From Ruegeria sp. AD91A (GTDB lineage Bacteria; Pseudomonadota; Alphaproteobacteria; Rhodobacterales; Rhodobacteraceae), in contig NZ_CP031947.1 in the NCBI RefSeq assembly GCF_003443535.1, positions 372,001 to 436,000 of the forward strand: a DNA stretch of 64,000 nucleotides, given 5' to 3'. Shown here in pieces: positions 1-64,000 of the stretch. Every line of letters begins with the position of its first letter. Position 1 is the stretch's first letter. Below the pieces are notes generated by a model. It was not told where the DNA came from, ran no database searches, and worked only from the letters and a program-made list of their open reading frames with translations. The translations under genes and the position numbers were made by a program.

Positions 1-745
1 CCAGCTTGGACAGCACGCTCATGGCCGCAAGCGCCGAGCTTCGCGGGTTGTCGGGCAGCGCGGTTCCGCTGATCCTAAACTGAAAAGTGCCAAAATCACC
101 TTCGGCCTCAACCTCGTGAATGTTCTTGTGGATCGTCGGATCGGCGATCAGACGAACCTGTGTGCTGTCGAATCCCACACCTGCCAAGGCGACGGCAGCG
201 GCGACATTTGCGTTCTTGGGGTAAGCCAAAGCCGCCTCTCGCGCGGAACCCTGAAAATGAGTTTCAGCCGCGGTGATACTGCTGAGGTCAAGACTGTGTT
301 CAGCAAGTGATCCTTTCCACCCCGCCGGCGGCTTGCGCCCCACATATGTAACGGATTTGAGCGGACCGACCGCTGCGGCGCTGAGGCAGTCCAGCCCGCC
401 TATGGCACCGCTTGCCAGATGCAGCCGAGCCCCACCCTTTCGCGCGGCCCTGTCCAGCCGGCCACTGACCTGCTGATCCGCAAGTGCCCCGGCAGAGACA
501 CTGATGATATCCAGCCCTCGCGCCAGAATTTCCGGACCCAACCCGGCCAATGCCTCGTGCCCCGCGCAATCCAGAACCACTTCGATTCCGGCCGGCAGGT
601 CATCAACCGAACCGACCGACATAGGCGATTTTGGATCAACGCGCTGTGGCCGGACCAGAATGGCCGCCAACTCATGCCCATGTTCTGGCAACATGCGCTG
701 CACATACTGCGCGATTGCGCCGGTTCCAATGACTGCGATCTTCAT
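1..745 (-). CDS. nadX: L-aspartate dehydrogenase (partial, 3' end outside window)
   Basis: The reading frame opens with ATG at 745 on the minus strand and runs without a stop to the window edge, giving about 248 residues of a family usually near 265, so only a short C-terminus is missing. The N-terminus MKIAVIGTGAIAQYV is a Rossmann GxGxxxx dinucleotide site. Segments such as SAGALAD, LASGAIGGLDCL and YPKNANVAAAVALAG fit the NadX/aspartate dehydrogenase family, which oxidises L-aspartate to iminoaspartate with NAD(P)+ or runs the reverse amination. The gene is divergent from the lyase-dioxygenase-TRAP block and shares a 141 bp upstream region with it. A part in NAD precursor synthesis or in amino-acid catabolism is possible; the choice is inference. 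Confidence 0.8.
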   Translation of the reverse strand, partial: MKIAVIGTGAIAQYVQRMLPEHGHELAAILVRPQRVDPKSPMSVGSVDDLPAGIEVVLDCAGHEALAGLGPEILARGLDIISVSAGALADQQVSGRLDRAARKGGARLHLASGAIGGLDCLSAAAVGPLKSVTYVGRKPPAGWKGSLAEHSLDLSSITAAETHFQGSAREAALAYPKNANVAAAVALAGVGFDSTQVRLIADPTIHKNIHEVEAEGDFGTFQFRISGTALPDNPRSSALAAMSVLSKL

Positions 746-886
746 GTCTCGACCCTAGATCAGCATTGAAAAAATCTGAATTGGTAAGTTGGTGATATAT
801 GTTTTTCAGATAGCCATTTCTCTGAAATAGCGCTGGATCGACCCGCTCAGTGTGCTTTTCTTCATATCAATGCCACTGGGACCACG

Positions 887-1846
887 GTGAAAATGAAGTA
901 CTCAAAACACGACGCGAAGGCCTATGCCCGCGAACATATGACTGGGATATGGGCAGCTGCATTGAACCCGTTCAATGATGACCTGTCTCTGGATGAATCG
1001 GGACTGCGCGCCAACATCCGCCATTGGATCGATGACCTGGACATCCAGGGCCTGTTCGTCGCCGGCAAACAGGGCGAATTTTTTTCAATGAGCATCGAAG
1101 AGCGCAAGCGTAACTTCGAAATCGCGGTCGACGAATGCGCAGGCGAAGCCGGTGTAATCGTCTCGGTCTCGGACCAGAGCATGAATACTGCGTTGGACCT
1201 AGCGCATTACGCCCAGAATTGCGGTGCAGATTACATCGTTCTTCACGCCCCGGTTCTGAGTTTCGTACAGGATCGTGGCGAGGTCTTGTATCAGTACTAC
1301 AAGCGCTTCTGCGAAGAGCTGGATATCGGCATCGCCATGTGGAGCCATCCTGACAGCGGCTATTTGATGCAACCTGAAGAATGCGCCCGCATTGCTGATT
1401 TGCCGAATATCGTGGCCATTAAGTATTCGGTTCCGCGTGAGATGTACGTGAAGCTGACCCATATGGTGGGCGACAGGATCCACGTCTCGACTTCGGCCGA
1501 ACATGAATGGCTGGACAACATACTGGAACTGGACTGGAAGCTGTATCTCTGCTCCTCTCCGCCCTACCAACTGCAAAGCACGGTCGATCGGAGAATGAAC
1601 GAATACACACGTCTGGCCTTTGCGGGACAGGCGGATGAAGCGCGGCGTGTCTTTGACAGTCTGAACCCAGTCCGCAATGCGATGAAACGCGCCCGTCCTG
1701 CGGGCAAACCCACTGCATTCGGGAAATACTGGCTAGAGTTGCTGGGTCAGGTCGGTGGTCGTGTACGCCCGCCGATGCTGGAACTGACCGACGCGGAAAA
1801 AGCGATCATTCGCAAAGCATTTGATGAAAGCGGGCTGCGCGTCTGA
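887..1846 (+). CDS. DapA/NanA-family class I aldolase-lyase
   Basis: This 319-residue protein belongs to the dihydrodipicolinate synthase/N-acetylneuraminate lyase family of Schiff-base TIM barrels. The segment NIVAIKYSVP carries the expected catalytic lysine (K179 counted from the GTG at 887), and GLFVAGKQGEFFSMSIEER matches the family's GTTGE-SxEE region with changes. The substrate cannot be read from the sequence, and the altered loop (AGKQGE in place of GTTGE) suggests it is not DapA itself. Two starts are possible: GTG 887, about 5 bases after a GGGA, or ATG 893. The gene leads a block with a 3-hydroxyanthranilate dioxygenase and a TRAP transporter, so a catabolic aldolase or hydratase role is the best guess. 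Confidence 0.8.
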   Translation: MKMKYSKHDAKAYAREHMTGIWAAALNPFNDDLSLDESGLRANIRHWIDDLDIQGLFVAGKQGEFFSMSIEERKRNFEIAVDECAGEAGVIVSVSDQSMNTALDLAHYAQNCGADYIVLHAPVLSFVQDRGEVLYQYYKRFCEELDIGIAMWSHPDSGYLMQPEECARIADLPNIVAIKYSVPREMYVKLTHMVGDRIHVSTSAEHEWLDNILELDWKLYLCSSPPYQLQSTVDRRMNEYTRLAFAGQADEARRVFDSLNPVRNAMKRARPAGKPTAFGKYWLELLGQVGGRVRPPMLELTDAEKAIIRKAFDESGLRV

Positions 1847-1897
1847 GCCGGGTGAGGCCTAGCAGTATAAGGAAATCGGATAGCGAGATGCTGATAA

Positions 1898-3492
<1,595 letters not shown>

Positions 3493-3511
3493 CGAAAACG
3501 ACATGACGAAG

Positions 3512-3540
3512 AGGGCGCAGCTCGATCCTGCGCCCTTTTT
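3512..3540 (+). terminator. Intrinsic terminator/attenuator between dctP and dctQ
   Basis: A perfect 9-bp stem (AGGGCGCAG, loop CTCGATC, CTGCGCCCT) is followed by a run of T. It sits 19 bp after dctP and 16 bp before dctQ, inside what otherwise looks like one operon. Partial termination here would give more binding protein than membrane subunits, a common arrangement in transport operons. Confidence 0.75.
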
Positions 3541-3555
3541 CACGGGAGAACAGCG

Positions 3556-4089
3556 ATGTTGTATCGGCTGTCGGCAGGCTTAGCGCGGGTCGAGTTGTGG
3601 TGCGCTGCCTTTCTGGCGGTCTGCATAACGGTTTTGATTTTGCTGAATGTCGTGACGCGCACGGCGGGCAATGCCCTGTTCTGGGTTGATGAGCTGGCGA
3701 TTTACGCGATGGTCTGGATGACTTTTCTGGGCGCGTCTTCCGCATTGCATCATCGCAGTTCGGTGTCGATCTCCATTGTTTCCGACAACGTGCCCGGACG
3801 CGCGAAACGATTGATCCGCAAGAGTGTGGACGTGGTCGTGTTTGCTTTTTCCCTTGCGATGCTGTGGTTCTGCTGGCGCTGGTTCCTTCCGCTGGACATT
3901 GCCAGCAACGGATTCGATGTGGCGGTATTTCAAGGTCAAACATTCAATTTCATCTATGCCGAGCCGACATTAACCCTGGGCCTGCCAAAGTACCTGTTCT
4001 GGTTGGTGATGTGGCTTTTCGCATTGGGCGCGACGCTGCATTCCACCATGCATCTGCTGAGCACCCCAGAGCAAGAGGCACAGCCATGA
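3556..4089 (+). CDS. dctQ: TRAP transporter small membrane subunit (DctQ family)
   Basis: This 177-residue protein has four predicted hydrophobic segments. It contains the typical DctQ pattern NVVTRTAGNALFWVDELAIYAMVWMTFLGASSAL, in which the R-T-x(n)-W-x-(D/E)-E motif is conserved. It forms the permease with the larger DctM subunit and is driven by a Na+ or H+ gradient. GGGAGAA lies about 6 bases before ATG 3556. Its stop overlaps the dctM start (ATGA), which indicates translational coupling. Confidence 0.9.
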   Translation: MLYRLSAGLARVELWCAAFLAVCITVLILLNVVTRTAGNALFWVDELAIYAMVWMTFLGASSALHHRSSVSISIVSDNVPGRAKRLIRKSVDVVVFAFSLAMLWFCWRWFLPLDIASNGFDVAVFQGQTFNFIYAEPTLTLGLPKYLFWLVMWLFALGATLHSTMHLLSTPEQEAQP

Positions 4090-5345
4090 GCCCCATCGTC
4101 TTTCTGGCCACTTTACTTCTTTCCGTGCCCGTGGCGATCGTGCTGGCGATCACCGCCATCTGGTACATCTGGGAAAGCGGCAACACGGTTCTTTATGACA
4201 GCTTCGCGCAGAAAATGTTCGGAGGCCTTGAGAATTACGGCCTTCTGGCAATTCCTCTGTTCATGTTGACCGGAGAATTGATGAACGAAGGCGGTATGAC
4301 GCGGCGCCTTGTCGCGCTGGCCCGGGTGTTCGTCGGCGGGTTTCGCGGCGGGCTGGCCTATATCAACTTGCTGGCAAACATGTTTATGGCGGCAATCATT
4401 GGGTCTGCGACGGCGCAGATCGCGGTGATGTCGCGCGCCATGGTCCCCGCGATGAAGGAAGAAGGCTATGACAAGGGTTTCGCCGCTGCCACGACTGCCG
4501 CAGGCGGGCTTCTGGCTCCGGTCATACCGCCGTCGATGATGTTTGTCATCTTCGGCGTACTGGCACAGATCCCGATTGGTGACATGTTCATTGCCGGGAT
4601 TCTGCCCGGTTTTATCTTGGCTGCTTCATTCGCTTTGGTCATTACCTTGATCGGGTGGCGGCAGCAGTTCCCGAAAGGGAACTGGATGACACGCAGTGAA
4701 ACCATCAAGGCCGTGATCAGCGCCGCCCCTGCCCTGCTGATCCCGATGTCAATCATAGGTGGTATTCTGTTCGGGATCGCCACACCGACCGAATCCGCCG
4801 CAATCGCATCCCTGATCGCGTTTCTGGTGGGCTGGTTGGTTTACGGGGACCTGAAGCCGGGCAACCTGGCACAGATGTTCAAACGCACGGCGGCCAATGC
4901 CTCGATGATCCTGTTCATGATCTCGGCAGCCAGCGTGTTCGGCTGGGTCATCATCTATGAGGAAATACCACAGCAACTGGCTGGGCTGGTTACCTCCGTC
5001 ACTTCGGACCCGTTCGTGTTCCTGCTGATCGTGAATCTGGCGCTTTTGCTGGTTGGAATGGTGATCGATGGCATCGCCGCGATTATCCTGATCACTCCGA
5101 TCCTGCTGCCAATTGCAACCGGTTCATACGATATCAGCCCCTATCAATTTGGCATTGTTGCCTGCCTGAACCTTGTGCTTGGGCTGATGACACCCCCGGT
5201 CGGGATCGGATTGTACATCGCCTCATCCATGAGCGGCACATCGCCCGGCTCAATCCTGAAATCGCTTTGGCCATTCCTGATCGCGGTAACTTTGGTTTTG
5301 CTTCTGCTCAGCTATTTTCCAAGCCTGTCAACGCTGCTGATCTGA
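4086..5345 (+). CDS. dctM: TRAP transporter large permease subunit (DctM family)
   Basis: The product is 419 residues and almost wholly membrane-embedded. It has the family hallmarks IPLFMLTGELMNEGGMT, the AAIIGSATAQIAVMS region, AGGLLAPVIPPSMMFVIFG and GLMTPPVGIGLYIASSM. ATG 4086 overlaps the dctQ stop; the frame is open further upstream to 3864 only as a shadow of dctQ. With dctP and dctQ it makes a complete secondary transporter. About 120 bp with no recognisable gene separate it from the next one. Confidence 0.93.
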   Translation: MSPIVFLATLLLSVPVAIVLAITAIWYIWESGNTVLYDSFAQKMFGGLENYGLLAIPLFMLTGELMNEGGMTRRLVALARVFVGGFRGGLAYINLLANMFMAAIIGSATAQIAVMSRAMVPAMKEEGYDKGFAAATTAAGGLLAPVIPPSMMFVIFGVLAQIPIGDMFIAGILPGFILAASFALVITLIGWRQQFPKGNWMTRSETIKAVISAAPALLIPMSIIGGILFGIATPTESAAIASLIAFLVGWLVYGDLKPGNLAQMFKRTAANASMILFMISAASVFGWVIIYEEIPQQLAGLVTSVTSDPFVFLLIVNLALLLVGMVIDGIAAIILITPILLPIATGSYDISPYQFGIVACLNLVLGLMTPPVGIGLYIASSMSGTSPGSILKSLWPFLIAVTLVLLLLSYFPSLSTLLI

Positions 5346-5466
5346 TTTGGATACGTTTTCCGGTCGTAATCAGTTGAAAATTTAGCGCCGGAAATCACGC
5401 TCTACTTATCGGTTCCTGTCAGCTAAGCTGGCGGGAACACGTCAACAGGTCACAAAAAAGGTTTTC

Positions 5467-6015
5467 ATGCTGCTCGACACTCCTATCTGCGATTTCGGCT
5501 GGCAGGCCCCGGATTTCACGCTCAGGGACCCGAATGGTCATTCTTTCACCATGTCCGATCACCTGCAAAACGGATTGCTGATCGCCTTTATCTGCAACCA
5601 CTGCCCTTATGTCAAAACAATCACTGACCGGCTTGCACAGGACACGGGCCTGTTGATGTCGAAAGGGATTGGGGTATTGGCGGTCATGTCAAACGACTAT
5701 CGGGAGTATCCCGAAGATGCACCGCAGAAAATGCTGGAATTCGCGAGGGAAAATGGGTTCAACTTTCCCTATCTCGTAGACGAAGATCAAACCATAGGAA
5801 AGGCCTATGGTGCTGTTTGCACACCCGATTTCTTTGGGCTGAATGCGGATGGAAGACTGCAATACCGTGGCCGTCTGGACAATCTGGGCCGCAGCCAGAC
5901 AGGCGAGCGCGAACCGGAGCTGGTCAATGCCATGCTGCAGATTGCACAGACCGGGCAAGGTCCCCGGCATCAGAGTCCGTCAATGGGATGTTCGATCAAA
6001 TGGACGCGAGGCTAG
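5467..6015 (+). CDS. Thioredoxin-fold redoxin (AhpC/TSA-like)
   Basis: This 182-residue protein starts APDFTLRDPNGHSFTMSD and carries FICNHCPYVKTI, a CxxC site in the redoxin position, then FPYLVDEDQTIGKAYGAVCTPDFF with the cis-proline region. This is the layout of cytosolic thioredoxin-like redoxins of unknown partner that are common in Proteobacteria. There is no clear signal peptide. GTCACAAAAAAGG lies upstream of ATG 5467. It is followed after 3 bp by the VOC-family gene, so the two are likely co-transcribed. Confidence 0.8.
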   Translation: MLLDTPICDFGWQAPDFTLRDPNGHSFTMSDHLQNGLLIAFICNHCPYVKTITDRLAQDTGLLMSKGIGVLAVMSNDYREYPEDAPQKMLEFARENGFNFPYLVDEDQTIGKAYGAVCTPDFFGLNADGRLQYRGRLDNLGRSQTGEREPELVNAMLQIAQTGQGPRHQSPSMGCSIKWTRG

Positions 6016-6018
6016 GTC

Positions 6019-6396
6019 ATGGGGATCGCTACGCTGGATCATGTCAACCTGCGCACTACACGTTTGGAGGAGATGATCGAATGGTACAGAAAAGTTCTGG
6101 GGATGCAGGTCGGCCCACGCCCGCCCTTCCCCTTTCCCGGAGCCTGGCTTTATGTCGGTGAACACGCTTACGTGCATCTTGTTGGTGTCGAGATCGAAGC
6201 CGCGGGATCGGAGGCCGAGCTGAAGCTCGAGCATTTCGCCTTTTCGGCAAACGGGTTGGACAGTTTCGAAGCTCACCTCAAAGTAAACGATGTTCTCTAT
6301 CGCCGAGCGGTTCTGACGGCAGTCAATATAGTGCAGTTGAATGTCTGGGATCCGGACGGCAATCATGTCCACATCGATTTTCCGGCTGACGAATAA
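6019..6396 (+). CDS. VOC-family metalloenzyme (glyoxalase/dioxygenase fold)
   Basis: This protein of 125 residues contains one pair of VOC modules. The N-terminal half has LDHVNLRTTRLEEMIEWYRKVLGM and the C-terminal half has KLEHFAFSANGLDSFEAHL followed by VWDPDGNHVHIDF. The histidine and glutamate positions typical of metal binding (H8 region, H in VHLVG, E in the final strands replaced by H/D) are partly kept, so metal use is plausible but not certain. The substrate is unknown. It is in a two-gene unit with the redoxin, and a terminator follows directly. Confidence 0.75.
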   Translation: MGIATLDHVNLRTTRLEEMIEWYRKVLGMQVGPRPPFPFPGAWLYVGEHAYVHLVGVEIEAAGSEAELKLEHFAFSANGLDSFEAHLKVNDVLYRRAVLTAVNIVQLNVWDPDGNHVHIDFPADE

Positions 6397-6397
6397 G

Positions 6398-6419
6398 GGC
6401 GAAAGTCGCCGATATTTTT
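6398..6419 (+). terminator. Intrinsic terminator after the redoxin-VOC unit
   Basis: A short hairpin (GGCGA, loop AAG, TCGCC) followed by GATATTTTT starts two bases after the VOC stop codon. The stem is only 5 bp, so strength is uncertain. Confidence 0.5.
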
Positions 6420-6534
6420 GGCCAGTAAACAGTTTCTCTCTCAATTTGAAGACTTGACCCGAATTGCTGGGTCGTCCTTGATAGGGTTAGATTTCTCCCG
6501 ACTACTCCCGGGTAAATTGTACTTGCTAAAAGAA

Positions 6535-9500
6535 ATGGGGACTGCATGGCATCGCGCCACCGCCGACATGCATGGCAGTCGAATGACTGATACTAAGGAC
6601 TGGCTGGCCAGACACGGCTTGTCCAAATATGTCGATGCCTTTTCACGGCACGAGATCGAGCCGGGCGATCTGTCGGAACTGAGTGACGATGACCTTGTCA
6701 CAATTGGCCTGCCCCTAGGACCCAGGCGCCGCTTTCTGAAAGCCATGCGGGAAGAAAACCAAGGGCCCGCAGCAACACAACGCGCAAGTCAGGTACCCAA
6801 CATCGTTGCCGAGCGTAGACAGCTGACGGTCATGTTTATCGATCTTGTTGGGTCGACGGCTATATCGCAGAAACTGGACCCCGAAGATCTGGCCGAAGTT
6901 CTGAGACTGTTCAAGGAGACCTGCGCTGCTGCAGTTGCGGCTTTTGATGGTCATATCGCTAGTTACTATGGCGATGGCATCATGGTGTTTTTTGGTTTTC
7001 CGCATGCGCATGAAGACGATCCGGAACGTGCCATTCATGCAGGTCTTCGAATTATTCGCGAAATTCCGGAAATCCGCACGCATGCACATCTTGAAGTCCG
7101 CATCGGGATCGCGACCGGCCTGGTTGTCGTCGGTGACCTGCGGGGAGAGAAGATGTTCGAAGACGGCACGGCCATGGGCGAGACCCCGAACCTGGCCGCA
7201 CGGCTTCAATCGATGGCTGATCCGGGTACAATGATTGTGGCGCCGACGACCCAGGAACTGGCGGGTGAAGCTTTCGAATATGTGCGCCGTGGCACTTTTC
7301 AATTGAAAGGCTTTGCCAAAGAAGTCGAAGCTTGGCAGGTCACCGGCACGCGCCAGACTGTCAGCCGCTTCCTTGCGGCAGACGACGCCCGGATGAGTTC
7401 ATTGGTCGGGCGCACGCAGGAGCACGAAACCCTTCAAAGCAAGTGGAGGCTGGCCTGCCAGGGCCATGGTCAGGTGGTGTCGGTCTCGGGCGAGGCGGGT
7501 ATAGGAAAGTCCAGGCTAATCGAAGAGCTTCGCCGCAAGATCCCGGGTCCAGACCATCAGCAGCTACGCTTTCAGTGTTCACCCTTCCATGATGCAAGTG
7601 CGCTGTACCCGATCATTCGCCAGCTTGAAAATGCAGCCGAACTTCGGGCTAATGACGGTGCGGACCAAAAGTTGGAAAAGATTTCCAGCATCCTGGGCGA
7701 TCCTTCTGAAGGGTCACTGAAACTGGCTGCGACACTATTGTCGGTCCCATTTGAAGACAGGCTTGGCCCGCTGGATCTGACCCCTGAGCAGATCATGAAG
7801 CAGACGCTAGAAATGCTGGTCAATCATATGATCAACTCGGCGCAGGAAACCCCGACCCTCTTGCTGTTTGAAGATGCGCATTGGATCGACCCAACGACAA
7901 AGACACTGCTTGACCGGCTTGTGAACCGGATTGGGGACGCGCGCCTGCTGATGGTAATGAGTTATCGTACGGGCTTTGATCCGGGCTGGCCACAATCACA
8001 CAACCTGATGCACGTCGCGCTCCAACAACTGGACTTCGTGCAGGTCAAAGAGATCGTGAACGATATTGCCAAAGGCAAAACCGTCCCGGACGAAGTTTAC
8101 CATCTGATCGCCGCCAGATCCAACGGTGTCCCGCTTTTCGTGGAAGAGGTGACAAAGGATTTGTTGGAATCCGATCTTCTGACTGAACGTGCTGATGCCT
8201 ATACGCTGGACCGGTCCACGCCATCGCCTCCTGTACCGAAAACACTGCACGACGCGTTGATGGCACGCCTTGACCGACTGAGCTCAGCCAAGGAAGTCGC
8301 ACAGATTGGTGCTGTCATTGGCCCGCAATTCTCTTATCCGATGATTGCAAGCGTTTCCCGTTTTAATGAACGGGCGTTACGTTCCGGCCTGGATTCGCTC
8401 GTGGATGCCGGGATCGTGATTGTCTCAGCTTCAGAACCCGAGGAAACGTTCAGTTACCGCCACGCTCTCATTCGCGACACCGCTTACAACAGCCTGCTGA
8501 AACGGGAGAGGAGAACGCTTCATGCTCGTGTGGTCGAAGCACTGAACTCTTCGTCATTGCATGACAATTTCGCCGAACCGGAAATTCTGGCTCATCACTA
8601 CACGATGGCAGATATGCCGGATGAAGCGATTGAACAATGGTATCAGGCCGGACAACGTGCCGTTGAACGCTCGGCCGGGATCGAAGCGGCCACTCAGCTG
8701 GGTCGTGCCATCGCGTTGCTGAAACAGCAGGATGACTCGGTTGACCGCGACCGCAAGGAAACCAAAATACAAACGTTGCGGGCTGGCGTTCTTCGCTCGA
8801 CCGCTGGCATCGCGGCCGACGAAACGGGGGCGGTATATGCCCGGATCCGCGACTTGTGTAATCGGCTGGGCGAAACCGAACAATTGTTTCCCGTGCTCAA
8901 CGGACTCTATGCGTATCATCTGGTCCGCGGTGAATACGACCTTGCCAAGGACGTCGCGGCGCAGTTGCTGGAACTGGCCAATCTGACCGAAGAAACGCAC
9001 CACACGATGATTGCCCACCGGGCCATGGGTGCCGTCTTGTTGCATATCGGGCACCAGGACACCGCCTATGATCACCTATGGCAGGCATTGCATTTGTATG
9101 ATCCTCAGCAGCACAGCCGCCTTGCCTATGTCTATGGAACGGATCATGCTGCCATTACATCGTGCTTTTTAAGCATAACAGTTTGGTTGCGCGGGGAACC
9201 TGATCGCGCACTTGAGATCCAGCATCAGGCAGTCGCAACCGCACAGGAACTGGATCACGCGCATAGTCTGGCCCAGACCCTGACGTATCTGTGTATGCTG
9301 CACCTGTTGCGGCGTGAACCGGAACAAGTTTACGACGTTGCCGCTCGCCTTGAAGAACTGGCAACCAAACACACCTTCCCCTTCATGAAATTGACGGCGA
9401 ATGTCTGGCGTTGCTGGGCAGATGCGCAGATCACGCCTGGCCCAGAAACGATCCGTGCAATGCGTGAGGCGTCCGAAGCCTGGTGGGCCAGCGGGGCTGG

Positions 9501-9903
9501 AAACTACAAGCCGGTGTTCCTGACGGCCCTTGCCGAAGCGTCATTGACAGCGGGCGAACCGATGGCAGCGCAGCGCCTGCTGGATGAAGCACGTGAACAG
9601 CAGGTACTGACCCATGAAGGGTGGGCTCAAGCGGAAACAGATCGGATACAGGCGTTGGTGCGGTCCACGGACAATACGGCTGACGATCTGTTCATGGACG
9701 CTCTGAAAACCGCACGCGAACAGCAGGCAAGGATGTTCGAACTGCGAACAGCCGTGGATTACGTGCAAACTTGCGGCCACTTTGACTGCACACCGGCCTC
9801 GCCCCCTGATCTTCGAGAGATACTGGGAAAGATTGTCGGTGGCGCACAGACCCGCGATGTTGCGCAGGCCATGTCTTTGCTCGATCAAGTGAAACTATCG
9901 TAG
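6535..9903 (+). CDS. SAM domain-class III nucleotidyl cyclase-AAA ATPase-TPR regulator
   Basis: This large multidomain protein is about 1122 residues from ATG 6535. The parts in order are a SAM-like domain (residues about 18-75), a class III adenylate/guanylate cyclase domain (about 90-270), an AAA_16/STAND ATPase (about 290-600) and a TPR-rich helical C-terminus. Cyclase metal ligands D103 (FIDLVGST) and D147 (YYGDGIMVFFG) and the N/R pair in GETPNLAARLQ are present, so the domain looks catalytically competent. The ATPase has Walker A GEAGIGKS (K325) and Walker B LLLFEDAHW. The start is uncertain: ATG 6568 and 6583 are in frame and none has a strong SD. A paralogue lies at 53857. The signal and product (cAMP or cGMP) are unknown. 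Confidence 0.85.
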   Translation: MGTAWHRATADMHGSRMTDTKDWLARHGLSKYVDAFSRHEIEPGDLSELSDDDLVTIGLPLGPRRRFLKAMREENQGPAATQRASQVPNIVAERRQLTVMFIDLVGSTAISQKLDPEDLAEVLRLFKETCAAAVAAFDGHIASYYGDGIMVFFGFPHAHEDDPERAIHAGLRIIREIPEIRTHAHLEVRIGIATGLVVVGDLRGEKMFEDGTAMGETPNLAARLQSMADPGTMIVAPTTQELAGEAFEYVRRGTFQLKGFAKEVEAWQVTGTRQTVSRFLAADDARMSSLVGRTQEHETLQSKWRLACQGHGQVVSVSGEAGIGKSRLIEELRRKIPGPDHQQLRFQCSPFHDASALYPIIRQLENAAELRANDGADQKLEKISSILGDPSEGSLKLAATLLSVPFEDRLGPLDLTPEQIMKQTLEMLVNHMINSAQETPTLLLFEDAHWIDPTTKTLLDRLVNRIGDARLLMVMSYRTGFDPGWPQSHNLMHVALQQLDFVQVKEIVNDIAKGKTVPDEVYHLIAARSNGVPLFVEEVTKDLLESDLLTERADAYTLDRSTPSPPVPKTLHDALMARLDRLSSAKEVAQIGAVIGPQFSYPMIASVSRFNERALRSGLDSLVDAGIVIVSASEPEETFSYRHALIRDTAYNSLLKRERRTLHARVVEALNSSSLHDNFAEPEILAHHYTMADMPDEAIEQWYQAGQRAVERSAGIEAATQLGRAIALLKQQDDSVDRDRKETKIQTLRAGVLRSTAGIAADETGAVYARIRDLCNRLGETEQLFPVLNGLYAYHLVRGEYDLAKDVAAQLLELANLTEETHHTMIAHRAMGAVLLHIGHQDTAYDHLWQALHLYDPQQHSRLAYVYGTDHAAITSCFLSITVWLRGEPDRALEIQHQAVATAQELDHAHSLAQTLTYLCMLHLLRREPEQVYDVAARLEELATKHTFPFMKLTANVWRCWADAQITPGPETIRAMREASEAWWASGAGNYKPVFLTALAEASLTAGEPMAAQRLLDEAREQQVLTHEGWAQAETDRIQALVRSTDNTADDLFMDALKTAREQQARMFELRTAVDYVQTCGHFDCTPASPPDLREILGKIVGGAQTRDVAQAMSLLDQVKLS

Positions 9904-9989
9904 ATAACCTTTATTGGCCTTTTCGGCGGGCAATAACCTTCCGTCCATCCCATCGCCCTGAAAGTAAGGGTGCTCAACAGGTAGTTGCA

Positions 9990-10997
9990 TCAACTCGATT
10001 GCAACTCATCCTGATATCCAAACAACGCCGGTTGGCCGCCTGTGTGCAGCAGAACTACTTTCTGGCCTTTGCGGATGACGCCTTGTTCAAGCAACCCTAA
10101 AAGCCCTGCAAAGGTTTTGGCAGAATAAACGGGATCCAGAAGGATGCCCTCAGCGCGCGCCATGAGGGTCAGTGCTTCGCGGGCTGCCCGACCAATCCGC
10201 CCATATCCAGGTGCCAGGGCGCCGTCCCAAGTATAGATGTCTCCCGTAACCAAAACAGGGTCGAAACCCATCATGGTTGCCAATCGCCCCAAGACCTTTT
10301 GCAGACGCGCTTTCTGCTGGTTCTGATCGCGGCGAACGCATATGCCGTAAACAGGTGCAGACTGCCCGACCAAACGCAATCCGGCCAGGAACCCCCCATG
10401 GGTAGACCCGCTGCCAGACGGCACCACCGCTGCGTCGAAATCGCTGATCTGCGCATGCAACTCGGCTGCCCCTGCCACATAACCCAACGCCCCCAACGGA
10501 GGGTGATCGACGCCCAGATGGATCACATACGGTTTTCGCCCCTCAGCAACCAGTTGGTCGGCGCGTTCGTGAAGAGCGTTGTCGGCACCTGCCTCGTCCT
10601 CACCCCTGGGGTAGCTCATATGTTCGGCTCCCAGAAGCTGGGCCAGAAGAACATTTCCGGATCGATGGTAGCATTCTCCCATATTCGCCACACGTTCTTC
10701 CAGTTGAAGGATGGACGATATTCCCAGTTTTGCTGAGGCTGCGGCTGCCGTGCGTACAAAATTGGATTGAACCGCGCCCGTGATCAGGATGGTGTCGGCC
10801 CTCTGCTGAAGTGCCTCACCCAAATAAAATTCCAGCTGACGGGTCTTGTTGCCACCGAAGCTGAGCCCGGTCAGGTCGTCTCGTTTGATCCACAGATCCA
10901 GCCCCAGTTGGTCAGAAAGACGCTCAAGCCGTTCTACCGGGGTGACCGATGTCATCAACTTCGCGCGGGGAAAGCTTGAAAGCGCCTCGTCAATCAT
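9990..10997 (-). CDS. D-cysteine desulfhydrase / L-cysteate sulfo-lyase family PLP enzyme
   Basis: The product has 335 residues. Its fold is that of the tryptophan-synthase-beta type PLP enzymes of the ACC deaminase/D-cysteine desulfhydrase family: LWIKRDDLTGLSFGGNKTRQLEF with the Schiff-base lysine at K51, then TGAVQSNFVRTAAAAS, VPSGSGSTHGGF for the phosphate, and LLHTGGQPALFGY at the end. Members release sulfide from D-cysteine or sulfite from L-cysteate (CuyA, known in Roseobacters); the sequence alone does not decide. It converges with the cyclase gene to its left and has no operon partner. Confidence 0.85.
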   Translation of the reverse strand: MIDEALSSFPRAKLMTSVTPVERLERLSDQLGLDLWIKRDDLTGLSFGGNKTRQLEFYLGEALQQRADTILITGAVQSNFVRTAAAASAKLGISSILQLEERVANMGECYHRSGNVLLAQLLGAEHMSYPRGEDEAGADNALHERADQLVAEGRKPYVIHLGVDHPPLGALGYVAGAAELHAQISDFDAAVVPSGSGSTHGGFLAGLRLVGQSAPVYGICVRRDQNQQKARLQKVLGRLATMMGFDPVLVTGDIYTWDGALAPGYGRIGRAAREALTLMARAEGILLDPVYSAKTFAGLLGLLEQGVIRKGQKVVLLHTGGQPALFGYQDELQSS

Positions 10998-11223
10998 AAA
11001 CCCTGTGCCCCTTCACATTCATGCAAGCGACTCGTGCCGATGGTTGGCACTGCTGACAAAGATAAAGAGGACACTGCCAGCGCGGAAGACAACTGATCAA
11101 GCCAAAAGGCTGATCGCGCGCAAAAGCGCTTGACTGAGAAGCCCCCATTTGAACGGTGCCAGCTTTGGATTCTATGTATTCCGCGAAACTACAATTTCGA
11201 TGGACTTGGCCGCCGGTGGAAAT

Positions 11224-11916
11224 TCACTTCTCACTCGGATCGCTTTCAGCGTAGTTCCGCAAGTCATCCATGTCAGCGATATCCGCGTGGTTCCTGTCGA
11301 TCTTGACGCCAACAGGTTTCAATCGCGAAAACGCGCGGCTCAGGCTTTCAGGCTTCATTCCCAGACGTCCGGCGATCAGCATCTTGTCGTAAGGCAGTTC
11401 CACCTCGCACTGACCGGAATCCCGATCGCACAGGTTCAACAGAAACTCTGCAACACGTTGCGCCCCGGTCTGCGCCTTCAATTGCTCCAGCTGGGACACC
11501 AGAGCATGCAGATGCGTGAACGTGGCAGCCAGAATTGACACCCCGATTTCCGGGTCTTCCTTCATCAGTGACAACAGCACCGGGCTGGGGATGTGCATCA
11601 CTTCACAGGCTGAAACGGCTTCGGCTGAAACGGGATATGGCACATTGCGCAGCGCAACGGCCTCACCAAAGCTTTCTCCACGGGTGAAAACGCTCACCAC
11701 CGCCTCCGCCCCGGTCGGAGAGATACGGAACAGCTTGACCCATCCGGCCAGCACGACGTGTACAGCCTTGGCTTCTTCCTCTTGCAGAAAGATCGTCTCG
11801 CCACGGTCATACTGCCGCCAAATCGCCTGCCTCAGCAAAGTATCCACATGCTGATCCGGCAGGCTGCGCAGAAGCAGAGACTGCCGCGCAATCGCCTTTT
11901 GTGCCTCGTGTGGCAT
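11224..11916 (-). CDS. Crp/Fnr-family regulator, DNR/NnrR type
   Basis: The product is 230 residues with an N-terminal cyclic-nucleotide-like beta barrel (DRGETIFLQEEEAKAVHVVLAGWVKLFRIS) and a C-terminal winged helix with LIAGRLGMKPESLSRAFSRLK as recognition region. It lacks the N-terminal cysteine cluster of Fnr, so it is not an Fe-S oxygen sensor and fits the DNR/NnrR class, which activates denitrification genes in response to NO, probably through heme. AAGGGAG lies about 7 bases before ATG 11916. It is divergent from hemA and at the edge of a complete denitrification island whose promoters carry matching palindromes, so it is the obvious candidate for their activator. That link is inference. 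Confidence 0.88.
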   Translation of the reverse strand: MPHEAQKAIARQSLLLRSLPDQHVDTLLRQAIWRQYDRGETIFLQEEEAKAVHVVLAGWVKLFRISPTGAEAVVSVFTRGESFGEAVALRNVPYPVSAEAVSACEVMHIPSPVLLSLMKEDPEIGVSILAATFTHLHALVSQLEQLKAQTGAQRVAEFLLNLCDRDSGQCEVELPYDKMLIAGRLGMKPESLSRAFSRLKPVGVKIDRNHADIADMDDLRNYAESDPSEK

Positions 11917-12027
11917 GAAGGCACTCCCTTCTTCATCCAGTCCGGGCGATGGCCCGGGTAATCATCCCCAATGCCCTGCTATGCCAAAGCCGGCGTGCCA
12001 GGGCCAGCCTTTTTCTTGAAGATCAAC

Positions 12028-12041
12028 TTGACAATTGTCAT
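12028..12041 (+). promoter_or_regulatory. FNR/DNR-type box upstream of hemA
   Basis: The site TTGACAATTGTCAT contains a perfect 12-bp palindrome (TGACAATTGTCA) and matches the FNR/DNR layout of two TTGAC-like half-sites separated by 4 bp. Its centre is 69.5 bp before the hemA start. It lies in the divergent regulator-hemA region, so it may also act on the regulator gene. Confidence 0.75.
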
Positions 12042-12103
12042 GTCGTGGCGCCCATCGCTGCCCTAGGGTCGGTTCACAGCCAGTTATCCGGGGAGCATGT
12101 CAG

Positions 12104-13327
12104 ATGGATTTCGAGCGATTTTTCAGCCAGAGCCTCGACGCTTTGAAAGATGAAGGGAACTATCGGGTTTTCATCGACTTGCAGCGACGCCGCGGAGCTT
12201 TCCCGAATGCACGCCAGACCGATGGAGCAATCCAGCGGGATGTACGCATCTGGTGCTCGAATGACTACTTGGGTATGGGGCAACACGCATCGGTCATCAA
12301 CGCCATGCACGATGCGCTGGAGCGTTGTGGTGCCGGTGCAGGCGGGACGCGGAATATTTCGGGCACTACGCACGACCACGTCTTGCTTGAGACAGAATTG
12401 GCAGACCTCCACGACAAAGAGTCCGCTTTGCTGTTCACCTCGGGCTACGTGTCAAACTGGGCCGCTCTGGGGACGCTGGCTGCGAAGATCCCCGGTCTGA
12501 TTGTTTTCTCTGATGCGCTGAACCATGCCTCGATGATCGAAGGCATCCGCCACTCACGGGCGCAGAAGGTAATCTGGAAACATAACGACCTTGAAGACCT
12601 GGAGGCCAAGCTGGCCGCCGCAGACCCGAACGCGCCCAAGATGATCGCCTTTGAATCCGTGTATTCCATGGATGGTGATATCGCGCCGATCAAGGAAATC
12701 TGCGACCTGGCCGACAAATACGGCGCGATGACCTATCTGGACGAAGTTCACGCCGTCGGCCTCTATGGCCCACGCGGCGGTGGCATTGCCGAGCGCGAGG
12801 GCCTGATGGATCGCCTGACCGTGATTGAAGGTACGTTGGGCAAGGCCTTTGGCGTGGTTGGTGGGTACATCGCAGCGTCGGCAGCTCTGTGTGATTTCGT
12901 TCGCAGCTTTGCCAGCGGCTTCATCTTCACCACTGCCTTGCCGCCTTCGATCGCAGCTGGTGCTGCAGCATCTATCCGGCATCTGAAGCAGTCAAGCGCA
13001 GAGCGTGATCTGCAAAAAGCCCGTGTGGATCAGGTGCGCGCCCGTCTGGATGCGGAAGGAATTCCGCATCTGCCGAACCCCAGCCATATCATCCCGGTGA
13101 TGGTAGGAGACCCGGTGAAGTGCAAGTTTATCTCGGATACGCTTCTTGAAGAATTCGGCATCTACATCCAGCCGATCAACTATCCCACTGTTCCTAAAGG
13201 AACCGAACGCTTACGGATCACGCCGTCCCCGGTTCACACGGATGAGGATATTGATCATCTGGTTGGTGCCTTGTCGACGCTGTGGCAACGCTGTCAGATT
13301 GCGCGGATACCACAGGCCGCTCAGTAA
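12104..13327 (+). CDS. hemA: 5-aminolevulinate synthase
   Basis: This 407-residue PLP enzyme condenses glycine and succinyl-CoA to 5-aminolevulinate, the first step of tetrapyrrole synthesis in alphaproteobacteria. Seen are [68 protein letters not shown] and the PLP lysine K247 in [17 protein letters not shown] 12104 follows GGGGAG with 8-bp spacing and gives the standard length. Its position next to a denitrification regulator and behind a DNR-type box suggests that heme supply is raised together with NorC, NirS and Nap cytochromes and heme d1. A second hemA elsewhere in the genome would be usual in this group. Confidence 0.95.
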
Positions 13328-13351
13328 CCAAGGCCCCCTTTGCTTGAATAC

Positions 13352-13378
13352 TGCCGCCTCTCGGGGCGGCATTTTTTT
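13352..13378 (+). terminator. Intrinsic terminator after hemA
   Basis: A 7-bp stem TGCCGCC/GGCGGCA with loop TCTCGG is followed by seven T. It lies in the short space between hemA and the convergent norF. Confidence 0.85.
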
Positions 13379-13381
13379 GTC

Positions 13382-13669
13382 TCAGACCAGATAGAGCGCA
13401 AAAATCACTGCGGAGAAACCCACCAGTACCATAGTGAACCCGCGCAGCCAGCTTTGGCTGTTCTCCAAATCCAAGTAGTGTTTCAGGATCACGCGAGCTT
13501 TGATCAACGCCAACAACACGATACCGCCAGCAATGACTGCGGTTGGCGCGCCAATCAGAGTAAGCAGCGCAGATCCGGCGCTGAGGGCCAACAGCCCAAG
13601 CCACGCTTGGGTCAGGGGGCTCAGCGACCTCTGGCGGGAATTTTTGGCCAAAGATGAAGGTTGGACCAT
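13382..13669 (-). CDS. norF: NorF-like small membrane protein (cytochrome oxidase subunit IV-like)
   Basis: This 95-residue protein has three hydrophobic segments (LGLLALSAGSALLTLIG, VIAGGIVLLALIKARVIL and FTMVLVGFSAVIFALYLV). The KARVILKHYLDLE stretch between them is typical of the small COX4/NorF proteins. NorF is needed for full NO reductase activity in Paracoccus but its exact job is unclear. It is the last gene of the norCBQDEF unit, 5 bp after norE. Confidence 0.85.
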   Translation of the reverse strand: MVQPSSLAKNSRQRSLSPLTQAWLGLLALSAGSALLTLIGAPTAVIAGGIVLLALIKARVILKHYLDLENSQSWLRGFTMVLVGFSAVIFALYLV

Positions 13670-13674
13670 CTGTT

Positions 13675-14223
13675 TTATCCCAGCAGATAGATCACTGGGA
13701 ACAGCATGATCCAGATCAGGTCGACCATGTGCCAGAATTGCGCGCCAGCTTCTATGTTGCCAGGGTCATCACGCCACGCCACCAGCAACAGAATTCCAAC
13801 CCCGGCTAGTACGTGCGCAGCATGAAAGCCGGTCAGCAAGTAATAAAACAGAAAGAATGGGTGCGTTTCGTAACCAATCCCCTGGGACGCCTTGTCGGCA
13901 TACTCCGTACCCTTGATGATCAGGAACACGACACCCAGAAGCGCGGCAAGGATCAACGCCAAACGGGCCAGCGAACGCTGCATGTTTCGCCGCCATTGCA
14001 ACGCCTGTGCAGCCAGATAGCCAGATGTCACCAAAACCGCTGTGTTCAATGCCGCGCCGGTGCGATGCAGATGCGACTGCGCCTCTGCAAAACCAGCCGG
14101 ATCGGTCAGGCGCACGCCCATGAAGGCGATCATCCCCGCGCCAAAAACCAGCAGCTCCGAAATGATGAGAACCCACATCAGGAACTCGCCCGGTAGTTCG
14201 TCGATCAGAGAGGCATCACTCAT
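13675..14223 (-). CDS. norE: NorE, heme-copper oxidase subunit III-like protein
   Basis: The protein has 182 residues with five predicted membrane helices and the subunit III pattern ELPGEFLMWVLIISELLVFGAGMIAFM and FFLFYYLLTGFHAAHVLAG (the conserved H of the last helices). It supports NO reductase assembly or activity but holds no redox centre. The start overlaps the norD stop (ATGA). Confidence 0.9.
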   Translation of the reverse strand: MSDASLIDELPGEFLMWVLIISELLVFGAGMIAFMGVRLTDPAGFAEAQSHLHRTGAALNTAVLVTSGYLAAQALQWRRNMQRSLARLALILAALLGVVFLIIKGTEYADKASQGIGYETHPFFLFYYLLTGFHAAHVLAGVGILLLVAWRDDPGNIEAGAQFWHMVDLIWIMLFPVIYLLG

Positions 14224-16154
14224 GCGCCGACCAACTGGCGGTAGATTTGCGGCAGCGCCATGGTCAGGCGATGCGGATCAGGAATGACCGCGAAACCACC
14301 CTGCCCGAACATCCGCGGAAACCAGCTTTTGCCTGTTCTATCGATGGTGACGCCGAACACTGACTGTCCGGCCCGACGCGCCTCACGGACGGCCATGCAG
14401 GTGTCTTCGATGCCGTGGCGCCCCTCGTAGTGATCCAGATCGTTTGGTTTACCGTCCGTTATGACCAGCAGCAATCGGCGCTTGCGGGACTGGCTTGCCA
14501 GGTCTGCTGAACAGTGCCGGATTGCCGCGCCCAACCTTGTGTAATGTCCGGGGCGCAGCGACGCGATGCGCTGTTCAACTTTGGTTCCCATCTGCTCGTC
14601 AAACCGTTTGCAACACTGCACATAGACGCGCTGACGCTTGAGGGAACTAAACGCATGAATGGCGAAATCGTCACCACACGCGTTCAGGCCCCAGGCCAAT
14701 GCGGCCAGCGCCTCGCGTTCGATATCGATCACGGCGCGACCAGTGACGGCGCTTTCAGTCGAGCGGCTGACGTCCAGCAGGATCGAGACCGCCAGATCAC
14801 GGGCCTCGGGACGGGATTGCATCCAGACGCGTTCCGTCCCTTCACCATTTGCGCAGCGGTCAACCTGCGCCCGAACAGCGGCTTCCACATCCAGCTGGTC
14901 TCCGTCCAGATGGCCCCGAGTCATCACACGCCCCGGGCGCAGCGCCTCGAATTGGCGCTTGACGGCACGAATGCGGCGTGCAGTTGCCGGATCCTTGCCA
15001 AACTCGGCGGCATCGTCGCGGATATCGGCATCCGAAAGCAGAACGTTCACATGATCCGGCAGATACTGACCCGTCCGCACATCCCATTCGGGATATAGAA
15101 TGCGACCTGACAGACGTTCGCGGTTGACGTCCTCGGGCGCCAAATCAAGGTGAAGCTTCAACTTGGTAGGTGGCGCTTTTGAAATCTGGCCAAGACCGAT
15201 CTCTTCCTGATCGTCAGCCGCCTTCTTGGCGTTGTCGGGATCGTCGTCATCGATGCGACGGTTGATATTCAGGAATTCGGCCCAGCTAAGGATGGCTTCG
15301 AACTTGTGCAGAATGAAACTGTCGCTGCGCTCGGCCTGATCTGATTTGCGGCGCCGGGCGCGGTGTGTCTTTTCGCCGGATTCCTCTGGCGGGCCTTCAG
15401 TATCGGGGTTTTCAACCTCGTTGTGTTCCGAGAACCCAACTGCCCGCAATTCCGGCCACAGGGGAACCGGGCGCATCGGCTGATAGCCGCGCGGAGCGAT
15501 CAGGTCGTCGTCAAGTGCCAGAAGTTGCTCGGCCTGATCCGACAAGGGTTTGGGATCGCCCAGCATATGACGGATCAGTTCTTCGACCGCAGCCTCGGCA
15601 GGCGGCAGGCTGGGGATGTCGCGCTGATACAGCACGCCCTTGCAAAGCTCAGTATAAAGCGGACGCAAGCCAGGCGCGTCGTCCAAAGTCGCCTCGACCA
15701 TGTGCCGGGCGGCAATCAAGGCACGCAGGTCGGCAAGCAATGGATCGTCTTCATCAATTCGGGTTCCGGCATGGGCAGCGGCGGCGGCCAACCAGACATA
15801 GAGCGCGCCATTAGCTTCGCGCGCCGGGAATACGGCCAGACGGTCGGGCAGGCGCAAAACCTCTCCATCAAACGAGGCGCGCGACATCAATTCCACTTCG
15901 GTTGCAAGTTTGCGGCGCCAACTCAGGCGGTGACGCGAAACCTCGGGTGAGACCGGGCGCAATTCAACGCCCGGACTACCCCCGAGCCCCCGAAAGAGGA
16001 CTGCCAGCCGCCCCGCGACCTCAGAAAGGTCGACCGCGGCTCCAACATGCACCTGGGGTGCATCGAGGCGGCTGGCAAGGGTGTGCCACAGTTTCCCGAT
16101 CGTTTCTTCGGGTTCCCATGGCTCAAAGTCGATCCTGACCATCGCCGGCCTCAC
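14220..16154 (-). CDS. norD: NorD, VWA-domain NO reductase activation protein
   Basis: This 644-residue soluble protein carries a C-terminal von Willebrand A domain with MIDAS residues DVSRSTES and later LVITDGKPNDLDHYEGRHG. NorD works with the MoxR-type ATPase NorQ to mature NO reductase, probably inserting the non-heme iron. The middle holds a charged, low-complexity stretch (about residues 240-300). GTG 16154 overlaps the norQ stop; ATG 16142 is an in-frame alternative. Confidence 0.93.
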   Translation of the reverse strand: MRPAMVRIDFEPWEPEETIGKLWHTLASRLDAPQVHVGAAVDLSEVAGRLAVLFRGLGGSPGVELRPVSPEVSRHRLSWRRKLATEVELMSRASFDGEVLRLPDRLAVFPAREANGALYVWLAAAAAHAGTRIDEDDPLLADLRALIAARHMVEATLDDAPGLRPLYTELCKGVLYQRDIPSLPPAEAAVEELIRHMLGDPKPLSDQAEQLLALDDDLIAPRGYQPMRPVPLWPELRAVGFSEHNEVENPDTEGPPEESGEKTHRARRRKSDQAERSDSFILHKFEAILSWAEFLNINRRIDDDDPDNAKKAADDQEEIGLGQISKAPPTKLKLHLDLAPEDVNRERLSGRILYPEWDVRTGQYLPDHVNVLLSDADIRDDAAEFGKDPATARRIRAVKRQFEALRPGRVMTRGHLDGDQLDVEAAVRAQVDRCANGEGTERVWMQSRPEARDLAVSILLDVSRSTESAVTGRAVIDIEREALAALAWGLNACGDDFAIHAFSSLKRQRVYVQCCKRFDEQMGTKVEQRIASLRPGHYTRLGAAIRHCSADLASQSRKRRLLLVITDGKPNDLDHYEGRHGIEDTCMAVREARRAGQSVFGVTIDRTGKSWFPRMFGQGGFAVIPDPHRLTMALPQIYRQLVGA

Positions 16155-16966
16155 CCAAAGACGGCGGTGACAAGATCGAGGAGCCCGCGTTTGATATCCT
16201 CGTCATCGGTGAGAGGTTCGATCATGGCGGCAAGGATTGCGCGGTCGGTGGACATGCCCTGCGCGATCAGCGTCGCAGCATAGACGACCAGCCGGGTGGA
16301 TACACCTTCCTCGAGGTCCTGACCCTTGAGCCCGCGCAACTTGCCCGCCAGCCGCACCAGCGGCTTGCAGCGTTCCAGCGGCAGGCCGCTTTCCTCCGCG
16401 ACCACCTCGGCCTCCAACTCGGGCGAGGGAAAGTCGAATTCCAACGAGATGAACCGTTGCCGGGTCGAGGGTTTGAGGGTTTTCAGGATGTTCTGGTAGC
16501 CGGGGTTGTACGAAGCCACCAGCATGAAACCGGGCGCGGCCTCAAGTTCTTCGCCGGTTCGGTCGATCGGCAAGATGCGCCGGTCGTCGGTCAGTGGGTG
16601 CAGAACGACAGTGACGTCCTTGCGGGCTTCGACAACCTCGTCAAGATAGCAGATCGCGCCTTCGCGCACCGCGCGGGTCAGGGGGCCATCGACCCAAACG
16701 GTTTCTCCGCCCTTCAGTAGATAGCGTCCGATCAGGTCGGCGGCGGCGAGATCGTCGTGGCACGCCACGGTATAGAGCGGGCGGCCAAGTTTCGCAGCCA
16801 TATGGGCTACAAACCGGGTCTTGCCGCAGCCCGTCGGTCCTTTCAGCAAGACCGGCAGGTCGTTGTTGTAGGCAGCGGTGAACACATCGCATTCATCACC
16901 TTGGGCGAGGTAGAAGGGGGCGTTTGCCGCCCCCTCTTTCAGGTTCATGGAGCCATCCATATCCAT
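16151..16966 (-). CDS. norQ: NorQ, MoxR-family AAA+ ATPase
   Basis: This product of 271 residues has Walker A LLKGPTGCGKTRFV, Walker B AICYLDEVVEA and a sensor motif LVASYNPGYQ, as expected for the MoxR/CbbQ/NorQ chaperone ATPases. It partners with NorD to activate the NorCB complex. ATG 16966 shares its A with the norB stop (TGATG); a later ATG 16945 (MNLKEGAAN) could also serve. Confidence 0.93.
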   Translation of the reverse strand: MDMDGSMNLKEGAANAPFYLAQGDECDVFTAAYNNDLPVLLKGPTGCGKTRFVAHMAAKLGRPLYTVACHDDLAAADLIGRYLLKGGETVWVDGPLTRAVREGAICYLDEVVEARKDVTVVLHPLTDDRRILPIDRTGEELEAAPGFMLVASYNPGYQNILKTLKPSTRQRFISLEFDFPSPELEAEVVAEESGLPLERCKPLVRLAGKLRGLKGQDLEEGVSTRLVVYAATLIAQGMSTDRAILAAMIEPLTDDEDIKRGLLDLVTAVFG

Positions 16967-18333
16967 CACTCCGCAGGGGTTTCGGCTGCGCCGGGTTCAA
17001 TGACCTCTTTCCGGGGTACCCAGATCGAGTAGATGAACAGCAACGCTCCAAGAACCACGACCACACCGGAGCCAAGACGCATCCAGTAGAAGATCGCAAT
17101 TTGGTCTTGCACGTCCATGAAGTAGTCACCGACCACGCGCTGCATGTGCGTCTGCACGGTTCCACCGAAGGTCAGGACGAAGGTCATGAAGACCATGCCG
17201 CTGGTCATCAGCCAGAACGAACCCATATTCAGAACCTGATTATAGGGATCACGGTTCTTGAGGATCGGCATCGCATAGCTGAAGATCGCCAGGTTGAGGC
17301 AGACATAGGCACCGTAGAAGGCCAGGTGACCGTGCGCGGCGGTGATCTGCGTGCCGTGGGTATAGTAGTTCACCCCGTGCAGCGTGTGCAGGAAGCCCCA
17401 TACCCCAGCACCAAAGAAGGCAAGCGTAGCACAGCCAAGCGACCACAAAAGCGCGGCCTTGTTGGGGTGGTCCCGACGACCCTTCCAGACCATGACGAAG
17501 GCAAAGGCCATCATCGCGAAGAACGGGATCACCTCGAGGCTGGAGAAGATCGACCCGATCCACTGCCAGTATGCAGGCGTACCGATCCAGTAGTAGTGGT
17601 GGCCGGTGCCGAGGATGCCCGAGAACAGCGCGGCAGCGACGATGACATAGAGCCATTTTTCGACCACCTCACGGTCAACTCCGGTCAGCTTCAGCATCAA
17701 GTAGGCCAGGATCGAGGCCATGATCAGCTCCCACACACCTTCGACCCACAGGTGGACGACATACCACCAGTATTGCTTGTCCAGCGACAGGTTGCCCGGG
17801 TTGTAGAAGGCAAACAGGAATAGCAGCGCCAGCCCCCAAAGGCCCAGCAGCAGGATATTTGTGATCGCGGTTTTCTTACCTTTCAGCACTGTCATCGACA
17901 CGTTGTAAAGGAAGATCAGCGCGGCCACGACGATGCCGGCCTTGACCCATTTGGGCTGCTCAAGGAACTCGCGCCCCTCCTTGCCCAGCAGCCAGTTGCC
18001 TTCGAACAGGTTGAAGACGTAGGTCACAACCACGCCCAACGTCCCGACCACAAGGATCATCAGCTGCAGATAAGCCAGCTTGGGCGAATGTATCTCGCGC
18101 TCGGCCTCTTCCGGGATCAGGAAATAGGCGGCCCCGAAAAAGCCCAGAATAAGCCAGACGATCAGAGAGTTGGTGTGCAGCATCCGCACGATGTTGAACG
18201 GCAGAAGCTCACTCAGGAAATTGGGGAATACATAGATGAAACCGGCCAGAAGGCCGCCAATCACCTGTATCGCGAACAACGCCATGGCTACCGCAAAGTA
18301 GGCATAGGCGATTTTTTGGGATTCGTATTTCAT
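16966..18333 (-). CDS. norB: Nitric oxide reductase subunit B
   Basis: This 455-residue, 12-helix catalytic subunit of cNOR reduces 2 NO to N2O at a heme b3/FeB site. Key pieces are visible: FGAAYFLIPEEAERE, WWYVVHLWVEGVWELIMAS with the FeB histidine and nearby glutamates, GTGHHYYWIGTP with the paired histidines, and AFYGAYVCLNLAIFSYAMP for the heme ligands. The length is normal. It follows norC by 16 bp. Confidence 0.96.
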   Translation of the reverse strand: MKYESQKIAYAYFAVAMALFAIQVIGGLLAGFIYVFPNFLSELLPFNIVRMLHTNSLIVWLILGFFGAAYFLIPEEAEREIHSPKLAYLQLMILVVGTLGVVVTYVFNLFEGNWLLGKEGREFLEQPKWVKAGIVVAALIFLYNVSMTVLKGKKTAITNILLLGLWGLALLFLFAFYNPGNLSLDKQYWWYVVHLWVEGVWELIMASILAYLMLKLTGVDREVVEKWLYVIVAAALFSGILGTGHHYYWIGTPAYWQWIGSIFSSLEVIPFFAMMAFAFVMVWKGRRDHPNKAALLWSLGCATLAFFGAGVWGFLHTLHGVNYYTHGTQITAAHGHLAFYGAYVCLNLAIFSYAMPILKNRDPYNQVLNMGSFWLMTSGMVFMTFVLTFGGTVQTHMQRVVGDYFMDVQDQIAIFYWMRLGSGVVVVLGALLFIYSIWVPRKEVIEPGAAETPAE

Positions 18334-18349
18334 TGCTCCGTTCCCTTTC

Positions 18350-18799
18350 TCAGCCTGCCTCGTTGGGCGGCCAGCCCTGTGCGTCGATATTGTCCGTCCA
18401 GATCAGGAAGTTGGTCAGGTCACGGATTTCTTCGTCGCTGAGGTTGAAATTGGGCATTTGTCGACGACCGGGAATGCCGGTCGGTTGTGCTTCCATCCAG
18501 CCTTTAAGGGATTCAAAGGCTGATTCCGGGTCGTCCAGCACGCCCCAGCGTGTCATCACGTTGCCGACTTCGGGGGCAAAGTAGGCCCCTTCACCCAGAA
18601 TCGAATGACAGTTCACACAGGCGTGTTTTTCCCAGACATGTTTACCCCGAACCACACTATCATCGAGTTTCGCGGCATTTTCGGAATTGACGATATACCA
18701 GTGGGAGTGGGCCGAAAGGGCCAAAAAGATGAGAATGAAGAACAGTGACCCGCCATAAAAAATATTGCGGGCCATGCTCTTTGTCATGACGTCTCGCAT
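18350..18799 (-). CDS. norC: Nitric oxide reductase subunit C (cytochrome c)
   Basis: The protein has 149 residues, with an N-terminal membrane anchor (GGSLFFILIFLALSAHSHWYIV) and one heme c site C61VNCH65. A methionine in RRQMPNFNLSDEEI is the probable sixth ligand. It passes electrons from periplasmic cytochrome c or cupredoxin to NorB. AAAGGAGA lies about 8 bases before ATG 18799, and a DNR-type box is 70 bp upstream. Confidence 0.96.
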   Translation of the reverse strand: MRDVMTKSMARNIFYGGSLFFILIFLALSAHSHWYIVNSENAAKLDDSVVRGKHVWEKHACVNCHSILGEGAYFAPEVGNVMTRWGVLDDPESAFESLKGWMEAQPTGIPGRRQMPNFNLSDEEIRDLTNFLIWTDNIDAQGWPPNEAG

Positions 18800-18862
18800 C
18801 GCGCTCTCCTTTGCGCAGATTAGCTAGTGAGAGCAACATGCCGGGCGGGAGCCGGCGATGCC

Positions 18863-18876
18863 TTAACGAAAGTCAA
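18863..18876 (-). promoter_or_regulatory. FNR/DNR-type box of the norCBQDEF operon
   Basis: Read on the minus strand the site is TTGACTTTCGTTAA, with one mismatch to TTGAC-N4-GTCAA. Its centre is 70.5 bp before the norC start, which fits a class II site at about -41.5 with a 28-nt leader. The rest of the 325 bp between norC and the Hint gene holds no recognisable gene. Confidence 0.72.
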
Positions 18877-19124
18877 GGCCTGTCACGAGATCAACCGGAC
18901 GGTTCAGAATTGAGCGATTTGGACCCGCTGATCGTCAGGAGAAAAAGACCTGCCAATCAATTTGCGAACAGCATTTCTTTTTGAGTGTTCTCTCCATTGT
19001 ATGGCCTTTAAATTGACGCAAGTTTTTGCCAAGCAGTATGAAAGGAAGGAGAGTCATCGCACTTTCCTTACTGTGGGTAAGATTTCCGGTGCCTCGGTAG
19101 CGCCAATGGTTAAAAGGTACGAGT

Positions 19125-20237
19125 ATGGCAAACTATTCCTATATTGGTTACGCCCCCGGAGTCATTACGGTCGATTTTAATTTTGGCCCCGACTTCATTA
19201 CGCTTGACCCCAATTTCGATCCCGCAACAGACCGTCGTGTATTTGATGTCACCGATGCAGCTGGCGGAACGATCCTGAACGGGGCGAACCCTCTGCCCGA
19301 TACTGGCACTGTGTTCAATGGTGACCGCTTCAATAACGAAAACGGTGACGACGCCACGCAAACTGGTGTGGTGACCAACCTGAACGGATCGACTACTTTT
19401 GCCAACGGAGACATCTACCTTGAAGAATCCTACTCCCTGACCAATCCAGCGGGCGGGACGATTGACGTGTTTCGGGTCGAAGTTGAAGGCACATTGGTTG
19501 GCTACATCACGTCCGAGCCTCTGGTTCCGGGTCTGACCTATACATTCCAGGCTTCGAACGTTACTCCGACCAACGCCCCTGACACTACGGATCCCTCCGC
19601 GATTGTCGATGTACCGTGCTTTGTGGCGGGAACACGGATCATGGCCCCGACCGGTCCAACACCAGTCGAGGATCTGAAAGTTGGCGATGTCGTTTTGACC
19701 GCAGACAATGGGCCGCAACACATACGTTGGATTGGCACGCGACATCTGGACCAAGCGACGCTTCGCACCCGTCTGAGGCTGAAGCCCATCCGGATCGAGG
19801 CCGGTTCACTGGGCGATCAGTTGCCCCAGCGCGATCTGTTCGTGTCACCGCAACACCGTATGCTGGTCCGGTCCCCGATTGCCGTCAGAATGTTCGACGC
19901 CGAAGAAGTTCTTGTTCCTGCTCACATTCTTGTGGGCGTCCCTGGCATTTCGGTCGCCGAGGACACTTGTGCGGTGACCTATGTCCATCTTTTGTTCGAC
20001 CGTCATGAAGTCATCTATGCAGAAGGCGCACCTTCCGAAAGCCTGCTCACCGGCGCGCAGGCCCTGTCCAGTGTTCACCCTGACGCAAGGTCAGAAATTC
20101 TTGAACTGTTCCCTGAATTGGGTCAGCGCAATTACGTTCCGCCGGCCGCACGACGGATACCGGATAAAGGGAAACGTGCCCGTGCGCTGATCCGTCGCCA
20201 TATCAAAAACGAGCGGCCTCTGATCGCTGGAAGATAA
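19125..20237 (+). CDS. Hint (Hedgehog/intein-fold) domain protein
   Basis: This 370-residue protein starts with an N-terminal beta-rich region of about 160 residues rich in D, N, T and G. A Hint domain of the kind frequent in Rhodobacteraceae follows: VPCFVAGTRIMAPTGPTPVEDLKVGDVVLTADNGPQ, where the cysteine is the splicing-type nucleophile, then FVSPQHRMLVRSP. A C-terminal basic tail closes the protein. Such proteins may cleave themselves, but no function in denitrification is known to me. There is no classical signal peptide; the N-terminal part may be a type I-secreted module. Its position between norC and nnrS is odd, and no DNR-type box close to its start was seen. Confidence 0.8.
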   Translation: MANYSYIGYAPGVITVDFNFGPDFITLDPNFDPATDRRVFDVTDAAGGTILNGANPLPDTGTVFNGDRFNNENGDDATQTGVVTNLNGSTTFANGDIYLEESYSLTNPAGGTIDVFRVEVEGTLVGYITSEPLVPGLTYTFQASNVTPTNAPDTTDPSAIVDVPCFVAGTRIMAPTGPTPVEDLKVGDVVLTADNGPQHIRWIGTRHLDQATLRTRLRLKPIRIEAGSLGDQLPQRDLFVSPQHRMLVRSPIAVRMFDAEEVLVPAHILVGVPGISVAEDTCAVTYVHLLFDRHEVIYAEGAPSESLLTGAQALSSVHPDARSEILELFPELGQRNYVPPAARRIPDKGKRARALIRRHIKNERPLIAGR

Positions 20238-20255
20238 GTTCAGTCTGAATAAGCT

Positions 20256-21452
20256 TCAGGTTTGTTTCACGGCACGGGGGCCCGTCAGGGCAGGCCACAT
20301 GGCAAACAGGTACAGTCCTGTTGCGGCGATCCAAAACCCGTCTGCGGTCAGCATCGCTGTCATGTAACCTCCCGCCAGTCCGGACCCCAGCCAACGCACA
20401 AGCGCAGCAACCGCCATCAAGCCATAGGCAATCGCCATGGGCTTTGGCGCGACAAGGGGACGACCGCTGTGGCCCAAGGCGGCGCGGCTCATGACGGCAA
20501 GGGTCATGCCGCCAACGCAACCGATGCCCAGAACATGGAGCGCGCCGATCTCATTTCCCATTCCAATGGCTGCCAACCCCCAAAGAATCAGACCCAAGGC
20601 CAGCATCCCGAGGCCCAGATGCAGGGCGATCAGGATCGGTTGACGCAAAGCCCATCCGGTTCTCCAACGCGCCATGCGCATCATTTGAACACCACCCATC
20701 GCCAGCGCAACGCTTCCCGCAAGAGGCCCGACATCAAGTGCAAGCACAAGCAGGGGCAGCAGCAATGCCAGAATCATCGTCGCCCTGTCCAACCAGGCCA
20801 CAGATACCGGCCACGATGCTTCGGGTTGACCAGCTCTCTTCATTGCATTGCGGGTAAAAGCTGGCGTAATCCGGCCGCCCAGGATCGCAATCATCGAACA
20901 CAAGGTCAAAAGCCCGGCCCGGATGCCGGTGTTCAGTGTATCCACCGTGACCCCCATCCATTCCAAGTGAACCATTACATTCGAGGCCAGAACCAGAACC
21001 AGAAGATACAGAAACACCACATTCTGAGGCTTGGGCCGACGGACCAGTTGACTGGCAATCTTCAGCGCCAGAATGGGAACAAAACTCAGGTCCACGATCG
21101 CGACGACCATGGGTGACAACCCTCCGGAAAACCAGACCGTCAGGCGCCCGGCCATCCAGATCAATGCGACTAGCGTGATAAAACGGGCCCGCGCCTCGGG
21201 CGCACCAGTCCAGTTCGGCACGGCGGTCAGAAAGAAGCCGCCCAGAGCGGCCGTTGCATATCCAAAAATCATCTCATGAGCGTGCCACATGACCGGGGGC
21301 ATGGCGTAACTTTGTTCCATGTAAGGCATCAGCCCGTCCAGCGACGCCAACCACACGCCCCACGCGACCCCTGCAAACACACCATAAAGACCCGCCGAGA
21401 GGAAAAAGACCCGGAACCCTTCACTGAAAACACGTGCGATTACAGCTGTCAT
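20256..21452 (-). CDS. nnrS: NnrS family heme-copper membrane protein
   Basis: This membrane protein has 398 residues and about 12 helices. It shows the NnrS signature WHAHEMIFGYATAALGGFFLTAVPNWTGA and LHVLGIGCVGGMTLAVMSRAALGHSGR. NnrS binds heme and copper and protects against nitrosative stress; it belongs to the NnrR/NO-induced set in several denitrifiers. ATG 21452 is chosen over a longer start at 21503 because GGAGAG precedes it at 6-bp spacing and a DNR-type box then falls at the same distance as in norC and nirS. Its 3' end lies 18 bp from the Hint gene's. Confidence 0.9.
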   Translation of the reverse strand: MTAVIARVFSEGFRVFFLSAGLYGVFAGVAWGVWLASLDGLMPYMEQSYAMPPVMWHAHEMIFGYATAALGGFFLTAVPNWTGAPEARARFITLVALIWMAGRLTVWFSGGLSPMVVAIVDLSFVPILALKIASQLVRRPKPQNVVFLYLLVLVLASNVMVHLEWMGVTVDTLNTGIRAGLLTLCSMIAILGGRITPAFTRNAMKRAGQPEASWPVSVAWLDRATMILALLLPLLVLALDVGPLAGSVALAMGGVQMMRMARWRTGWALRQPILIALHLGLGMLALGLILWGLAAIGMGNEIGALHVLGIGCVGGMTLAVMSRAALGHSGRPLVAPKPMAIAYGLMAVAALVRWLGSGLAGGYMTAMLTADGFWIAATGLYLFAMWPALTGPRAVKQT

Positions 21453-21515
21453 GCCTGCTCTCCATAGCTTTTCCCGCCGTTGAGCAATGTGTAGTTCCTT
21501 CACGACGCGGCGCCC

Positions 21516-21529
21516 TTAACCGAAATCAA
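21516..21529 (-). promoter_or_regulatory. FNR/DNR-type box of nnrS
   Basis: On the minus strand this is TTGATTTCGGTTAA, half-sites TTGAT and GTTAA with a 4-bp spacer. Its centre is 70.5 bp from the nnrS start at 21452. Confidence 0.68.
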
Positions 21530-21622
21530 GACAAGGCTTAAAGATGCGGTAAAAACACAAGATTTATTGAGGGGTTTTGACCTGAGTTTTCTGTCCAAAG
21601 CGCTCAGTCTGCACCTTTCCCG

Positions 21623-21636
21623 TTGACTTTGGTCAA
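21623..21636 (+). promoter_or_regulatory. FNR/DNR-type box of the nirS operon
   Basis: The site TTGACTTTGGTCAA is a perfect TTGAC-N4-GTCAA palindrome, the best match in the window. It lies 69.5 bp (centre) before ATG 21699. The nnrS box is 107 bp away in the same divergent region. Confidence 0.82.
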
Positions 21637-21698
21637 GGATGACATCCTCGTGATGCTTCACTCTCAGCAGCGCCTCACCACGCATATGGAGAGTGATC

Positions 21699-23375
21699 AT
21701 GTCACTTGGAATCAGCTACAACAAACCCGGCCGCGCCTTTGGGGTCGGATTGGCAATGTTGTTGGGCAGCGTCGCTGCTCCGACTTTCGCCGAAGAGCCA
21801 ACTTTGAGCGAAGAAGTCTTTGAATCGTCTAAGCAGCTCTATTTCGAACAATGCGCAGGCTGCCACGGTGTGCTGCGCAAGGGTGCCACAGGTAAAAACC
21901 TGGAACCCCACTGGAAAAAGACCGCAGCCGACGGCACGGTAACCGAAGGCGGCACCCTGCAACTGGGGCAGGAACGCCTTGAAAAGATTATCGCCTGGGG
22001 TACCGAAGGCGGAATGAACAACTTCTCGGACATCATGACCGAGCAGGAAATCAAGGACATGGCGACCTACATCATGATGGAGCCGCCAAAGCCACCTGAA
22101 ATGTCGCTGGAACAGATGATGGCGACCCGCAAGGTTTACGTCGAAGAAGAGGACTATCCGACCGAGCCGCTGCACGGTCGTAACTGGGAAAACTTCTTTG
22201 TCGTCATCGAACGTGACGTAGGCAAGGTGGCCGTGATTGACGGTGACACCAAAGAGGTCCTGACCCACATCCCGACCGGCTATGCGGTGCATGTTCTCAA
22301 AGCATCCGAGCACCACGCGCTGGAAGAGCCGGAACAGCCCGGGCGCTTCTGGTACACCATGGGCCGCGACGGCAAGATGACCAAGATCGACCTCTGGCAG
22401 ACGCCGGACAAGATGTTGGTATCCGAGGTCAAGATTGCCTATGACGCCCGCGATGTCGCCGTGTCCGGCGATGGCAAATACGTCATCGGTGGTGGCTACT
22501 GGCCGCCGCACTTTGCAATCGTTGATGCCCAGACCATGGAACCGCTCAAGGTCGTATCGACCCGTGGCGTGAACGTTGACGGCGAGTATGTGGAAGAAGC
22601 CCGTGTGGCCGCCATCTACACCACGCCGAACGAACCCACCTGGATCGTTGCCGTTAAAGAGCTGGGACAGTTGTGGCAGGTCGACTACACCGATCTGGAC
22701 AACCTTCGGATCGACAAAATCGACAGCGCCAAATTCCTGCATGACGGGTTCTTTGACCCGACCGGCCGGTATTTCCAGATCGCCGCAAACGCGTCGAACA
22801 AAATGGTGGTCGTTGATACCGAGACCCACAAGCTTGAGGCGATGATCGACACAGCCGCATTGCCGCACCCGGGTCCGGGCGCCAACTGGGTCGACCCGAA
22901 CTGTGGGCCTGTGGCCGGCACAACCCACCTTGGTGTCGGTACTGTGACCGTATGGGGTAACGATCCTGAAAACCGTCCGGATGACGCCTGGAAAGTCTGC
23001 TACGAAGTGGAAACCGACGGCCCCGGCCTGTTCGTCCGCACCCACCCGAACTCGGATTACATCTGGGCTGACCAGACCAAGCATCCGGAACCGGAAGTGC
23101 AGCAATCCGTGCAGGTCATTTCGAAAGAAACCGGCGAGATCGTGAAAACGATCCAGATCACTGAAGACGAAGGCAGCGCCGCTGTTCACTTCGAATTCAA
23201 CGCCGACGGCACAGAGGTTTGGGTTTCCAAGTGGAACCTGTCGGACTCGAAAGAACCAAATGGTCAGATCGTGATCTTCGACGCGAAGACGCTGGAAGAG
23301 ATCGGCCGCATCGATGGGCTTTACGCCCCGACCGGCAAGTTCAACGTCTACAACCGGTCGAACCACGTCACCTGA
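21699..23375 (+). CDS. nirS: Cytochrome cd1 nitrite reductase (NO-forming)
   Basis: This periplasmic enzyme of 558 residues reduces nitrite to NO. It has a signal peptide ending near FAEEP, an N-terminal cytochrome c domain with C52AGCH56, and an eight-bladed propeller for heme d1. Expected segments such as DTKEVLTHIPTGYAVHVLKASEHH, FDPTGRYFQIAANASNKMVV and LPHPGPGANWVDPNCGPVAGTTHLG (active-site histidine region) are present. GGAGAGTGA sits just before ATG 21699, better than the in-frame GTG 21693. A strong hairpin follows the gene. Confidence 0.97.
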   Translation: MSLGISYNKPGRAFGVGLAMLLGSVAAPTFAEEPTLSEEVFESSKQLYFEQCAGCHGVLRKGATGKNLEPHWKKTAADGTVTEGGTLQLGQERLEKIIAWGTEGGMNNFSDIMTEQEIKDMATYIMMEPPKPPEMSLEQMMATRKVYVEEEDYPTEPLHGRNWENFFVVIERDVGKVAVIDGDTKEVLTHIPTGYAVHVLKASEHHALEEPEQPGRFWYTMGRDGKMTKIDLWQTPDKMLVSEVKIAYDARDVAVSGDGKYVIGGGYWPPHFAIVDAQTMEPLKVVSTRGVNVDGEYVEEARVAAIYTTPNEPTWIVAVKELGQLWQVDYTDLDNLRIDKIDSAKFLHDGFFDPTGRYFQIAANASNKMVVVDTETHKLEAMIDTAALPHPGPGANWVDPNCGPVAGTTHLGVGTVTVWGNDPENRPDDAWKVCYEVETDGPGLFVRTHPNSDYIWADQTKHPEPEVQQSVQVISKETGEIVKTIQITEDEGSAAVHFEFNADGTEVWVSKWNLSDSKEPNGQIVIFDAKTLEEIGRIDGLYAPTGKFNVYNRSNHVT

Positions 23376-23394
23376 CGAGGGTGAGACCATTACA

Positions 23395-23428
23395 GGAAAG
23401 GGCGGGCCCCTCGCCCGCCCTTTCCTTG
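23395..23428 (+). terminator. Strong hairpin between nirS and the downstream cytochrome gene
   Basis: A perfect 13-bp stem (GGAAAGGGCGGGC, loop CCCTC, GCCCGCCCTTTCC) is followed by TTG only, so the T-tract is weak. It could cause partial termination or protect the nirS mRNA 3' end, giving an excess of nirS transcript. Confidence 0.7.
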
Positions 23429-23499
23429 TTCGAGGCATCAGCCAAACTCACCGGCCTGCCACTAAGGGCCAGACAATACAGCCAAAACGGAGCCCGGAT

Positions 23500-25284
23500 A
23501 TGACCTCCGAACCGGATAAGAAAAAACCGATCTGGCGCCGGTATTTCCTATGGGGAATGCCTGTGGCCGGTATCGCCGGAGCCTTTGCCGCCGGCATCAT
23601 CTTCTGGGGCGGGTTCAACACCGCCATGGAAGCCACCAACACCAAGGAATTCTGTATCTCATGTCACGAGATGCGTGATTTTGTTTACGAAGAATATACC
23701 GGCACGATTCACGACGTGAACCGTTCGGGTGTGGGTGCGGTCTGTTCCGATTGTCACGTACCCAAAGACTGGACCCACAAGATGATCCGCAAGATCAAGG
23801 CGTCCAAAGAGCTGTATGGCAAGATGGTCGGAACCATCAACACCCGCGAAAAGTTCGAAGCCAAGCGTGTGCATCTGGCCATGAATGAATGGGAGCGGAT
23901 GAAGTCCACCGACTCGCGCGAATGCCGTAACTGTCACGATTTTGAATCGATGATGCCCGAGTTCCAGAAACCCCGTGCCCGTCAGCAGCACCTCAATGCG
24001 ATGAGCGTCGGACAGACCTGTATCGACTGCCACAAGGGGATTGCACACTCGGATGCACGCGACCGGGCGGACGAAGAGTATCTGGAAAAGCTTGAAGCAC
24101 CAAACCCGGACTTCATCCGGCCGATCCCACCAGAATACCTGGCCAGTCTTGAAAAGATCGAAGCCAAGGAGGCCGCCGAAGCTGAAGCAGAAAAAGCCGC
24201 CAAGAAGGCTCAGCAAGAGGCCGTGCAGGCCCAGATCGCAGCGGCCGTTGACGCTGCTTTGGCGGAAGAACGCACAAAGGATTCCGGTGAAGAGGCCGCA
24301 GCACCTTCGGGTGGAGCAAGCGACGTTGCGTCCAACATAGACTGGAACGCCGTGACCGGTTCGGATCTGAAACTGTTCTATCCCGGTCAGGCCTCGTTTG
24401 AATGGGTTCAGAACGGCAAGTTCCATGGCGGAGCGCGCCCCCTGACCAAAGGCGGAGATCAATGCACCACCTGCCACGCCAAGGAACTGGACACCATCGG
24501 CAACAAGATCGTTGCAGGTGGCGATCTTGAACCGACTCCGATTCCGGGCAAACGCGGTGTCATCGACGCAACCGTTCAAGCGGCACATGACGACGAAAAC
24601 CTGTACATTCGTCTGCAATGGCCGGACGCAGGTCACAACCCTGCCCCGTTCGTCGATGGCGGCAAGATGGATCCGGACAACCAGATCAAGGTTGCCATGA
24701 TGATTACCGGCACTGGTATCGAGCTGGGCGATCAGGTGGGTTGCTGGGCCTCGTGCCACGCTGACAACACGTATATGCCTTTTGCGCCCGAAGCGGATGG
24801 GATTGCTGCAAACGCAGAAGTTGCCGGTCGCCTCAGCACACAGGACAGCGTAACCAAATACATCAGCGAAAGTCGCACGGATGTTGAGGTCAAAGGCCGC
24901 CGTGGCAAAGCTCTAGGTGGCTGGGACAAGTTGCAGGCCGCAGAACAGATCGAGCAGTATCTGGCCGACGGCACCTATCTTGATCTGATGCGTGTCTACG
25001 CTGACGGCAGCGCCACCAACGGCTATCTGCTAGAGCAGCGCGTGGTCAATGATGGTGAAATCGCCGCGTCGGCTGAACTGTCCGGCGGCATGTGGACCGT
25101 GGTCTTTACCCGCCCACTGAACTCAGGGGCGCCCGGTGATGTGCCGCTGGAAGCAGGCCAGACCTATACCGTCGGCTTTGCCATCCACGACGACTTCGCT
25201 GCTGCAAGGTTCCACCACGTGACGCTGAACACCAGCCTGGCACTGGATGACGACAGCGCGTTCATCAACGTGGTCAAACAATAA
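23500..25284 (+). CDS. NapC/NirT tetraheme cytochrome fused to an ethylbenzene-dehydrogenase-like heme domain
   Basis: The product has 594 residues. It starts with a NirT/NapC-type part: a membrane anchor (FLWGMPVAGIAGAFAAGIIFWGG) and four heme c sites at C52-H56, C82-H86, C142-H146 and C174-H178. A coiled, alanine/lysine/glutamate-rich linker follows (about 225-275). The C-terminal domain resembles EB_dh heme-binding proteins, with a CTTCH site at 322-326 and an unusual CWASCH (CX3CH) at 415-420. NirT-type proteins carry electrons from quinol to the periplasm, in some species for NirS. ATG 23500 follows GGAG; the frame open back into nirS is not used. The fused domain's role is unknown. Confidence 0.85.
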   Translation: MTSEPDKKKPIWRRYFLWGMPVAGIAGAFAAGIIFWGGFNTAMEATNTKEFCISCHEMRDFVYEEYTGTIHDVNRSGVGAVCSDCHVPKDWTHKMIRKIKASKELYGKMVGTINTREKFEAKRVHLAMNEWERMKSTDSRECRNCHDFESMMPEFQKPRARQQHLNAMSVGQTCIDCHKGIAHSDARDRADEEYLEKLEAPNPDFIRPIPPEYLASLEKIEAKEAAEAEAEKAAKKAQQEAVQAQIAAAVDAALAEERTKDSGEEAAAPSGGASDVASNIDWNAVTGSDLKLFYPGQASFEWVQNGKFHGGARPLTKGGDQCTTCHAKELDTIGNKIVAGGDLEPTPIPGKRGVIDATVQAAHDDENLYIRLQWPDAGHNPAPFVDGGKMDPDNQIKVAMMITGTGIELGDQVGCWASCHADNTYMPFAPEADGIAANAEVAGRLSTQDSVTKYISESRTDVEVKGRRGKALGGWDKLQAAEQIEQYLADGTYLDLMRVYADGSATNGYLLEQRVVNDGEIAASAELSGGMWTVVFTRPLNSGAPGDVPLEAGQTYTVGFAIHDDFAAARFHHVTLNTSLALDDDSAFINVVKQ

Positions 25285-25339
25285 CGGATCGGGGCCGGAT
25301 CATCCGGCCCCGGCCACCTTTGGAAAGGAGACATGGACC

Positions 25340-25741
25340 ATGAAACCCCAACGCCTTCTTCCCGCGCTACTGCTTCTGGCCGCGCCCGCCTGGGCGGACG
25401 AGACCGCCGAAATCTGTGCCGAGGCTGAAGAGCGCTACGTCGAGCTGTTCGGAGAACCCTCGTCCGCTGTCGAGGACGCTGAAGTGGTACTTATGTATAA
25501 ATACAATTTTTGCCCGTCCGAATTGACGGTTAAGGCAGGCACAACTGTCCGGTGGGTGAATGTCGACAAACGCACCAGCCACTCAGTTCTGTTGAAGGAC
25601 GGAAGCAAACCTGAAAGTGATCGCCTGTTCCCGGAGGAATCAGTTGAGCTGACCTTCCTCACGCCAGGCCCACAGGACTATCTGTGCGGCCCGCACTGGG
25701 AGACACAGAACATGATCGGAATGATCACCGTCGAACCCTGA
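25340..25741 (+). CDS. Periplasmic cupredoxin (type 1 copper protein)
   Basis: This 133-residue protein carries a signal peptide (LLPALLLLAAPAWA) and a plastocyanin/pseudoazurin-like fold. Copper ligands can be assigned: H in RTSHSVLLKDG, then C, H and M in YLCGPHWETQNMIGMITV. An additional cysteine pair (C in EICAEAEE and in YNFCPSELTV) may form a disulfide. AAAGGAG lies about 11 bases before ATG 25340. Its place in the nir cluster suggests that it donates electrons to NirS or NorC, as pseudoazurin and azurin do; this is inference. Confidence 0.87.
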   Translation: MKPQRLLPALLLLAAPAWADETAEICAEAEERYVELFGEPSSAVEDAEVVLMYKYNFCPSELTVKAGTTVRWVNVDKRTSHSVLLKDGSKPESDRLFPEESVELTFLTPGPQDYLCGPHWETQNMIGMITVEP

Positions 25742-25766
25742 AGCAAGGCACAATACAGGCAAGATG

Positions 25767-25797
25767 AAGGAGCGCGGAGGCAAATCCCGCGCTCCTT
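25767..25797 (+). terminator. Hairpin after the nirS-cytochrome-cupredoxin unit
   Basis: A perfect 11-bp stem AAGGAGCGCGG/CCGCGCTCCTT with a 9-base loop (25778-25786) closes the first nir transcript. It has no clear T-tract on the plus strand. It ends in the first bases of a DNR-type box. Confidence 0.65.
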
Positions 25798-25809
25798 AAC
25801 TTATGTCAA
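25796..25809 (+). promoter_or_regulatory. FNR/DNR-type box before nirE
   Basis: TTAACTTATGTCAA has half-sites TTAAC and GTCAA with a 4-bp spacer, the same variant half-site as in the norC box. It suggests that the heme d1 genes have their own promoter. Its 3' end overlaps a perfect AAGGAGG, which belongs to a possible alternative start at 25826. Confidence 0.6.
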
Positions 25810-25939
25810 GGAGGTTGGTTATCGAATGGGCCAGTCTTCCCTCAAGACCCGCCCGGCTCACCCAGCAACGTCTTGCAAACGCAACGGATCTGCATGGGAC
25901 ACCGGGTTACGAAGACTTTCAGACCAAGCGAGTTTGCAC

Positions 25940-26701
25940 ATGAGCGGTAAGGTATTTCTGATTGGCGCAGGCCCCGGCGATCCCGAACTGATGACCCTGC
26001 GCGCACTGCGGATGCTGCAAGAAGCGGACGTAGTGGTTTATGACAGGCTGGTGTCAGCCGACATTCTGAATTTACACGCGGAAGGCGCACGGCTGATCCC
26101 TGTCGGCAAAGCCCCCAAATGCCACACCGTTCCGCAGGACCGCATCAACGAAATACTGCTCGAAGAGGCCAGCGCTGGTCACACGGTTGCACGGCTGAAG
26201 GGCGGCGACCCCATGATCTTTGGTCGCGGCTCGGAAGAGGCTGCTTACCTGATTGCCCGCAGTGTTGCTGTCGAGTACGCACCGGGCATTACGGCAGCCC
26301 AGGGGGCGTCTTGTTCGACGGGTGTGCCGCTGACCCATCGCGGGCTGGCAACCTCGGTTCAATATGTCACCGGGCACAGGCAGGCCGACAAAGTGCTGGA
26401 TCTGGACTGGAAACGTCTTGCCGATCCGGACTCGACATTGGTGGTTTATATGGGCGTTGCCAATATCGGTCAGATCGCCATGGGACTGATGACCGAAAAC
26501 CTGCCGGGCTCGACACCGGTTCTGGCAGTGGGCAAGACCACAACACCTGATGAGCGTCGTCTTGTGTCACGGCTTGACCAACTGGCCACGGATGTGCGCA
26601 CAGCCGAGCTGAAGGCGCCGACGCTGTTTATCATTGGCAAGGTGGTTTCGCTCTATGCCGAACGGCCTTTGACCGAGCTTCTGGAACAGGCCCATGGCTA
26701 A
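25940..26701 (+). CDS. nirE: Uroporphyrinogen-III C-methyltransferase for heme d1 synthesis
   Basis: This protein of 253 residues is a SAM-dependent methyltransferase making precorrin-2, the entry to heme d1. Motifs are VFLIGAGPGDPELMTLRAL, VARLKGGDPMIFGRGSEEA and YAPGITAAQGASCSTGVPLTHR, matching the CobA/SUMT/NirE family. Two starts compete: ATG 25940, which begins right at the conserved domain but has a weak SD, and ATG 25826 with a perfect AAGGAGG 11 bases upstream, adding 38 unconserved residues. If transcription begins about 41 bp after the nearby box centre, 25826 would lie outside the mRNA, so 25940 is preferred. It overlaps nirC by 8 bp. Confidence 0.9.
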   Translation: MSGKVFLIGAGPGDPELMTLRALRMLQEADVVVYDRLVSADILNLHAEGARLIPVGKAPKCHTVPQDRINEILLEEASAGHTVARLKGGDPMIFGRGSEEAAYLIARSVAVEYAPGITAAQGASCSTGVPLTHRGLATSVQYVTGHRQADKVLDLDWKRLADPDSTLVVYMGVANIGQIAMGLMTENLPGSTPVLAVGKTTTPDERRLVSRLDQLATDVRTAELKAPTLFIIGKVVSLYAERPLTELLEQAHG

Positions 26702-27077
26702 GCTGGGCAGAAGAGACCGAGGGATTGACCCAACACGTGCCGGCGGATCGCCGGGGCGGTCGGGGTGGGCTGGGCGAACCTGCCTGACCATTGCGGTTCT
26801 GGCCGCGACCTCCGCCTTCGCGGCTGATGTCATCGACCCCGACACCCTGAAAAGACTTGTGCATCAGGATTGCGGTTCCTGTCACGGCTTGTCCCTGAAG
26901 GGCGGCCTTGGTCCTGACCTGCGCAGTGAAACACTGGGCCACTACGACGCGGATGTTTTGACCAGCGTCATCCTTGACGGCATCCCTGACACCGCGATGC
27001 CCCCATGGCGGCCTCTGATCAGTGAAGAAGAAGCCGAGTGGATCGCCCGTTACCTGCTGGAACAGGAGTCACAATGA
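26694..27077 (+). CDS. nirC: NirC, periplasmic monoheme cytochrome c
   Basis: This 127-residue protein has an N-terminal twin-basic region and a hydrophobic export segment (CLTIAVLAATSAFA), then a class I cytochrome domain with C60GSCH64 and a likely methionine ligand in DTAMPPWRPL. NirC works in maturation of heme d1 or as an electron donor to NirS in Pseudomonas. The basic 25-residue N-terminus before the hydrophobic core is long for a signal peptide. It overlaps both nirE and nirF. Confidence 0.87.
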   Translation: MAKLGRRDRGIDPTRAGGSPGRSGWAGRTCLTIAVLAATSAFAADVIDPDTLKRLVHQDCGSCHGLSLKGGLGPDLRSETLGHYDADVLTSVILDGIPDTAMPPWRPLISEEEAEWIARYLLEQESQ

Positions 27078-28219
27078 AACACTTCATCCTTGGCCTTGCA
27101 GCCACATTGATGATGTCCACAGCTCAGGCTGAACCAACCGCGACAGGCGATCTTGGCCTCGTCATCGAACGCGCCAAGGGCTCGGTTCTGCTGGTGGATC
27201 AATCCGACCGTGCAGCTCTGGCCCGGATTGAGGGGTTGGGCGATCTGTCTCATGCATCTCTAGTCTATTCGCCCGATGAACGGTTTGCCTATGTGTTTGG
27301 CCGCGACGGAGGACTGACCAAGATCGACATCGTGACCCGTCAGGTCGTGAACCGCGTCGTGCAGGCCGGAAACGCCATTGGAGGAGCGATTTCGGACGAT
27401 GGTAAGCTTGTGGCTGTTTCGAACTATGAACCCGGTGGCGTGCGCGTCTTTGATGCGGACACTCTGGAGATAGTCGCTGACATCCCGACCGATAGCAAAA
27501 CCATCGGCCTGGTCGATGCACCGGGTCGGCGGTTCGTTTTCACGATGTGGGACACTGGGGAAACCTGGATAGTCGATTTCGCACAGGGCGCACCAGAGAT
27601 CACCAAAATCCCGGACATGGGCAAGAACCCCTATGACGCGCTGATTACCGCCAATGGCCGCACCTATATCACCGGCCTGTTTGGCGAGGATGGCCTGACC
27701 GCGCTTGATCTGTGGTCCGAATCCCCCGAACCGATCCGCGTTCTGCCCGATTACGGGCGTGGGCAGGAAGAAATGCCGGTCTACAAGATGCCCCATCTGG
27801 AAGGCTGGGCGTTGACCGGGAGCGAGTTTGTTCTGCCCGCCGTTGGCCATCACGAGGTTCTCTGGATCGACGCGGAAACCTTGACCGAAACCGGGCGCAC
27901 CAAAACCCATGGCCAGCCGGTTTTCGCCATGGCACGTCCCGACGGGCGGCAGGTTTGGGTGAATTTCGCCCACCCGTTGAACGATACGATTCAGGTGATC
28001 GACAGCGTCAGCAAAGAGATCATCCACGAATTCAAACCCGGCCCGGCCGTATTGCACATGGAGTTCACGCCGCGCGGGCATGAGGTCTGGATCAGCGTGC
28101 GCGACGCCAACAAGGTCATGGTCTACGACACGCATAGCTTTGAAAAACTGCGCGAGATCGATGCAGACAGCCCGTCCGGCATTTTCTTCACTGCTCGCGC
28201 CCACAGAACAGGGCTGTAA
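27074..28219 (+). CDS. nirF: NirF, heme d1 biosynthesis propeller protein
   Basis: This product of 381 residues has a signal peptide (FILGLAATLMMSTAQA) and an eight-bladed propeller related to the d1 domain of NirS but without the cytochrome part. NirF acts late in heme d1 synthesis in the periplasm and binds the tetrapyrrole. Seen are YAYVFGRDGGLTKIDI-type and HGQPVFAMARPDGRQVWVNFA segments typical of the family. The start overlaps the nirC stop (ATGA). Confidence 0.94.
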   Translation: MKHFILGLAATLMMSTAQAEPTATGDLGLVIERAKGSVLLVDQSDRAALARIEGLGDLSHASLVYSPDERFAYVFGRDGGLTKIDIVTRQVVNRVVQAGNAIGGAISDDGKLVAVSNYEPGGVRVFDADTLEIVADIPTDSKTIGLVDAPGRRFVFTMWDTGETWIVDFAQGAPEITKIPDMGKNPYDALITANGRTYITGLFGEDGLTALDLWSESPEPIRVLPDYGRGQEEMPVYKMPHLEGWALTGSEFVLPAVGHHEVLWIDAETLTETGRTKTHGQPVFAMARPDGRQVWVNFAHPLNDTIQVIDSVSKEIIHEFKPGPAVLHMEFTPRGHEVWISVRDANKVMVYDTHSFEKLREIDADSPSGIFFTARAHRTGL

Positions 28220-28222
28220 CCG

Positions 28223-29212
28223 ATGCGACATATTACGGACCCGATCGACCGCCGTCTGCTGGACGAGTTTCAACGCGATTTTCCAGTTGCTGAGAGACCG
28301 TTTCAGGTGTTGGGTAACGCTCTCGGGCTGGACGAGGCCGAAGTCATCCATCGCCTGTCTCGGATGCGCGCCACAGGCCGCATTACACGGGTTGGTGCAA
28401 CCATCACGCCCGGCGCGGTGACGGCCAGCACCCTGGCTGCCGTGTCGGCTCCGGAAGATCGATTGGAGGAGGTCGCCGCCCAGATCGATGCTGAACCCGG
28501 TGTGAACCACAATTATCAACGTGAAGACGCGTGGAACCTGTGGTTTGTCGCGACCGGGCCGGATCGCGCGCATGTCAACAATACCCTTGCGCGGATCAGT
28601 CGATCCACCGGATTGCAAGTGCTGGACTTGCGGCTGGTGCGTCCTTTCAACGTGGATCTTGGGTTTCGCATGACTGGAGGCACCAAAAACGTGCCCACAG
28701 CGCGAAAGGTCGATGCATCTGTCATGCGCGAGGGCGATCGTTGCCTGCTACAGTCTCTGAGTTCCGGGCTATCTTTGGTCTCAGAACCCTACGCCGCTCT
28801 GGCTCGTTCGCTGAAACGGGATGTCATCGACGTGATGGAGCGGGTCGAAGCCTTGCATGCCGCCGGAATAATCTCGCGGCTCGGCGTCATCGTGCGTCAC
28901 CGGGCGCTTGGCTGGTCGGCCAATGCGATGGTGGTCTGGGATCTGCCGGCAGAGCGGATCGACACCGCTGGTCCCGCTTTGGCCGCCTACCCAGGGGTGA
29001 CTTTGTGCTATGAGCGTAATCCGGTGCCCGATGTCTGGCCATATCGCCTGTATTCCATGATCCATGCCAGAACCCGAAGCGAGGCCTTGGAAACATTGGC
29101 GGGTGCGATTGCACTGACCGAACTGGCCGGAGCACGGCACAAGGTTCTCTTCTCAACCCGCTGTTTCAAGCAGACCGGAGCGCTGATTCAGGCCAAGGAG
29201 GCTGCCGCATGA
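28223..29212 (+). CDS. nirD: Siroheme decarboxylase, fused NirD-NirL
   Basis: The 329 residues form two Lrp/AsnC-like units in one chain. The first half starts DPIDRRLLDEFQRDFP and the second half GDRCLLQSLSSGLSLVSEPYAALA, each followed by a winged helix and an alpha/beta domain. In Pseudomonas these are separate NirD and NirL; fused NirDL occurs in Paracoccus and relatives. Together with NirG and NirH it removes the two acetate carboxyls of siroheme to give didecarboxysiroheme. The histidines in VNHNYQRED and the tyrosine in TLCYERN lie where catalytic residues are reported. Confidence 0.93.
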   Translation: MRHITDPIDRRLLDEFQRDFPVAERPFQVLGNALGLDEAEVIHRLSRMRATGRITRVGATITPGAVTASTLAAVSAPEDRLEEVAAQIDAEPGVNHNYQREDAWNLWFVATGPDRAHVNNTLARISRSTGLQVLDLRLVRPFNVDLGFRMTGGTKNVPTARKVDASVMREGDRCLLQSLSSGLSLVSEPYAALARSLKRDVIDVMERVEALHAAGIISRLGVIVRHRALGWSANAMVVWDLPAERIDTAGPALAAYPGVTLCYERNPVPDVWPYRLYSMIHARTRSEALETLAGAIALTELAGARHKVLFSTRCFKQTGALIQAKEAAA

Positions 29213-29658
29213 CGCTGGACCAAACGGATCGGGCGATCCTGAATCTCGTGCAAGATGATCTGCCACTGACCTCGCATCCTTACGCAACCGTGGCCGCAGA
29301 GCTGGGCCTGTCCGAGGCGGAATTGCTGACGCGTCTGAGCCGCATGAAAGAAGACCGCGTCATCACGCGCTTCGGTCCATTTTTCGACGCCGCGGCCATG
29401 GGTGGGGCTTTCTGCCTTTGTGCAATGGCCGTTCGAGCCAAAGATTTCAAAACCGTCCTGACCAAAGTCAATGCACATCCCGAGGTGGCCCATAATTATG
29501 AACGCACGCACCGGCTGAACATGTGGTTCGTGCTGGCCACCGAAACACCCGAGGGGATCGAGGCCGCTGCCGATGCCATCGAACGGGAAACGGGGATCTG
29601 CGTTCTACGTTTCCCCAAACTTCAGGAATTCTTTATCGGCTTTCGGGTAGCGGCATGA
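29209..29658 (+). CDS. nirG: Siroheme decarboxylase subunit NirG
   Basis: The protein has 149 residues, a single Lrp/AsnC-like unit: DQTDRAILNLVQDDLPLTSHPYATVAAELG with SRMKEDRVITRFGPFFD as winged helix, and AHNYERTHRLNMWFVLATE in the alpha/beta part. It acts in the NirDLGH complex. It overlaps the nirDL stop and the nirH start by 4 bp each. Confidence 0.92.
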   Translation: MTLDQTDRAILNLVQDDLPLTSHPYATVAAELGLSEAELLTRLSRMKEDRVITRFGPFFDAAAMGGAFCLCAMAVRAKDFKTVLTKVNAHPEVAHNYERTHRLNMWFVLATETPEGIEAAADAIERETGICVLRFPKLQEFFIGFRVAA

Positions 29659-30137
29659 TCGACGCAACAGACAGACAGATTATCGAGGCGCTGCAGGGGG
29701 GCTTACCCCTGACCCCGGCCCCGTATGTTCAGGTTGCCCACGAGCTGGGGCTGCAGGAAGATGATTTGCTTGAGAGACTGTCATCCCTCAAAGCGCGCGG
29801 GGTGATCCGACGGATCGCCGCAGCCCCCAACCACTATAAGCTGGGCATGACATCGAACGGCATGACCGTCTGGGATGTACAGGATGACCTGATCGGCGAA
29901 CTGGGCGCTCATATCGGGGCCCTGCCCTTCGTCACCCATTGTTATGAACGGCCTCGCGCTCTGCCCGACTGGCCCTACAACCTGTTCGCCATGGTCCACG
30001 GCCAGTCGCGCGACGAGGTCGAAGACAAACGCGGCCAGATCGCCGCGATTCTGGGATCGGCCTGCCGGGGCAGCGACATCCTCTATTCCACGCGCATCCT
30101 GAAAAAGACCGGGCTGCGCCTGAGACAGAAAGGTTGA
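29655..30137 (+). CDS. nirH: Siroheme decarboxylase subunit NirH
   Basis: This 160-residue protein is a third Lrp-like unit, more similar to the second half of NirDL: DATDRQIIEALQGGLPLTPAPYVQVAHELG and THCYERPRALPDWPYNLFAMVHG. It joins NirDL and NirG to decarboxylate siroheme. ATG 29655 overlaps the nirG stop. Confidence 0.92.
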   Translation: MIDATDRQIIEALQGGLPLTPAPYVQVAHELGLQEDDLLERLSSLKARGVIRRIAAAPNHYKLGMTSNGMTVWDVQDDLIGELGAHIGALPFVTHCYERPRALPDWPYNLFAMVHGQSRDEVEDKRGQIAAILGSACRGSDILYSTRILKKTGLRLRQKG

Positions 30138-30140
30138 TAC

Positions 30141-31355
30141 ATGTTCCGCCTGACCGAATACATGCATCAGCTGGTCAAACCGACTCCGGTGCGCAAACGT
30201 CGCCCCGGCGCGGTAAAGCCGGTTGTGATCTGGAATTTGACGCGGCGCTGTAACCTGAAGTGCCGCCATTGCTACACCGTCTCGGCGGATGTCGCGTTCC
30301 CGGGTGAGCTCAGCCATGAGCAAGCCATGGTAACCCTTGAGGATCTGGGCCAATTTCGCGTCCCGGCCCTGATCCTCTCGGGTGGGGAACCGCTGGATCG
30401 GTTCGATTTCTTCGACATCGCAAAACGGGCCCGTGATCTGGTGCCAATGCTGGCCTTGTCGACCAACGGCACCCGGATCTACGACGAAACGGCCGATATG
30501 ATAGCGGATGTCGGATTCAACTACGTCGGCATCTCGCTGGACGGGATTGGAGCGACGAATGACTGGTTCCGTGGCGTCGAGGGCGCTTTTGCTGACGCCC
30601 TGCGCGGCGTGCGCGAATGCAAAAAGCGCGGTATCAAGGTCGGCCTGCGGTTCTGCCTGACCGAAGGCACACGACATCACTTGCCTGACTTGCTGGCATT
30701 GTGTGACGATGAAGGTGTCGACAAGTTCTACCTGTCTCACCTTGTTTATGCGGGGCGCGGCGACAAGAACCGGGGTGAAGACGCTGAACATCAGCGCACC
30801 CGCAAGGGTCAGGACCTGTTGCTGGAACGCGCCTGGGAAGCCGCATCGGGCGGTCGTCCGTTGGATATCGTGACGGGGAACAATGACGCCGACGCGGGAT
30901 ATTTTCTGAACTGGATTCGCGCGCATTTCGACGCCGAAAAAGCGGCACATGTGCGCGAGCACCTGGCCGCGTGGGGCGGAAACTCGAGTGGTTTGGGTGT
31001 CGCCAATATCGACAATCTTGGCCGGGTCCACCCGGACACCTATTGGTCCGATTACACAGTCGGCAACGTAAAGACCAAATCGTTTTCCGAACTCTGGACC
31101 AGCGATGATCCGATGCTTGCCATGCTCCGCACCCGCCCACGCCCGCTGAAGGGGCGCTGTGGAGCCTGCGAACTCAAGGACGTGTGCGGCGGCAATACCC
31201 GCATCCGCGCCTTGCAATTGACCGGTGATCCATGGGCCGAGGATCCAGCCTGTTACCTGACCAACCAGGAAATCGGTGTGGATACCGCAGGTGAGCGCCT
31301 TCAGGTCACACCGTTCCGGGGGAAAAGCCATGATCCGGCGCATCAGTTCTTTTAA
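30141..31355 (+). CDS. nirJ: NirJ, radical SAM enzyme of heme d1 synthesis
   Basis: The protein of 404 residues carries the radical SAM cluster motif C37NLKC41RHC44Y after [14 protein letters not shown] for SAM binding, and a C-terminal SPASM-like cysteine region [18 protein letters not shown]. NirJ replaces propionate side chains of didecarboxysiroheme with oxo groups in the cytoplasm. It follows nirH by 3 bp and overlaps nirN by 26 bp. Confidence 0.95.
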
Positions 31356-32883
31356 GACACTCACGGTCAGCACATTATGGTCCGTACTTCTGGCAGGAAC
31401 CGCATGGGCGGATGCCCCGTCGGACTACGCTGAACATTGTGCTTCATGCCACGGCGAAAACCGTCTGGGCGGAGTTGGCCCCGCGCTGATCCCGGAAACA
31501 CTCAAGCGCATGCGGGGTCCGCGGGTAGCTGCCGTGATTGCCGAAGGTCGCACGGCGACACAAATGCCCGCATTCTCGCACGACCTGGATGCTCTGCAGA
31601 TCGAGGAACTGGCAGGCTGGTTGAAATCGCCGTTGGAATCCGATCCGGAATGGGACGAGGCTGATATTATGGCCAGCCGGACGCTGGACGAGGAATATGT
31701 GCCGGTGGATACACCCGTCTGGAACAGCGACCCGATGAACATCACGCTGGTCGTCGAGACCGGGGATCACCATGTCAGCGTTCTGGACGGGGATACGTTC
31801 GAAGTGCTGGACCGGTTCGAAACTCCTTTCGCCGTTCATGGCGGACCGAAATTCAGCCCGGATGGGCGTTACGTCTTTATCATGTCCCGCGACGGGTGGG
31901 TTCAGAAGTACGACATTTGGGCACTGAAACAGGTGGGCCGTGTACGTGCCGGCCTGAACAGCCGCAATATCGCCATGTCCGGCGATGGCAAATGGGTGGC
32001 TGTGGCGAACTACCTGCCCAACAGCTTGACAGTGTTGTCCACTGAAGACCTTTCAGTCGCAAAGGTCATCGAGGTCAAAAGCAAGAAGGGCCTGCCCAGC
32101 CGCGTTTCCGCTGTCTACCAGGCCCCTCCGCGGGAAAGCTTTGTTCTTGCGCTGAAGGATGTGCCCGAGATTTGGGAAGTGTTCTACGGCGCCAATCCCC
32201 CGCAATCCGGGCTTGGTCATGACTTCCGCATCGAAGGCCAGTTCAAGAACCCCGACCCCTTCCCGGTGCGCAAGATCACTACGCCTGACTACCTTGACGA
32301 TTTCTTCTTCGACCAGAGTTATGAATATGTCATGGGAGCGTCCCGCGATGGCAAGGGCGGACAAGTGATTGATCTGGTGATCGGGCACAAGGTGGCCGAT
32401 CTGGATTTGCCCGGAATGCCGCATCTGGGCTCGGGGATCACATGGAAACACGGCGATACGACCGTGATGGCCACGCCGCACCTGACAGACGGCGCCGTGT
32501 CGGTGATCGACATGGAAAGCTGGGAAACCGTCAAACGGATCAAGACCGAGGGCCCCGGGTTCTTCATGCGCAGCCATGAGAATTCGCCTTATGTCTGGGC
32601 CGACGTTTTCTTTGGCCCCAACAAGGACGCAATGCATGTCATCGACAAGCAAAGCCTTGAAATCGTAAAGACCCTGCGCCCCGCTCCCGGAAAAACCGTG
32701 GCCCATGTCGAGTTTACCAGGGATGGCAGCCACGCACTGGTTTCGATCTGGGAAGATGACGGCGCCGTAATCGTCTATGACGCGCAGACGTTGGAAGAGG
32801 TCCGCCGCCTGCCGATGCTCAAACCTTCGGGAAAATACAATGTCTGGAACAAGATCACCTTCTCGGAAGGAACCAGCCACTGA
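31330..32883 (+). CDS. nirN: NirN, cytochrome c-d1 domain protein (dihydro-heme d1 dehydrogenase)
   Basis: This 517-residue periplasmic paralogue of NirS has a signal peptide ending near AWADAP, a heme c site C37ASCH41 and a d1-binding propeller. Unlike NirS it is a biosynthesis protein: it performs the last oxidation of dihydro-heme d1 and helps load NirS. ATG 31330 lies within the end of nirJ; the upstream frame to 31276 is a shadow of nirJ. A small membrane-protein gene overlaps its end. Confidence 0.93.
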
Positions 32884-33103
32884 GGGGAAGTGGCCGGTTT
32901 GGAAACTAGCCATTCTGCTGTATCCGGCCACGGCGTTAACCGTGGCCATCAACCTGTTTTTGCTCGGCCTTATCCTGCACAGCGTAGGGTTCGGTGCAAT
33001 CGAACCGGTTCCGGCAATCCTCTGGTCGATTCCGCTGGGCATTCCTGCGGCATGGTTGGCCGGTCGGTGGGTGCGCGGATTGATGGACGAGGCCGACGGG
33101 TAG
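32840..33103 (+). CDS. Small membrane protein at the end of the nir operon
   Basis: I do not recognise this family. From ATG 32840 the 87-residue product has a charged N-terminus ([15 protein letters not shown]) and two hydrophobic segments (LAILLYPATALTVAINLFLLGLILHSVGF and AILWSIPLGIPAAWLAGRWVRGLM). Its start lies 44 bp inside nirN in another frame and no start codon exists right after the nirN stop, so it is translationally coupled if real. GGGAAAA lies upstream. It could help anchor the d1 assembly or NirS electron transfer, but nothing in the sequence says so. Confidence 0.6.
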   Translation: MSGTRSPSRKEPATEGKWPVWKLAILLYPATALTVAINLFLLGLILHSVGFGAIEPVPAILWSIPLGIPAAWLAGRWVRGLMDEADG

Positions 33104-33121
33104 GCGCAATTTGTAAGGCAC

Positions 33122-33135
33122 CTGACCTAAGTCAA
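33122..33135 (+). promoter_or_regulatory. FNR/DNR-type box of the nos operon
   Basis: CTGACCTAAGTCAA differs by one base from TTGAC-N4-GTCAA. The centre is 64.5 bp before the first gene at 33193, close to the spacing at hemA, norC, nnrS and nirS. Confidence 0.68.
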
Positions 33136-33192
33136 GTCTCCGCCTGAGAGAATCCCCTACGGTTCAGAAAAGAACGCCGAGCTGGATTCTCA

Positions 33193-33657
33193 ATGCCTAC
33201 CTTCCGCCCCCCGCATAGCCTGTTTGATCGCGTGTCCCGCGCGGTGTGCGGTTTGGTGGGTATTTTCCTTTTGCTTTTGCAGATGCTTGGCCCGGTGCTG
33301 GCGAGTCCCGGGGACAGCATGTGGATCGAGATCTGCTCGGAGGCAGGGGCGGTCTGGGTTGAAGTGGACCTTGAGGAAGGCACTGATGACCCGACCGCAC
33401 CTTGCCCGAAATGCGCCGATTGCGCGCTGTGCGCGGTGACAACGGCAGCGCCGCTGCCTGACCTGCCATCGCTGACGCAATCGGGAAATGTACGGATCGT
33501 ACCCGCTGCAATCGGGGATCTGTGCATTTTGTACAACTCAAGGCGACTGTGGCCCGAAACCCGAGGGCCCCCGTTTGCGACCCAAGAAGAATCTGAACGC
33601 GCCCTGCGCGCGTCCGTGGCGTCCACCCTAGCAATCGGAGGTGCGCCGTGGTCGTAA
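33193..33657 (+). CDS. Cys-rich exported protein preceding nosR (DUF2946-like)
   Basis: The 154-residue product begins with an N-terminal hydrophobic segment (AVCGLVGIFLLLLQMLGPVLA) and then a periplasmic part with CSEAGAVWVEVDLEE and a cysteine cluster CPKCADCALC. The overall pattern resembles DUF2946 proteins, small exported proteins often found near copper genes; the match is by eye only. It overlaps nosR by 10 bp and is the first gene after the nos promoter box, so a role in copper supply or assembly for NosZ is attractive. The metal binding is inference. Confidence 0.65.
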   Translation: MPTFRPPHSLFDRVSRAVCGLVGIFLLLLQMLGPVLASPGDSMWIEICSEAGAVWVEVDLEEGTDDPTAPCPKCADCALCAVTTAAPLPDLPSLTQSGNVRIVPAAIGDLCILYNSRRLWPETRGPPFATQEESERALRASVASTLAIGGAPWS

Positions 33658-35825
33658 GACGCGCAATCCATTTCCTGCTGGCTTTCACCCTGTCCTGCCT
33701 GATGGCGATCAGCGCCCATGCCGACAGCCTGGCCAGTTTCCTGCCCGATATCGATCCTGCCGATCTGGCCCCCGGTGCCGATGCCTTTGGCCCGGTACGC
33801 GATGACGTCAAGGTCGCCCCCGTCCTGAAGGGCGGCGAGACCGTTGCCTGGGCATTCCTGACCTCGGACTTTGTTGGCACGACGGGTTATTCCGGCAAGC
33901 CGATCCACGTCGTTGCCGCCATCGATAACGATGCTGTGTTGACCGGAGTGCAATTGGTCAAGCACTCGGAACCCATCGTGCTGATCGGCATCCCCAATTC
34001 CCGCATGGTTGAATTGACCGAAGGCTATGCAGGCCTTGACCTGAAGGTTGAAGCTGAAACCGGGGGTGAGGGGCACGACCTCGACATCATCTCGGGCGCG
34101 ACCGTCACGATCATGGTGATCGACGACAGCCTTGTGCGTGGCGGCATCAAGGTGGCACGTGCGTTGGGTCTGGGCGGCTTGTCGCCGTTGCAGGCCGATG
34201 GGCCAAAGCGCGAAGTCGATATGGCGCAGAATGCGGTCCATGACTGGTCGACCCTGTCGGGTGACGGCTCGATCCGGCGGTTGACGCTGGATGTCGGGCA
34301 GGTCAATGCCGCCTTCGAGGCCACCGGCGACCAGCGCGCGATCAAACGCCCCGAGCCGGGCGAACCGGATGACACCTTCATCGACATGCATATGGCGCTT
34401 GTCTCGGTTCCGTCGATCGGCAAATCACTGCTAGGCGACGCCGAATACCAGAACCTTGTGAACTGGTTGGACGAGGGCGAACAGGCCATTCTGGTGCTAG
34501 GTCGCGGTACTTACAGCTTCAAGGGGTCGGGCTATGTGCGCGGCGGGATTTTCGATCGAATTCAGTTGATCCAGGGCGACAACTCGGTCCGGTTCTTCGA
34601 CAAACAGCAAGTACGCCTTGGCAAGGTTGCAGCCCCTGATGCACCCAGTTTCACTGAGCTGGATATCTTCAAGATTCCCGCCGATGCCGAGTTCGACCCG
34701 ACAGAGCCGTTCCGCCTGCAACTGCTGGTACAGCGTGCCGTGGGTGCAGTTGAGAAAACCTTTCTGACATTCGATCTGGGCTACAAACTGCCTGACCATT
34801 ACCTGCTGCCCGTTGCAGCCCCAACGGTTGTAGAGGATGCAACCGGCGAAGCCGCCGCCAAAGCTGCCCTGTGGCAGCGCATCTGGAAGGATCGCACTGT
34901 CGAAATTGGCGTTCTTGGCGTCATGCTTCTGGTGCTGACTGCGACGTTCTTCTTCCAATTCCACGCGACGATGAATGCACGGGTCTTCTACTGGTTCCGC
35001 ATCGGTTATCTGACCATGACTCTGTTCTTCATCGGCTGGTACGCCAACGCGCAGCTGAGCGTGGTGAACCTGATGGCGCTGGCGGGCAGCTTGCGCACCG
35101 GGTTCTCCTGGGATGCGTTCCTGCTGGACCCGCTGGTCTTTATCCAGTGGTTCGCGGTCGCTGCCGCGCTGCTGTTCTGGGGGCGTGGCGCCTATTGCGG
35201 CTGGTTGTGCCCGTTTGGTGCGTTGCAGGAGCTGACCAACAAGATCGCCCGCGCGCTGAAAGTACCGCAATGGACTCTGCCCTGGGGACTGAACGAGCGC
35301 CTGTGGCCTGCAAAATACATGATCTTCCTCGGTCTCTTCGGCCTCAGCTTTGTCTCGATCCCGTTGGCCGAGAAATACGCCGAGGTCGAGCCGTTCAAAA
35401 CGGCGATCATTCTGAAATTCATGCGCGACTGGCCTTTCGTGGTCTTTGCGCTGGCCCTGCTGGGAATCGGGCTGTTCATCGAACGGTTCTATTGCCGCTA
35501 TCTCTGCCCGCTGGGCGGAGCACTGGCGATCCCTGCCCGTATCCGCATGTTCGACTGGCTGCGCCGCTACAAGGATTGTGGCACGCCCTGTCAAACCTGC
35601 GCCAATGAATGCCCCGTTCAGGCGATCCATCCCACCGGTGAGATCAATCCGAACGAGTGCGTCACCTGCCTGCATTGTCAGGTGCTCTACCAGTCCGAGG
35701 ACAAATGTCCCGTCGTTATCCGCCAACTGAAACGGCGGGCCAAGACAGGGTCGGTCCAACCAAAAGCCCCCCTCGGACAACCACCGGCGAACCATCCGAA
35801 CGCCAAACCGCAATCCGTTTCCTAA
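33648..35825 (+). CDS. nosR: NosR, membrane flavoprotein for N2O reduction
   Basis: The 725-residue product has a signal peptide, a periplasmic FMN-binding domain with the covalent flavin site SGATVT near residue 150, and then about six membrane helices. Two CxxxCP motifs (CGWLCP and CRYLCP) lie between helices, and a C-terminal ferredoxin-like part carries [13 protein letters not shown] and CVTCLHC. NosR feeds electrons to and is needed for expression of NosZ. The start is GTG 33648 overlapping the gene before it. Confidence 0.95.
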
Positions 35826-35839
35826 AAGGAGGAACGAAC

Positions 35840-37747
35840 ATGTCGGAACATGACAACAAACTAACCGTCACACGCCGCGGGATGCTGGGTGCAACTGCAA
35901 CCGGCGCCGTGCTGGCCGGGACTGGTCTGGGCTCGACCCTGATGACCGCAAAACAGGCGAGCGCTGCGGCCAATGCCAATCTCGAACCCGGCGAGCTGGA
36001 CGAGTATTACGGTTTCTGGTCTTCGGGTCAGACCGGTGAGTTGCGCATCCTGGGCTTCCCGTCCATGCGCGAACTGATGCGGGTGCCGGTGTTCAACCGC
36101 TGCTCGGCCACGGGCTGGGGTCAGACCAACGAGTCACTGAAAATCATGACCGAAGGGTTGCTGCCTGAAACCAAGGAGTTTCTCGCCAAGCGTGGCATGA
36201 AAACTTATGACAACGGCGACCTTCACCACCCGCATATGTCGTTCACCGACGGCACCTATGACGGCCGTTACCTGTTCATGAACGACAAGGCCAACACCCG
36301 CGTCGCCCGTGTGCGCTGTGACGTGATGAAATGCGACAAGATCACCGAGATCCCGAACGCCAAGGCGATCCACGGTCTGCGTCCGCAGAAATTCCCGCGC
36401 ACCGGCTATGTCTTTGCCAATGGTGAAGATGAAACGCCGCTGGTCAACGATGGCAGCGTGCTGGACGATCCGTCGCAATACGTGAACATCTTTACCGCGT
36501 TGGACGGCGACACCATGGAAGTCGCCTGGCAGGTGATCGTATCCGGCAACCTCGACAACACCGACTGCGACTATCAGGGTAAATACGCCTATTCGACCTC
36601 GTACAACTCAGAAATGGGCATGAACCTGGCCGAGATGACCGAGAACGAATTGGACCACGTCGTTGTCTTCAACCTTGCGGAAATCGAAAAAGGCATCGAA
36701 GCCGGCGATTATCAGGAGCTGAAGGGCGTCAAGGTTTTGGACGGACGTAAGGGTCAGAACAAGAAATACACCCGCTACATCCCGATTCCGAATTCGCCAC
36801 ATGGCATCAACACCGCGCCAGACGGCAAGCACGTCTGCATCAACGGTAAACTGTCGCCGACCGTGTCGATCATGGACGTCGCCAAGCTGGACGCGCTGTT
36901 CGAAAGCGATGCCGACCCGCGGTCCTGCATCGTTGGTGAACCGCAGTTGGGTCTTGGCCCACTTCACACCGCCTATGATGGTCAGGGCAACGCCTTCACC
37001 ACGCTGTTCCTGGACAGCCAGATCGTGAAGTGGAACATCGACAAGGCCATCCGCGCCTACAATGGCGAGGACGTGGACCCAATCATCTCGAAGGTCGACG
37101 TGCATTATCAGCCGGGTCACAACTCCACCTCGATGGGTGAAACCAAGGATGCCGACGGCAAGTGGCTGATTTCGATGAACAAGTTCTCGAAAGACCGCTT
37201 CCTGAACGTTGGTCCTCTTAAGCCCGAGAACGAACAGCTGATCGACATTTCGTCGGATGAGATGAAAGTGGTGCATGACGGCCCGACCTTTGCCGAACCG
37301 CACGATTCGATCATTGTACGCAGCGACATCGTAAACCCGGTCAACGTCTGGGATCGCAACGACGCCACGTGGGAAGACGCCCGCAAACAGGCCGAGGCCG
37401 ATGGCATCGATCTGGAAGAAGGCGCTGAAGAACCGATCCGGGACGGCAACAAGGTGCGGGTCTACATGACCTCGCAGGCGCCGACTTTCAGTCTCGAGAA
37501 GTTCACCGTCAAACAAGGTGACGAGGTGACGGTTTACATCACCAACCTCGATGACGTGGACGACGTGACCCACGGCTTCTGCCTGGGCAACTACGGTATC
37601 GCTATGGAAGTGGCGCCGCTGGCCACCGCCTCGGTCACCTTCACTGCCGACCGTCCGGGCGTGCACTGGTTCTACTGCCAGTGGTTCTGCCATGCGCTGC
37701 ACATGGAAATGCGCGGTCGGATGCTGGTCGAACCGCAAGGAGCCTGA
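35840..37747 (+). CDS. nosZ: Nitrous oxide reductase
   Basis: This 635-residue enzyme converts N2O to N2 in the periplasm. A Tat signal ([19 protein letters not shown]) is followed by the seven-bladed CuZ propeller ([18 protein letters not shown] holds cluster histidines) and the C-terminal cupredoxin with the CuA site C613-x3-C617-x3-H621-x2-M624. Tat export and length place it in clade I. AAAGGAGG lies before ATG 35840; the open frame back to 35657 is the nosR shadow. Confidence 0.98.
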
Positions 37748-37750
37748 CCC

Positions 37751-39007
37751 ATGCGCTGGTCCCTGTTCATACCGCTCCTGCTCGGCTCGCCCCTTTGGGC
37801 GGCGGATTGGGATGTGCCCAACCGGGCGGGGGCCATCAATGAAATACTGGCGCAGGCGGCGGATGGAGACACCCTCCGCCTGAGCCCCGGTGTCTATGCC
37901 GAGCATCTCGTCCTGGACCGGCCCGTCATCATCGACGGGCAGGGCCAGGCCACCATTGACGGGCAAGGCACCGGCAGCGTCATCACCGTGACCGGCCCGG
38001 GCGTGACCGTGCGCGGTCTGACTGTGATCGGCTCGGGCTCAAGCCATGACGGGATCGACAGCGGAATCCAACTGACCAAGACGGCCCGCGCGCCGCTGGT
38101 CGAGAATAATGTTCTGCTGGGCAATCTTTATGGCGTCGACATTCATGGTGCCAAAGACAGTATCGTGCGTGGCAACCGGATCGAAGGACGTTTGGACCAG
38201 CGGATGAACGACCGCGGCAATGGCGTCTATGTCTGGAATGCGCCGGGCGCGGTGGTCGAGGGCAATGACATCCGCTATGGGCGCGACGGAATCTTCGTGA
38301 ACTCGTCCAAGAAGAACACCTTTACAGGCAACCTGTTCCGCGACCTCCGGTTCGCAGTGCACTACATGTATGCCGACAATTCAGTGGTCAGCGACAATGT
38401 CTCGATCGGTAACGATCTGGGCTATGCGGTCATGTTCACGACAAATGTGAAGGTCGCAGACAACGTTTCGATCGGTGACCGTGAACACGGCGTGATGCTG
38501 AACTACGCCAACAAGAGTGAGATCACCGGAAACGTGGTGATCGGTGCCAAGGAAAAGTGCACTTTCCTTTACAACTCCAACAAGAACGAGTTCACCGACA
38601 ACTGGTTCCAGGGATGCGGCATCGGAATCCATTTCACCGCCGGCAGCGAACGCAACCGGATCGTCGGCAACGCCTTTGTCGGCAACCGGACACAGGTAAA
38701 ATACGTCTCGACCAAATGGGTCGAGTGGTCGGAAGACGGCCGCGGCAATTACTGGTCCGATTTTGCCGCCTATGATGTGGATGGCAACGGCATCGCCGAT
38801 GCCCCCTATCGCCCAAATGACTCGATGGACCATGTGCTGTGGACCCAACCCGCAGCCAAACTGCTGCTCGGCTCTCCTGCCGTGCAGCTGGTGCGCTGGT
38901 CGCAATCCGCTTTTCCGGCACTGTTGCCCGGTGGCGTGATGGACAGCAATCCATTGATGCAACCCCCTGAACCCCCAGCTATGAAAAAGGTGCCTCATGA
39001 CGGATAA
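37751..39007 (+). CDS. nosD: NosD, periplasmic copper-cluster assembly protein
   Basis: This protein of 418 residues has a signal peptide (LFIPLLLGSPLWA) and a right-handed parallel beta-helix of repeated N-x-(I/V)-x-x-N units (NNVLLGNLYGVDIHG, GNRIEGRL, DNVSIGDREHG). NosD with the NosFY ABC transporter is needed for building the CuZ site. It starts 3 bp after nosZ and overlaps nosF by 11 bp. Confidence 0.94.
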   Translation: MRWSLFIPLLLGSPLWAADWDVPNRAGAINEILAQAADGDTLRLSPGVYAEHLVLDRPVIIDGQGQATIDGQGTGSVITVTGPGVTVRGLTVIGSGSSHDGIDSGIQLTKTARAPLVENNVLLGNLYGVDIHGAKDSIVRGNRIEGRLDQRMNDRGNGVYVWNAPGAVVEGNDIRYGRDGIFVNSSKKNTFTGNLFRDLRFAVHYMYADNSVVSDNVSIGNDLGYAVMFTTNVKVADNVSIGDREHGVMLNYANKSEITGNVVIGAKEKCTFLYNSNKNEFTDNWFQGCGIGIHFTAGSERNRIVGNAFVGNRTQVKYVSTKWVEWSEDGRGNYWSDFAAYDVDGNGIADAPYRPNDSMDHVLWTQPAAKLLLGSPAVQLVRWSQSAFPALLPGGVMDSNPLMQPPEPPAMKKVPHDG

Positions 39008-39890
39008 GGCCCTGACTATTGACCATGTCAGCAAGGACCGAGGGCAAACCCGCGTTCTTGACGATATCACCCTGTCTCTTGCCCCCGGCCAGCGCGTTGC
39101 GCTGCTGGGCCATAACGGCGCAGGCAAGTCGACCCTGATCAAATCCATCCTTGGCCTGACGCCGATCCATCGCGGAGCCATTCGGATCGGGAACGCCACC
39201 CCCGGTAGCGCTCAGGCACGGCGCGAGACGGCTTATCTGCCCGAAGCGGTGTCGTTTCATCCCGCATTGACCGGGCGCGAGCAATTGACCCTTTTCGCAA
39301 AACTGTCCGGGACCAAGGCCGATGTGCCCAGCTTACTGGATCGTGTCGGCCTGAGCGACGCTTTGGACCGTCGGATCGGAACCTATTCCAAAGGAATGCG
39401 GCAACGTCTGGGTCTGGCGCAGGTGCTGTTGGGCCAACCGAAAGTGGCTTTGCTGGATGAGCCGACAAGCGGGCTGGACCCGATTTCACGGCAAGATCTT
39501 TATGCCATCATCGACGAGTTGGCCGCCCAAGGCACCGCCGTCCTGATTGCCAGCCACGCACTGACCGAGGTCGAGGCCCGCACCGACCGTATCGCCATCA
39601 TGCGAAAGGGTCGGATGGTGGCCGATGACACGCTGAACAATCTGTCGGCGCTGGCCGGTCTTCCGATCCGTCTGAAAGTGCGTGCTAGCGCCAACGCCGA
39701 TGCCTTGGCTGCTGAACTGGGTGGCAACCGGATCAACGGTGCGTTGGTGGAACTGCTCTGCACCCCCGCTGACAAGATGGAGGCTCTGCGCCGCATCGCC
39801 GGAATGGGCGACGCGGTAGCGGATGTGGAAATGACCCCGCCCAAGCTTGAAGATCTCTATCGTCACTACGCGCAGGAGGGACTGCAATGA
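38997..39890 (+). CDS. nosF: NosF, ABC transporter ATPase
   Basis: The 297-residue ATP-binding subunit has Walker A LLGHNGAGKSTLIK, signature YSKGMRQRLGLAQ and Walker B VALLDEPTSGLDP. It powers NosY, probably moving a sulfur compound for CuZ assembly. It overlaps nosD and is coupled to nosY through ATGA. Confidence 0.95.
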   Translation: MTDKALTIDHVSKDRGQTRVLDDITLSLAPGQRVALLGHNGAGKSTLIKSILGLTPIHRGAIRIGNATPGSAQARRETAYLPEAVSFHPALTGREQLTLFAKLSGTKADVPSLLDRVGLSDALDRRIGTYSKGMRQRLGLAQVLLGQPKVALLDEPTSGLDPISRQDLYAIIDELAAQGTAVLIASHALTEVEARTDRIAIMRKGRMVADDTLNNLSALAGLPIRLKVRASANADALAAELGGNRINGALVELLCTPADKMEALRRIAGMGDAVADVEMTPPKLEDLYRHYAQEGLQ

Positions 39891-40708
39891 CCCGCTTTCT
39901 CGCCATCACCCGCACCGAAATGCTGATCCTGCGCCGCAACCTCTGGTTGCTGGTCGCTACGCTTATCATGGTGCTGTTCGCATTGGCGTTGACCTTTGCG
40001 GGCAGCGCGCCAACTGGCACGCTGGGCGTTGACATGCTGACCGTTTCGGTTGCGTCGATGACCACGCTGTCGGTCTACCTCGCGCCCCTTCTGGCGTTGA
40101 TGATCTCGTTCGACGCCATCGCCGGAGACGTGGACCGGGGCAGCCTGTCTCTGTTGTTGTCCTATCCGGCAGGGCGCGGAGAAATCCTGTTGGGCAAGTT
40201 CACCGCACATCTGTCTGCGCTGGCGTTCGCCATGACGGTTGGTTTCGGGATCGCTGGCGCAGTGGCTGCCTTCTTTGGCGGTGCCGGGCCGGAAAGCCTT
40301 ATGGCTTTGGTCCGTCTAATTCTCACGTCCATCCTTCTGGGCGCCGTGTTTCTGGCGCTGGGATACCTGCTGTCTTCCATGGCTAAGGGGGCTACGGCGG
40401 CGGCGGGTCTGTCGGCCGGGCTCTGGCTGGTTTTTGTTGTCCTCTATGATCTGGGCCTGTTGGGGGCTGTCGTCATGGACAAGGGCGGCACCTTTACCCA
40501 ATCCGTCTTTCCATGGGTGATGGTGGCCAACCCGGCCGACGCATTCCGTCTGTGGAACATCGCTGCGACCGAAGGAGTCGCGATGGCTTCGGGCATGACC
40601 GGGGCCGCGCAGGCCCTGCCTGTGTGGGCCGCGCCGGCATCTTTGTTGATCTGGCCAGTGATTGGCTTTGCCCTCGCGCGACTGGCATTCCGGAGGGTCG
40701 AGCCATGA
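39887..40708 (+). CDS. nosY: NosY, ABC transporter membrane subunit
   Basis: The product has 273 residues and six predicted helices in the ABC-2 style, with the segment ISFDAIAGDVDRGSLSLLLSYPAGRGEILLGKF that contacts the ATPase. Together with NosF and NosD it serves CuZ maturation. Overlaps on both sides show tight coupling. Confidence 0.94.
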   Translation: MTRFLAITRTEMLILRRNLWLLVATLIMVLFALALTFAGSAPTGTLGVDMLTVSVASMTTLSVYLAPLLALMISFDAIAGDVDRGSLSLLLSYPAGRGEILLGKFTAHLSALAFAMTVGFGIAGAVAAFFGGAGPESLMALVRLILTSILLGAVFLALGYLLSSMAKGATAAAGLSAGLWLVFVVLYDLGLLGAVVMDKGGTFTQSVFPWVMVANPADAFRLWNIAATEGVAMASGMTGAAQALPVWAAPASLLIWPVIGFALARLAFRRVEP

Positions 40709-41220
40709 AACCCCTCGTCCTGATTGCGTTGATCGCGCTGGCGGCCTGCAAGGAAGAACTGGCCGAAGCCCCCGACCCGGTCGACCTGACCCCTGATGCG
40801 CTGAGTTATTTCTGCCAGATGAACATAGCCGAACATGGCGGCCCCAAGGGGCAGATCCATCTGAAGGGATACCCCGCACCGCTGTTCTTTGCGCAGGTGC
40901 GAGACATGGTGGCATATCTCAAAAGCCCTGAACGAGATGCTGACATCACAGCCGTCTATGTCAGCAACATGGGCATTGCGCCAAGCTGGCGACAGCCGGG
41001 TATCTCGAACTGGATCGCCGCGGATGGCGCGACCTTTGTTGTTGGCGCCAATGTGGCGGGCGGCATGGGTGCGCGTGAAGTGGTGCCATTTGCCGATCCT
41101 GCTGATGCAAAGGCATTCATTGAAATTTACGGCGGGACCGCACTGGGCCTGCCGGACATCCCGGATACCGAAGTGCTTGGCCCCGTCGATCTGGAACTGC
41201 CGTTGGAGACCCCCGTATGA
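40705..41220 (+). CDS. nosL: NosL, copper-binding lipoprotein
   Basis: This 171-residue protein carries a lipobox (LIALAAC) that places the mature protein on the membrane. The core YFCQMNIAEHGGPKGQIHLKG contains the C-x-M-x3-H pattern of NosL Cu(I) binding, and YVSNMGIAPSWRQPG follows. It delivers copper to NosZ. ATG 40705 overlaps the nosY stop. Confidence 0.95.
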   Translation: MKPLVLIALIALAACKEELAEAPDPVDLTPDALSYFCQMNIAEHGGPKGQIHLKGYPAPLFFAQVRDMVAYLKSPERDADITAVYVSNMGIAPSWRQPGISNWIAADGATFVVGANVAGGMGAREVVPFADPADAKAFIEIYGGTALGLPDIPDTEVLGPVDLELPLETPV

Positions 41221-42113
41221 CCGCCCTGTCGCGCCGCCGATTTCTGATCATTTCAGCCGCTTGTGCTGCGGCCACACCGGCCACGGCCTCTGACGCGCGT
41301 TGGCACGGCACCGCGCTGGGTGCCGCTGCAAGTCTGCGTTTGGTCGGGATGACGGATGTTGAAGCTGCACCCATCATAGCGGCCGTTGAGACCGAGATTG
41401 CCCGGCTGGAAGATATCTTCAGCCTGAATCGCCCGCAATCGCAGCTCAGCCGGTTGAACCACGATGGTGTTCTGACGGCGCCTGCTCCTGAATTGTTGAA
41501 CGTGCTGAGTCTCAGCACAGCGCTGCATCAGGCATCGGGTGGCGCATTTGATCCGAGCATTCAACCCGTGTGGAGGGCATTGGCTGCGGGCGCGCGCGCT
41601 GACGATCTGGTTGATGTTCAGCGGGCAATAGGCTGGGAAAAGGTAATTTTCGATGCCTCGACCATTCGCCTGCCCATGCCCGGAAGATCCGCGCTGACGC
41701 TGAACGGTATTGCGCAGGGCGCGATCACTGATCGGATCGCCGCACTGCTGCGTGGCTTTGGTCTGAGTGATGTTCTGGTGGATATGGGGGAAATTGCTGC
41801 TCTGGGCGCGCGTGGCGACGGTGCGTCCTGGAAAGTTGGGCTGGCAACACCGGATCACACGGTTCTGAAGCGGATCGCGCTGCGCGACCGTGCCGTGGCG
41901 ACATCGTCTTCGCTGGCCACTCAACTGAGCCCCGGTCTTGGGCACATCATCACCCCGGACGGGCCAGCAAACCGTGAAAGAACGGTTTCGGTTTCTGCCC
42001 CGGAAGCGGCAATTGCGGATGGGCTGTCCACTGCACTTTGCGCGGCATCAGCCGACAAAGCGAGTGAGATCGTAGTACGTTTCCCCGACGCCCGTATCGA
42101 ACTGAACGTATGA
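41217..42113 (+). CDS. nosX: NosX, ApbE-family FAD:protein FMN transferase
   Basis: The 298-residue exported protein has an N-terminal signal (SRRRFLIISAACAAATPATA, Tat-like) and the ApbE fold: IFSLNRPQSQLSRLN, ASGGAFDPSIQPVW, and LNGIAQGAITDRIAALLRGFGLSDVLVDMGEI. It attaches FMN to the threonine of NosR. It is the last gene of nosRZDFYLX, with ATGA overlap to nosL. Confidence 0.94.
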   Translation: MTALSRRRFLIISAACAAATPATASDARWHGTALGAAASLRLVGMTDVEAAPIIAAVETEIARLEDIFSLNRPQSQLSRLNHDGVLTAPAPELLNVLSLSTALHQASGGAFDPSIQPVWRALAAGARADDLVDVQRAIGWEKVIFDASTIRLPMPGRSALTLNGIAQGAITDRIAALLRGFGLSDVLVDMGEIAALGARGDGASWKVGLATPDHTVLKRIALRDRAVATSSSLATQLSPGLGHIITPDGPANRERTVSVSAPEAAIADGLSTALCAASADKASEIVVRFPDARIELNV

Positions 42114-42160
42114 CGAAGGATTACGTTTCTCAGGCAGATCAAGAAAAATTCGCGAAAAGT

Positions 42161-42174
42161 ATGATATAGGTCAA
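42161..42174 (+). promoter_or_regulatory. FNR/DNR-type box of the nap operon
   Basis: ATGATATAGGTCAA carries TGAT and GTCAA half-sites with a 4-bp spacer and one mismatch at the outer base. It is closer to the FNR form TTGAT-N4-ATCAA than the nir/nor sites are. The centre is 77.5 bp before the napF start. Confidence 0.6.
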
Positions 42175-42244
42175 TTCGTACGCTGCTTCAGGCAGCTAGG
42201 AAGTAAAGACGCGAACCTATCTATCCAAATACGAGTCGCCAGCT

Positions 42245-42760
42245 ATGAGCCAGATGACGAGCAGACGCGCTTTTCTAAGCGCGCGTGTCCTGCGGGAGGA
42301 CCGCGATGCGATCCGTCCGCCGGGGGCAGTCGCAACTGGCTTCGGAGATTTGTGCACGCGTTGCGAAGATTGCGCCGGGGCTTGTCCCGAAGACATCATC
42401 AGTTTCGACGACAGCGGCTTTCCCGTTCTGGACCTTTCCGCAGGCGGTTGCACCATGTGTGGTGACTGCGCTGACATTTGCCCGACCCCTGCGTTGCTGC
42501 CCGAGCGTGTTTCCGAATGGCCATGGCGCGCACGGATCGACGCCGCAAGCTGCCTGTCGATGAACGGGGTGAGTTGCCGCTTATGTCAGGACAATTGCGA
42601 ACAGGATGCCATCCGCTTTCGCCTGCAACTGGGCGGACGCGCTGAACCGGCGCTTGAAACTGAAACCTGCATCGGTTGCGGCAGTTGTTCCGCCGCCTGT
42701 CCCGCCGGGGCCATCGCGATGCATCGCCCCGCCCCTCAACACCCGGAGGTGACCCAATGA
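42245..42760 (+). CDS. napF: NapF, ferredoxin-type protein of the nitrate reductase system
   Basis: The 171-residue cytoplasmic protein has four cysteine clusters of the 4Fe-4S type (CTRCEDCAGACP, CTMCGDCADICP, CRLCQDNCEQ, CIGCGSCSAACP). The N-terminal SRRAFLSARVLREDRDAIRPP resembles that of other NapF. It helps to activate NapA before export. It is the first gene of the nap operon and overlaps napD. Confidence 0.93.
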   Translation: MSQMTSRRAFLSARVLREDRDAIRPPGAVATGFGDLCTRCEDCAGACPEDIISFDDSGFPVLDLSAGGCTMCGDCADICPTPALLPERVSEWPWRARIDAASCLSMNGVSCRLCQDNCEQDAIRFRLQLGGRAEPALETETCIGCGSCSAACPAGAIAMHRPAPQHPEVTQ

Positions 42761-43050
42761 ATATCTGTGGCTGTCTAGTCCACATCGCCCCCGATTACAC
42801 CGACGCCGCTCGCGCGGCGATGACCGGAACCCAAGGCGTCGAGCTTCATGCCGAAGCCGAGGATGGCCGGTTTGTTGTTGTTGTCGAGGATACGGCCGAC
42901 CGGCTGGCCTCGGACACCATCATGGATCTGCACCAGATCCCCGGCGTGATCTCACTGTCACTGACTTATCACCATTTCGAAGATCTCGCGGAGACGGCTC
43001 CGCGTCCTGATGCTCCAAGCCAACCGTCCAGCAGGAGGCCCATGCAATGA
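42757..43050 (+). CDS. napD: NapD, Tat-signal chaperone for NapA
   Basis: The 97-residue protein starts [13 protein letters not shown] and has the NapD ferredoxin-like pattern [20 protein letters not shown] and [12 protein letters not shown]. It binds the NapA Tat signal to delay export until the cofactor is in place. The ATG overlaps the napF stop. Confidence 0.93.
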
Positions 43051-45539
43051 CCATCTCTGAATCCCGTCGTACATTCCTGAAAGCGACCGCAGCGGCAGCC
43101 ACTGCCTCGGCTGCGGGCATTCCCATGGCCGCAGGTCAGGCCAACGCCCAGGTCGGCGCGCCCGATATTCGCTGGGACAAGGCTGCCTGCCGGTTCTGCG
43201 GCACAGGCTGTTCCGTTCTGGTGGGCACTAAAGACGGTCGTGTGGTGGCCACGCAAGGTGACCCAGACGCACCAGTGAACCGGGGACTGAACTGTATCAA
43301 GGGCTATTTCCTGTCCAAGATCATGTATGGCAAAGACCGCCTGACCACGCCGCTTTTGCGCAAGACCAACGGCGCCTATGATAAGAATGGCGAGTTCGAG
43401 CCGGTCAGCTGGGATGAAGCTTTTGATGTGATGGCCGCCAAATGGAAAGAGGCCCTTGCCAAGAAAGGCCCGACCAGCGTGGGGATGTTTGGTTCGGGTC
43501 AGTGGACGGTCTGGGAAGGCTATGCCGCTGCCAAGATGATGAAGGCCGGGTTCCGGTCGAACAACATTGATCCAAATGCGCGTCATTGCATGGCTTCGGC
43601 TGTGGTTGGTTTCATGCGCACCTTCGGCATCGATGAACCGATGGGGTGCTATGACGACTTCGAGCACGCCGATACGTTTGTGCTGTGGGGCTCGAACATG
43701 GCCGAGATGCACCCGATCCTGTGGTCGCGCCTGACCGACACCCGCCTGACCAAGTCGGGTTGCGAAGTGCATGTGCTGTCGACTTTCGAGCACCGCTCGT
43801 TCGAGCTTGCCGACAATGGCATGGTGTTCAAACCGCAAACTGATCTGGCGATCCTGAACTATATCGCCAATTACATCATCCAGAATGGTGCAGTGAACGA
43901 AGAGTTCGTCAAGAACCATGTCAACATCACCAAAACAGCAACCGATATCGGCTATGGTCTGCGCGACAACAACCCATTGCAGCAAGAAGCCGAAAACCCG
44001 AACTCGGGCAAGATGGAACCAATAAGCTTCGAAGAATATGCCGAGGCCGTTTCGGAATACACGCTGGAATACACTTCGGAACTGTCCGGTGTCCCGGCTG
44101 AAAAACTGGAGCGTCTTGCCAAACAATATGCCGACCCGGACCGCAAGGTCATGAGTCTGTGGACTATGGGTTTCAACCAGCACACCCGTGGGTCCTGGGT
44201 AAACTCTCTAATGTACAACGTGCACCTGCTGGTGGGCAAGATTTCGGAACCTGGCAACTCGCCCTTCTCGCTGACCGGTCAGCCGTCGGCCTGCGGCACA
44301 GCGCGAGAGGTCGGTACTTTTGCTCACCGTCTGCCCGCCGACATGGTCGTCATGAATGACAAGCACCGCGAGATCTGCGAAACCTCCTGGAATGTGCCTG
44401 CGGGCACCATTCCGCCCAAGCCCGGCTTTCACGCCGTGCTGCAACACCGCAAGCTGAAGGATGGCGATCTGAACGCCTATTGGGTTCAGTGCACCAACAA
44501 CATGCAGGCTGCGCCGAACATCAACGAGGAAGGCTATCCCGGCTATCGCAACCCGGAAAACTTCATCACTGTTTCAGACCCCTACCCGACGGTCACTGCG
44601 GTTTCCGCTGACCTGATCCTGCCCACCGCCATGTGGGTCGAGAAGGAAGGCGCCTATGGCAACGCCGAGCGCCGCACCCAGTTCTGGCGACAACAGGTCA
44701 AGGCCCCGGGCGAGGCCAAATCGGACCTGTGGCAGGTGATGGAGTTCTCGAAGCGCTTCACCGTCGAAGAGGTCTGGGGCGAAGAATTGCTGGCCACCAT
44801 GCCGGAACACCGTGGCAAGACCATGTATGACGTCCTGTTTGCCAATGGCAGCGTCGACAAGTTCCCGCTGTCGGAGACCGCCGAGGGCTTTGATAACGAT
44901 GAATCCGAACATTTCGGCTTTTACGTTCAGAAGGGTCTGTTCGAGGAATATGCCGACTTCGGACGCGGGCACGCGCACGATCTGGCACCGTTTGAAACCT
45001 ATCACCAAGCCCGTGGTCTGCGCTGGCCGGTCGTCGACGGCAAGGAAACGCTTTACCGCTTCCGCGAAGGCTATGACCCATATGTATCGGCGGGCACCGG
45101 TGTGGAGTTCTATGGCCACAAAGACGGCAAGGCCAAGATCATTTTTGCGCCGTATGAACCTGCTCCGGAAGAGCCCGACGCGGAATTTGATCTGTGGTTG
45201 TGCACCGGTCGCGTGCTGGAGCATTGGCACTCGGGCTCGATGACACGCCGGGTTCCTGAGCTGCACCGCGCTTATCCATCCGCTGTCGTCTACATGCATC
45301 CGCAGGACGCCAAGGATCGCGGATTGCGCCGGGGCCAGGAGATTGTTCTGTCAACCCGTCGCGGCGAGGTCACCAGCCGGGTTGAAACCCGGGGTCGGAA
45401 CAAGGTGCCACGCGGTCTGGTCTTCATGCCCTGGTTCGACGAAAGCCAGTTGACCAACAAGCTGACGCTGGACGCGACCTGCCCACTGTCGAAAGAGACC
45501 GATTTCAAGAAGTGCGCCTGTAAAGTCGAGCGCGCGTAA
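43047..45539 (+). CDS. napA: Periplasmic nitrate reductase catalytic subunit
   Basis: The 830-residue molybdoenzyme reduces nitrate to nitrite. It shows a Tat signal ([16 protein letters not shown]), the 4Fe-4S ligands C48, C51, C55 and C83, and the bis-MGD domain with the molybdenum cysteine in [35 protein letters not shown] and the C-terminal [12 protein letters not shown] segment are further Nap markers. It overlaps napD by ATGA and is normal in length. Confidence 0.98.
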
Positions 45540-45566
45540 CCAGAAAGGATCGTACGGGTCGTTCCC

Positions 45567-46385
45567 ATGTCTCTTGTCGATAAACCCCTTTCGCCGCAGC
45601 GGCGCCGGTTCCTTCAGGACTCGGCGCGGGCGGCGGGCGGCTGCGTGGTCGCAGGATCGCTGCTGGCCTATCTGGCCCGCGACGCCCGCGCCCTGCCTGC
45701 CGATGCCTTGCGCCCACCCGGCGCATTGCCGGAGAAGGAGTTCCTGTCGGCCTGCATCCGTTGCGGTTTATGCGTGCGGGACTGCCCATACGACACCCTG
45801 AAACTGGCCGAACTTGGCTCGGATGCGGTGGCAACGGGAACACCATTCTTCACCGCCCGGGATGTTCCCTGTGAAATGTGCGACGACATTCCGTGTGTCG
45901 CCGCATGTCCGACCGGGGCACTGGACCCCGGGCTGGACAATATCGACGACGCCGAGATGGGGGTTGCCGTACTGGTCGATCAGGAAAACTGCCTGAATTT
46001 CCTCGGTCTGCGTTGCGACGTCTGTTATCGCGTCTGCCCCGTTATTGACGAGGCGATCACTTTGGAGACGGCGCATAATACCCGGTCGGGCCATCATGCG
46101 TTATTCATTCCCACCGTCCATGCCGACCACTGTACAGGTTGCGGCATGTGCGAAAAAAGCTGTGTTCTGCCCGAGGCCGCCATCAAGGTTCTGCCTGCCC
46201 GGCTGGCGCGCGGCAGTTCGGCAGAGCATTACCGAAAGGGGTGGGAGGAAAAAGCCGCCAAAGGTGCACCAGTGGTCGAGGGGATCATCGATCTGCCCGA
46301 CCGTTTGCCCGGACCGGGAACCGACAATCTTGCCGCGCCCGGCGGATTTGCGCCGGAATATGATCTGCATGGGGTGGGACAATGA
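45567..46385 (+). CDS. napG: NapG, periplasmic ferredoxin-type electron carrier
   Basis: The 272-residue Tat substrate ([17 protein letters not shown]) contains four 4Fe-4S motifs: [35 protein letters not shown] and [11 protein letters not shown]. With NapH it makes a quinol dehydrogenase feeding NapC/NapB. It overlaps napH by ATGA. Confidence 0.94.
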
Positions 46386-47299
46386 GTGCTCGCACAAATA
46401 TGCCCGTAGGTCAGGAGGCCGTTGAAGGCAAAGGGTGGATCGGGGCGCATCGTTTTTTGCTGATGCGTCGTGCAAGTCAGCTGTTCTTTCTGGTTCTGTT
46501 TCTGCTGGGCCCATGGTTCGGCATCTGGATCGTGGAGGGCACTTTGGCGGGGTCACTGACGCTTGGCGTGTTGCCGTTGACCGATCCGTTCATCTTGTTG
46601 CAAAGCTTCGTCGCAGGCCATTGGCCCGCGATGACTGCGCTGATCGGTGGGCTGATCGTTCTGGTGATCTATGCCCTGATCGGTGGGCGTGCCTATTGTT
46701 CCTGGGTCTGCCCCATAAACCCGGTGACGGACGCGGCCAACTGGGTGCACCGCAAACTGGACCTGCCGAAAGGCTGGCAACCCAAGCGCGGCACTCGGTT
46801 GTGGATTCTGGCAACCGTCCTGCTGGTCTCGGGCCTGAACGGCGTGATCGCGTGGGAGTTGGTCAACCCGATCATCATGCTGCATCGCGGGCTGGTATTC
46901 GGCATGGGCTTTGTCTGGGCCATGATCGCGGCCATCTTCGTCTTTGACGTTTTCGTCTCACGCCATGGCTGGTGCGGCCATCTATGCCCCGTGGGCGCGT
47001 TCTACGGGCTGATCGGGTCGAAAAACCTGCTGCGGGTCAGTGCAGCCAATCGCACGGCCTGCGACGACTGTATGGATTGCTATGCGGTCTGTCCTGAAAA
47101 TCAGGTGATCTCGCCCGCGCTGAAAGGCAAGCCGGGAAGCTCGCCCCTGATCCTGTCATCCGACTGCACAAACTGCGGACGCTGCATCGATGTCTGCGCA
47201 GTCGACGTCTTTAACTTTACTCACCGGTTCGACGACCATGTCGTTCAACCTTCCGATCCAGTTGCCGCGCCTGAGCCGCGCGCTGCCAGACCTATCTAG
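46382..47299 (+). CDS. napH: NapH, membrane iron-sulfur quinol dehydrogenase
   Basis: The 305-residue protein has four membrane helices, two CxxxCP motifs (CSWVCP and CGHLCP) facing the cytoplasm, and two C-terminal 4Fe-4S sites ([12 protein letters not shown] and [12 protein letters not shown]). It passes electrons from quinol to NapG. The C-terminal tail after the ferredoxin sites is short. Confidence 0.94.
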
Positions 47300-47311
47300 G
47301 GGAGTGCCAAG

Positions 47312-47749
47312 ATGAAAAGAACAATCGTTACAGGCGGAATTGCCCTTCTACCCGTATTGTTGCTGAGCGGATGGGCCCTTGCGCAATCCGCACAGGTAGA
47401 ATCCCTGCGCGGGGCCGAGATTGACGAACCGGTGCCACTGGATCAGATCCACCGCAACGTCGAAGGGCGGCAGCAGCGCAATTATCGCCAGCAGCCGCCG
47501 TTGATCCCGCATTCGGTCGAACAATACCAGATCGACATTCGCACCAACCAATGTCTGTCCTGTCATGACTGGACCAAGGCGGGCGAGCGCAACGCACCGA
47601 CCCTGTCGATGACCCACTATCTAGATCGCGATGGCAACGAGCTGGATCAGATTGCCGGAACCCGGTACTTCTGCAATCAGTGCCACGTTCCACAGGCAGA
47701 CGCACCGCCACTGGTCGACAACGTGTTCCAGCCCTCCGCCAGCAACTGA
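47312..47749 (+). CDS. napB: NapB, diheme cytochrome c subunit of nitrate reductase
   Basis: The 145-residue periplasmic protein has a signal peptide (GGIALLPVLLLSGWALA), two heme sites C81LSCH85 and C121NQCH125, and conserved axial histidines in PPLIPHSVEQY and SMTHYLDRDG. It passes electrons to NapA. Confidence 0.95.
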   Translation: MKRTIVTGGIALLPVLLLSGWALAQSAQVESLRGAEIDEPVPLDQIHRNVEGRQQRNYRQQPPLIPHSVEQYQIDIRTNQCLSCHDWTKAGERNAPTLSMTHYLDRDGNELDQIAGTRYFCNQCHVPQADAPPLVDNVFQPSASN

Positions 47750-47778
47750 TCCAACGCAAGACTGAAAGGAGCACCGAC

Positions 47779-48471
47779 ATGGCAGACTCCCCTGAAAAAC
47801 GCGGCTTGCTTGGTCGCCTCTGGAACGCGATCTGGACACCGGCAGTGATGTTCAGCTCGGGCTTTCTGATCCTTGCCGGCTTTCTGGTCGGTATTCTGTT
47901 CTGGGGTGGATTTCACTGGACGCTGGAACTGACCAACACCGAAGAGTTCTGTGTGTCCTGCCACACGATGGAAACGAACCTGGGCGAGTACCGGGAGACG
48001 ATCCACTACAACAACCACTCCGGTGTACGTGCGATCTGCTCGGATTGCCATGTTCCGGATGAGTGGAGCCACAAGATCAAAGCCAAGATCATGGCCGTGA
48101 AAGACGTCTATCATGAACTGGCGGGCACGATCAGCACACCCGAAAAATATGAGGAACACCGTCTGGCGATGGCGTCGGCCGTGTGGAAAAAGATGAAAGC
48201 GTCTGACAGCCGCGAGTGCCGCAACTGTCACAACTTTGACTACATGGACTTCACCATTCAGGAAACACGCGCCGCGTCGGAACACCAACGCGCCATAGAC
48301 AGCGGTATGACCTGTATCGATTGCCACCAGGGCATCGCGCACAACCTGCCACCCAACTACCTGGAAACATACGAGAAGGTGACTGCTGCACTGGACGGTG
48401 AAGTTGTGCAGGAGCACGCGACTGCCGCGGGTGACGACATCCGCGATTTCCTGAACAACAGCTCAAATTGA
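47779..48471 (+). CDS. napC: NapC, tetraheme quinol dehydrogenase
   Basis: The 230-residue protein has one N-terminal anchor (FSSGFLILAGFLVGILFWGG) and four heme c sites: CVSCH, CSDCH, CRNCH and CIDCH. It oxidises quinol and feeds NapB; with NapGH present the cell has two routes to NapA. Similarity in heme spacing to the NirT-like part at 23.5 kb is strong. AAAGGAGC lies before ATG 47779. Confidence 0.95.
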   Translation: MADSPEKRGLLGRLWNAIWTPAVMFSSGFLILAGFLVGILFWGGFHWTLELTNTEEFCVSCHTMETNLGEYRETIHYNNHSGVRAICSDCHVPDEWSHKIKAKIMAVKDVYHELAGTISTPEKYEEHRLAMASAVWKKMKASDSRECRNCHNFDYMDFTIQETRAASEHQRAIDSGMTCIDCHQGIAHNLPPNYLETYEKVTAALDGEVVQEHATAAGDDIRDFLNNSSN

Positions 48472-48484
48472 TGTGGGGGCAGAG

Positions 48485-48742
48485 ATGTTAGAGTTACTTG
48501 GAACCATTGGCAGCAACATCCTTGGTTTGCCCGGCATACTCGGTCTGGCCCTCGGCATGATGACCCGCAAGTTGTGGCTGGGCGCGACATTGGGCGGTGC
48601 AGTTGGCATACTTGAAACGCTGGTTTTTGCAGGCTTCCAGTTTGCGCATGTAGAGCCACTGGAACTGATCATCTCGATTGTGGTCGGCATCTGTGCAGGA
48701 AGCCTGGGCACTGCCATTCGCATCAAAGGCGCAACGGCCTGA
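48485..48742 (+). CDS. Small membrane protein at the end of the nap operon
   Basis: I do not recognise this 85-residue protein. It is hydrophobic, with three membrane segments (LPGILGLALGMMTRKLWLGATLGGAVGILETLVFAGF and ELIISIVVGICAGSLGTAI). ATG 48485 lies 14 bp after napC, with GGGGG upstream; GTG 48473 is an in-frame alternative. The gene is inside the nap transcript, before a terminator, so it may be an accessory of Nap or a passenger. Confidence 0.65.
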   Translation: MLELLGTIGSNILGLPGILGLALGMMTRKLWLGATLGGAVGILETLVFAGFQFAHVEPLELIISIVVGICAGSLGTAIRIKGATA

Positions 48743-48747
48743 AACTC

Positions 48748-48778
48748 AGCCGGTTTCACCACTTCGGTGGAACCGGCT
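48748..48778 (+). terminator. Hairpin at the end of the nap operon
   Basis: A 13-bp stem AGCCGGTTTCACC/GGTGGAACCGGCT with one G-T pair and a 5-base loop starts 6 bp after the last nap-operon stop. There is no clear T-tract. Confidence 0.65.
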
Positions 48779-48812
48779 TGTCCCGTCGGGCCGGGGCAGA
48801 ATTGTCACAAAA

Positions 48813-49595
48813 TCAAGGACTGCCTGCTTGTGCTTTCACGCCCGCTATCACCAATTCCGCATCTCCGGGTAAGGAGCGGAAGGATGCGGGCAATTTGCGA
48901 TCGGTGATAAGCACGTCCTTCTCGGTCAGCCCAGGCAGGCGTAATGCCGGGCTGGTCTGGGCCTCGTTGAATTTTGTAGAATCAACAGCCATGAAGGTCT
49001 GGTCAGCGATATCAGACATCGCACGGGCCATGTCAGCCTCGCATTGGTCATAGACCATGAAGCCTTTGCTTGGATGCACCAGCGATGCCGACAATATGGC
49101 CGTCCGGGCCGAGAATCCTGCAATGACGTCATATGCGGCGCGGTCAAAGGCGGCCCCGTCGTGGTTGCGCAACTGTGTTCCCGCCATGAAGACCCTGTTG
49201 CCCTCTTCCATCGATAACGTGGCCGCGATGAAGGCCGAATTTGTCACCACCGTGAGGTTTTTGCGCGCGCGAAGTGCCAGCGCGATGAAGCCCGAGGTCG
49301 AACCCGTGTCGATGGCGATGGCCGAACCGTCCGGTATCCGCCCTGCAACGGCATCGGCTATCGCGACTTTGGCGGCGCGGTTCTTCGTCATGCGGGCCAG
49401 AAACGGTGGATCCAGCACATTTTGAGTGCTGACCAATGCACCATGCACCTTGGACAGGCTGCCTTTGGCGACCATCGGCTTCACGATTCGCCTTACGGTC
49501 TGGTCCGACACCTGGAGAATGCGCGCCAGTTCCATGACCGAAATTCGCCCATGCAGGTTTACCGTGCTGAGAATCTCTTGCTCGTATTTCGACAT
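48813..49595 (-). CDS. DeoR-family transcription regulator
   Basis: The 260-residue protein has an N-terminal winged helix (EILSTVNLHGRISVMELARILQVSDQTVRRIVKPMVAKG) and a C-terminal sugar-phosphate-isomerase-like sensor (IAIDTGSTSGFIALALRARKNLTVVTNSAFIA, and KGFMVYDQCEADMARAM). It is divergent from the FAD oxidase gene, which it probably controls. DeoR proteins are usually repressors released by a phosphorylated ligand; a choline-kinase-like gene in the target unit could supply such a ligand, which is inference. Confidence 0.88.
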   Translation of the reverse strand: MSKYEQEILSTVNLHGRISVMELARILQVSDQTVRRIVKPMVAKGSLSKVHGALVSTQNVLDPPFLARMTKNRAAKVAIADAVAGRIPDGSAIAIDTGSTSGFIALALRARKNLTVVTNSAFIAATLSMEEGNRVFMAGTQLRNHDGAAFDRAAYDVIAGFSARTAILSASLVHPSKGFMVYDQCEADMARAMSDIADQTFMAVDSTKFNEAQTSPALRLPGLTEKDVLITDRKLPASFRSLPGDAELVIAGVKAQAGSP

Positions 49596-49609
49596 AAAGC
49601 GCCGCGTTA

Positions 49610-49693
49610 TTTGTTGATTTCATCAGGTTACTTGTAAGGTTGACGCTGTTCAAGCGACTTACTTCAACACTATTCAAACTATTTTGTTGATTT
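49610..49693. promoter_or_regulatory. Candidate DeoR operator: two copies of TTTGTTGATTT
   Basis: The 11-mer TTTGTTGATTT occurs at 49610-49620 and 49683-49693 in the AT-rich space between the divergent deoR-type gene and the oxidase gene. The copies are 73 bp apart, about seven helical turns, a spacing suited to looping by an oligomeric DeoR protein. Binding is a guess. Confidence 0.4.
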
Positions 49694-49745
49694 ATGTTGT
49701 TTTTGGATTTTTGATGAAAGCATATCAATTGAAGTGAGTTGGCGT

Positions 49746-52169
49746 ATGACAACGCATTCGGTCAGACATCTCATCATTGGCGGGGGCATCATCGGATGCT
49801 CAATCGCGTATCATCTCGCACGGTCCGGTGAGACAGATGTTGTTCTTCTGGAAAGGGCGTCCCTGACCGAGGGGGCCACCTGGCATGCGGCGGGGCTTGT
49901 CGGGCAGTTGAGGTCATCACGCAACACGACGCGGATGCTGAAACGGTCCGTGGCGCTGTATGATCGTCTGGCCGAAGAAACCGGGATGGAGTTCGACTGG
50001 AAGAAGGTTGGAAGCCTGCGCCTGGCGGCAACCAAAGAGCGGCTTCTGGAAGCCAAGCGTCTAGCGACAATGGCCCGCAGCTTTGATCTGGAGATGGAGA
50101 TAATCTCGGCGGCCGAGGCCAAAACGCTGTTTCCCTATATCGACGCGAAGGGATTGGAAGGCGCGGCCTTTATCGCCTCGGACGGTCATGTCGATCCCGC
50201 AGGCTTATGTCAGGCAATCGCGTCCGGTGCCCGGATGCACGGTGCCCAGATCCGCCAATCCGTGCAGGTTACCGATTTTGAAATCCGCAACAATCGCATC
50301 GCCAAAGTGATGACATCAGAAGGGGACTATGAAGCGGAAACCGTCGTTCTGGCCGCCGGAATGTGGAGCCGCGAGCTGGCCGCGAAACTCGGGGTCGTTG
50401 TCCCGGCCTGCGCCGTCGAGCATCAATACATCGTAACGGAACCCCTGCCCGACCCCGATCTTGTAAAACGCCTGCCAACCCTGCGGGATCCCGAGCGGCT
50501 GGTGTATTACAAGCCTGACGCGGGCGGACGACTAGTGATCGGCGGGTATGAGGACAACACACTGCCGTTCGGCGACAGGGGCATTCCGGGCGCGTTTGTC
50601 CGGCAGTTGTTGCCCGACAACCTGGAGCGGTTTGCGCCCCTTGCCGAACTGGCAGGTCGGGTTACGCCGGTCGTCAACACCGTTGGAATCCGGCAGGTCA
50701 TCAACGGCCCGATCCCTTATTCCGCAGATGGCGATTTTGTCATGGGATGGGCGCCCGAGCTGGGAAACCTGATGCTGGCGACCGGATTTCTGTACGGCAT
50801 CGCGGCAGGTGGTGGCGCGGGAGAGATGATCGCGGAGTGGATTGTTGAAGGCCGCCCGAGCCTTGATCTGTGGCCTCTGGACGTTCGCCGGTTCAGTCCG
50901 CATCACGCCACACGCGCCTTCATGTATCCCCGCGCGGTCGAACATTACGCGCATCATTACAAGATGCGATATCCGGTACAGGAGGCGGAAACGGCCAGAA
51001 ACCTGCGCCTGTCGCCACTGCATGAGCGGCTGAAGCAACATGGGGCGGTGTTCGGGTCAAAGAATGGATGGGAGCGGCCGCTCTGGTTCGCTCCTGTCGG
51101 TGTAGAGCCTGTGGATCAGTTGGATTTCCTGTCGCCGGGTTGGAAAGCCTATGCCGAGCAGGAACACAAGGCCGCGCGCGACGGTGTAGTTCTGATCGAT
51201 CAAACCAGTTTCTCAAAGTTCGAACTGATCGGTCCTGGCGCGCTGGAAGCCCTTCAAAACCTCGCCGTTTCAAACATGGACAAGCCGGATGGCACGGTGA
51301 TCTACACCCAATTGTGCAATGATCGCGGCGGCGTTGAAGCCGATATCACCGTCACCCGATTGGGGCGGGAACACTTTTATATCGTGACCGGGTCCGGATT
51401 CGGCGTGCATGACGCGGACTGGATCCGACGTCACCTGCCCCGCGACGGGTGCGCGCAGCTGATCGAAATGACATCGGCACGCGCCGTCATCAACATCTGC
51501 GGCCCCAAAGCGCGGGATGTGATGCAGACCGTTGCGGAAGAAGACGTCTCGAACCTTGCGTTTCCCTTTGCAACGGCCCGAGAGATCACTCTGGGAACGG
51601 CAAAGGTCCGCGCGATCCGTATAGGCTATGTGGGAGAGCTGGGATGGGAGCTGCATATTCCAACCGAGTTCGCCCTGCATGTCTACGACCTATTGTGGTA
51701 TGCCGGTCAGAACCATGGCATCCGCGACATCGGCTACCGCACGATCGAGTCCTTGCGGCTGGAAAAAGGCTATCTTTACTGGAGCGCTGACATCACCCCA
51801 GACTATTCACCAATCGAAGCAGGCCTTGGCTCGCGGGTACATTTGAAGTCCAAAGAGGACTTCATCGGACGGTCGGCGTTGGAGGCGCAGAAAGTGAACG
51901 GTCCTGACCGGCAGCTCTGTACATTCATCACTGAAGAACGGCTGCCGATCACCGGAGGGGAAACCATACTGCAGTCCGGCAAGACAGTCTCGCTGGCATG
52001 CAGCGGTGGATATGGGTTTACCGTCGGCAAGACCATCCTCTACGGTTATCTGCCTGCGGGACTGGCTGGTGGGTCAGATTTCGAAGTGGAGGTGTTCGGG
52101 GAACGCCACGCCATCCGCCGCGTGGACGGGCCGCTTTATGATCCAGCAAACGGCCGGTTGAAAGCCTGA
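49746..52169 (+). CDS. FAD-dependent amine oxidase fused to GcvT domain (dimethylglycine/sarcosine dehydrogenase family)
   Basis: The 807-residue protein has an N-terminal DAO-type FAD domain (LIIGGGIIGCSIAYHLARSG) with TWHAAGLVGQLR, in which the histidine is the covalent flavin site in dimethylglycine dehydrogenase. The C-terminal half is a GcvT-like folate domain (IDQTSFSKFELIGPGALE, GYVGELGWELHIPTEFA, GYRTIESLRLEKGY). It should oxidise an N-methyl amine and pass the methyl carbon to tetrahydrofolate. The exact substrate is open because Roseobacters have many such paralogues. ATG 49746 is chosen over GTG 49734. Confidence 0.87.
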   Translation: MTTHSVRHLIIGGGIIGCSIAYHLARSGETDVVLLERASLTEGATWHAAGLVGQLRSSRNTTRMLKRSVALYDRLAEETGMEFDWKKVGSLRLAATKERLLEAKRLATMARSFDLEMEIISAAEAKTLFPYIDAKGLEGAAFIASDGHVDPAGLCQAIASGARMHGAQIRQSVQVTDFEIRNNRIAKVMTSEGDYEAETVVLAAGMWSRELAAKLGVVVPACAVEHQYIVTEPLPDPDLVKRLPTLRDPERLVYYKPDAGGRLVIGGYEDNTLPFGDRGIPGAFVRQLLPDNLERFAPLAELAGRVTPVVNTVGIRQVINGPIPYSADGDFVMGWAPELGNLMLATGFLYGIAAGGGAGEMIAEWIVEGRPSLDLWPLDVRRFSPHHATRAFMYPRAVEHYAHHYKMRYPVQEAETARNLRLSPLHERLKQHGAVFGSKNGWERPLWFAPVGVEPVDQLDFLSPGWKAYAEQEHKAARDGVVLIDQTSFSKFELIGPGALEALQNLAVSNMDKPDGTVIYTQLCNDRGGVEADITVTRLGREHFYIVTGSGFGVHDADWIRRHLPRDGCAQLIEMTSARAVINICGPKARDVMQTVAEEDVSNLAFPFATAREITLGTAKVRAIRIGYVGELGWELHIPTEFALHVYDLLWYAGQNHGIRDIGYRTIESLRLEKGYLYWSADITPDYSPIEAGLGSRVHLKSKEDFIGRSALEAQKVNGPDRQLCTFITEERLPITGGETILQSGKTVSLACSGGYGFTVGKTILYGYLPAGLAGGSDFEVEVFGERHAIRRVDGPLYDPANGRLKA

Positions 52170-52180
52170 GGGAATGAACG

Positions 52181-53113
52181 ATGCAGAATGAACCAAAAAA
52201 TGAGATTATTCAGGTCCTTCGCAACGTGGCGGGGTTCGAAACCCTTGTTGAGGCGGACATTCACACCCAGCGGCTGGGTGGGTTAACCAATCTGGTCTAT
52301 CGCGTCGAAGGCGGGCCAAGGACGGTGGTTGTGCGTATCCCCGGTGAAGGCACCGAAGCCTATATCGACCGCGCGGTCGAAATCCACAACGCACGGGTGG
52401 CAGCAAAGGCCGGGGTCGGCCCCGAAGTTCTGTGGGCAGACGCGTCATCTGGCGTGATGATCAGCGATTGCGTGACCGACATCGTCACAATGACACCCGA
52501 GATTTTTGCGACGCGCCCGGGGTCTGCTGCCCGCGCGGGAAAGGCCCTGAAGCAGCTTCATGGCGCCCCTGAGCCGTTCAAGTTTCGGTTTGAGCTGTTT
52601 TCGATGATCAGCGAATACATGAAGGTGCTTGCGGACAAAAACGCCACCCTGCCAGAAGGTTACGCGGACGTCGTGGCAGAAGCGGCTCCGATCCGCGCGT
52701 TGCTGCGTGACAAACCAGGGACATTGGTCCCCAGTCATTGCGACCCGCTGTGCGAAAACTTTCTGGATGACGGCCAGCGCATGTGGATCGTCGATTATGA
52801 GTATTCAGGCATGAACGACGCCCTATGGGATCTGGGTGATCTGTCCGTCGAAGCCGGGTTGAGCGACGAGCAGGAACTCGAGATGTTGACGGCCTATTTC
52901 GGAAACCCGCCCAGCGATGCGCAGATCGGGCGTATGGTGATCTACAAAGCCATGTGTGATCTGCTGTGGACGCTGTGGGGATTGATCCAGCACGCGGATG
53001 AAAACCCGGCCGAAGATTTCTGGGCCTATGCCACAAGTCGGTTCGAACGGTGCAAGGCCCTGATGCTGGCTCCGTCCTTTGCGGCCCATGCGAGAGCCGT
53101 GGCGCAAGAATAG
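52181..53113 (+). CDS. Choline/ethanolamine kinase-like phosphotransferase
   Basis: The 310-residue protein has an N-lobe glycine-rich region (QRLGGLTNLVYRVEGGPRTVVVRIPGEGTE) and the catalytic Brenner motif HCDPLCENFLDD followed by IVDYEYSGMNDALWDLGDL, as in choline kinase/LicA. It transfers phosphate from ATP to a small amino alcohol or related compound. It follows the FAD oxidase by 11 bp and is probably in its operon. Substrate is not certain. Confidence 0.85.
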   Translation: MQNEPKNEIIQVLRNVAGFETLVEADIHTQRLGGLTNLVYRVEGGPRTVVVRIPGEGTEAYIDRAVEIHNARVAAKAGVGPEVLWADASSGVMISDCVTDIVTMTPEIFATRPGSAARAGKALKQLHGAPEPFKFRFELFSMISEYMKVLADKNATLPEGYADVVAEAAPIRALLRDKPGTLVPSHCDPLCENFLDDGQRMWIVDYEYSGMNDALWDLGDLSVEAGLSDEQELEMLTAYFGNPPSDAQIGRMVIYKAMCDLLWTLWGLIQHADENPAEDFWAYATSRFERCKALMLAPSFAAHARAVAQE

Positions 53114-53798
53114 AAGGTTGCCCGCTGGCACATCAAACTTGGAAACCGGTTGTGACTTTGCCTGTCTCCTAGCTTTGGATCGCATCCGCCGACGCTTTAA
53201 TGCCGGCAAAGGTCGGTCTGAGTTCAATTCAGGGTGACGACGGGACGTGGATTTTTTCTTGCGAAGTGGATTGGTTCCGGGTTCGCAGCTTCCTTATGCA
53301 CGGCTTCGGAATATCTTCCTGCAAACCATTAAGAAGCCGCTTGGAAAGGCGCATGTCGGGTGGCTGTGTCCTTGACCTGAGCGCGCTGGATGTGATGCGA
53401 ACCTGATGCAGGGCGTTTTGATGAGCAGACACGAACGCAACGCCATTTGAGTTTTATGACATGCAATCGTGAGTGTCCGATTTGCCGTTGGAACGAGGCA
53501 GAAAACGCTGCGAAACGAGGCGGTTCTGCCAGATATTTAATGTCGGCAACAGCGCTTGCGCAAATACGACAACCTTGACGTGACGTCAGGCTTATGACGA
53601 CAATCTTGATAGTCCGGTCGTTCCGAGCCCTTGCGGGTATGATCAATTGGAAGCTGGAACCCGATGATTTGGCAGGAAAAACACGTGACGGTGTGATAAT
53701 TCTGACGTATATCGGTCAATCAATGTAACAAGTTAACTGTGCGGCCTACGCCAAACATGGATTCAGCACAAAATCCTCTCTACTTTTGGATTATACAT
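53114..53798. other. Gene-free stretch between choline-kinase-like gene and cyclase operon
   Basis: About 700 bp hold only short open frames with no recognisable similarity, no ribosome site and unlikely composition. I see no tRNA, IS end or array here. The right-hand end becomes AT-rich and probably contains the promoter of the cyclase-encapsulin unit. Decayed gene remnants cannot be ruled out. Confidence 0.6.
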
Positions 53799-53811
53799 AT
53801 ACATTATGTAT
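53799..53811. promoter_or_regulatory. Palindrome in the putative promoter of the cyclase-encapsulin unit
   Basis: ATACATTATGTAT is a perfect inverted repeat (6+1+6) inside an AT-rich run, 46 bp before the cyclase start. It could be an operator or simply part of an AT-rich promoter. Confidence 0.4.
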
Positions 53812-53836
53812 TAAGGGGAAAATCAGGGGGATAGAT

Positions 53837-53860
53837 ATGGACGGAGTCGCAAGACAATGA
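53837..53860 (+). CDS. Possible 7-codon leader ORF
   Basis: ATG 53837 follows AGGGGG at 6-bp spacing and encodes MDGVARQ then TGA. The stop overlaps the cyclase ATG as ATGA, so the leader could couple ribosomes onto the cyclase start, whose own SD is weak. It may alternatively be a chance ORF. Confidence 0.35.
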   Translation: MDGVARQ

Positions 53861-56800
53861 CGCGAGTCCTTGAGGCATCACCACGCATTTCAAAAGTCCT
53901 TTATCTGGCAGATCTGAATGACTATGCCACTCTGTTTCAGAGAGAGGGCGTGGATGACGACATTCTGGACGAGTTGACTGATCCGGAACTGCGTGATCTC
54001 GGGTTGACGGTTGGTGAAAGGAAGCGGTTTCGGAAGGCGCAGGCCAGGCTGAAATCACAGGAAGCTTCGACGCGGCCCGAAGTTCAGTCGAATGCCGAGC
54101 GCCGGCATCTCACTTTGGTTTTCTGCGATCTTGTGGGGTCGACACGGCTGGCTCAGCGATATGACCCGGAAGACCTGATGCAGATCATGAACCTGTATCT
54201 GGATACGGCGATCGGCACCTTGAAACAACACGGCTGCCACCTGGCCTATCGGCAGGGCGACGGCATCATGGTGTATTTCGGATACCCGAAGGCCATGGAA
54301 GATGACGCCGAGCGTGCTGTGCGGGCGGTATTGGAAACCATTGAAGCCGTTCAGAATCTTGAAAACGAGTTTGGAGAAAAGCTCGACCTGCGGGCGGGTA
54401 TTGCGACCGGTATGGTTGTTGTGGGAGTCGTTTCCTCGAAAAGCCTGGGATCTCAGGACTTTCTGGTAGGTGAAACGGCGAATCTTGCGTCCCGTCTTCA
54501 GGGGTTGGCCGAACCGGGTGAAGTGATCATTTCTTCCGAGACCTGGCGGCTGACCCAAGGTGCCTTTGAATTCGAACCACGTGGCAGCCATGAGCTGAAA
54601 GGCTTTGACAATCAGCGCAACGTGTACCGCGTGGTGTCGGAAATCATTTCCTCCAGCCGGTTCGACGCGCGGGTGGGTCAATCTGCGGTCGATCTTGTGG
54701 CCCGGCAGGACGATCTTTCGACTCTGACCCAACTTTGGAGCGAGGCGCAGGAAGGCTCAGGCAGGCTGGCGCTTGTCGGGGGTGCGGCAGGTATCGGCAA
54801 ATCAAGGCTGATCAAATCGCTGTCTGAAACGATCGGGGTCAAGCCCTTTACGTTGCAGTGCATCCCTCACCTGACCAGTCTTCCCCTGCATCCTATTGTA
54901 GGAGAGTTGAGGCGCGTTTCAGGTGATAAATCAAATGACAGCATCAGGTCTTCGATTTCCGACTTCGTGCAAACGGCCTCTCGTCTGAGTGAAGCCGATT
55001 TGCCCGTTCTTCTTGATCTGGCGGGTGTGGAGACCGGCGCCCCGACAGAGTCGGACCCGTTGAAGAAAGCGCGCAAGTCACTTGACGTGATGCTGCGCAG
55101 TCTGGGCAGCCTGTGCGACAGGCGCGGTACTTTGTTGTTGGTGGTTGAAGACGTTCATTGGGCCGATGCTACCACATTGGACGTCCTGGATGCGCTTGCG
55201 TCAGCTTTGAGCAACTTTCCGGTACTGGTGGTTCTGTCCCATCGACCTGAATACGAACCTCCGGAACATTTCGAGAGCCGAGCCGCACGCATTAATCTGT
55301 CTCCGCTTGGCAACACCGAAGCATCCGAACTGGTTCGACGCGTGGCTGAGCCATACAGTTTGCCTGTCATCCTGATCAGGCAGATTATCGAGAAGGCGGA
55401 TGGCGTGCCGCTGTACATCGAAGAAATGACAAAGGCGGTTTTGGACCAGCTTCCCCAGGACGCCCCGATCAATGCCGAGGTTCTGGATGCGCTGAGCGTC
55501 CCGGCCACCCTTCAGGACTCGCTGATGTCGCGTCTTGACCGGATGGAAAATGCCAAGCCGGTCGCCCAGCTCGGATCGGTTATCGGACGCAGTTTCACCG
55601 CTCAGACGATACACGCGGTCGCGCATGCAGATATGGATGTAGAAAGCGCCCTCATGCAGCTTATGGCGGCTGGCGTCGTGCTGATTACCAGCGATTCAGG
55701 GTCGGCCACATACACGTTCAACCACGCGCTGGTTCAGGATACAGCCTATAATTCGTTGCTTCGGGAAGACCGGCAGAAGGTGCATCTGAAAATTGCCCGG
55801 GCCTTGCTGGACGGTCACCAAGCATTCGGCAGTCCGGCCCCCGATACCGTCGCGCATCATTGCGATCTTGGCGGATTGAAGGATGAAGCCGTTGCGAATT
55901 GGGTCACTGCAGGTGAACTGGCATTGTCCCGGCTGGCGAACCTGCCTGCGATTTCCGCTTTCCGGGCCGCCCTGCGCAACATCGGAACCATGGCGGCCAA
56001 CGCAGATCGCGATGGATTCGAGCTTCGGGTTCAGATGAATATTCTGCCCGCCTATATGGCGATCTACGGGTGGTCGGCCGACCAGGTCGGAGAAACTGCT
56101 GCCAGGGCAATGGAACTGGCCCAGTCTTTGGGCGACGGTGAAACCCTGTTCGCCGCTACCTTCTGCCGCTGGACCAACTTCTTTGTTGGCGGTCAGATGA
56201 ACCGAGCGATGGAAATGGGACAAGCACTGGATATGATGGCAGGCATGTCCGCTGACCCCGTCGCCAACGTTCTTGCGGCGCGGGCCCTGAGCTTTACTCA
56301 TTACTTCCGTGGGGAATTTGCTGAATGCGAACAACAGCTTGAGCGCGCTTTCGCCCTGATCACACCCGAGCTGGATATGGCCATGATGCCCATGACCCAG
56401 TCTTCCACGACCGCCTCTTTGCTGGCCATTCAGGGATGCCTGCTGTGGCAGCAGGGGAAATTCGAAAAGGCCGAAGCCGCGCGTCTGGAAGCCATCGAGG
56501 TCAGCAGGGCGCTGAATCATGCACCCAACCTTGTCTACGTCATGGGCGCTTGCAGCATGTTCCTGCCCTATGCGGGTGAATGGGACCGGCTTGATGTGAC
56601 GATGAAGGAAGCCAGAAAAGTCGCGGATGAGGAAGGGTTTCTTTACCTTCACGCGATGCAGGACATCTACATGGGTCTCGCGCAAGCCGGGAAAGGCGAT
56701 ATCGCAGGTGTTCCGGAACGCATCGAGGCATGCATGAACCTGATCTCCAAATCTGGTGGAAACTTTACTTTTCCTCAGAATCAGATTGTTCTGTCTGAGT

Positions 56801-57057
56801 TAATGATAGATCACGGAGATATTGATCAGGCTTTGGACCGGCTCGAAACCGTTTGCATTCCCGGTTGGGAACGTGGCGAGATGCTGAACAAACCTGAATA
56901 TCACCGTGTGCGAGCAAAGGCTTTTGCCGCAAAGGGGGATTTGGACGCTGCAATTGGCGAGGCGAAACAAGCGCTTTTGCTTGCCCAAGATTGCCGCGGT
57001 GTCGTTCAGGAGCAGCGGGCGCGCAATCAGCTGGACAGATTGAGTGAAACAAAATGA
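53857..57057 (+). CDS. SAM domain-class III nucleotidyl cyclase-AAA ATPase-TPR regulator (paralogue)
   Basis: The 1066-residue protein has the same layout as the one at 6.5 kb: a SAM-like region (about 12-62), a cyclase domain (about 80-255), a STAND ATPase (about 280-590) and a TPR-like C-terminus. Metal-binding D91 (FCDLVGST) and D135 (RQGDGIMVYFG) and the GETANLASRLQ segment are intact. Walker A is GGAAGIGKS (K315) and Walker B LLLVVEDVHW. The stop lies 54 bp before the encapsulin-like gene on the same strand, with only a weak 6-bp hairpin (57070-57090) between, so the two are probably in one operon. Confidence 0.87.
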   Translation: MTRVLEASPRISKVLYLADLNDYATLFQREGVDDDILDELTDPELRDLGLTVGERKRFRKAQARLKSQEASTRPEVQSNAERRHLTLVFCDLVGSTRLAQRYDPEDLMQIMNLYLDTAIGTLKQHGCHLAYRQGDGIMVYFGYPKAMEDDAERAVRAVLETIEAVQNLENEFGEKLDLRAGIATGMVVVGVVSSKSLGSQDFLVGETANLASRLQGLAEPGEVIISSETWRLTQGAFEFEPRGSHELKGFDNQRNVYRVVSEIISSSRFDARVGQSAVDLVARQDDLSTLTQLWSEAQEGSGRLALVGGAAGIGKSRLIKSLSETIGVKPFTLQCIPHLTSLPLHPIVGELRRVSGDKSNDSIRSSISDFVQTASRLSEADLPVLLDLAGVETGAPTESDPLKKARKSLDVMLRSLGSLCDRRGTLLLVVEDVHWADATTLDVLDALASALSNFPVLVVLSHRPEYEPPEHFESRAARINLSPLGNTEASELVRRVAEPYSLPVILIRQIIEKADGVPLYIEEMTKAVLDQLPQDAPINAEVLDALSVPATLQDSLMSRLDRMENAKPVAQLGSVIGRSFTAQTIHAVAHADMDVESALMQLMAAGVVLITSDSGSATYTFNHALVQDTAYNSLLREDRQKVHLKIARALLDGHQAFGSPAPDTVAHHCDLGGLKDEAVANWVTAGELALSRLANLPAISAFRAALRNIGTMAANADRDGFELRVQMNILPAYMAIYGWSADQVGETAARAMELAQSLGDGETLFAATFCRWTNFFVGGQMNRAMEMGQALDMMAGMSADPVANVLAARALSFTHYFRGEFAECEQQLERAFALITPELDMAMMPMTQSSTTASLLAIQGCLLWQQGKFEKAEAARLEAIEVSRALNHAPNLVYVMGACSMFLPYAGEWDRLDVTMKEARKVADEEGFLYLHAMQDIYMGLAQAGKGDIAGVPERIEACMNLISKSGGNFTFPQNQIVLSELMIDHGDIDQALDRLETVCIPGWERGEMLNKPEYHRVRAKAFAAKGDLDAAIGEAKQALLLAQDCRGVVQEQRARNQLDRLSETK

Positions 57058-57111
57058 GAACAATATTGACTGCCCCGCCGAATTGGGCAGCAGCAGCGAG
57101 AGGGATTTGAA

Positions 57112-57993
57112 ATGACCAATGCATTGGATTGGAATGAAGATCAGTGGAGCGCCGTGAACAAGGCCGTCCATGACGAGGCACTGCGCGCCCGGGTGGCAGC
57201 CAGTTTCCTACCCCTATACGGACCGCTGCCCGCAGACACGCAATCTGTTCCGCTGAACAAGCTCAGTCTGGTCGACAACTCATCTGGTGCATCCAAAGAA
57301 CGTCTTGACGTGAACGATTATGACACCTTGCGCCTTACAACCGTATCGGTGAACGTGTACCTGAAAGGTGCACAGGTGGCTGATCCGGAACTGGCCGCAG
57401 CTCAGATCATGTTCCGCCGAGCAGCCGCTGTTGTGGCCCGGGTAGAGGACGACATCATTTTCAACGGTCAACCCGGTACCGGACAAGCCCCCAAACACGC
57501 TGGCGGCGCGGGCACCTCACTGCCGCAGATCTATACGATCAGCGGCGGTGGCAAATATCCGGGATTGCTTGAAGCGGGCGAAAGCAAAACCAATACCGCG
57601 ACCAAAAAGGGCTATACCGGAACCGATGTTTTCGAGGCCGTCGTCGCGGGCATCAGCACGCTGGAAACGCATGGCTATCTGGGCCCCTATGCCTGTGTGA
57701 TGGGCAATGGTCTGTTTCGGGCAGCTACCACTCCGCTGCCGAACTCGATGGTACTGCCTCGTGACAGCATCCTCCCGTTCCTGGACGGGCCCTTGCTGCG
57801 TTCCAGCACCCTGCCCCCGAACAAGGCAGTGCTTGTGTCCCTGCTGGGTGCACCAGTTGAAATCGTCGTGCCCTCGGATATCGCCGTGAAGTATCTGCAA
57901 ACCTCTGCCGAAGGAGAGCATATCTTCCGCGTGCAGCAGAAATTCCATCTCAGGATCAAGGAAGCTGAGGCCATCTGCACCATCACGTGCTGA
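57112..57993 (+). CDS. Encapsulin-like shell protein (HK97 fold, family 1 type)
   Basis: The 293 residues match the encapsulin/linocin M18 pattern along the whole length. The N-terminal helix region (DWNEDQWSAVNKAVHDEALRAR) is followed by a YGPLPADTQSVPL turn and an E-loop (residues about 68-95). The spine helix ends VARVEDDIIFNGQPG (110-122), then come FEAVVAGISTLETHGYLGPYACVMG and the A-domain end PVEIVVPSDIAVKYLQ...FRVQQKFHLRIKEAEAICTI. There is no cyclic-nucleotide-binding insertion as in family 2B. A GAGAGGG lies before ATG 57112. An extra, Gly/Thr-rich stretch at 122-168 is longer than in Thermotoga encapsulin. Shell formation is inferred from fold; its usual cargo genes (DyP, ferritin-like) are absent. 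Confidence 0.8.
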   Translation: MTNALDWNEDQWSAVNKAVHDEALRARVAASFLPLYGPLPADTQSVPLNKLSLVDNSSGASKERLDVNDYDTLRLTTVSVNVYLKGAQVADPELAAAQIMFRRAAAVVARVEDDIIFNGQPGTGQAPKHAGGAGTSLPQIYTISGGGKYPGLLEAGESKTNTATKKGYTGTDVFEAVVAGISTLETHGYLGPYACVMGNGLFRAATTPLPNSMVLPRDSILPFLDGPLLRSSTLPPNKAVLVSLLGAPVEIVVPSDIAVKYLQTSAEGEHIFRVQQKFHLRIKEAEAICTITC

Positions 57994-58007
57994 CCGGAGA
58001 TCGGGCC

Positions 58008-58835
58008 GTGCGCGAGTTTACAGATCGGGGCGTAACGCTGCGTTGGTCCGAGGCGATCAACGCAGACGGTCTCAATCGGGTACTGGTGGAAGCAGGTCCC
58101 GCAGTGTCGTCGCATGACACGGTACGTCTGATCTGTTCGGAAAACGGAGGCCCCGAACGCGCCATTCGCGGGTGGCCCGTGTTACGAGACCCGCAAACCG
58201 GGTTTCAACAATTCGCAGCCATTTTGCCGTCGGTGATACAGGAAAAATCCTTGTCCTGGCGTCCGGTGCTGACCTCGGGTGGTCGCGAGTACGACCCTGG
58301 ACCCGAAGAAGCGCCTGAAGCACCCCCCCCACCAACACCCGCGAAACCTTCGGCACAGTCACCCGTTCTGGAGCATGTCGCCAAATTCGTCGTGCCGTTC
58401 ACCAGCAATTTTTCCCCTTCGGGCGAAACACCGGACGGAATCTGGCTACACTTCGCGATCAAAGAGGGGGGTACCGTCGAAGGCCCACATTTGAAAGGAA
58501 CGATCGAACCGATTGGCGGAGATTGGATGCGCGTGCGTTCCGATGGTGTGGGACTGCTTCATGCAAAGGCGCTTATCAAACCGTCCGCGGGGAATGCTCC
58601 GATCCTGTTCGAAGATACGGGTGTGTGTGACTTCGGCCCGGACGGTTATGCGGCCTTGGCCAAGGGCAACCTGCCCGCTTCGGCCCCGGTACGGCTTGCT
58701 CCGCGTTACCTGACCTCAAACCCGCATTACAGCTGGATGAATCGGTTGCAGGGTTTTGGCATTGGCGAAGCCAGCCTGTCAGACATTACCCTGCGCTTTG
58801 ACGTTTATTCCGCGAAAGGAACTTCCGATGCCTGA
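58008..58835 (+). CDS. Two-domain protein with C-terminal DUF3237
   Basis: The product is 275 residues from GTG 58008, chosen for GGAG 9 bases upstream (GTG 57987, overlapping the encapsulin stop, is the alternative). Residues about 1-95 form an unrecognised beta-rich domain. A proline-rich linker (EEAPEAPPPPTPAKPSAQSP) follows, and about 126-270 match DUF3237, with GGTVEGPHLKGTIEPIGGDWMRVRSDGVGLLHAKALI and HYSWMNRLQGFGIGEAS. DUF3237 is a small beta-barrel of unknown function. There is no signal peptide. Its place between shell and oxidoreductase suggests an accessory of the compartment or of the pathway. Confidence 0.75.
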   Translation: MREFTDRGVTLRWSEAINADGLNRVLVEAGPAVSSHDTVRLICSENGGPERAIRGWPVLRDPQTGFQQFAAILPSVIQEKSLSWRPVLTSGGREYDPGPEEAPEAPPPPTPAKPSAQSPVLEHVAKFVVPFTSNFSPSGETPDGIWLHFAIKEGGTVEGPHLKGTIEPIGGDWMRVRSDGVGLLHAKALIKPSAGNAPILFEDTGVCDFGPDGYAALAKGNLPASAPVRLAPRYLTSNPHYSWMNRLQGFGIGEASLSDITLRFDVYSAKGTSDA

Positions 58836-60951
58836 AAAGGTTGTCATTCTTGGAGGCGGCGTGGCCGGAATGAGCGCCGCGCACGAACTGATTGAACGCG
58901 GGTTCGAGGTAGAAGTCCACGAACGCCAGTTGATCCCGGGTGGCAAGGCCCGCAGCATCCCAGTGATGAAGGGTGAAGGGGACCATGGTTCGAAAGCAAA
59001 TCACATCAAGGCGCTTGAAAGATGGGCTGAGATGGATGGGGCCAGTTATCCGCCCGGCGTGAAACGCCCCTGGCTGCCCGGCGAACATGGATTTCGGTTC
59101 TTTCCGAACTTTTATCGGCATATCACGGACACGATGGCCCGTACGCCGTATTACGACAAGGGGACATGCTTTGACAATCTGGTCCCGACCACTCAGGTTC
59201 TGGTCAGCCAGTTCGATAAACCCGGCATCATTGTCCCAGAACGGTTTCCCCGCACGCTCAAGGATGTCTCGGATGCCTTCAAGACGATTGCCTTCGCGCT
59301 CTCGCCGAGGGACCAGATTGCGTATGAGGATGTCGAGCATTTTGTCGCCTGCATGTGGCGGATCGCGAGCTCCTGCAAGGAACGCCGGTTCGACGAATAT
59401 GAACGGATCGGCTGGTGGGATTTCATCGGCGCGCAAGACCGTTCCGAAGCCTATCAAAAGTTCCTTGCCATCGGCCTGACCCGTTCATTGGTGGCCGCCA
59501 AGGCCACGACAGCCAGCACGAAGACAGTGGGGGACATTGCGATTCAGCTTCAGCTGGGCATTGCCACGCCCGAGCCACACTGCAACAGGCTGCTGAACGG
59601 GCCCACCAATCTCGTCTGGATTCAACCGTGGCTGGATTACCTGAAAAGCAAGGGGGTCGTTTACAAGTTTGACTCCAAAGTTACGGGCATCGAGTGCCGG
59701 AACGGGCGGATTATCGGCGCGACAGTCGAACAGGACGGAGAAGAAAAACAAGTCACCGGGGACTGGTTTATCAGCGCGATCCCGATTGAACGCATTGCTC
59801 CACTTGTGACCCCGGAAATGATGGCGCTCGACCCGGCCCTCGCCAAGTTGTCTCTGCTGGCCGAGGACGTACAGTGGATGAACGGCATTCAGTTCTATCT
59901 GACCAAGGAAGTTGAACTGACCCACGGCCACGTCATCTTCATTGACAGCCCATGGGCTTTGACCGCTGTGTCGCAAAAACAGTTCTGGCACCAGATTGAT
60001 TTCGACAACTGGGCTGAAGGAAAGACCAAAGGCCTGCTGTCGATCGACATTTCCGAATGGGACAAACCCGGTCTGAACGGGAAGACAGCGCGTAATTGCA
60101 GCCGGGAAGAGATTGCAAGCGAGGTTTGGGAACAGGTCAAGCGGGGCATCAACGTGGATGGCCAAACCGTTTTGCGGGACGAGGATATGCATTACTGGTT
60201 CCTCGATCCCGATATCGTTCAAGACCCGAACGACCCCAAGCGTCAAAGCAATGTCGAACCCTTGCTGGTCAACCGTATCAACAGCTGGCGCTTGCGCCCG
60301 GATGCGGCCACGCTCATCCCGAATTTCTTCCTGGCATCGGACTATGTCCGCACTTTCACCGACCTTGCCACGATGGAAGGGGCGAACGAGGCCGCGCGCC
60401 GTGCCGTCAACGCCATCCTTCAGCGCAGTGGATCGGATGCACAACCCTGCCAGATCTGGGATCTGCACGAGCCCGATATCCTCAAACCGCTGCGTGCCTA
60501 TGATTACGCCCGGTATCAGGCTGGCCTTCCGTGGGACAACCGGTTCGCTGTTGCGGTCGAAGCCGCGCTGAAAATGGGTCAGGACACGGCAGGAGTTGAT
60601 CGTGGCGGTGATGGCCCCCTTGCCGCCATAGGAGAACCGGCAACGGAATATTCAAAACCCGGCGGCGTCACCGAGGACCCAGCCATTGCCGAAGCGCTTA
60701 GAATGATTTGCCCGCCGAAAGAGCTGTACGACCTCATCGCGAATTACGAACCCACCACGGATCTTCCAATCCCGGGGGATGAGCTTGCCGAAGATGTCGC
60801 GTATGATCTGGGTCGGGACAGCGGTCAATCAGATGCCTTGTCCAGGGCGATACCAATTTCGGATGCACCGCTCTCTGCTTTTGGCGCCGGTCCGGAACGA
60901 TCCGGCACGCCGGAAAACAAAAGTCGCGTGATCATCACCCAGAAGGGCTGA
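58828..60951 (+). CDS. FAD-dependent oxidoreductase (hydroxysqualene dehydroxylase/phytoene desaturase-like) with long C-terminal tail
   Basis: The 707-residue protein opens with a Rossmann FAD site (KVVILGGGVAGMSAAHELIERGFEVEVHERQ) and GGKARS, then HGFRFFPNFYRHITDTMARTP, a pattern of the HpnE/carotenoid-desaturase-related group acting on isoprenoids. The catalytic part seems to end near residue 585. About 120 further residues are low-complexity, acidic and proline-rich, and hold two copies of D[GA]PL[AS]A[IF]G at 595-602 and 679-686. ATG 58828 follows AAGGAA and overlaps the preceding stop by 8 bp. The isoprenoid substrate is inferred from family and from the prenyl synthase next door. Confidence 0.82.
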   Translation: MPEKVVILGGGVAGMSAAHELIERGFEVEVHERQLIPGGKARSIPVMKGEGDHGSKANHIKALERWAEMDGASYPPGVKRPWLPGEHGFRFFPNFYRHITDTMARTPYYDKGTCFDNLVPTTQVLVSQFDKPGIIVPERFPRTLKDVSDAFKTIAFALSPRDQIAYEDVEHFVACMWRIASSCKERRFDEYERIGWWDFIGAQDRSEAYQKFLAIGLTRSLVAAKATTASTKTVGDIAIQLQLGIATPEPHCNRLLNGPTNLVWIQPWLDYLKSKGVVYKFDSKVTGIECRNGRIIGATVEQDGEEKQVTGDWFISAIPIERIAPLVTPEMMALDPALAKLSLLAEDVQWMNGIQFYLTKEVELTHGHVIFIDSPWALTAVSQKQFWHQIDFDNWAEGKTKGLLSIDISEWDKPGLNGKTARNCSREEIASEVWEQVKRGINVDGQTVLRDEDMHYWFLDPDIVQDPNDPKRQSNVEPLLVNRINSWRLRPDAATLIPNFFLASDYVRTFTDLATMEGANEAARRAVNAILQRSGSDAQPCQIWDLHEPDILKPLRAYDYARYQAGLPWDNRFAVAVEAALKMGQDTAGVDRGGDGPLAAIGEPATEYSKPGGVTEDPAIAEALRMICPPKELYDLIANYEPTTDLPIPGDELAEDVAYDLGRDSGQSDALSRAIPISDAPLSAFGAGPERSGTPENKSRVIITQKG

Positions 60952-60955
60952 GCCT

Positions 60956-62026
60956 GTGAAATCCGGAACCGCGCATTTGGATCCTGCGGCGAAACAGGAT
61001 TTTCTTGAAACGCTGACCTCATACGGGGATCAGGCGCGCGAAACGCTGTTGGGCTTGTTGCCGACGGGTGAGCCTCAGGCCTATCTGTATGGTCCGATGC
61101 GCGATTATATCGAAACCTCAGGCAAGGGTCTGAGGCCTGCGCTGTTACTGGCTACATGCGAAGCCTTCGGTGGAAACAGCGAGAATGCGAGGGTCTCGGC
61201 CGCAGTTCTTGAGTTGCTGCACAATGCCTTTCTGATCCATGACGACATCGAAGATCAAAGCGATTTCCGGCGCGGGCGCGAATGTATGCACAAGCGGCTT
61301 GGGGTTCCACTGGCGATCAATACCGGCGACGGGATGCAATCGCTGGCCCTGCGCCTGCTGCGTCAGAACCTGGGACCGTTGGGCCCGGAAACCGGTATGC
61401 GCGTGGTTGATGAGTTCGACCATCTGTTGCAGCAATCCATCGAAGGTCAGGCGTTGGAGCTTGGCTGGATACGAGACAATCGACTGAATGTCGATGCATC
61501 CGACTATCTGAGGATGTGTCTGAAAAAGACCTGCTGGTACAGTTTCATTCACCCGATGCGTATCGGGGCCCTGATTGCGCGGCCACATGATGTCGAGTCC
61601 GGCGCGCTTAATCTGGATGATTTCAATGCCTTTGGCTTTTTCCTGGGTGCAGCGTTTCAGATTCAGGATGACGTTTTGAATCTCGTCGGCTCTCAGGACA
61701 GTTACGGCAAGGAAATTGGCGGCGACATCTATGAAGGCAAACGCACGCTGATGCTGGGCCAGCTTGGACTGAAGGCGGATGAACCTGAACAGGCACGGTT
61801 GGCCGAGATGTTGTCAAACCCGCGCGATACCCGGTCGACGCAAGATGTCACCTGGGTGCTGGAACGCATGAACCACTATGGCAGTATCCGCTATGCACAG
61901 GACGCGGCGAATGACCTGCTGGCTTCAGCCCGGAGTGAGTTCGCGCAGGTATTCGCGGGGACCAAAGACGGGCCGCGCGCGTTTCTTGGACAGTTCATGG
62001 ACTATCTCGTGAACCGTCAGGTCTGA
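60956..62026 (+). CDS. Polyprenyl diphosphate synthase (FPP/GGPP type)
   Basis: The 356-residue all-helical enzyme condenses isopentenyl diphosphate with allylic diphosphates. The first Asp-rich motif is D96DIED100 in LIHDDIEDQSDFRRG, and the second is D238DVLN242, a DDxxN variant also seen in GGPP synthases. K57-G-x-R60 in SGKGLRPALL binds diphosphate. Small A91 five residues before the first motif argues for a product longer than FPP, but chain length needs assay. GTG 60956 is the start, 4 bp after the oxidoreductase stop. Its 3' end overlaps the convergent gene by 10 bp. Confidence 0.9.
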   Translation: MKSGTAHLDPAAKQDFLETLTSYGDQARETLLGLLPTGEPQAYLYGPMRDYIETSGKGLRPALLLATCEAFGGNSENARVSAAVLELLHNAFLIHDDIEDQSDFRRGRECMHKRLGVPLAINTGDGMQSLALRLLRQNLGPLGPETGMRVVDEFDHLLQQSIEGQALELGWIRDNRLNVDASDYLRMCLKKTCWYSFIHPMRIGALIARPHDVESGALNLDDFNAFGFFLGAAFQIQDDVLNLVGSQDSYGKEIGGDIYEGKRTLMLGQLGLKADEPEQARLAEMLSNPRDTRSTQDVTWVLERMNHYGSIRYAQDAANDLLASARSEFAQVFAGTKDGPRAFLGQFMDYLVNRQV

Positions 62027-62487
62027 GCGCCCACCACCTCGAAAATCACCACAAGCGAGGTCTGGTCCGTTCCTGTACAGGCGATCCGGCCATGATATTC
62101 ACCGGGTTCGGTGAGATCGGGTATGGTGACGGCAACAGCAACATCAGTTGCTTCCCCAGGGTCAAGCAGGATTTGTGGCGGGATCACACTGATGCGGTTC
62201 GCCGGCAGAATGTCGCCGTTCGAATTGGTCAGATCGCCAGGTTCGAACTGCATCTGAACAGGGGCCGCACCTTCCGGTGCCTCAAAGGACAGCAGAATGG
62301 TGGCGGTACTGCCGGGATGGCAGGTTTTGCGGCACATGAAGGGACCGTCCAGATGCTGCTGCGGGCCCCGTTCCCTGTCAAGCACACGGCGTGCTATATC
62401 GGAAATCGGTTGATTGTCGGGCTGCGGCGCAATCGGGCTGACCGCACGAGATACACTAACATATGGTTTTCGTTCGAAATACGGCAT
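62017..62487 (-). CDS. Uncharacterised protein with Ig-like C-terminal region
   Basis: I do not recognise this 156-residue protein. The N-terminal 45 residues are polar and likely disordered (PIAPQPDNQPISD). The rest looks like a beta sandwich: GSTATILLSFEAPEGAAPVQMQF, IPPQILLDPGEATDVAVAVTIPDLTEPGEYHGRIACTG and TSLVVIFEVV, in the manner of bacterial Ig-like add-on domains. A C-x3-C pair (MCRKTC) occurs before it. No signal peptide is seen. It converges with the prenyl synthase, with stop codons overlapping by 10 bp, so it is separate from that operon but may belong to the same system. Confidence 0.6.
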   Translation of the reverse strand: MPYFERKPYVSVSRAVSPIAPQPDNQPISDIARRVLDRERGPQQHLDGPFMCRKTCHPGSTATILLSFEAPEGAAPVQMQFEPGDLTNSNGDILPANRISVIPPQILLDPGEATDVAVAVTIPDLTEPGEYHGRIACTGTDQTSLVVIFEVVGAQT

Positions 62488-62549
62488 GCCTAACTGTGCA
62501 CGTGTGGTGCGGATCAGTAAATGGCAAATTCACGTTCTGCGATCAGACT

Positions 62550-63329
62550 TCACTTCCCTTTCCAGACCGGATCCCTTTTTTCGGCGAAAGCGCGCGCGCC
62601 TTCCAGCTGATCTTCACTGGCATAGAGAACGTCCACAGTACTTAGCTGACGCTTAGTTATGCGGTTCATGGCATCCTGAAACTTGGCATCTTCGGCATCA
62701 CGTACGATTTCCTTGATCGCCGCGTAAACCAGAGGTGGCCCCGAGGCCAACAGCCGGGCCAGCTCCCAGGCGCGGTCCATCAGTTGATCTGCCGCGATGA
62801 TCTCGTTCACCAGACCCCAGCGATTGGCTTCTTCGGCGTCGAACCACCGGCCGGTAAGCAGCAGCTCCATCGCGATGTGATAAGGGATACGCTTGGGCAG
62901 TTTGACGCTGGCCGCATCCGCGACAGTCCCCGAGCGGATTTCCGGCAGGGCGAATGTGGCATGATCTGCGGCAAGGATCACGTCCGCTGACAGGGCCAGC
63001 TCCAGCCCGCCGCCACAGGCGATGCCGTTGACGGCTGCGATCACGGGTTTGTTCAGGTCCCGCAGCTCTTGCAAGCCGCCGAACCCTCCGACGCCGTAGT
63101 CCCCGTCCACAGCATCACCGTCGGCCGCTGCTTTCAGGTCCCAGCCCGGACAAAAGAATTTCTCTCCTCCGCCCGTCAGAATGGCCACGCGCAGCTCCGG
63201 ATCGTCGCGAAACTCGGCGAACACCTCACCCATTCTGCGACTGGTGACAAGATCGATGGCATTGGCCTTGGGCCGGTCCAGTGTCACCTCAAGGATCGTT
63301 CCGTCGCGGCGGGTTTTGATCGGGTCCAT
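62550..63329 (-). CDS. Enoyl-CoA hydratase/isomerase family protein (CaiD-like)
   Basis: The 259-residue crotonase-fold enzyme has the oxyanion segments FFCPGWDLKAA and AVNGIACGGGLELALSADVILAADHATFALPEI, with the acidic residues at the CaiD/crotonase active site. It resembles carnitinyl-CoA dehydratase. It lies 3 bp from the acyl-CoA synthetase stop, so the two form a unit that probably activates and dehydrates an acyl compound such as carnitine. Substrate not certain. Confidence 0.88.
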   Translation of the reverse strand: MDPIKTRRDGTILEVTLDRPKANAIDLVTSRRMGEVFAEFRDDPELRVAILTGGGEKFFCPGWDLKAAADGDAVDGDYGVGGFGGLQELRDLNKPVIAAVNGIACGGGLELALSADVILAADHATFALPEIRSGTVADAASVKLPKRIPYHIAMELLLTGRWFDAEEANRWGLVNEIIAADQLMDRAWELARLLASGPPLVYAAIKEIVRDAEDAKFQDAMNRITKRQLSTVDVLYASEDQLEGARAFAEKRDPVWKGK

Positions 63330-63332
63330 ATC

Positions 63333-64000
63333 TCAGGCCTTTCTTATCAGAGCATCCACGGCAACGGCCTTGTCCGGCGTGCACAGGAGCGGGTTAATCT
63401 CGACCTCGCCAAGCGTGTCGGCGTTTTGCATGACATAGGCCTGAACAGCCTCGACTGCGGCAATGATTGCATCCATATCAGCAGCCCGTTGGCCGCGATA
63501 GCCCGCCAGCAACGGGACGATTTTCAATTTGCCGAGCGCGGCGCGGATGTCTTCGGACGCGCTGGGTACCAGCATTGACACCGTGTCGCGCAGGACTTCG
63601 GTCAGTACCCCCCCCGCCCCCAATGTCAGGACAAACCCATGCGCGGGGTCACGGACGATGCCGACCAGAAGTTCGGCGACGGTTCCGGTGATCATCTCTT
63701 CGATCAGGATATCTTCGGTGCCGATGTCAGCGGCCACACTGGCCACGTCTTTGGTTTGAATGCCCAGCCGAACAGCGGCGTGTTCGGATTTATGCGCAAG
63801 CCCAACACCTTTCACGGCAAAGGGGGCTTCCATGTCCTGCGCTGCTGCGAGGGCTGCCGCTGGCCCGGAAACCGTGCAGGTTCGGGGGATATGCAGGCCG
63901 CATTCAGCCAGCGCCTGCTTCGACTCGCCTTCGGTCAGGGTTTGGGTCGCCTCAGCCGTTCCCGGCAACCAGACGGGATGCGTGGCAGGGGCCGAGACCT
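63333..64000 (-). CDS. NDP-forming acyl-CoA synthetase, C-terminal ATP-grasp part (partial)
   Basis: The frame is open to the right edge, so this is the 3' part of a longer gene, usually about 700 residues. The visible 221 residues form the ATP-grasp subdomain of ADP-forming acetyl-CoA/acyl-CoA synthetases: FAVKGVGLAHKSEHAAVRLGI, ILIEEMITGTVAELLVGIVRDPAHGFVLTLGAGGVLTEVL and GEVEINPLL. It would activate a carboxylic acid for the CaiD-like enzyme downstream. TTG 63968 is not taken as the start since coding continues upstream. Confidence 0.88.
   Translation of the reverse strand, partial: VSAPATHPVWLPGTAEATQTLTEGESKQALAECGLHIPRTCTVSGPAAALAAAQDMEAPFAVKGVGLAHKSEHAAVRLGIQTKDVASVAADIGTEDILIEEMITGTVAELLVGIVRDPAHGFVLTLGAGGVLTEVLRDTVSMLVPSASEDIRAALGKLKIVPLLAGYRGQRAADMDAIIAAVEAVQAYVMQNADTLGEVEINPLLCTPDKAVAVDALIRKA

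Follow-up and report, generated by a model that had tools for sequence, protein, structure and literature searches.

A window of 64,000 nucleotides from the marine bacterium Ruegeria sp. AD91A (NZ_CP031947.1, positions 372,001 to 436,000) encodes an operon that is best explained as a shell system of the family 1 encapsulin lineage for isoprenoid chemistry, in which a flavoenzyme would be loaded by its C-terminal tail; we put the probability of this reading at about two in three. The system would have spread horizontally. The five genes of a preliminary description, encoding in order a cyclase regulator, a shell, a DUF3237 protein, an FAD oxidoreductase, and a prenyl diphosphate synthase, are indeed contiguous on one strand with overlaps or tiny gaps (54, −7, −8, and 4 bases; Table 1). 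A sixth conserved gene and the oxidoreductase tail are additions to that description.

Table 1. Features of the operon, with coordinates within the window
Feature	Coordinates	Strand	Basis
Class III nucleotidyl cyclase/AAA ATPase/MalT-like TPR protein, SAM-like N-terminus	53857..57057	+	Pfam matches
Encapsulin shell, family 1 lineage, 293 aa	57112..57993	+	PF04454, encap_f1, EncA profile match
Shell codons 30-34 (A-S-F-L-P), part of targeting-peptide pocket	57199..57213	+	Pocket residues per available text of PMC10960027
DUF3237 barrel-family protein, extra N-terminal region of ~110 aa, proline-rich linker	57987..58835	+	PF11578
Likely main cargo: FAD-dependent oxidoreductase of the amine oxidase/desaturase type (707 aa)	58828..60951	+	Pfam matches
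Candidate targeting peptide RVIITQKG, last 8 codons of oxidoreductase, after variable linker	60925..60948	+	Motif comparison
All-trans prenyl diphosphate synthase, probably GGPP-type	60956..62026	+	PF00348, 206.1 bits
Sixth conserved gene, 156 aa: N-terminal PYFxR, variable stretch, Ig-like domain	62017..62487	-	Orthologs in loci

The proposed gene order is kept across phyla. Of 13 related loci, 12 have it intact, 11 of them from Alphaproteobacteria and one from an acidobacterium; the 13th is a short nitrospirote contig in which the operon is rearranged and cut. Intergenic gaps in 12 other loci range from −8 to 76 bases with the start codons that we chose. Flanking genes are common only to close Ruegeria and to a Tabrizicola/Rhodobacter pair, and the other likenesses between flanks are a few matches of 26 to 32% in common enzyme families. 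Because the order recurs in 12 of 13 loci while the flanks are mostly unshared, it is not due to chance. Pairwise distances of all six genes correlate among 12 copies (the window and L005–L015) with r of 0.94 to 0.99, which partly reflects common descent, and dN/dS between the window and four Ruegeria copies is 0.04 to 0.16 for every one of the six (dS reached saturation in some pairs). The six genes are under joint inheritance and purifying selection. Promoter and terminator scans of the operon gave signals at chance level only.

The shell protein had been described as family 1-like, and it matches PF04454 at 90.8 bits (cut-off 24.3) and NCBIfam encap_f1 at 105.7 bits, narrowly passing the cut-off of 100. 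PF04454 is matched by all 36 aligned shell relatives. With encap_f1, the related L016 shell scores 101.7 bits and passes and the L017 shell scores 83.4 bits and fails, whereas the 16 canonical shells of our comparison set score 257 to 353 bits; the operon shell sits at the edge of family 1. Among solved HK97-fold encapsulins, Myxococcus xanthus EncA was matched by the shell profile (A1) with E = 1.2e-27 in two stretches spanning both halves of the protein, and this homology predicts an HK97 fold and an icosahedral compartment. The described distinctness from family 2 and lack of a cNMP-binding insertion were borne out: only PF04454 and encap_f1 match the shell at E ≤ 0.001, and PF00027 does not. 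Family 2 membership was rejected because neither a family 2 model match nor a cNMP domain was found. A phage capsid reading was likewise rejected: PHROG searches with the shell, the DUF3237 protein, and the Ig-like protein gave no match. Roseiarcus holds both kinds of shell, canonical and operon type.

The oxidoreductase matches PF01593 (50.1 bits), PF01266 (35.4 bits), and PF13450 (34 bits), and its best relative among the matches listed is 96% identical. A PDB search returned nothing at 1e-10; the best match reached 6e-7, and similarity was mostly to the FAD-binding N-terminus. Of the earlier label, a hydroxysqualene dehydroxylase-like oxidoreductase, the FAD oxidoreductase part stands, but HpnE membership was rejected, with a TIGR03467 score of 82.5 bits against a curated cut-off of 283. 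HpnE and the phytoene and zeta-carotene desaturases share with the operon protein an FAD-binding Rossmann part and an amine oxidase-type domain; they differ in that the operon protein carries a C-terminal linker and tail, and in that the window's genome has no convincing squalene or phytoene synthase. The single SQS_PSY match in that genome (75.9 bits, cut-off 26) is partial, covering 171 of 263 profile positions. The sole matches of G000, G1047, and G1049 score 70 to 77 bits (cut-off 26) over ~170 of 263 positions in frames of 265 to 282 codons and contain a WWRD stretch of the kind found in NDUFAF6-like proteins, whereas matches are near-full in the remaining six of the nine genomes. We doubt that the match in the window's genome is a squalene or phytoene synthase, and squalene or phytoene is made less likely as the substrate there, no convincing synthase having been found.

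After a long variable linker, the oxidoreductase ends in the motif [R/K]-phi-x-phi-x-Q (phi, hydrophobic), mostly followed by K. The strict motif is present in all 13 operon copies and in 93 of 113 homologues, 79 of which have K directly after Q; it is missing in 20 homologues and a relaxed form in eight, three of which end in LRIVQKK. Below 70% identity, 21 of 29 homologues carry the motif, against 0.022 expected from shuffled tails. The linker spans 17 to 169 residues, and A, G, P, and S make up 48% of it compared with 27% of the core (86 of the 93 homologues). All 17 oxidoreductases whose longest contig (>3 kb) is exactly as long as that of a listed shell have the tail. The available text of PMC11202242 gives a minimum targeting consensus of LxI(L)x and a longer form, L(F)xV(I)xxL(I); the oxidoreductase tail fits the former, and the variant RLRVTQIG also fits the latter. 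The tail resembles family 1 targeting peptides but is not identical to the known entry tags. In two encapsulin-free controls without a PF04454 match (G1468 and G1486), the homologue, more distant at 52% and 48% identity, stops before the tail, and no prenyl synthase was found in the 19.9 kb covered around it. Because neither partner was found in these tail-less controls, the tail tracks the shell and the prenyl synthase alike. Among 13 copies of the prenyl synthase and 15 sequences of the DUF3237 protein, none was seen to have such a tail. The proposal of a shell combined with isoprenoid enzymes therefore survives as a conserved operon, but enclosure of all the enzymes is not suggested by the sequences, since, of the three enzymes compared, a candidate tail was seen on the oxidoreductase only.

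The shell pocket that would receive such a tail is changed. At the place of shell codons 30 to 34, canonical shells read R-R/K-x-x-D/E. The place of Klebsiella pneumoniae Arg34 holds A in 112 of 121 operon-type shells, whereas all 16 canonical shells have R, and that of Asp38 holds P in every operon-type shell but one, which has a gap (120 of 121), versus D/E in all 16; the L017 shell still has R at the Arg34 place. D/E is retained at the Asp229 place in all 121 operon-type shells. According to the available text of PMC10960027, mutation of Arg34 almost abolished loading of the K. pneumoniae shell and Asp38 was mostly dispensable; the two residues are called highly conserved in DyP shells, and that text states no family-wide requirement. 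An A in place of this Arg makes binding of the canonical kind doubtful, and it would probably fail. The altered pocket may equally well indicate a site that no longer binds a peptide or binding at another site.

The prenyl synthase carries DDIED and DDVLN motifs, and its best PDB matches are named GGPP synthases (1wmw, E = 5.2e-46), in keeping with its earlier description as GGPP-type. The DUF3237 assignment also holds, with PF11578 matched at 74.3 bits (gathering score 24) over residues 126 to 266 and in 15 of 15 aligned members at E ≤ 1. PDB relatives of this protein are 4pux, 3c5o, and 3g7g and, weakly, PhnH (6jjs; E = 6e-4), a fungal DUF3237-type enzyme of herqueinone biosynthesis that acts on a reverse prenyl group according to the available text of PMC8704240. 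Compared with PhnH, the operon protein, a putative enzyme, has the extra N-terminal region; a relative in encapsulin-free L052 lacks this region. The regulator matches PF00211 (82.6 bits) and PF13191 (69 bits), as its description as cyclase-type had implied, and PF17874 at 44.2 bits, just below the cut-off of 45; we read a SAM-like N-terminus where Pfam gave no match. Two Asp residues, presumably metal-binding, are conserved in 12 of 12 aligned copies, and the protein is a probable signaling or regulatory component of the operon. Orthologs of the sixth gene were found in 11 of 13 loci, in varying orientation and distance; none was found in L016 or seen on the short contig L017. P2, Y3, F4, and R6 do not vary among the 14 sequences aligned, 11 of which give weak NPCBM_assoc/NEW3 matches, and profile searches detected no enzyme signature.

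The oxidoreductase is likely the main cargo and would be loaded through its tail, with tag and pocket both changed. Shell copies would assemble into an HK97-fold icosahedral compartment, and [R/K]-phi-x-phi-x-Q(-K) would lie in a luminal groove as in family 1, where the changed pocket would have to grip it differently from canonical shells. A C20-type precursor would come from the prenyl diphosphate synthase, which probably works in the cytosol. This precursor or a derivative might then enter the shell for oxidation or desaturation by the flavoenzyme, with H2O2 or a reactive product perhaps kept inside; that the shell retains a hydrophobic or reactive product, as the preliminary description proposed, is speculative. 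By analogy with PhnH, the DUF3237 protein could bind or cyclize the product; the Ig-like protein could be an accessory, perhaps shell-bound, and the domains of the cyclase/AAA/TPR protein suggest a link, through this protein, between the operon and cyclic nucleotide signaling. A more specific version is tentative, its chances falling slightly short of even: the operon shells would form a branch of their own at the margin of family 1 and enclose a flavin-dependent isoprenoid oxidoreductase, with a tag/pocket code barring cargo exchange with canonical shells, control by cyclic nucleotides, and an Ig-like accessory or decoration protein.

The tail could instead serve to dock the oxidoreductase onto the prenyl synthase (or onto the DUF3237 protein), the shell having another cargo or signal. 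Its absence from all three oxidoreductase-prenyl synthase fusions among the matches listed (P0225, P0229, and P0240), where docking would be needless, agrees with this, as do the two tail-less homologues without a nearby prenyl synthase and a shell lacking the Arg on which peptide binding depends in a shell studied before. However, phi-x-phi spacing and a flexible linker rich in A, G, P, and S, as in targeting peptides described in the available literature text, are features of the tail, and the remaining pocket signature at the Asp229 place is retained; we regard docking as unlikely.

Two further explanations fare worse. The Ig-like protein might be the cargo or a shell binder for which the N-terminal PYFxR acts as the signal, leaving the tail another purpose. 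In favor of this, all 14 aligned sequences begin with the short invariant motif and continue with a variable stretch, but the gene's patchy detection, variable placement, and lack of an enzyme signature make this improbable. Very improbable is an ordinary family 1 encapsulin whose true cargo, a peroxidase or ferritin-like protein, is encoded elsewhere while the neighbors are merely coregulated. Such proteins are the normal cargo of family 1 shells, and the available text of PMC8346489 proposes out-of-operon cargo in one case; against this stand a pocket unlike that of canonical shells and a gene order conserved across phyla. In addition, a Pfam scan of nine operon and neighbor proteins found no DyP, ferritin-like, or IMEF family, as the preliminary description had noted.

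The reading of a tail-loaded flavoenzyme in a family 1-lineage shell shares with family 1 systems a single shell gene, a shell above curated cut-offs, and an enzyme with a linker and short C-terminal hydrophobic motif, recognized here at the sequence level. It differs in the low encap_f1 scores, the A and P at the Arg34 and Asp38 places, a presumed cargo gene downstream of the shell gene with no known cargo among the neighbors scanned, and a six-gene operon that includes a cyclase, a DUF3237 protein, and a prenyl synthase. Family 2B, whose cargos are polyprenyl transferases or terpene cyclases, likewise has isoprenoid enzymes beside an encapsulin, and a cyclic nucleotide theme is common to both, as a cNMP domain there and a cyclase gene here; unlike family 2B, the operon has a shell without a family 2 model or cNMP match, and its prenyl synthase scores 173.5 bits with the polyprenyl transferase cargo model NF041169, below the cut-off of 450. 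No title or abstract opening listed from the open-licence encapsulin literature described the operon, although the 90 unassigned family 1 systems of PMC8346489 may include it, and its product may represent a type of bacterial nanocompartment without prior study.

Known family 1 encapsulins deal mostly with peroxide and iron. If the proposed reading is true, a shell around an isoprenoid flavoenzyme would widen the roles of bacterial protein compartments, encapsulation would be tied to cyclic nucleotide signaling, and a second tag/pocket pair would be usable in engineering beside the known one. If the more specific version is true, enclosure of isoprenoid chemistry would have arisen independently in two encapsulin families.

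The five genes of the preliminary description were all found on one strand, separated by gaps of 54, -7, -8 and 4 bases, and their order and orientation recur in 12 of the 13 related loci (L005-L017) obtained by searching with A1, a profile of the encapsulin shell protein. The 12 include L016, in which a contig end cuts the cyclase gene; the exception is L017, a nitrospirote contig of 4.5 kb that stops within the oxidoreductase gene and has the DUF3237 gene upstream of the shell gene. The proposed encapsulin identity held in the HMM check, the shell scoring above both curated family 1 thresholds, narrowly so for NCBIfam (105.7 vs 100), and solved encapsulins were matched at E ~5e-15 with the single sequence and E = 1.2e-27 with a profile. 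On these sequence grounds, both the identity of the shell and the conservation of the operon are virtually certain. The shell is a family 1 member; it lacks the canonical pocket for targeting peptides, and none of the nine operon and neighbor proteins scanned is a known family 1 cargo.

Features of the operon and its surroundings (window coordinates unless a locus is named)
Feature	Position	Strand	Remark
FAD-dependent oxidoreductase (811 aa) and choline kinase-like protein	49734-53113		upstream of operon
Cyclase/AAA/TPR regulator	53857-57057	plus	
Encapsulin shell	57112-57993	plus	
DUF3237 protein	57987-58835	plus	
FAD oxidoreductase	58828-60951	plus	
Prenyl synthase	60956-62026	plus	
Sixth gene, 156-aa protein	62017-62487	minus	10-base overlap with prenyl synthase gene end
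Enoyl-CoA hydratase and ATP-grasp acyl-CoA ligase-type genes	62550-64000	minus	
Distant homologue of the regulator's AAA/TPR part	L016 10517-13333		near acidobacterial operon

The hosts of the 13 loci are Ruegeria (five), Tateyamaria, a Rhodobacteraceae MAG, Tabrizicola, Methylocapsa, a Rhodobacter MAG, Roseiarcus, an Acidobacteriaceae MAG, and a Nitrospiraceae MAG. The Ruegeria sp. AD91A genome comprises 4,405,563 bases in two contigs (3,662,296 and 743,267), and the window lies within the smaller; Ruegeria sp. THAF33 has the only shell match on a plasmid, which measures 811 kb. Flanking genes are common to the close Ruegeria (R. faecimaris, L009, excepted) and to the Tabrizicola/Rhodobacter pair, and the flanks of the remaining loci have just a few 26-32% matches, to common enzyme families. 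The Tabrizicola oxidoreductase is 69% identical to that of Roseiarcus vs 60% to the window's copy, which fits horizontal transfer. Pairwise distances of six genes correlate at 0.94-0.99 across 12 copies, partly through common descent, and dN/dS is 0.04-0.16 between the window copies and four Ruegeria copies. The gene pair upstream of the operon was rejected as part of it, being common among the compared loci to L006 and Ruegeria sp. THAF33 only. The hydratase and ligase-type genes are kept beside the operon in L005-L008 only, and the regulator homologue in L016 is a second one, ~24% identical.

With the window's genome counted each time, the shell turned up in 2 of 41 relatives and, at family level, in 2 of 295 members. 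A1 matched 13/385 class members and 5/398 phylum members, the window's genome aside at just 25-44 bits, and NCBIfam identifies 15 of the 16 low-scoring matches as canonical family 1 shells (257-351 bits; cut-off, 100). The remaining one, L031, reaches 34.9 with encap_f1, the NCBIfam model; it is a 253-residue open frame in genome G798, a divergent shell-profile match (55 bits) without the GPL stretch or the canonical pocket. The oxidoreductase profile (E <= 1e-60) matched 1/198, 3/247, and 1/199 genomes of three other groups, the seed genome included each time; all genome-group counts may have missed copies, as they cover each genome's first-look candidates. Among the 8000 candidates scored in the protein database, 1350 were relatives of the shell; the oxidoreductase had 6457 relatives among the candidates scored, and the best 120 of each were examined.

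Orthologs of the sixth gene adjoin the operon in 11 of the 13 loci compared, none being found at L016 or L017; ten are inverted, the L009 ortholog has the same orientation as the operon, and the L015 ortholog lies ~2.4 kb away. Residues P2, Y3, F4, and R6 are invariant in the 14 aligned sequences. The Ig-like NEW3 model was matched by 11/14 members (best 6.3e-6), the window's protein reaching 0.014 and 16 bits, below the cut-off of 24.4. PDB matches were weak, the best being glycosidases (3e-4), followed by viral envelope domains at 0.02 or worse, and most fall within putative Ig-like domains.

The nearest solved structures of the prenyl synthase are GGPP synthases, in agreement with its earlier assignment as GGPP-type, and it has an Ala five residues before the first Asp motif, a feature that favors C20 products. 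Two Asp residues of the cyclase, presumably metal-binding, are conserved in 12/12 copies. A PDB search found no close solved structure for the oxidoreductase family, and identification as hydroxysqualene dehydroxylase (HpnE) was rejected by the curated cut-off. Natural oxidoreductase-prenyl synthase fusions of 981-1000 aa exist (P0225, P0229, and P0240, without a targeting-like tail, among the matches listed), so both enzymes may catalyze successive steps. One protein encoded in the window's genome is a partial match to the squalene/phytoene synthase family (SQS_PSY) above the Pfam cut-off; in three operon genomes (L073, on the window genome's larger contig, L074, and L075) a frame of 265-282 codons is the sole such match. 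It is doubtful that the window's partial protein is a squalene or phytoene synthase, and if it is not, a derivative of a prenyl diphosphate becomes the likelier substrate. The DUF3237 protein weakly matches PhnH, which, according to the available text of PMC8704240, adds a phenol across a reverse prenyl group; by analogy, this suggests a cyclization or binding role.

The FAD oxidoreductase is probably the main cargo of the shell, a reading to which we assign a probability of about two in three. All 13 operon oxidoreductases end in [R/K]-phi-x-phi-x-Q (phi, hydrophobic), a candidate targeting peptide. Among 113 homologues (the best 120 listed minus three fusions and four partial or odd proteins), 93 have the strict motif and 105 a relaxed one, with K directly after Q in 79 of the 93; a linker of 17-169 residues separates tail from conserved core in 86 of the 93, the core end of the other seven being unplaced or fewer than five residues found. 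Below 70% identity, 21/29 homologues (drawn from 114, one partial kept) have the strict motif, and shuffled tails give an expectation of 0.022. Published targeting peptides, as described in the available parts of PMC11202242 and PMC10960027, follow L(F)xV(I)xxL(I), at minimum LxI(L)x, and are usually C-terminal behind a flexible linker; RLRVTQIG, RLSVRQID, and RISLTQIE match the long form so described or nearly, and the QK tails match the minimum form. For 17 listed oxidoreductases, the longest contig (>3 kb) has exactly the same length as that of a listed shell (jittered control: mean 0.38, at most 3), and all 17 carry the strict tail; we infer that contigs of exactly equal size are one contig holding both genes. 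These 17 include two loci already counted (L009 and L011) and one complete chromosome (Methylocapsa polymorpha). Two acidobacterial-group genomes encode homologues (52% and 48% identical) that end right behind the core, without a tail; a search with PF04454, the Pfam family 1 model, matched neither genome and all eight operon genomes. In one of these two encapsulin-free genomes (G1486, locus L052), a DUF3237 gene, whose product lacks the N-terminal region, adjoins the tail-less oxidoreductase gene on the opposite strand, and an AAA/TPR protein similar to the regulator (23% identity) is encoded ~6 kb away.

The tail might instead dock the oxidoreductase to the prenyl synthase. We consider this unlikely, yet it is a serious alternative, since every operon copy readable to the end combines the tail with both encapsulin and prenyl synthase. 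The shell pocket bears on both readings. In the K. pneumoniae shell, the available text of PMC10960027 reports that Arg34, Asp38, Asp229, and Ile230 touch the targeting peptide, that mutation of Arg34 or Asp229 nearly abolished loading, and that Ile230 also contributed, with Asp38 largely unnecessary. Assigning positions by R-x-x-x-D spacing and alignment, we found A at the Arg34 place in 112/121 shells of the operon-type clade, P at the Asp38 place in 120/121 (one gap), and D or E at the Asp229 place in all 121; L016 has A and P at the first two places, and L017 R and P. The 16 canonical comparison shells, taken from the class, phylum, and PF04454 searches and some near-identical, all pass encap_f1 (257-353 bits) and have R at the Arg34 place and D or E at the Asp38 place (L031, with nothing alignable, and L054, the same gene as L019, were left out). 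One half of the predicted pocket is thus changed and the other kept, which fits an altered code, yet also counts against plain canonical binding. Since the Arg34 mutant nearly loses loading, the A in the clade lowers our confidence in the oxidoreductase as cargo and raises it in docking to the prenyl synthase. An altered code for oxidoreductase loading would have a use in Roseiarcus, one genome of which (G1052) encodes both a canonical family 1 shell (L055; encap_f1 353 bits) and the divergent shell (L015): a separate code would avoid mixing between the two kinds.
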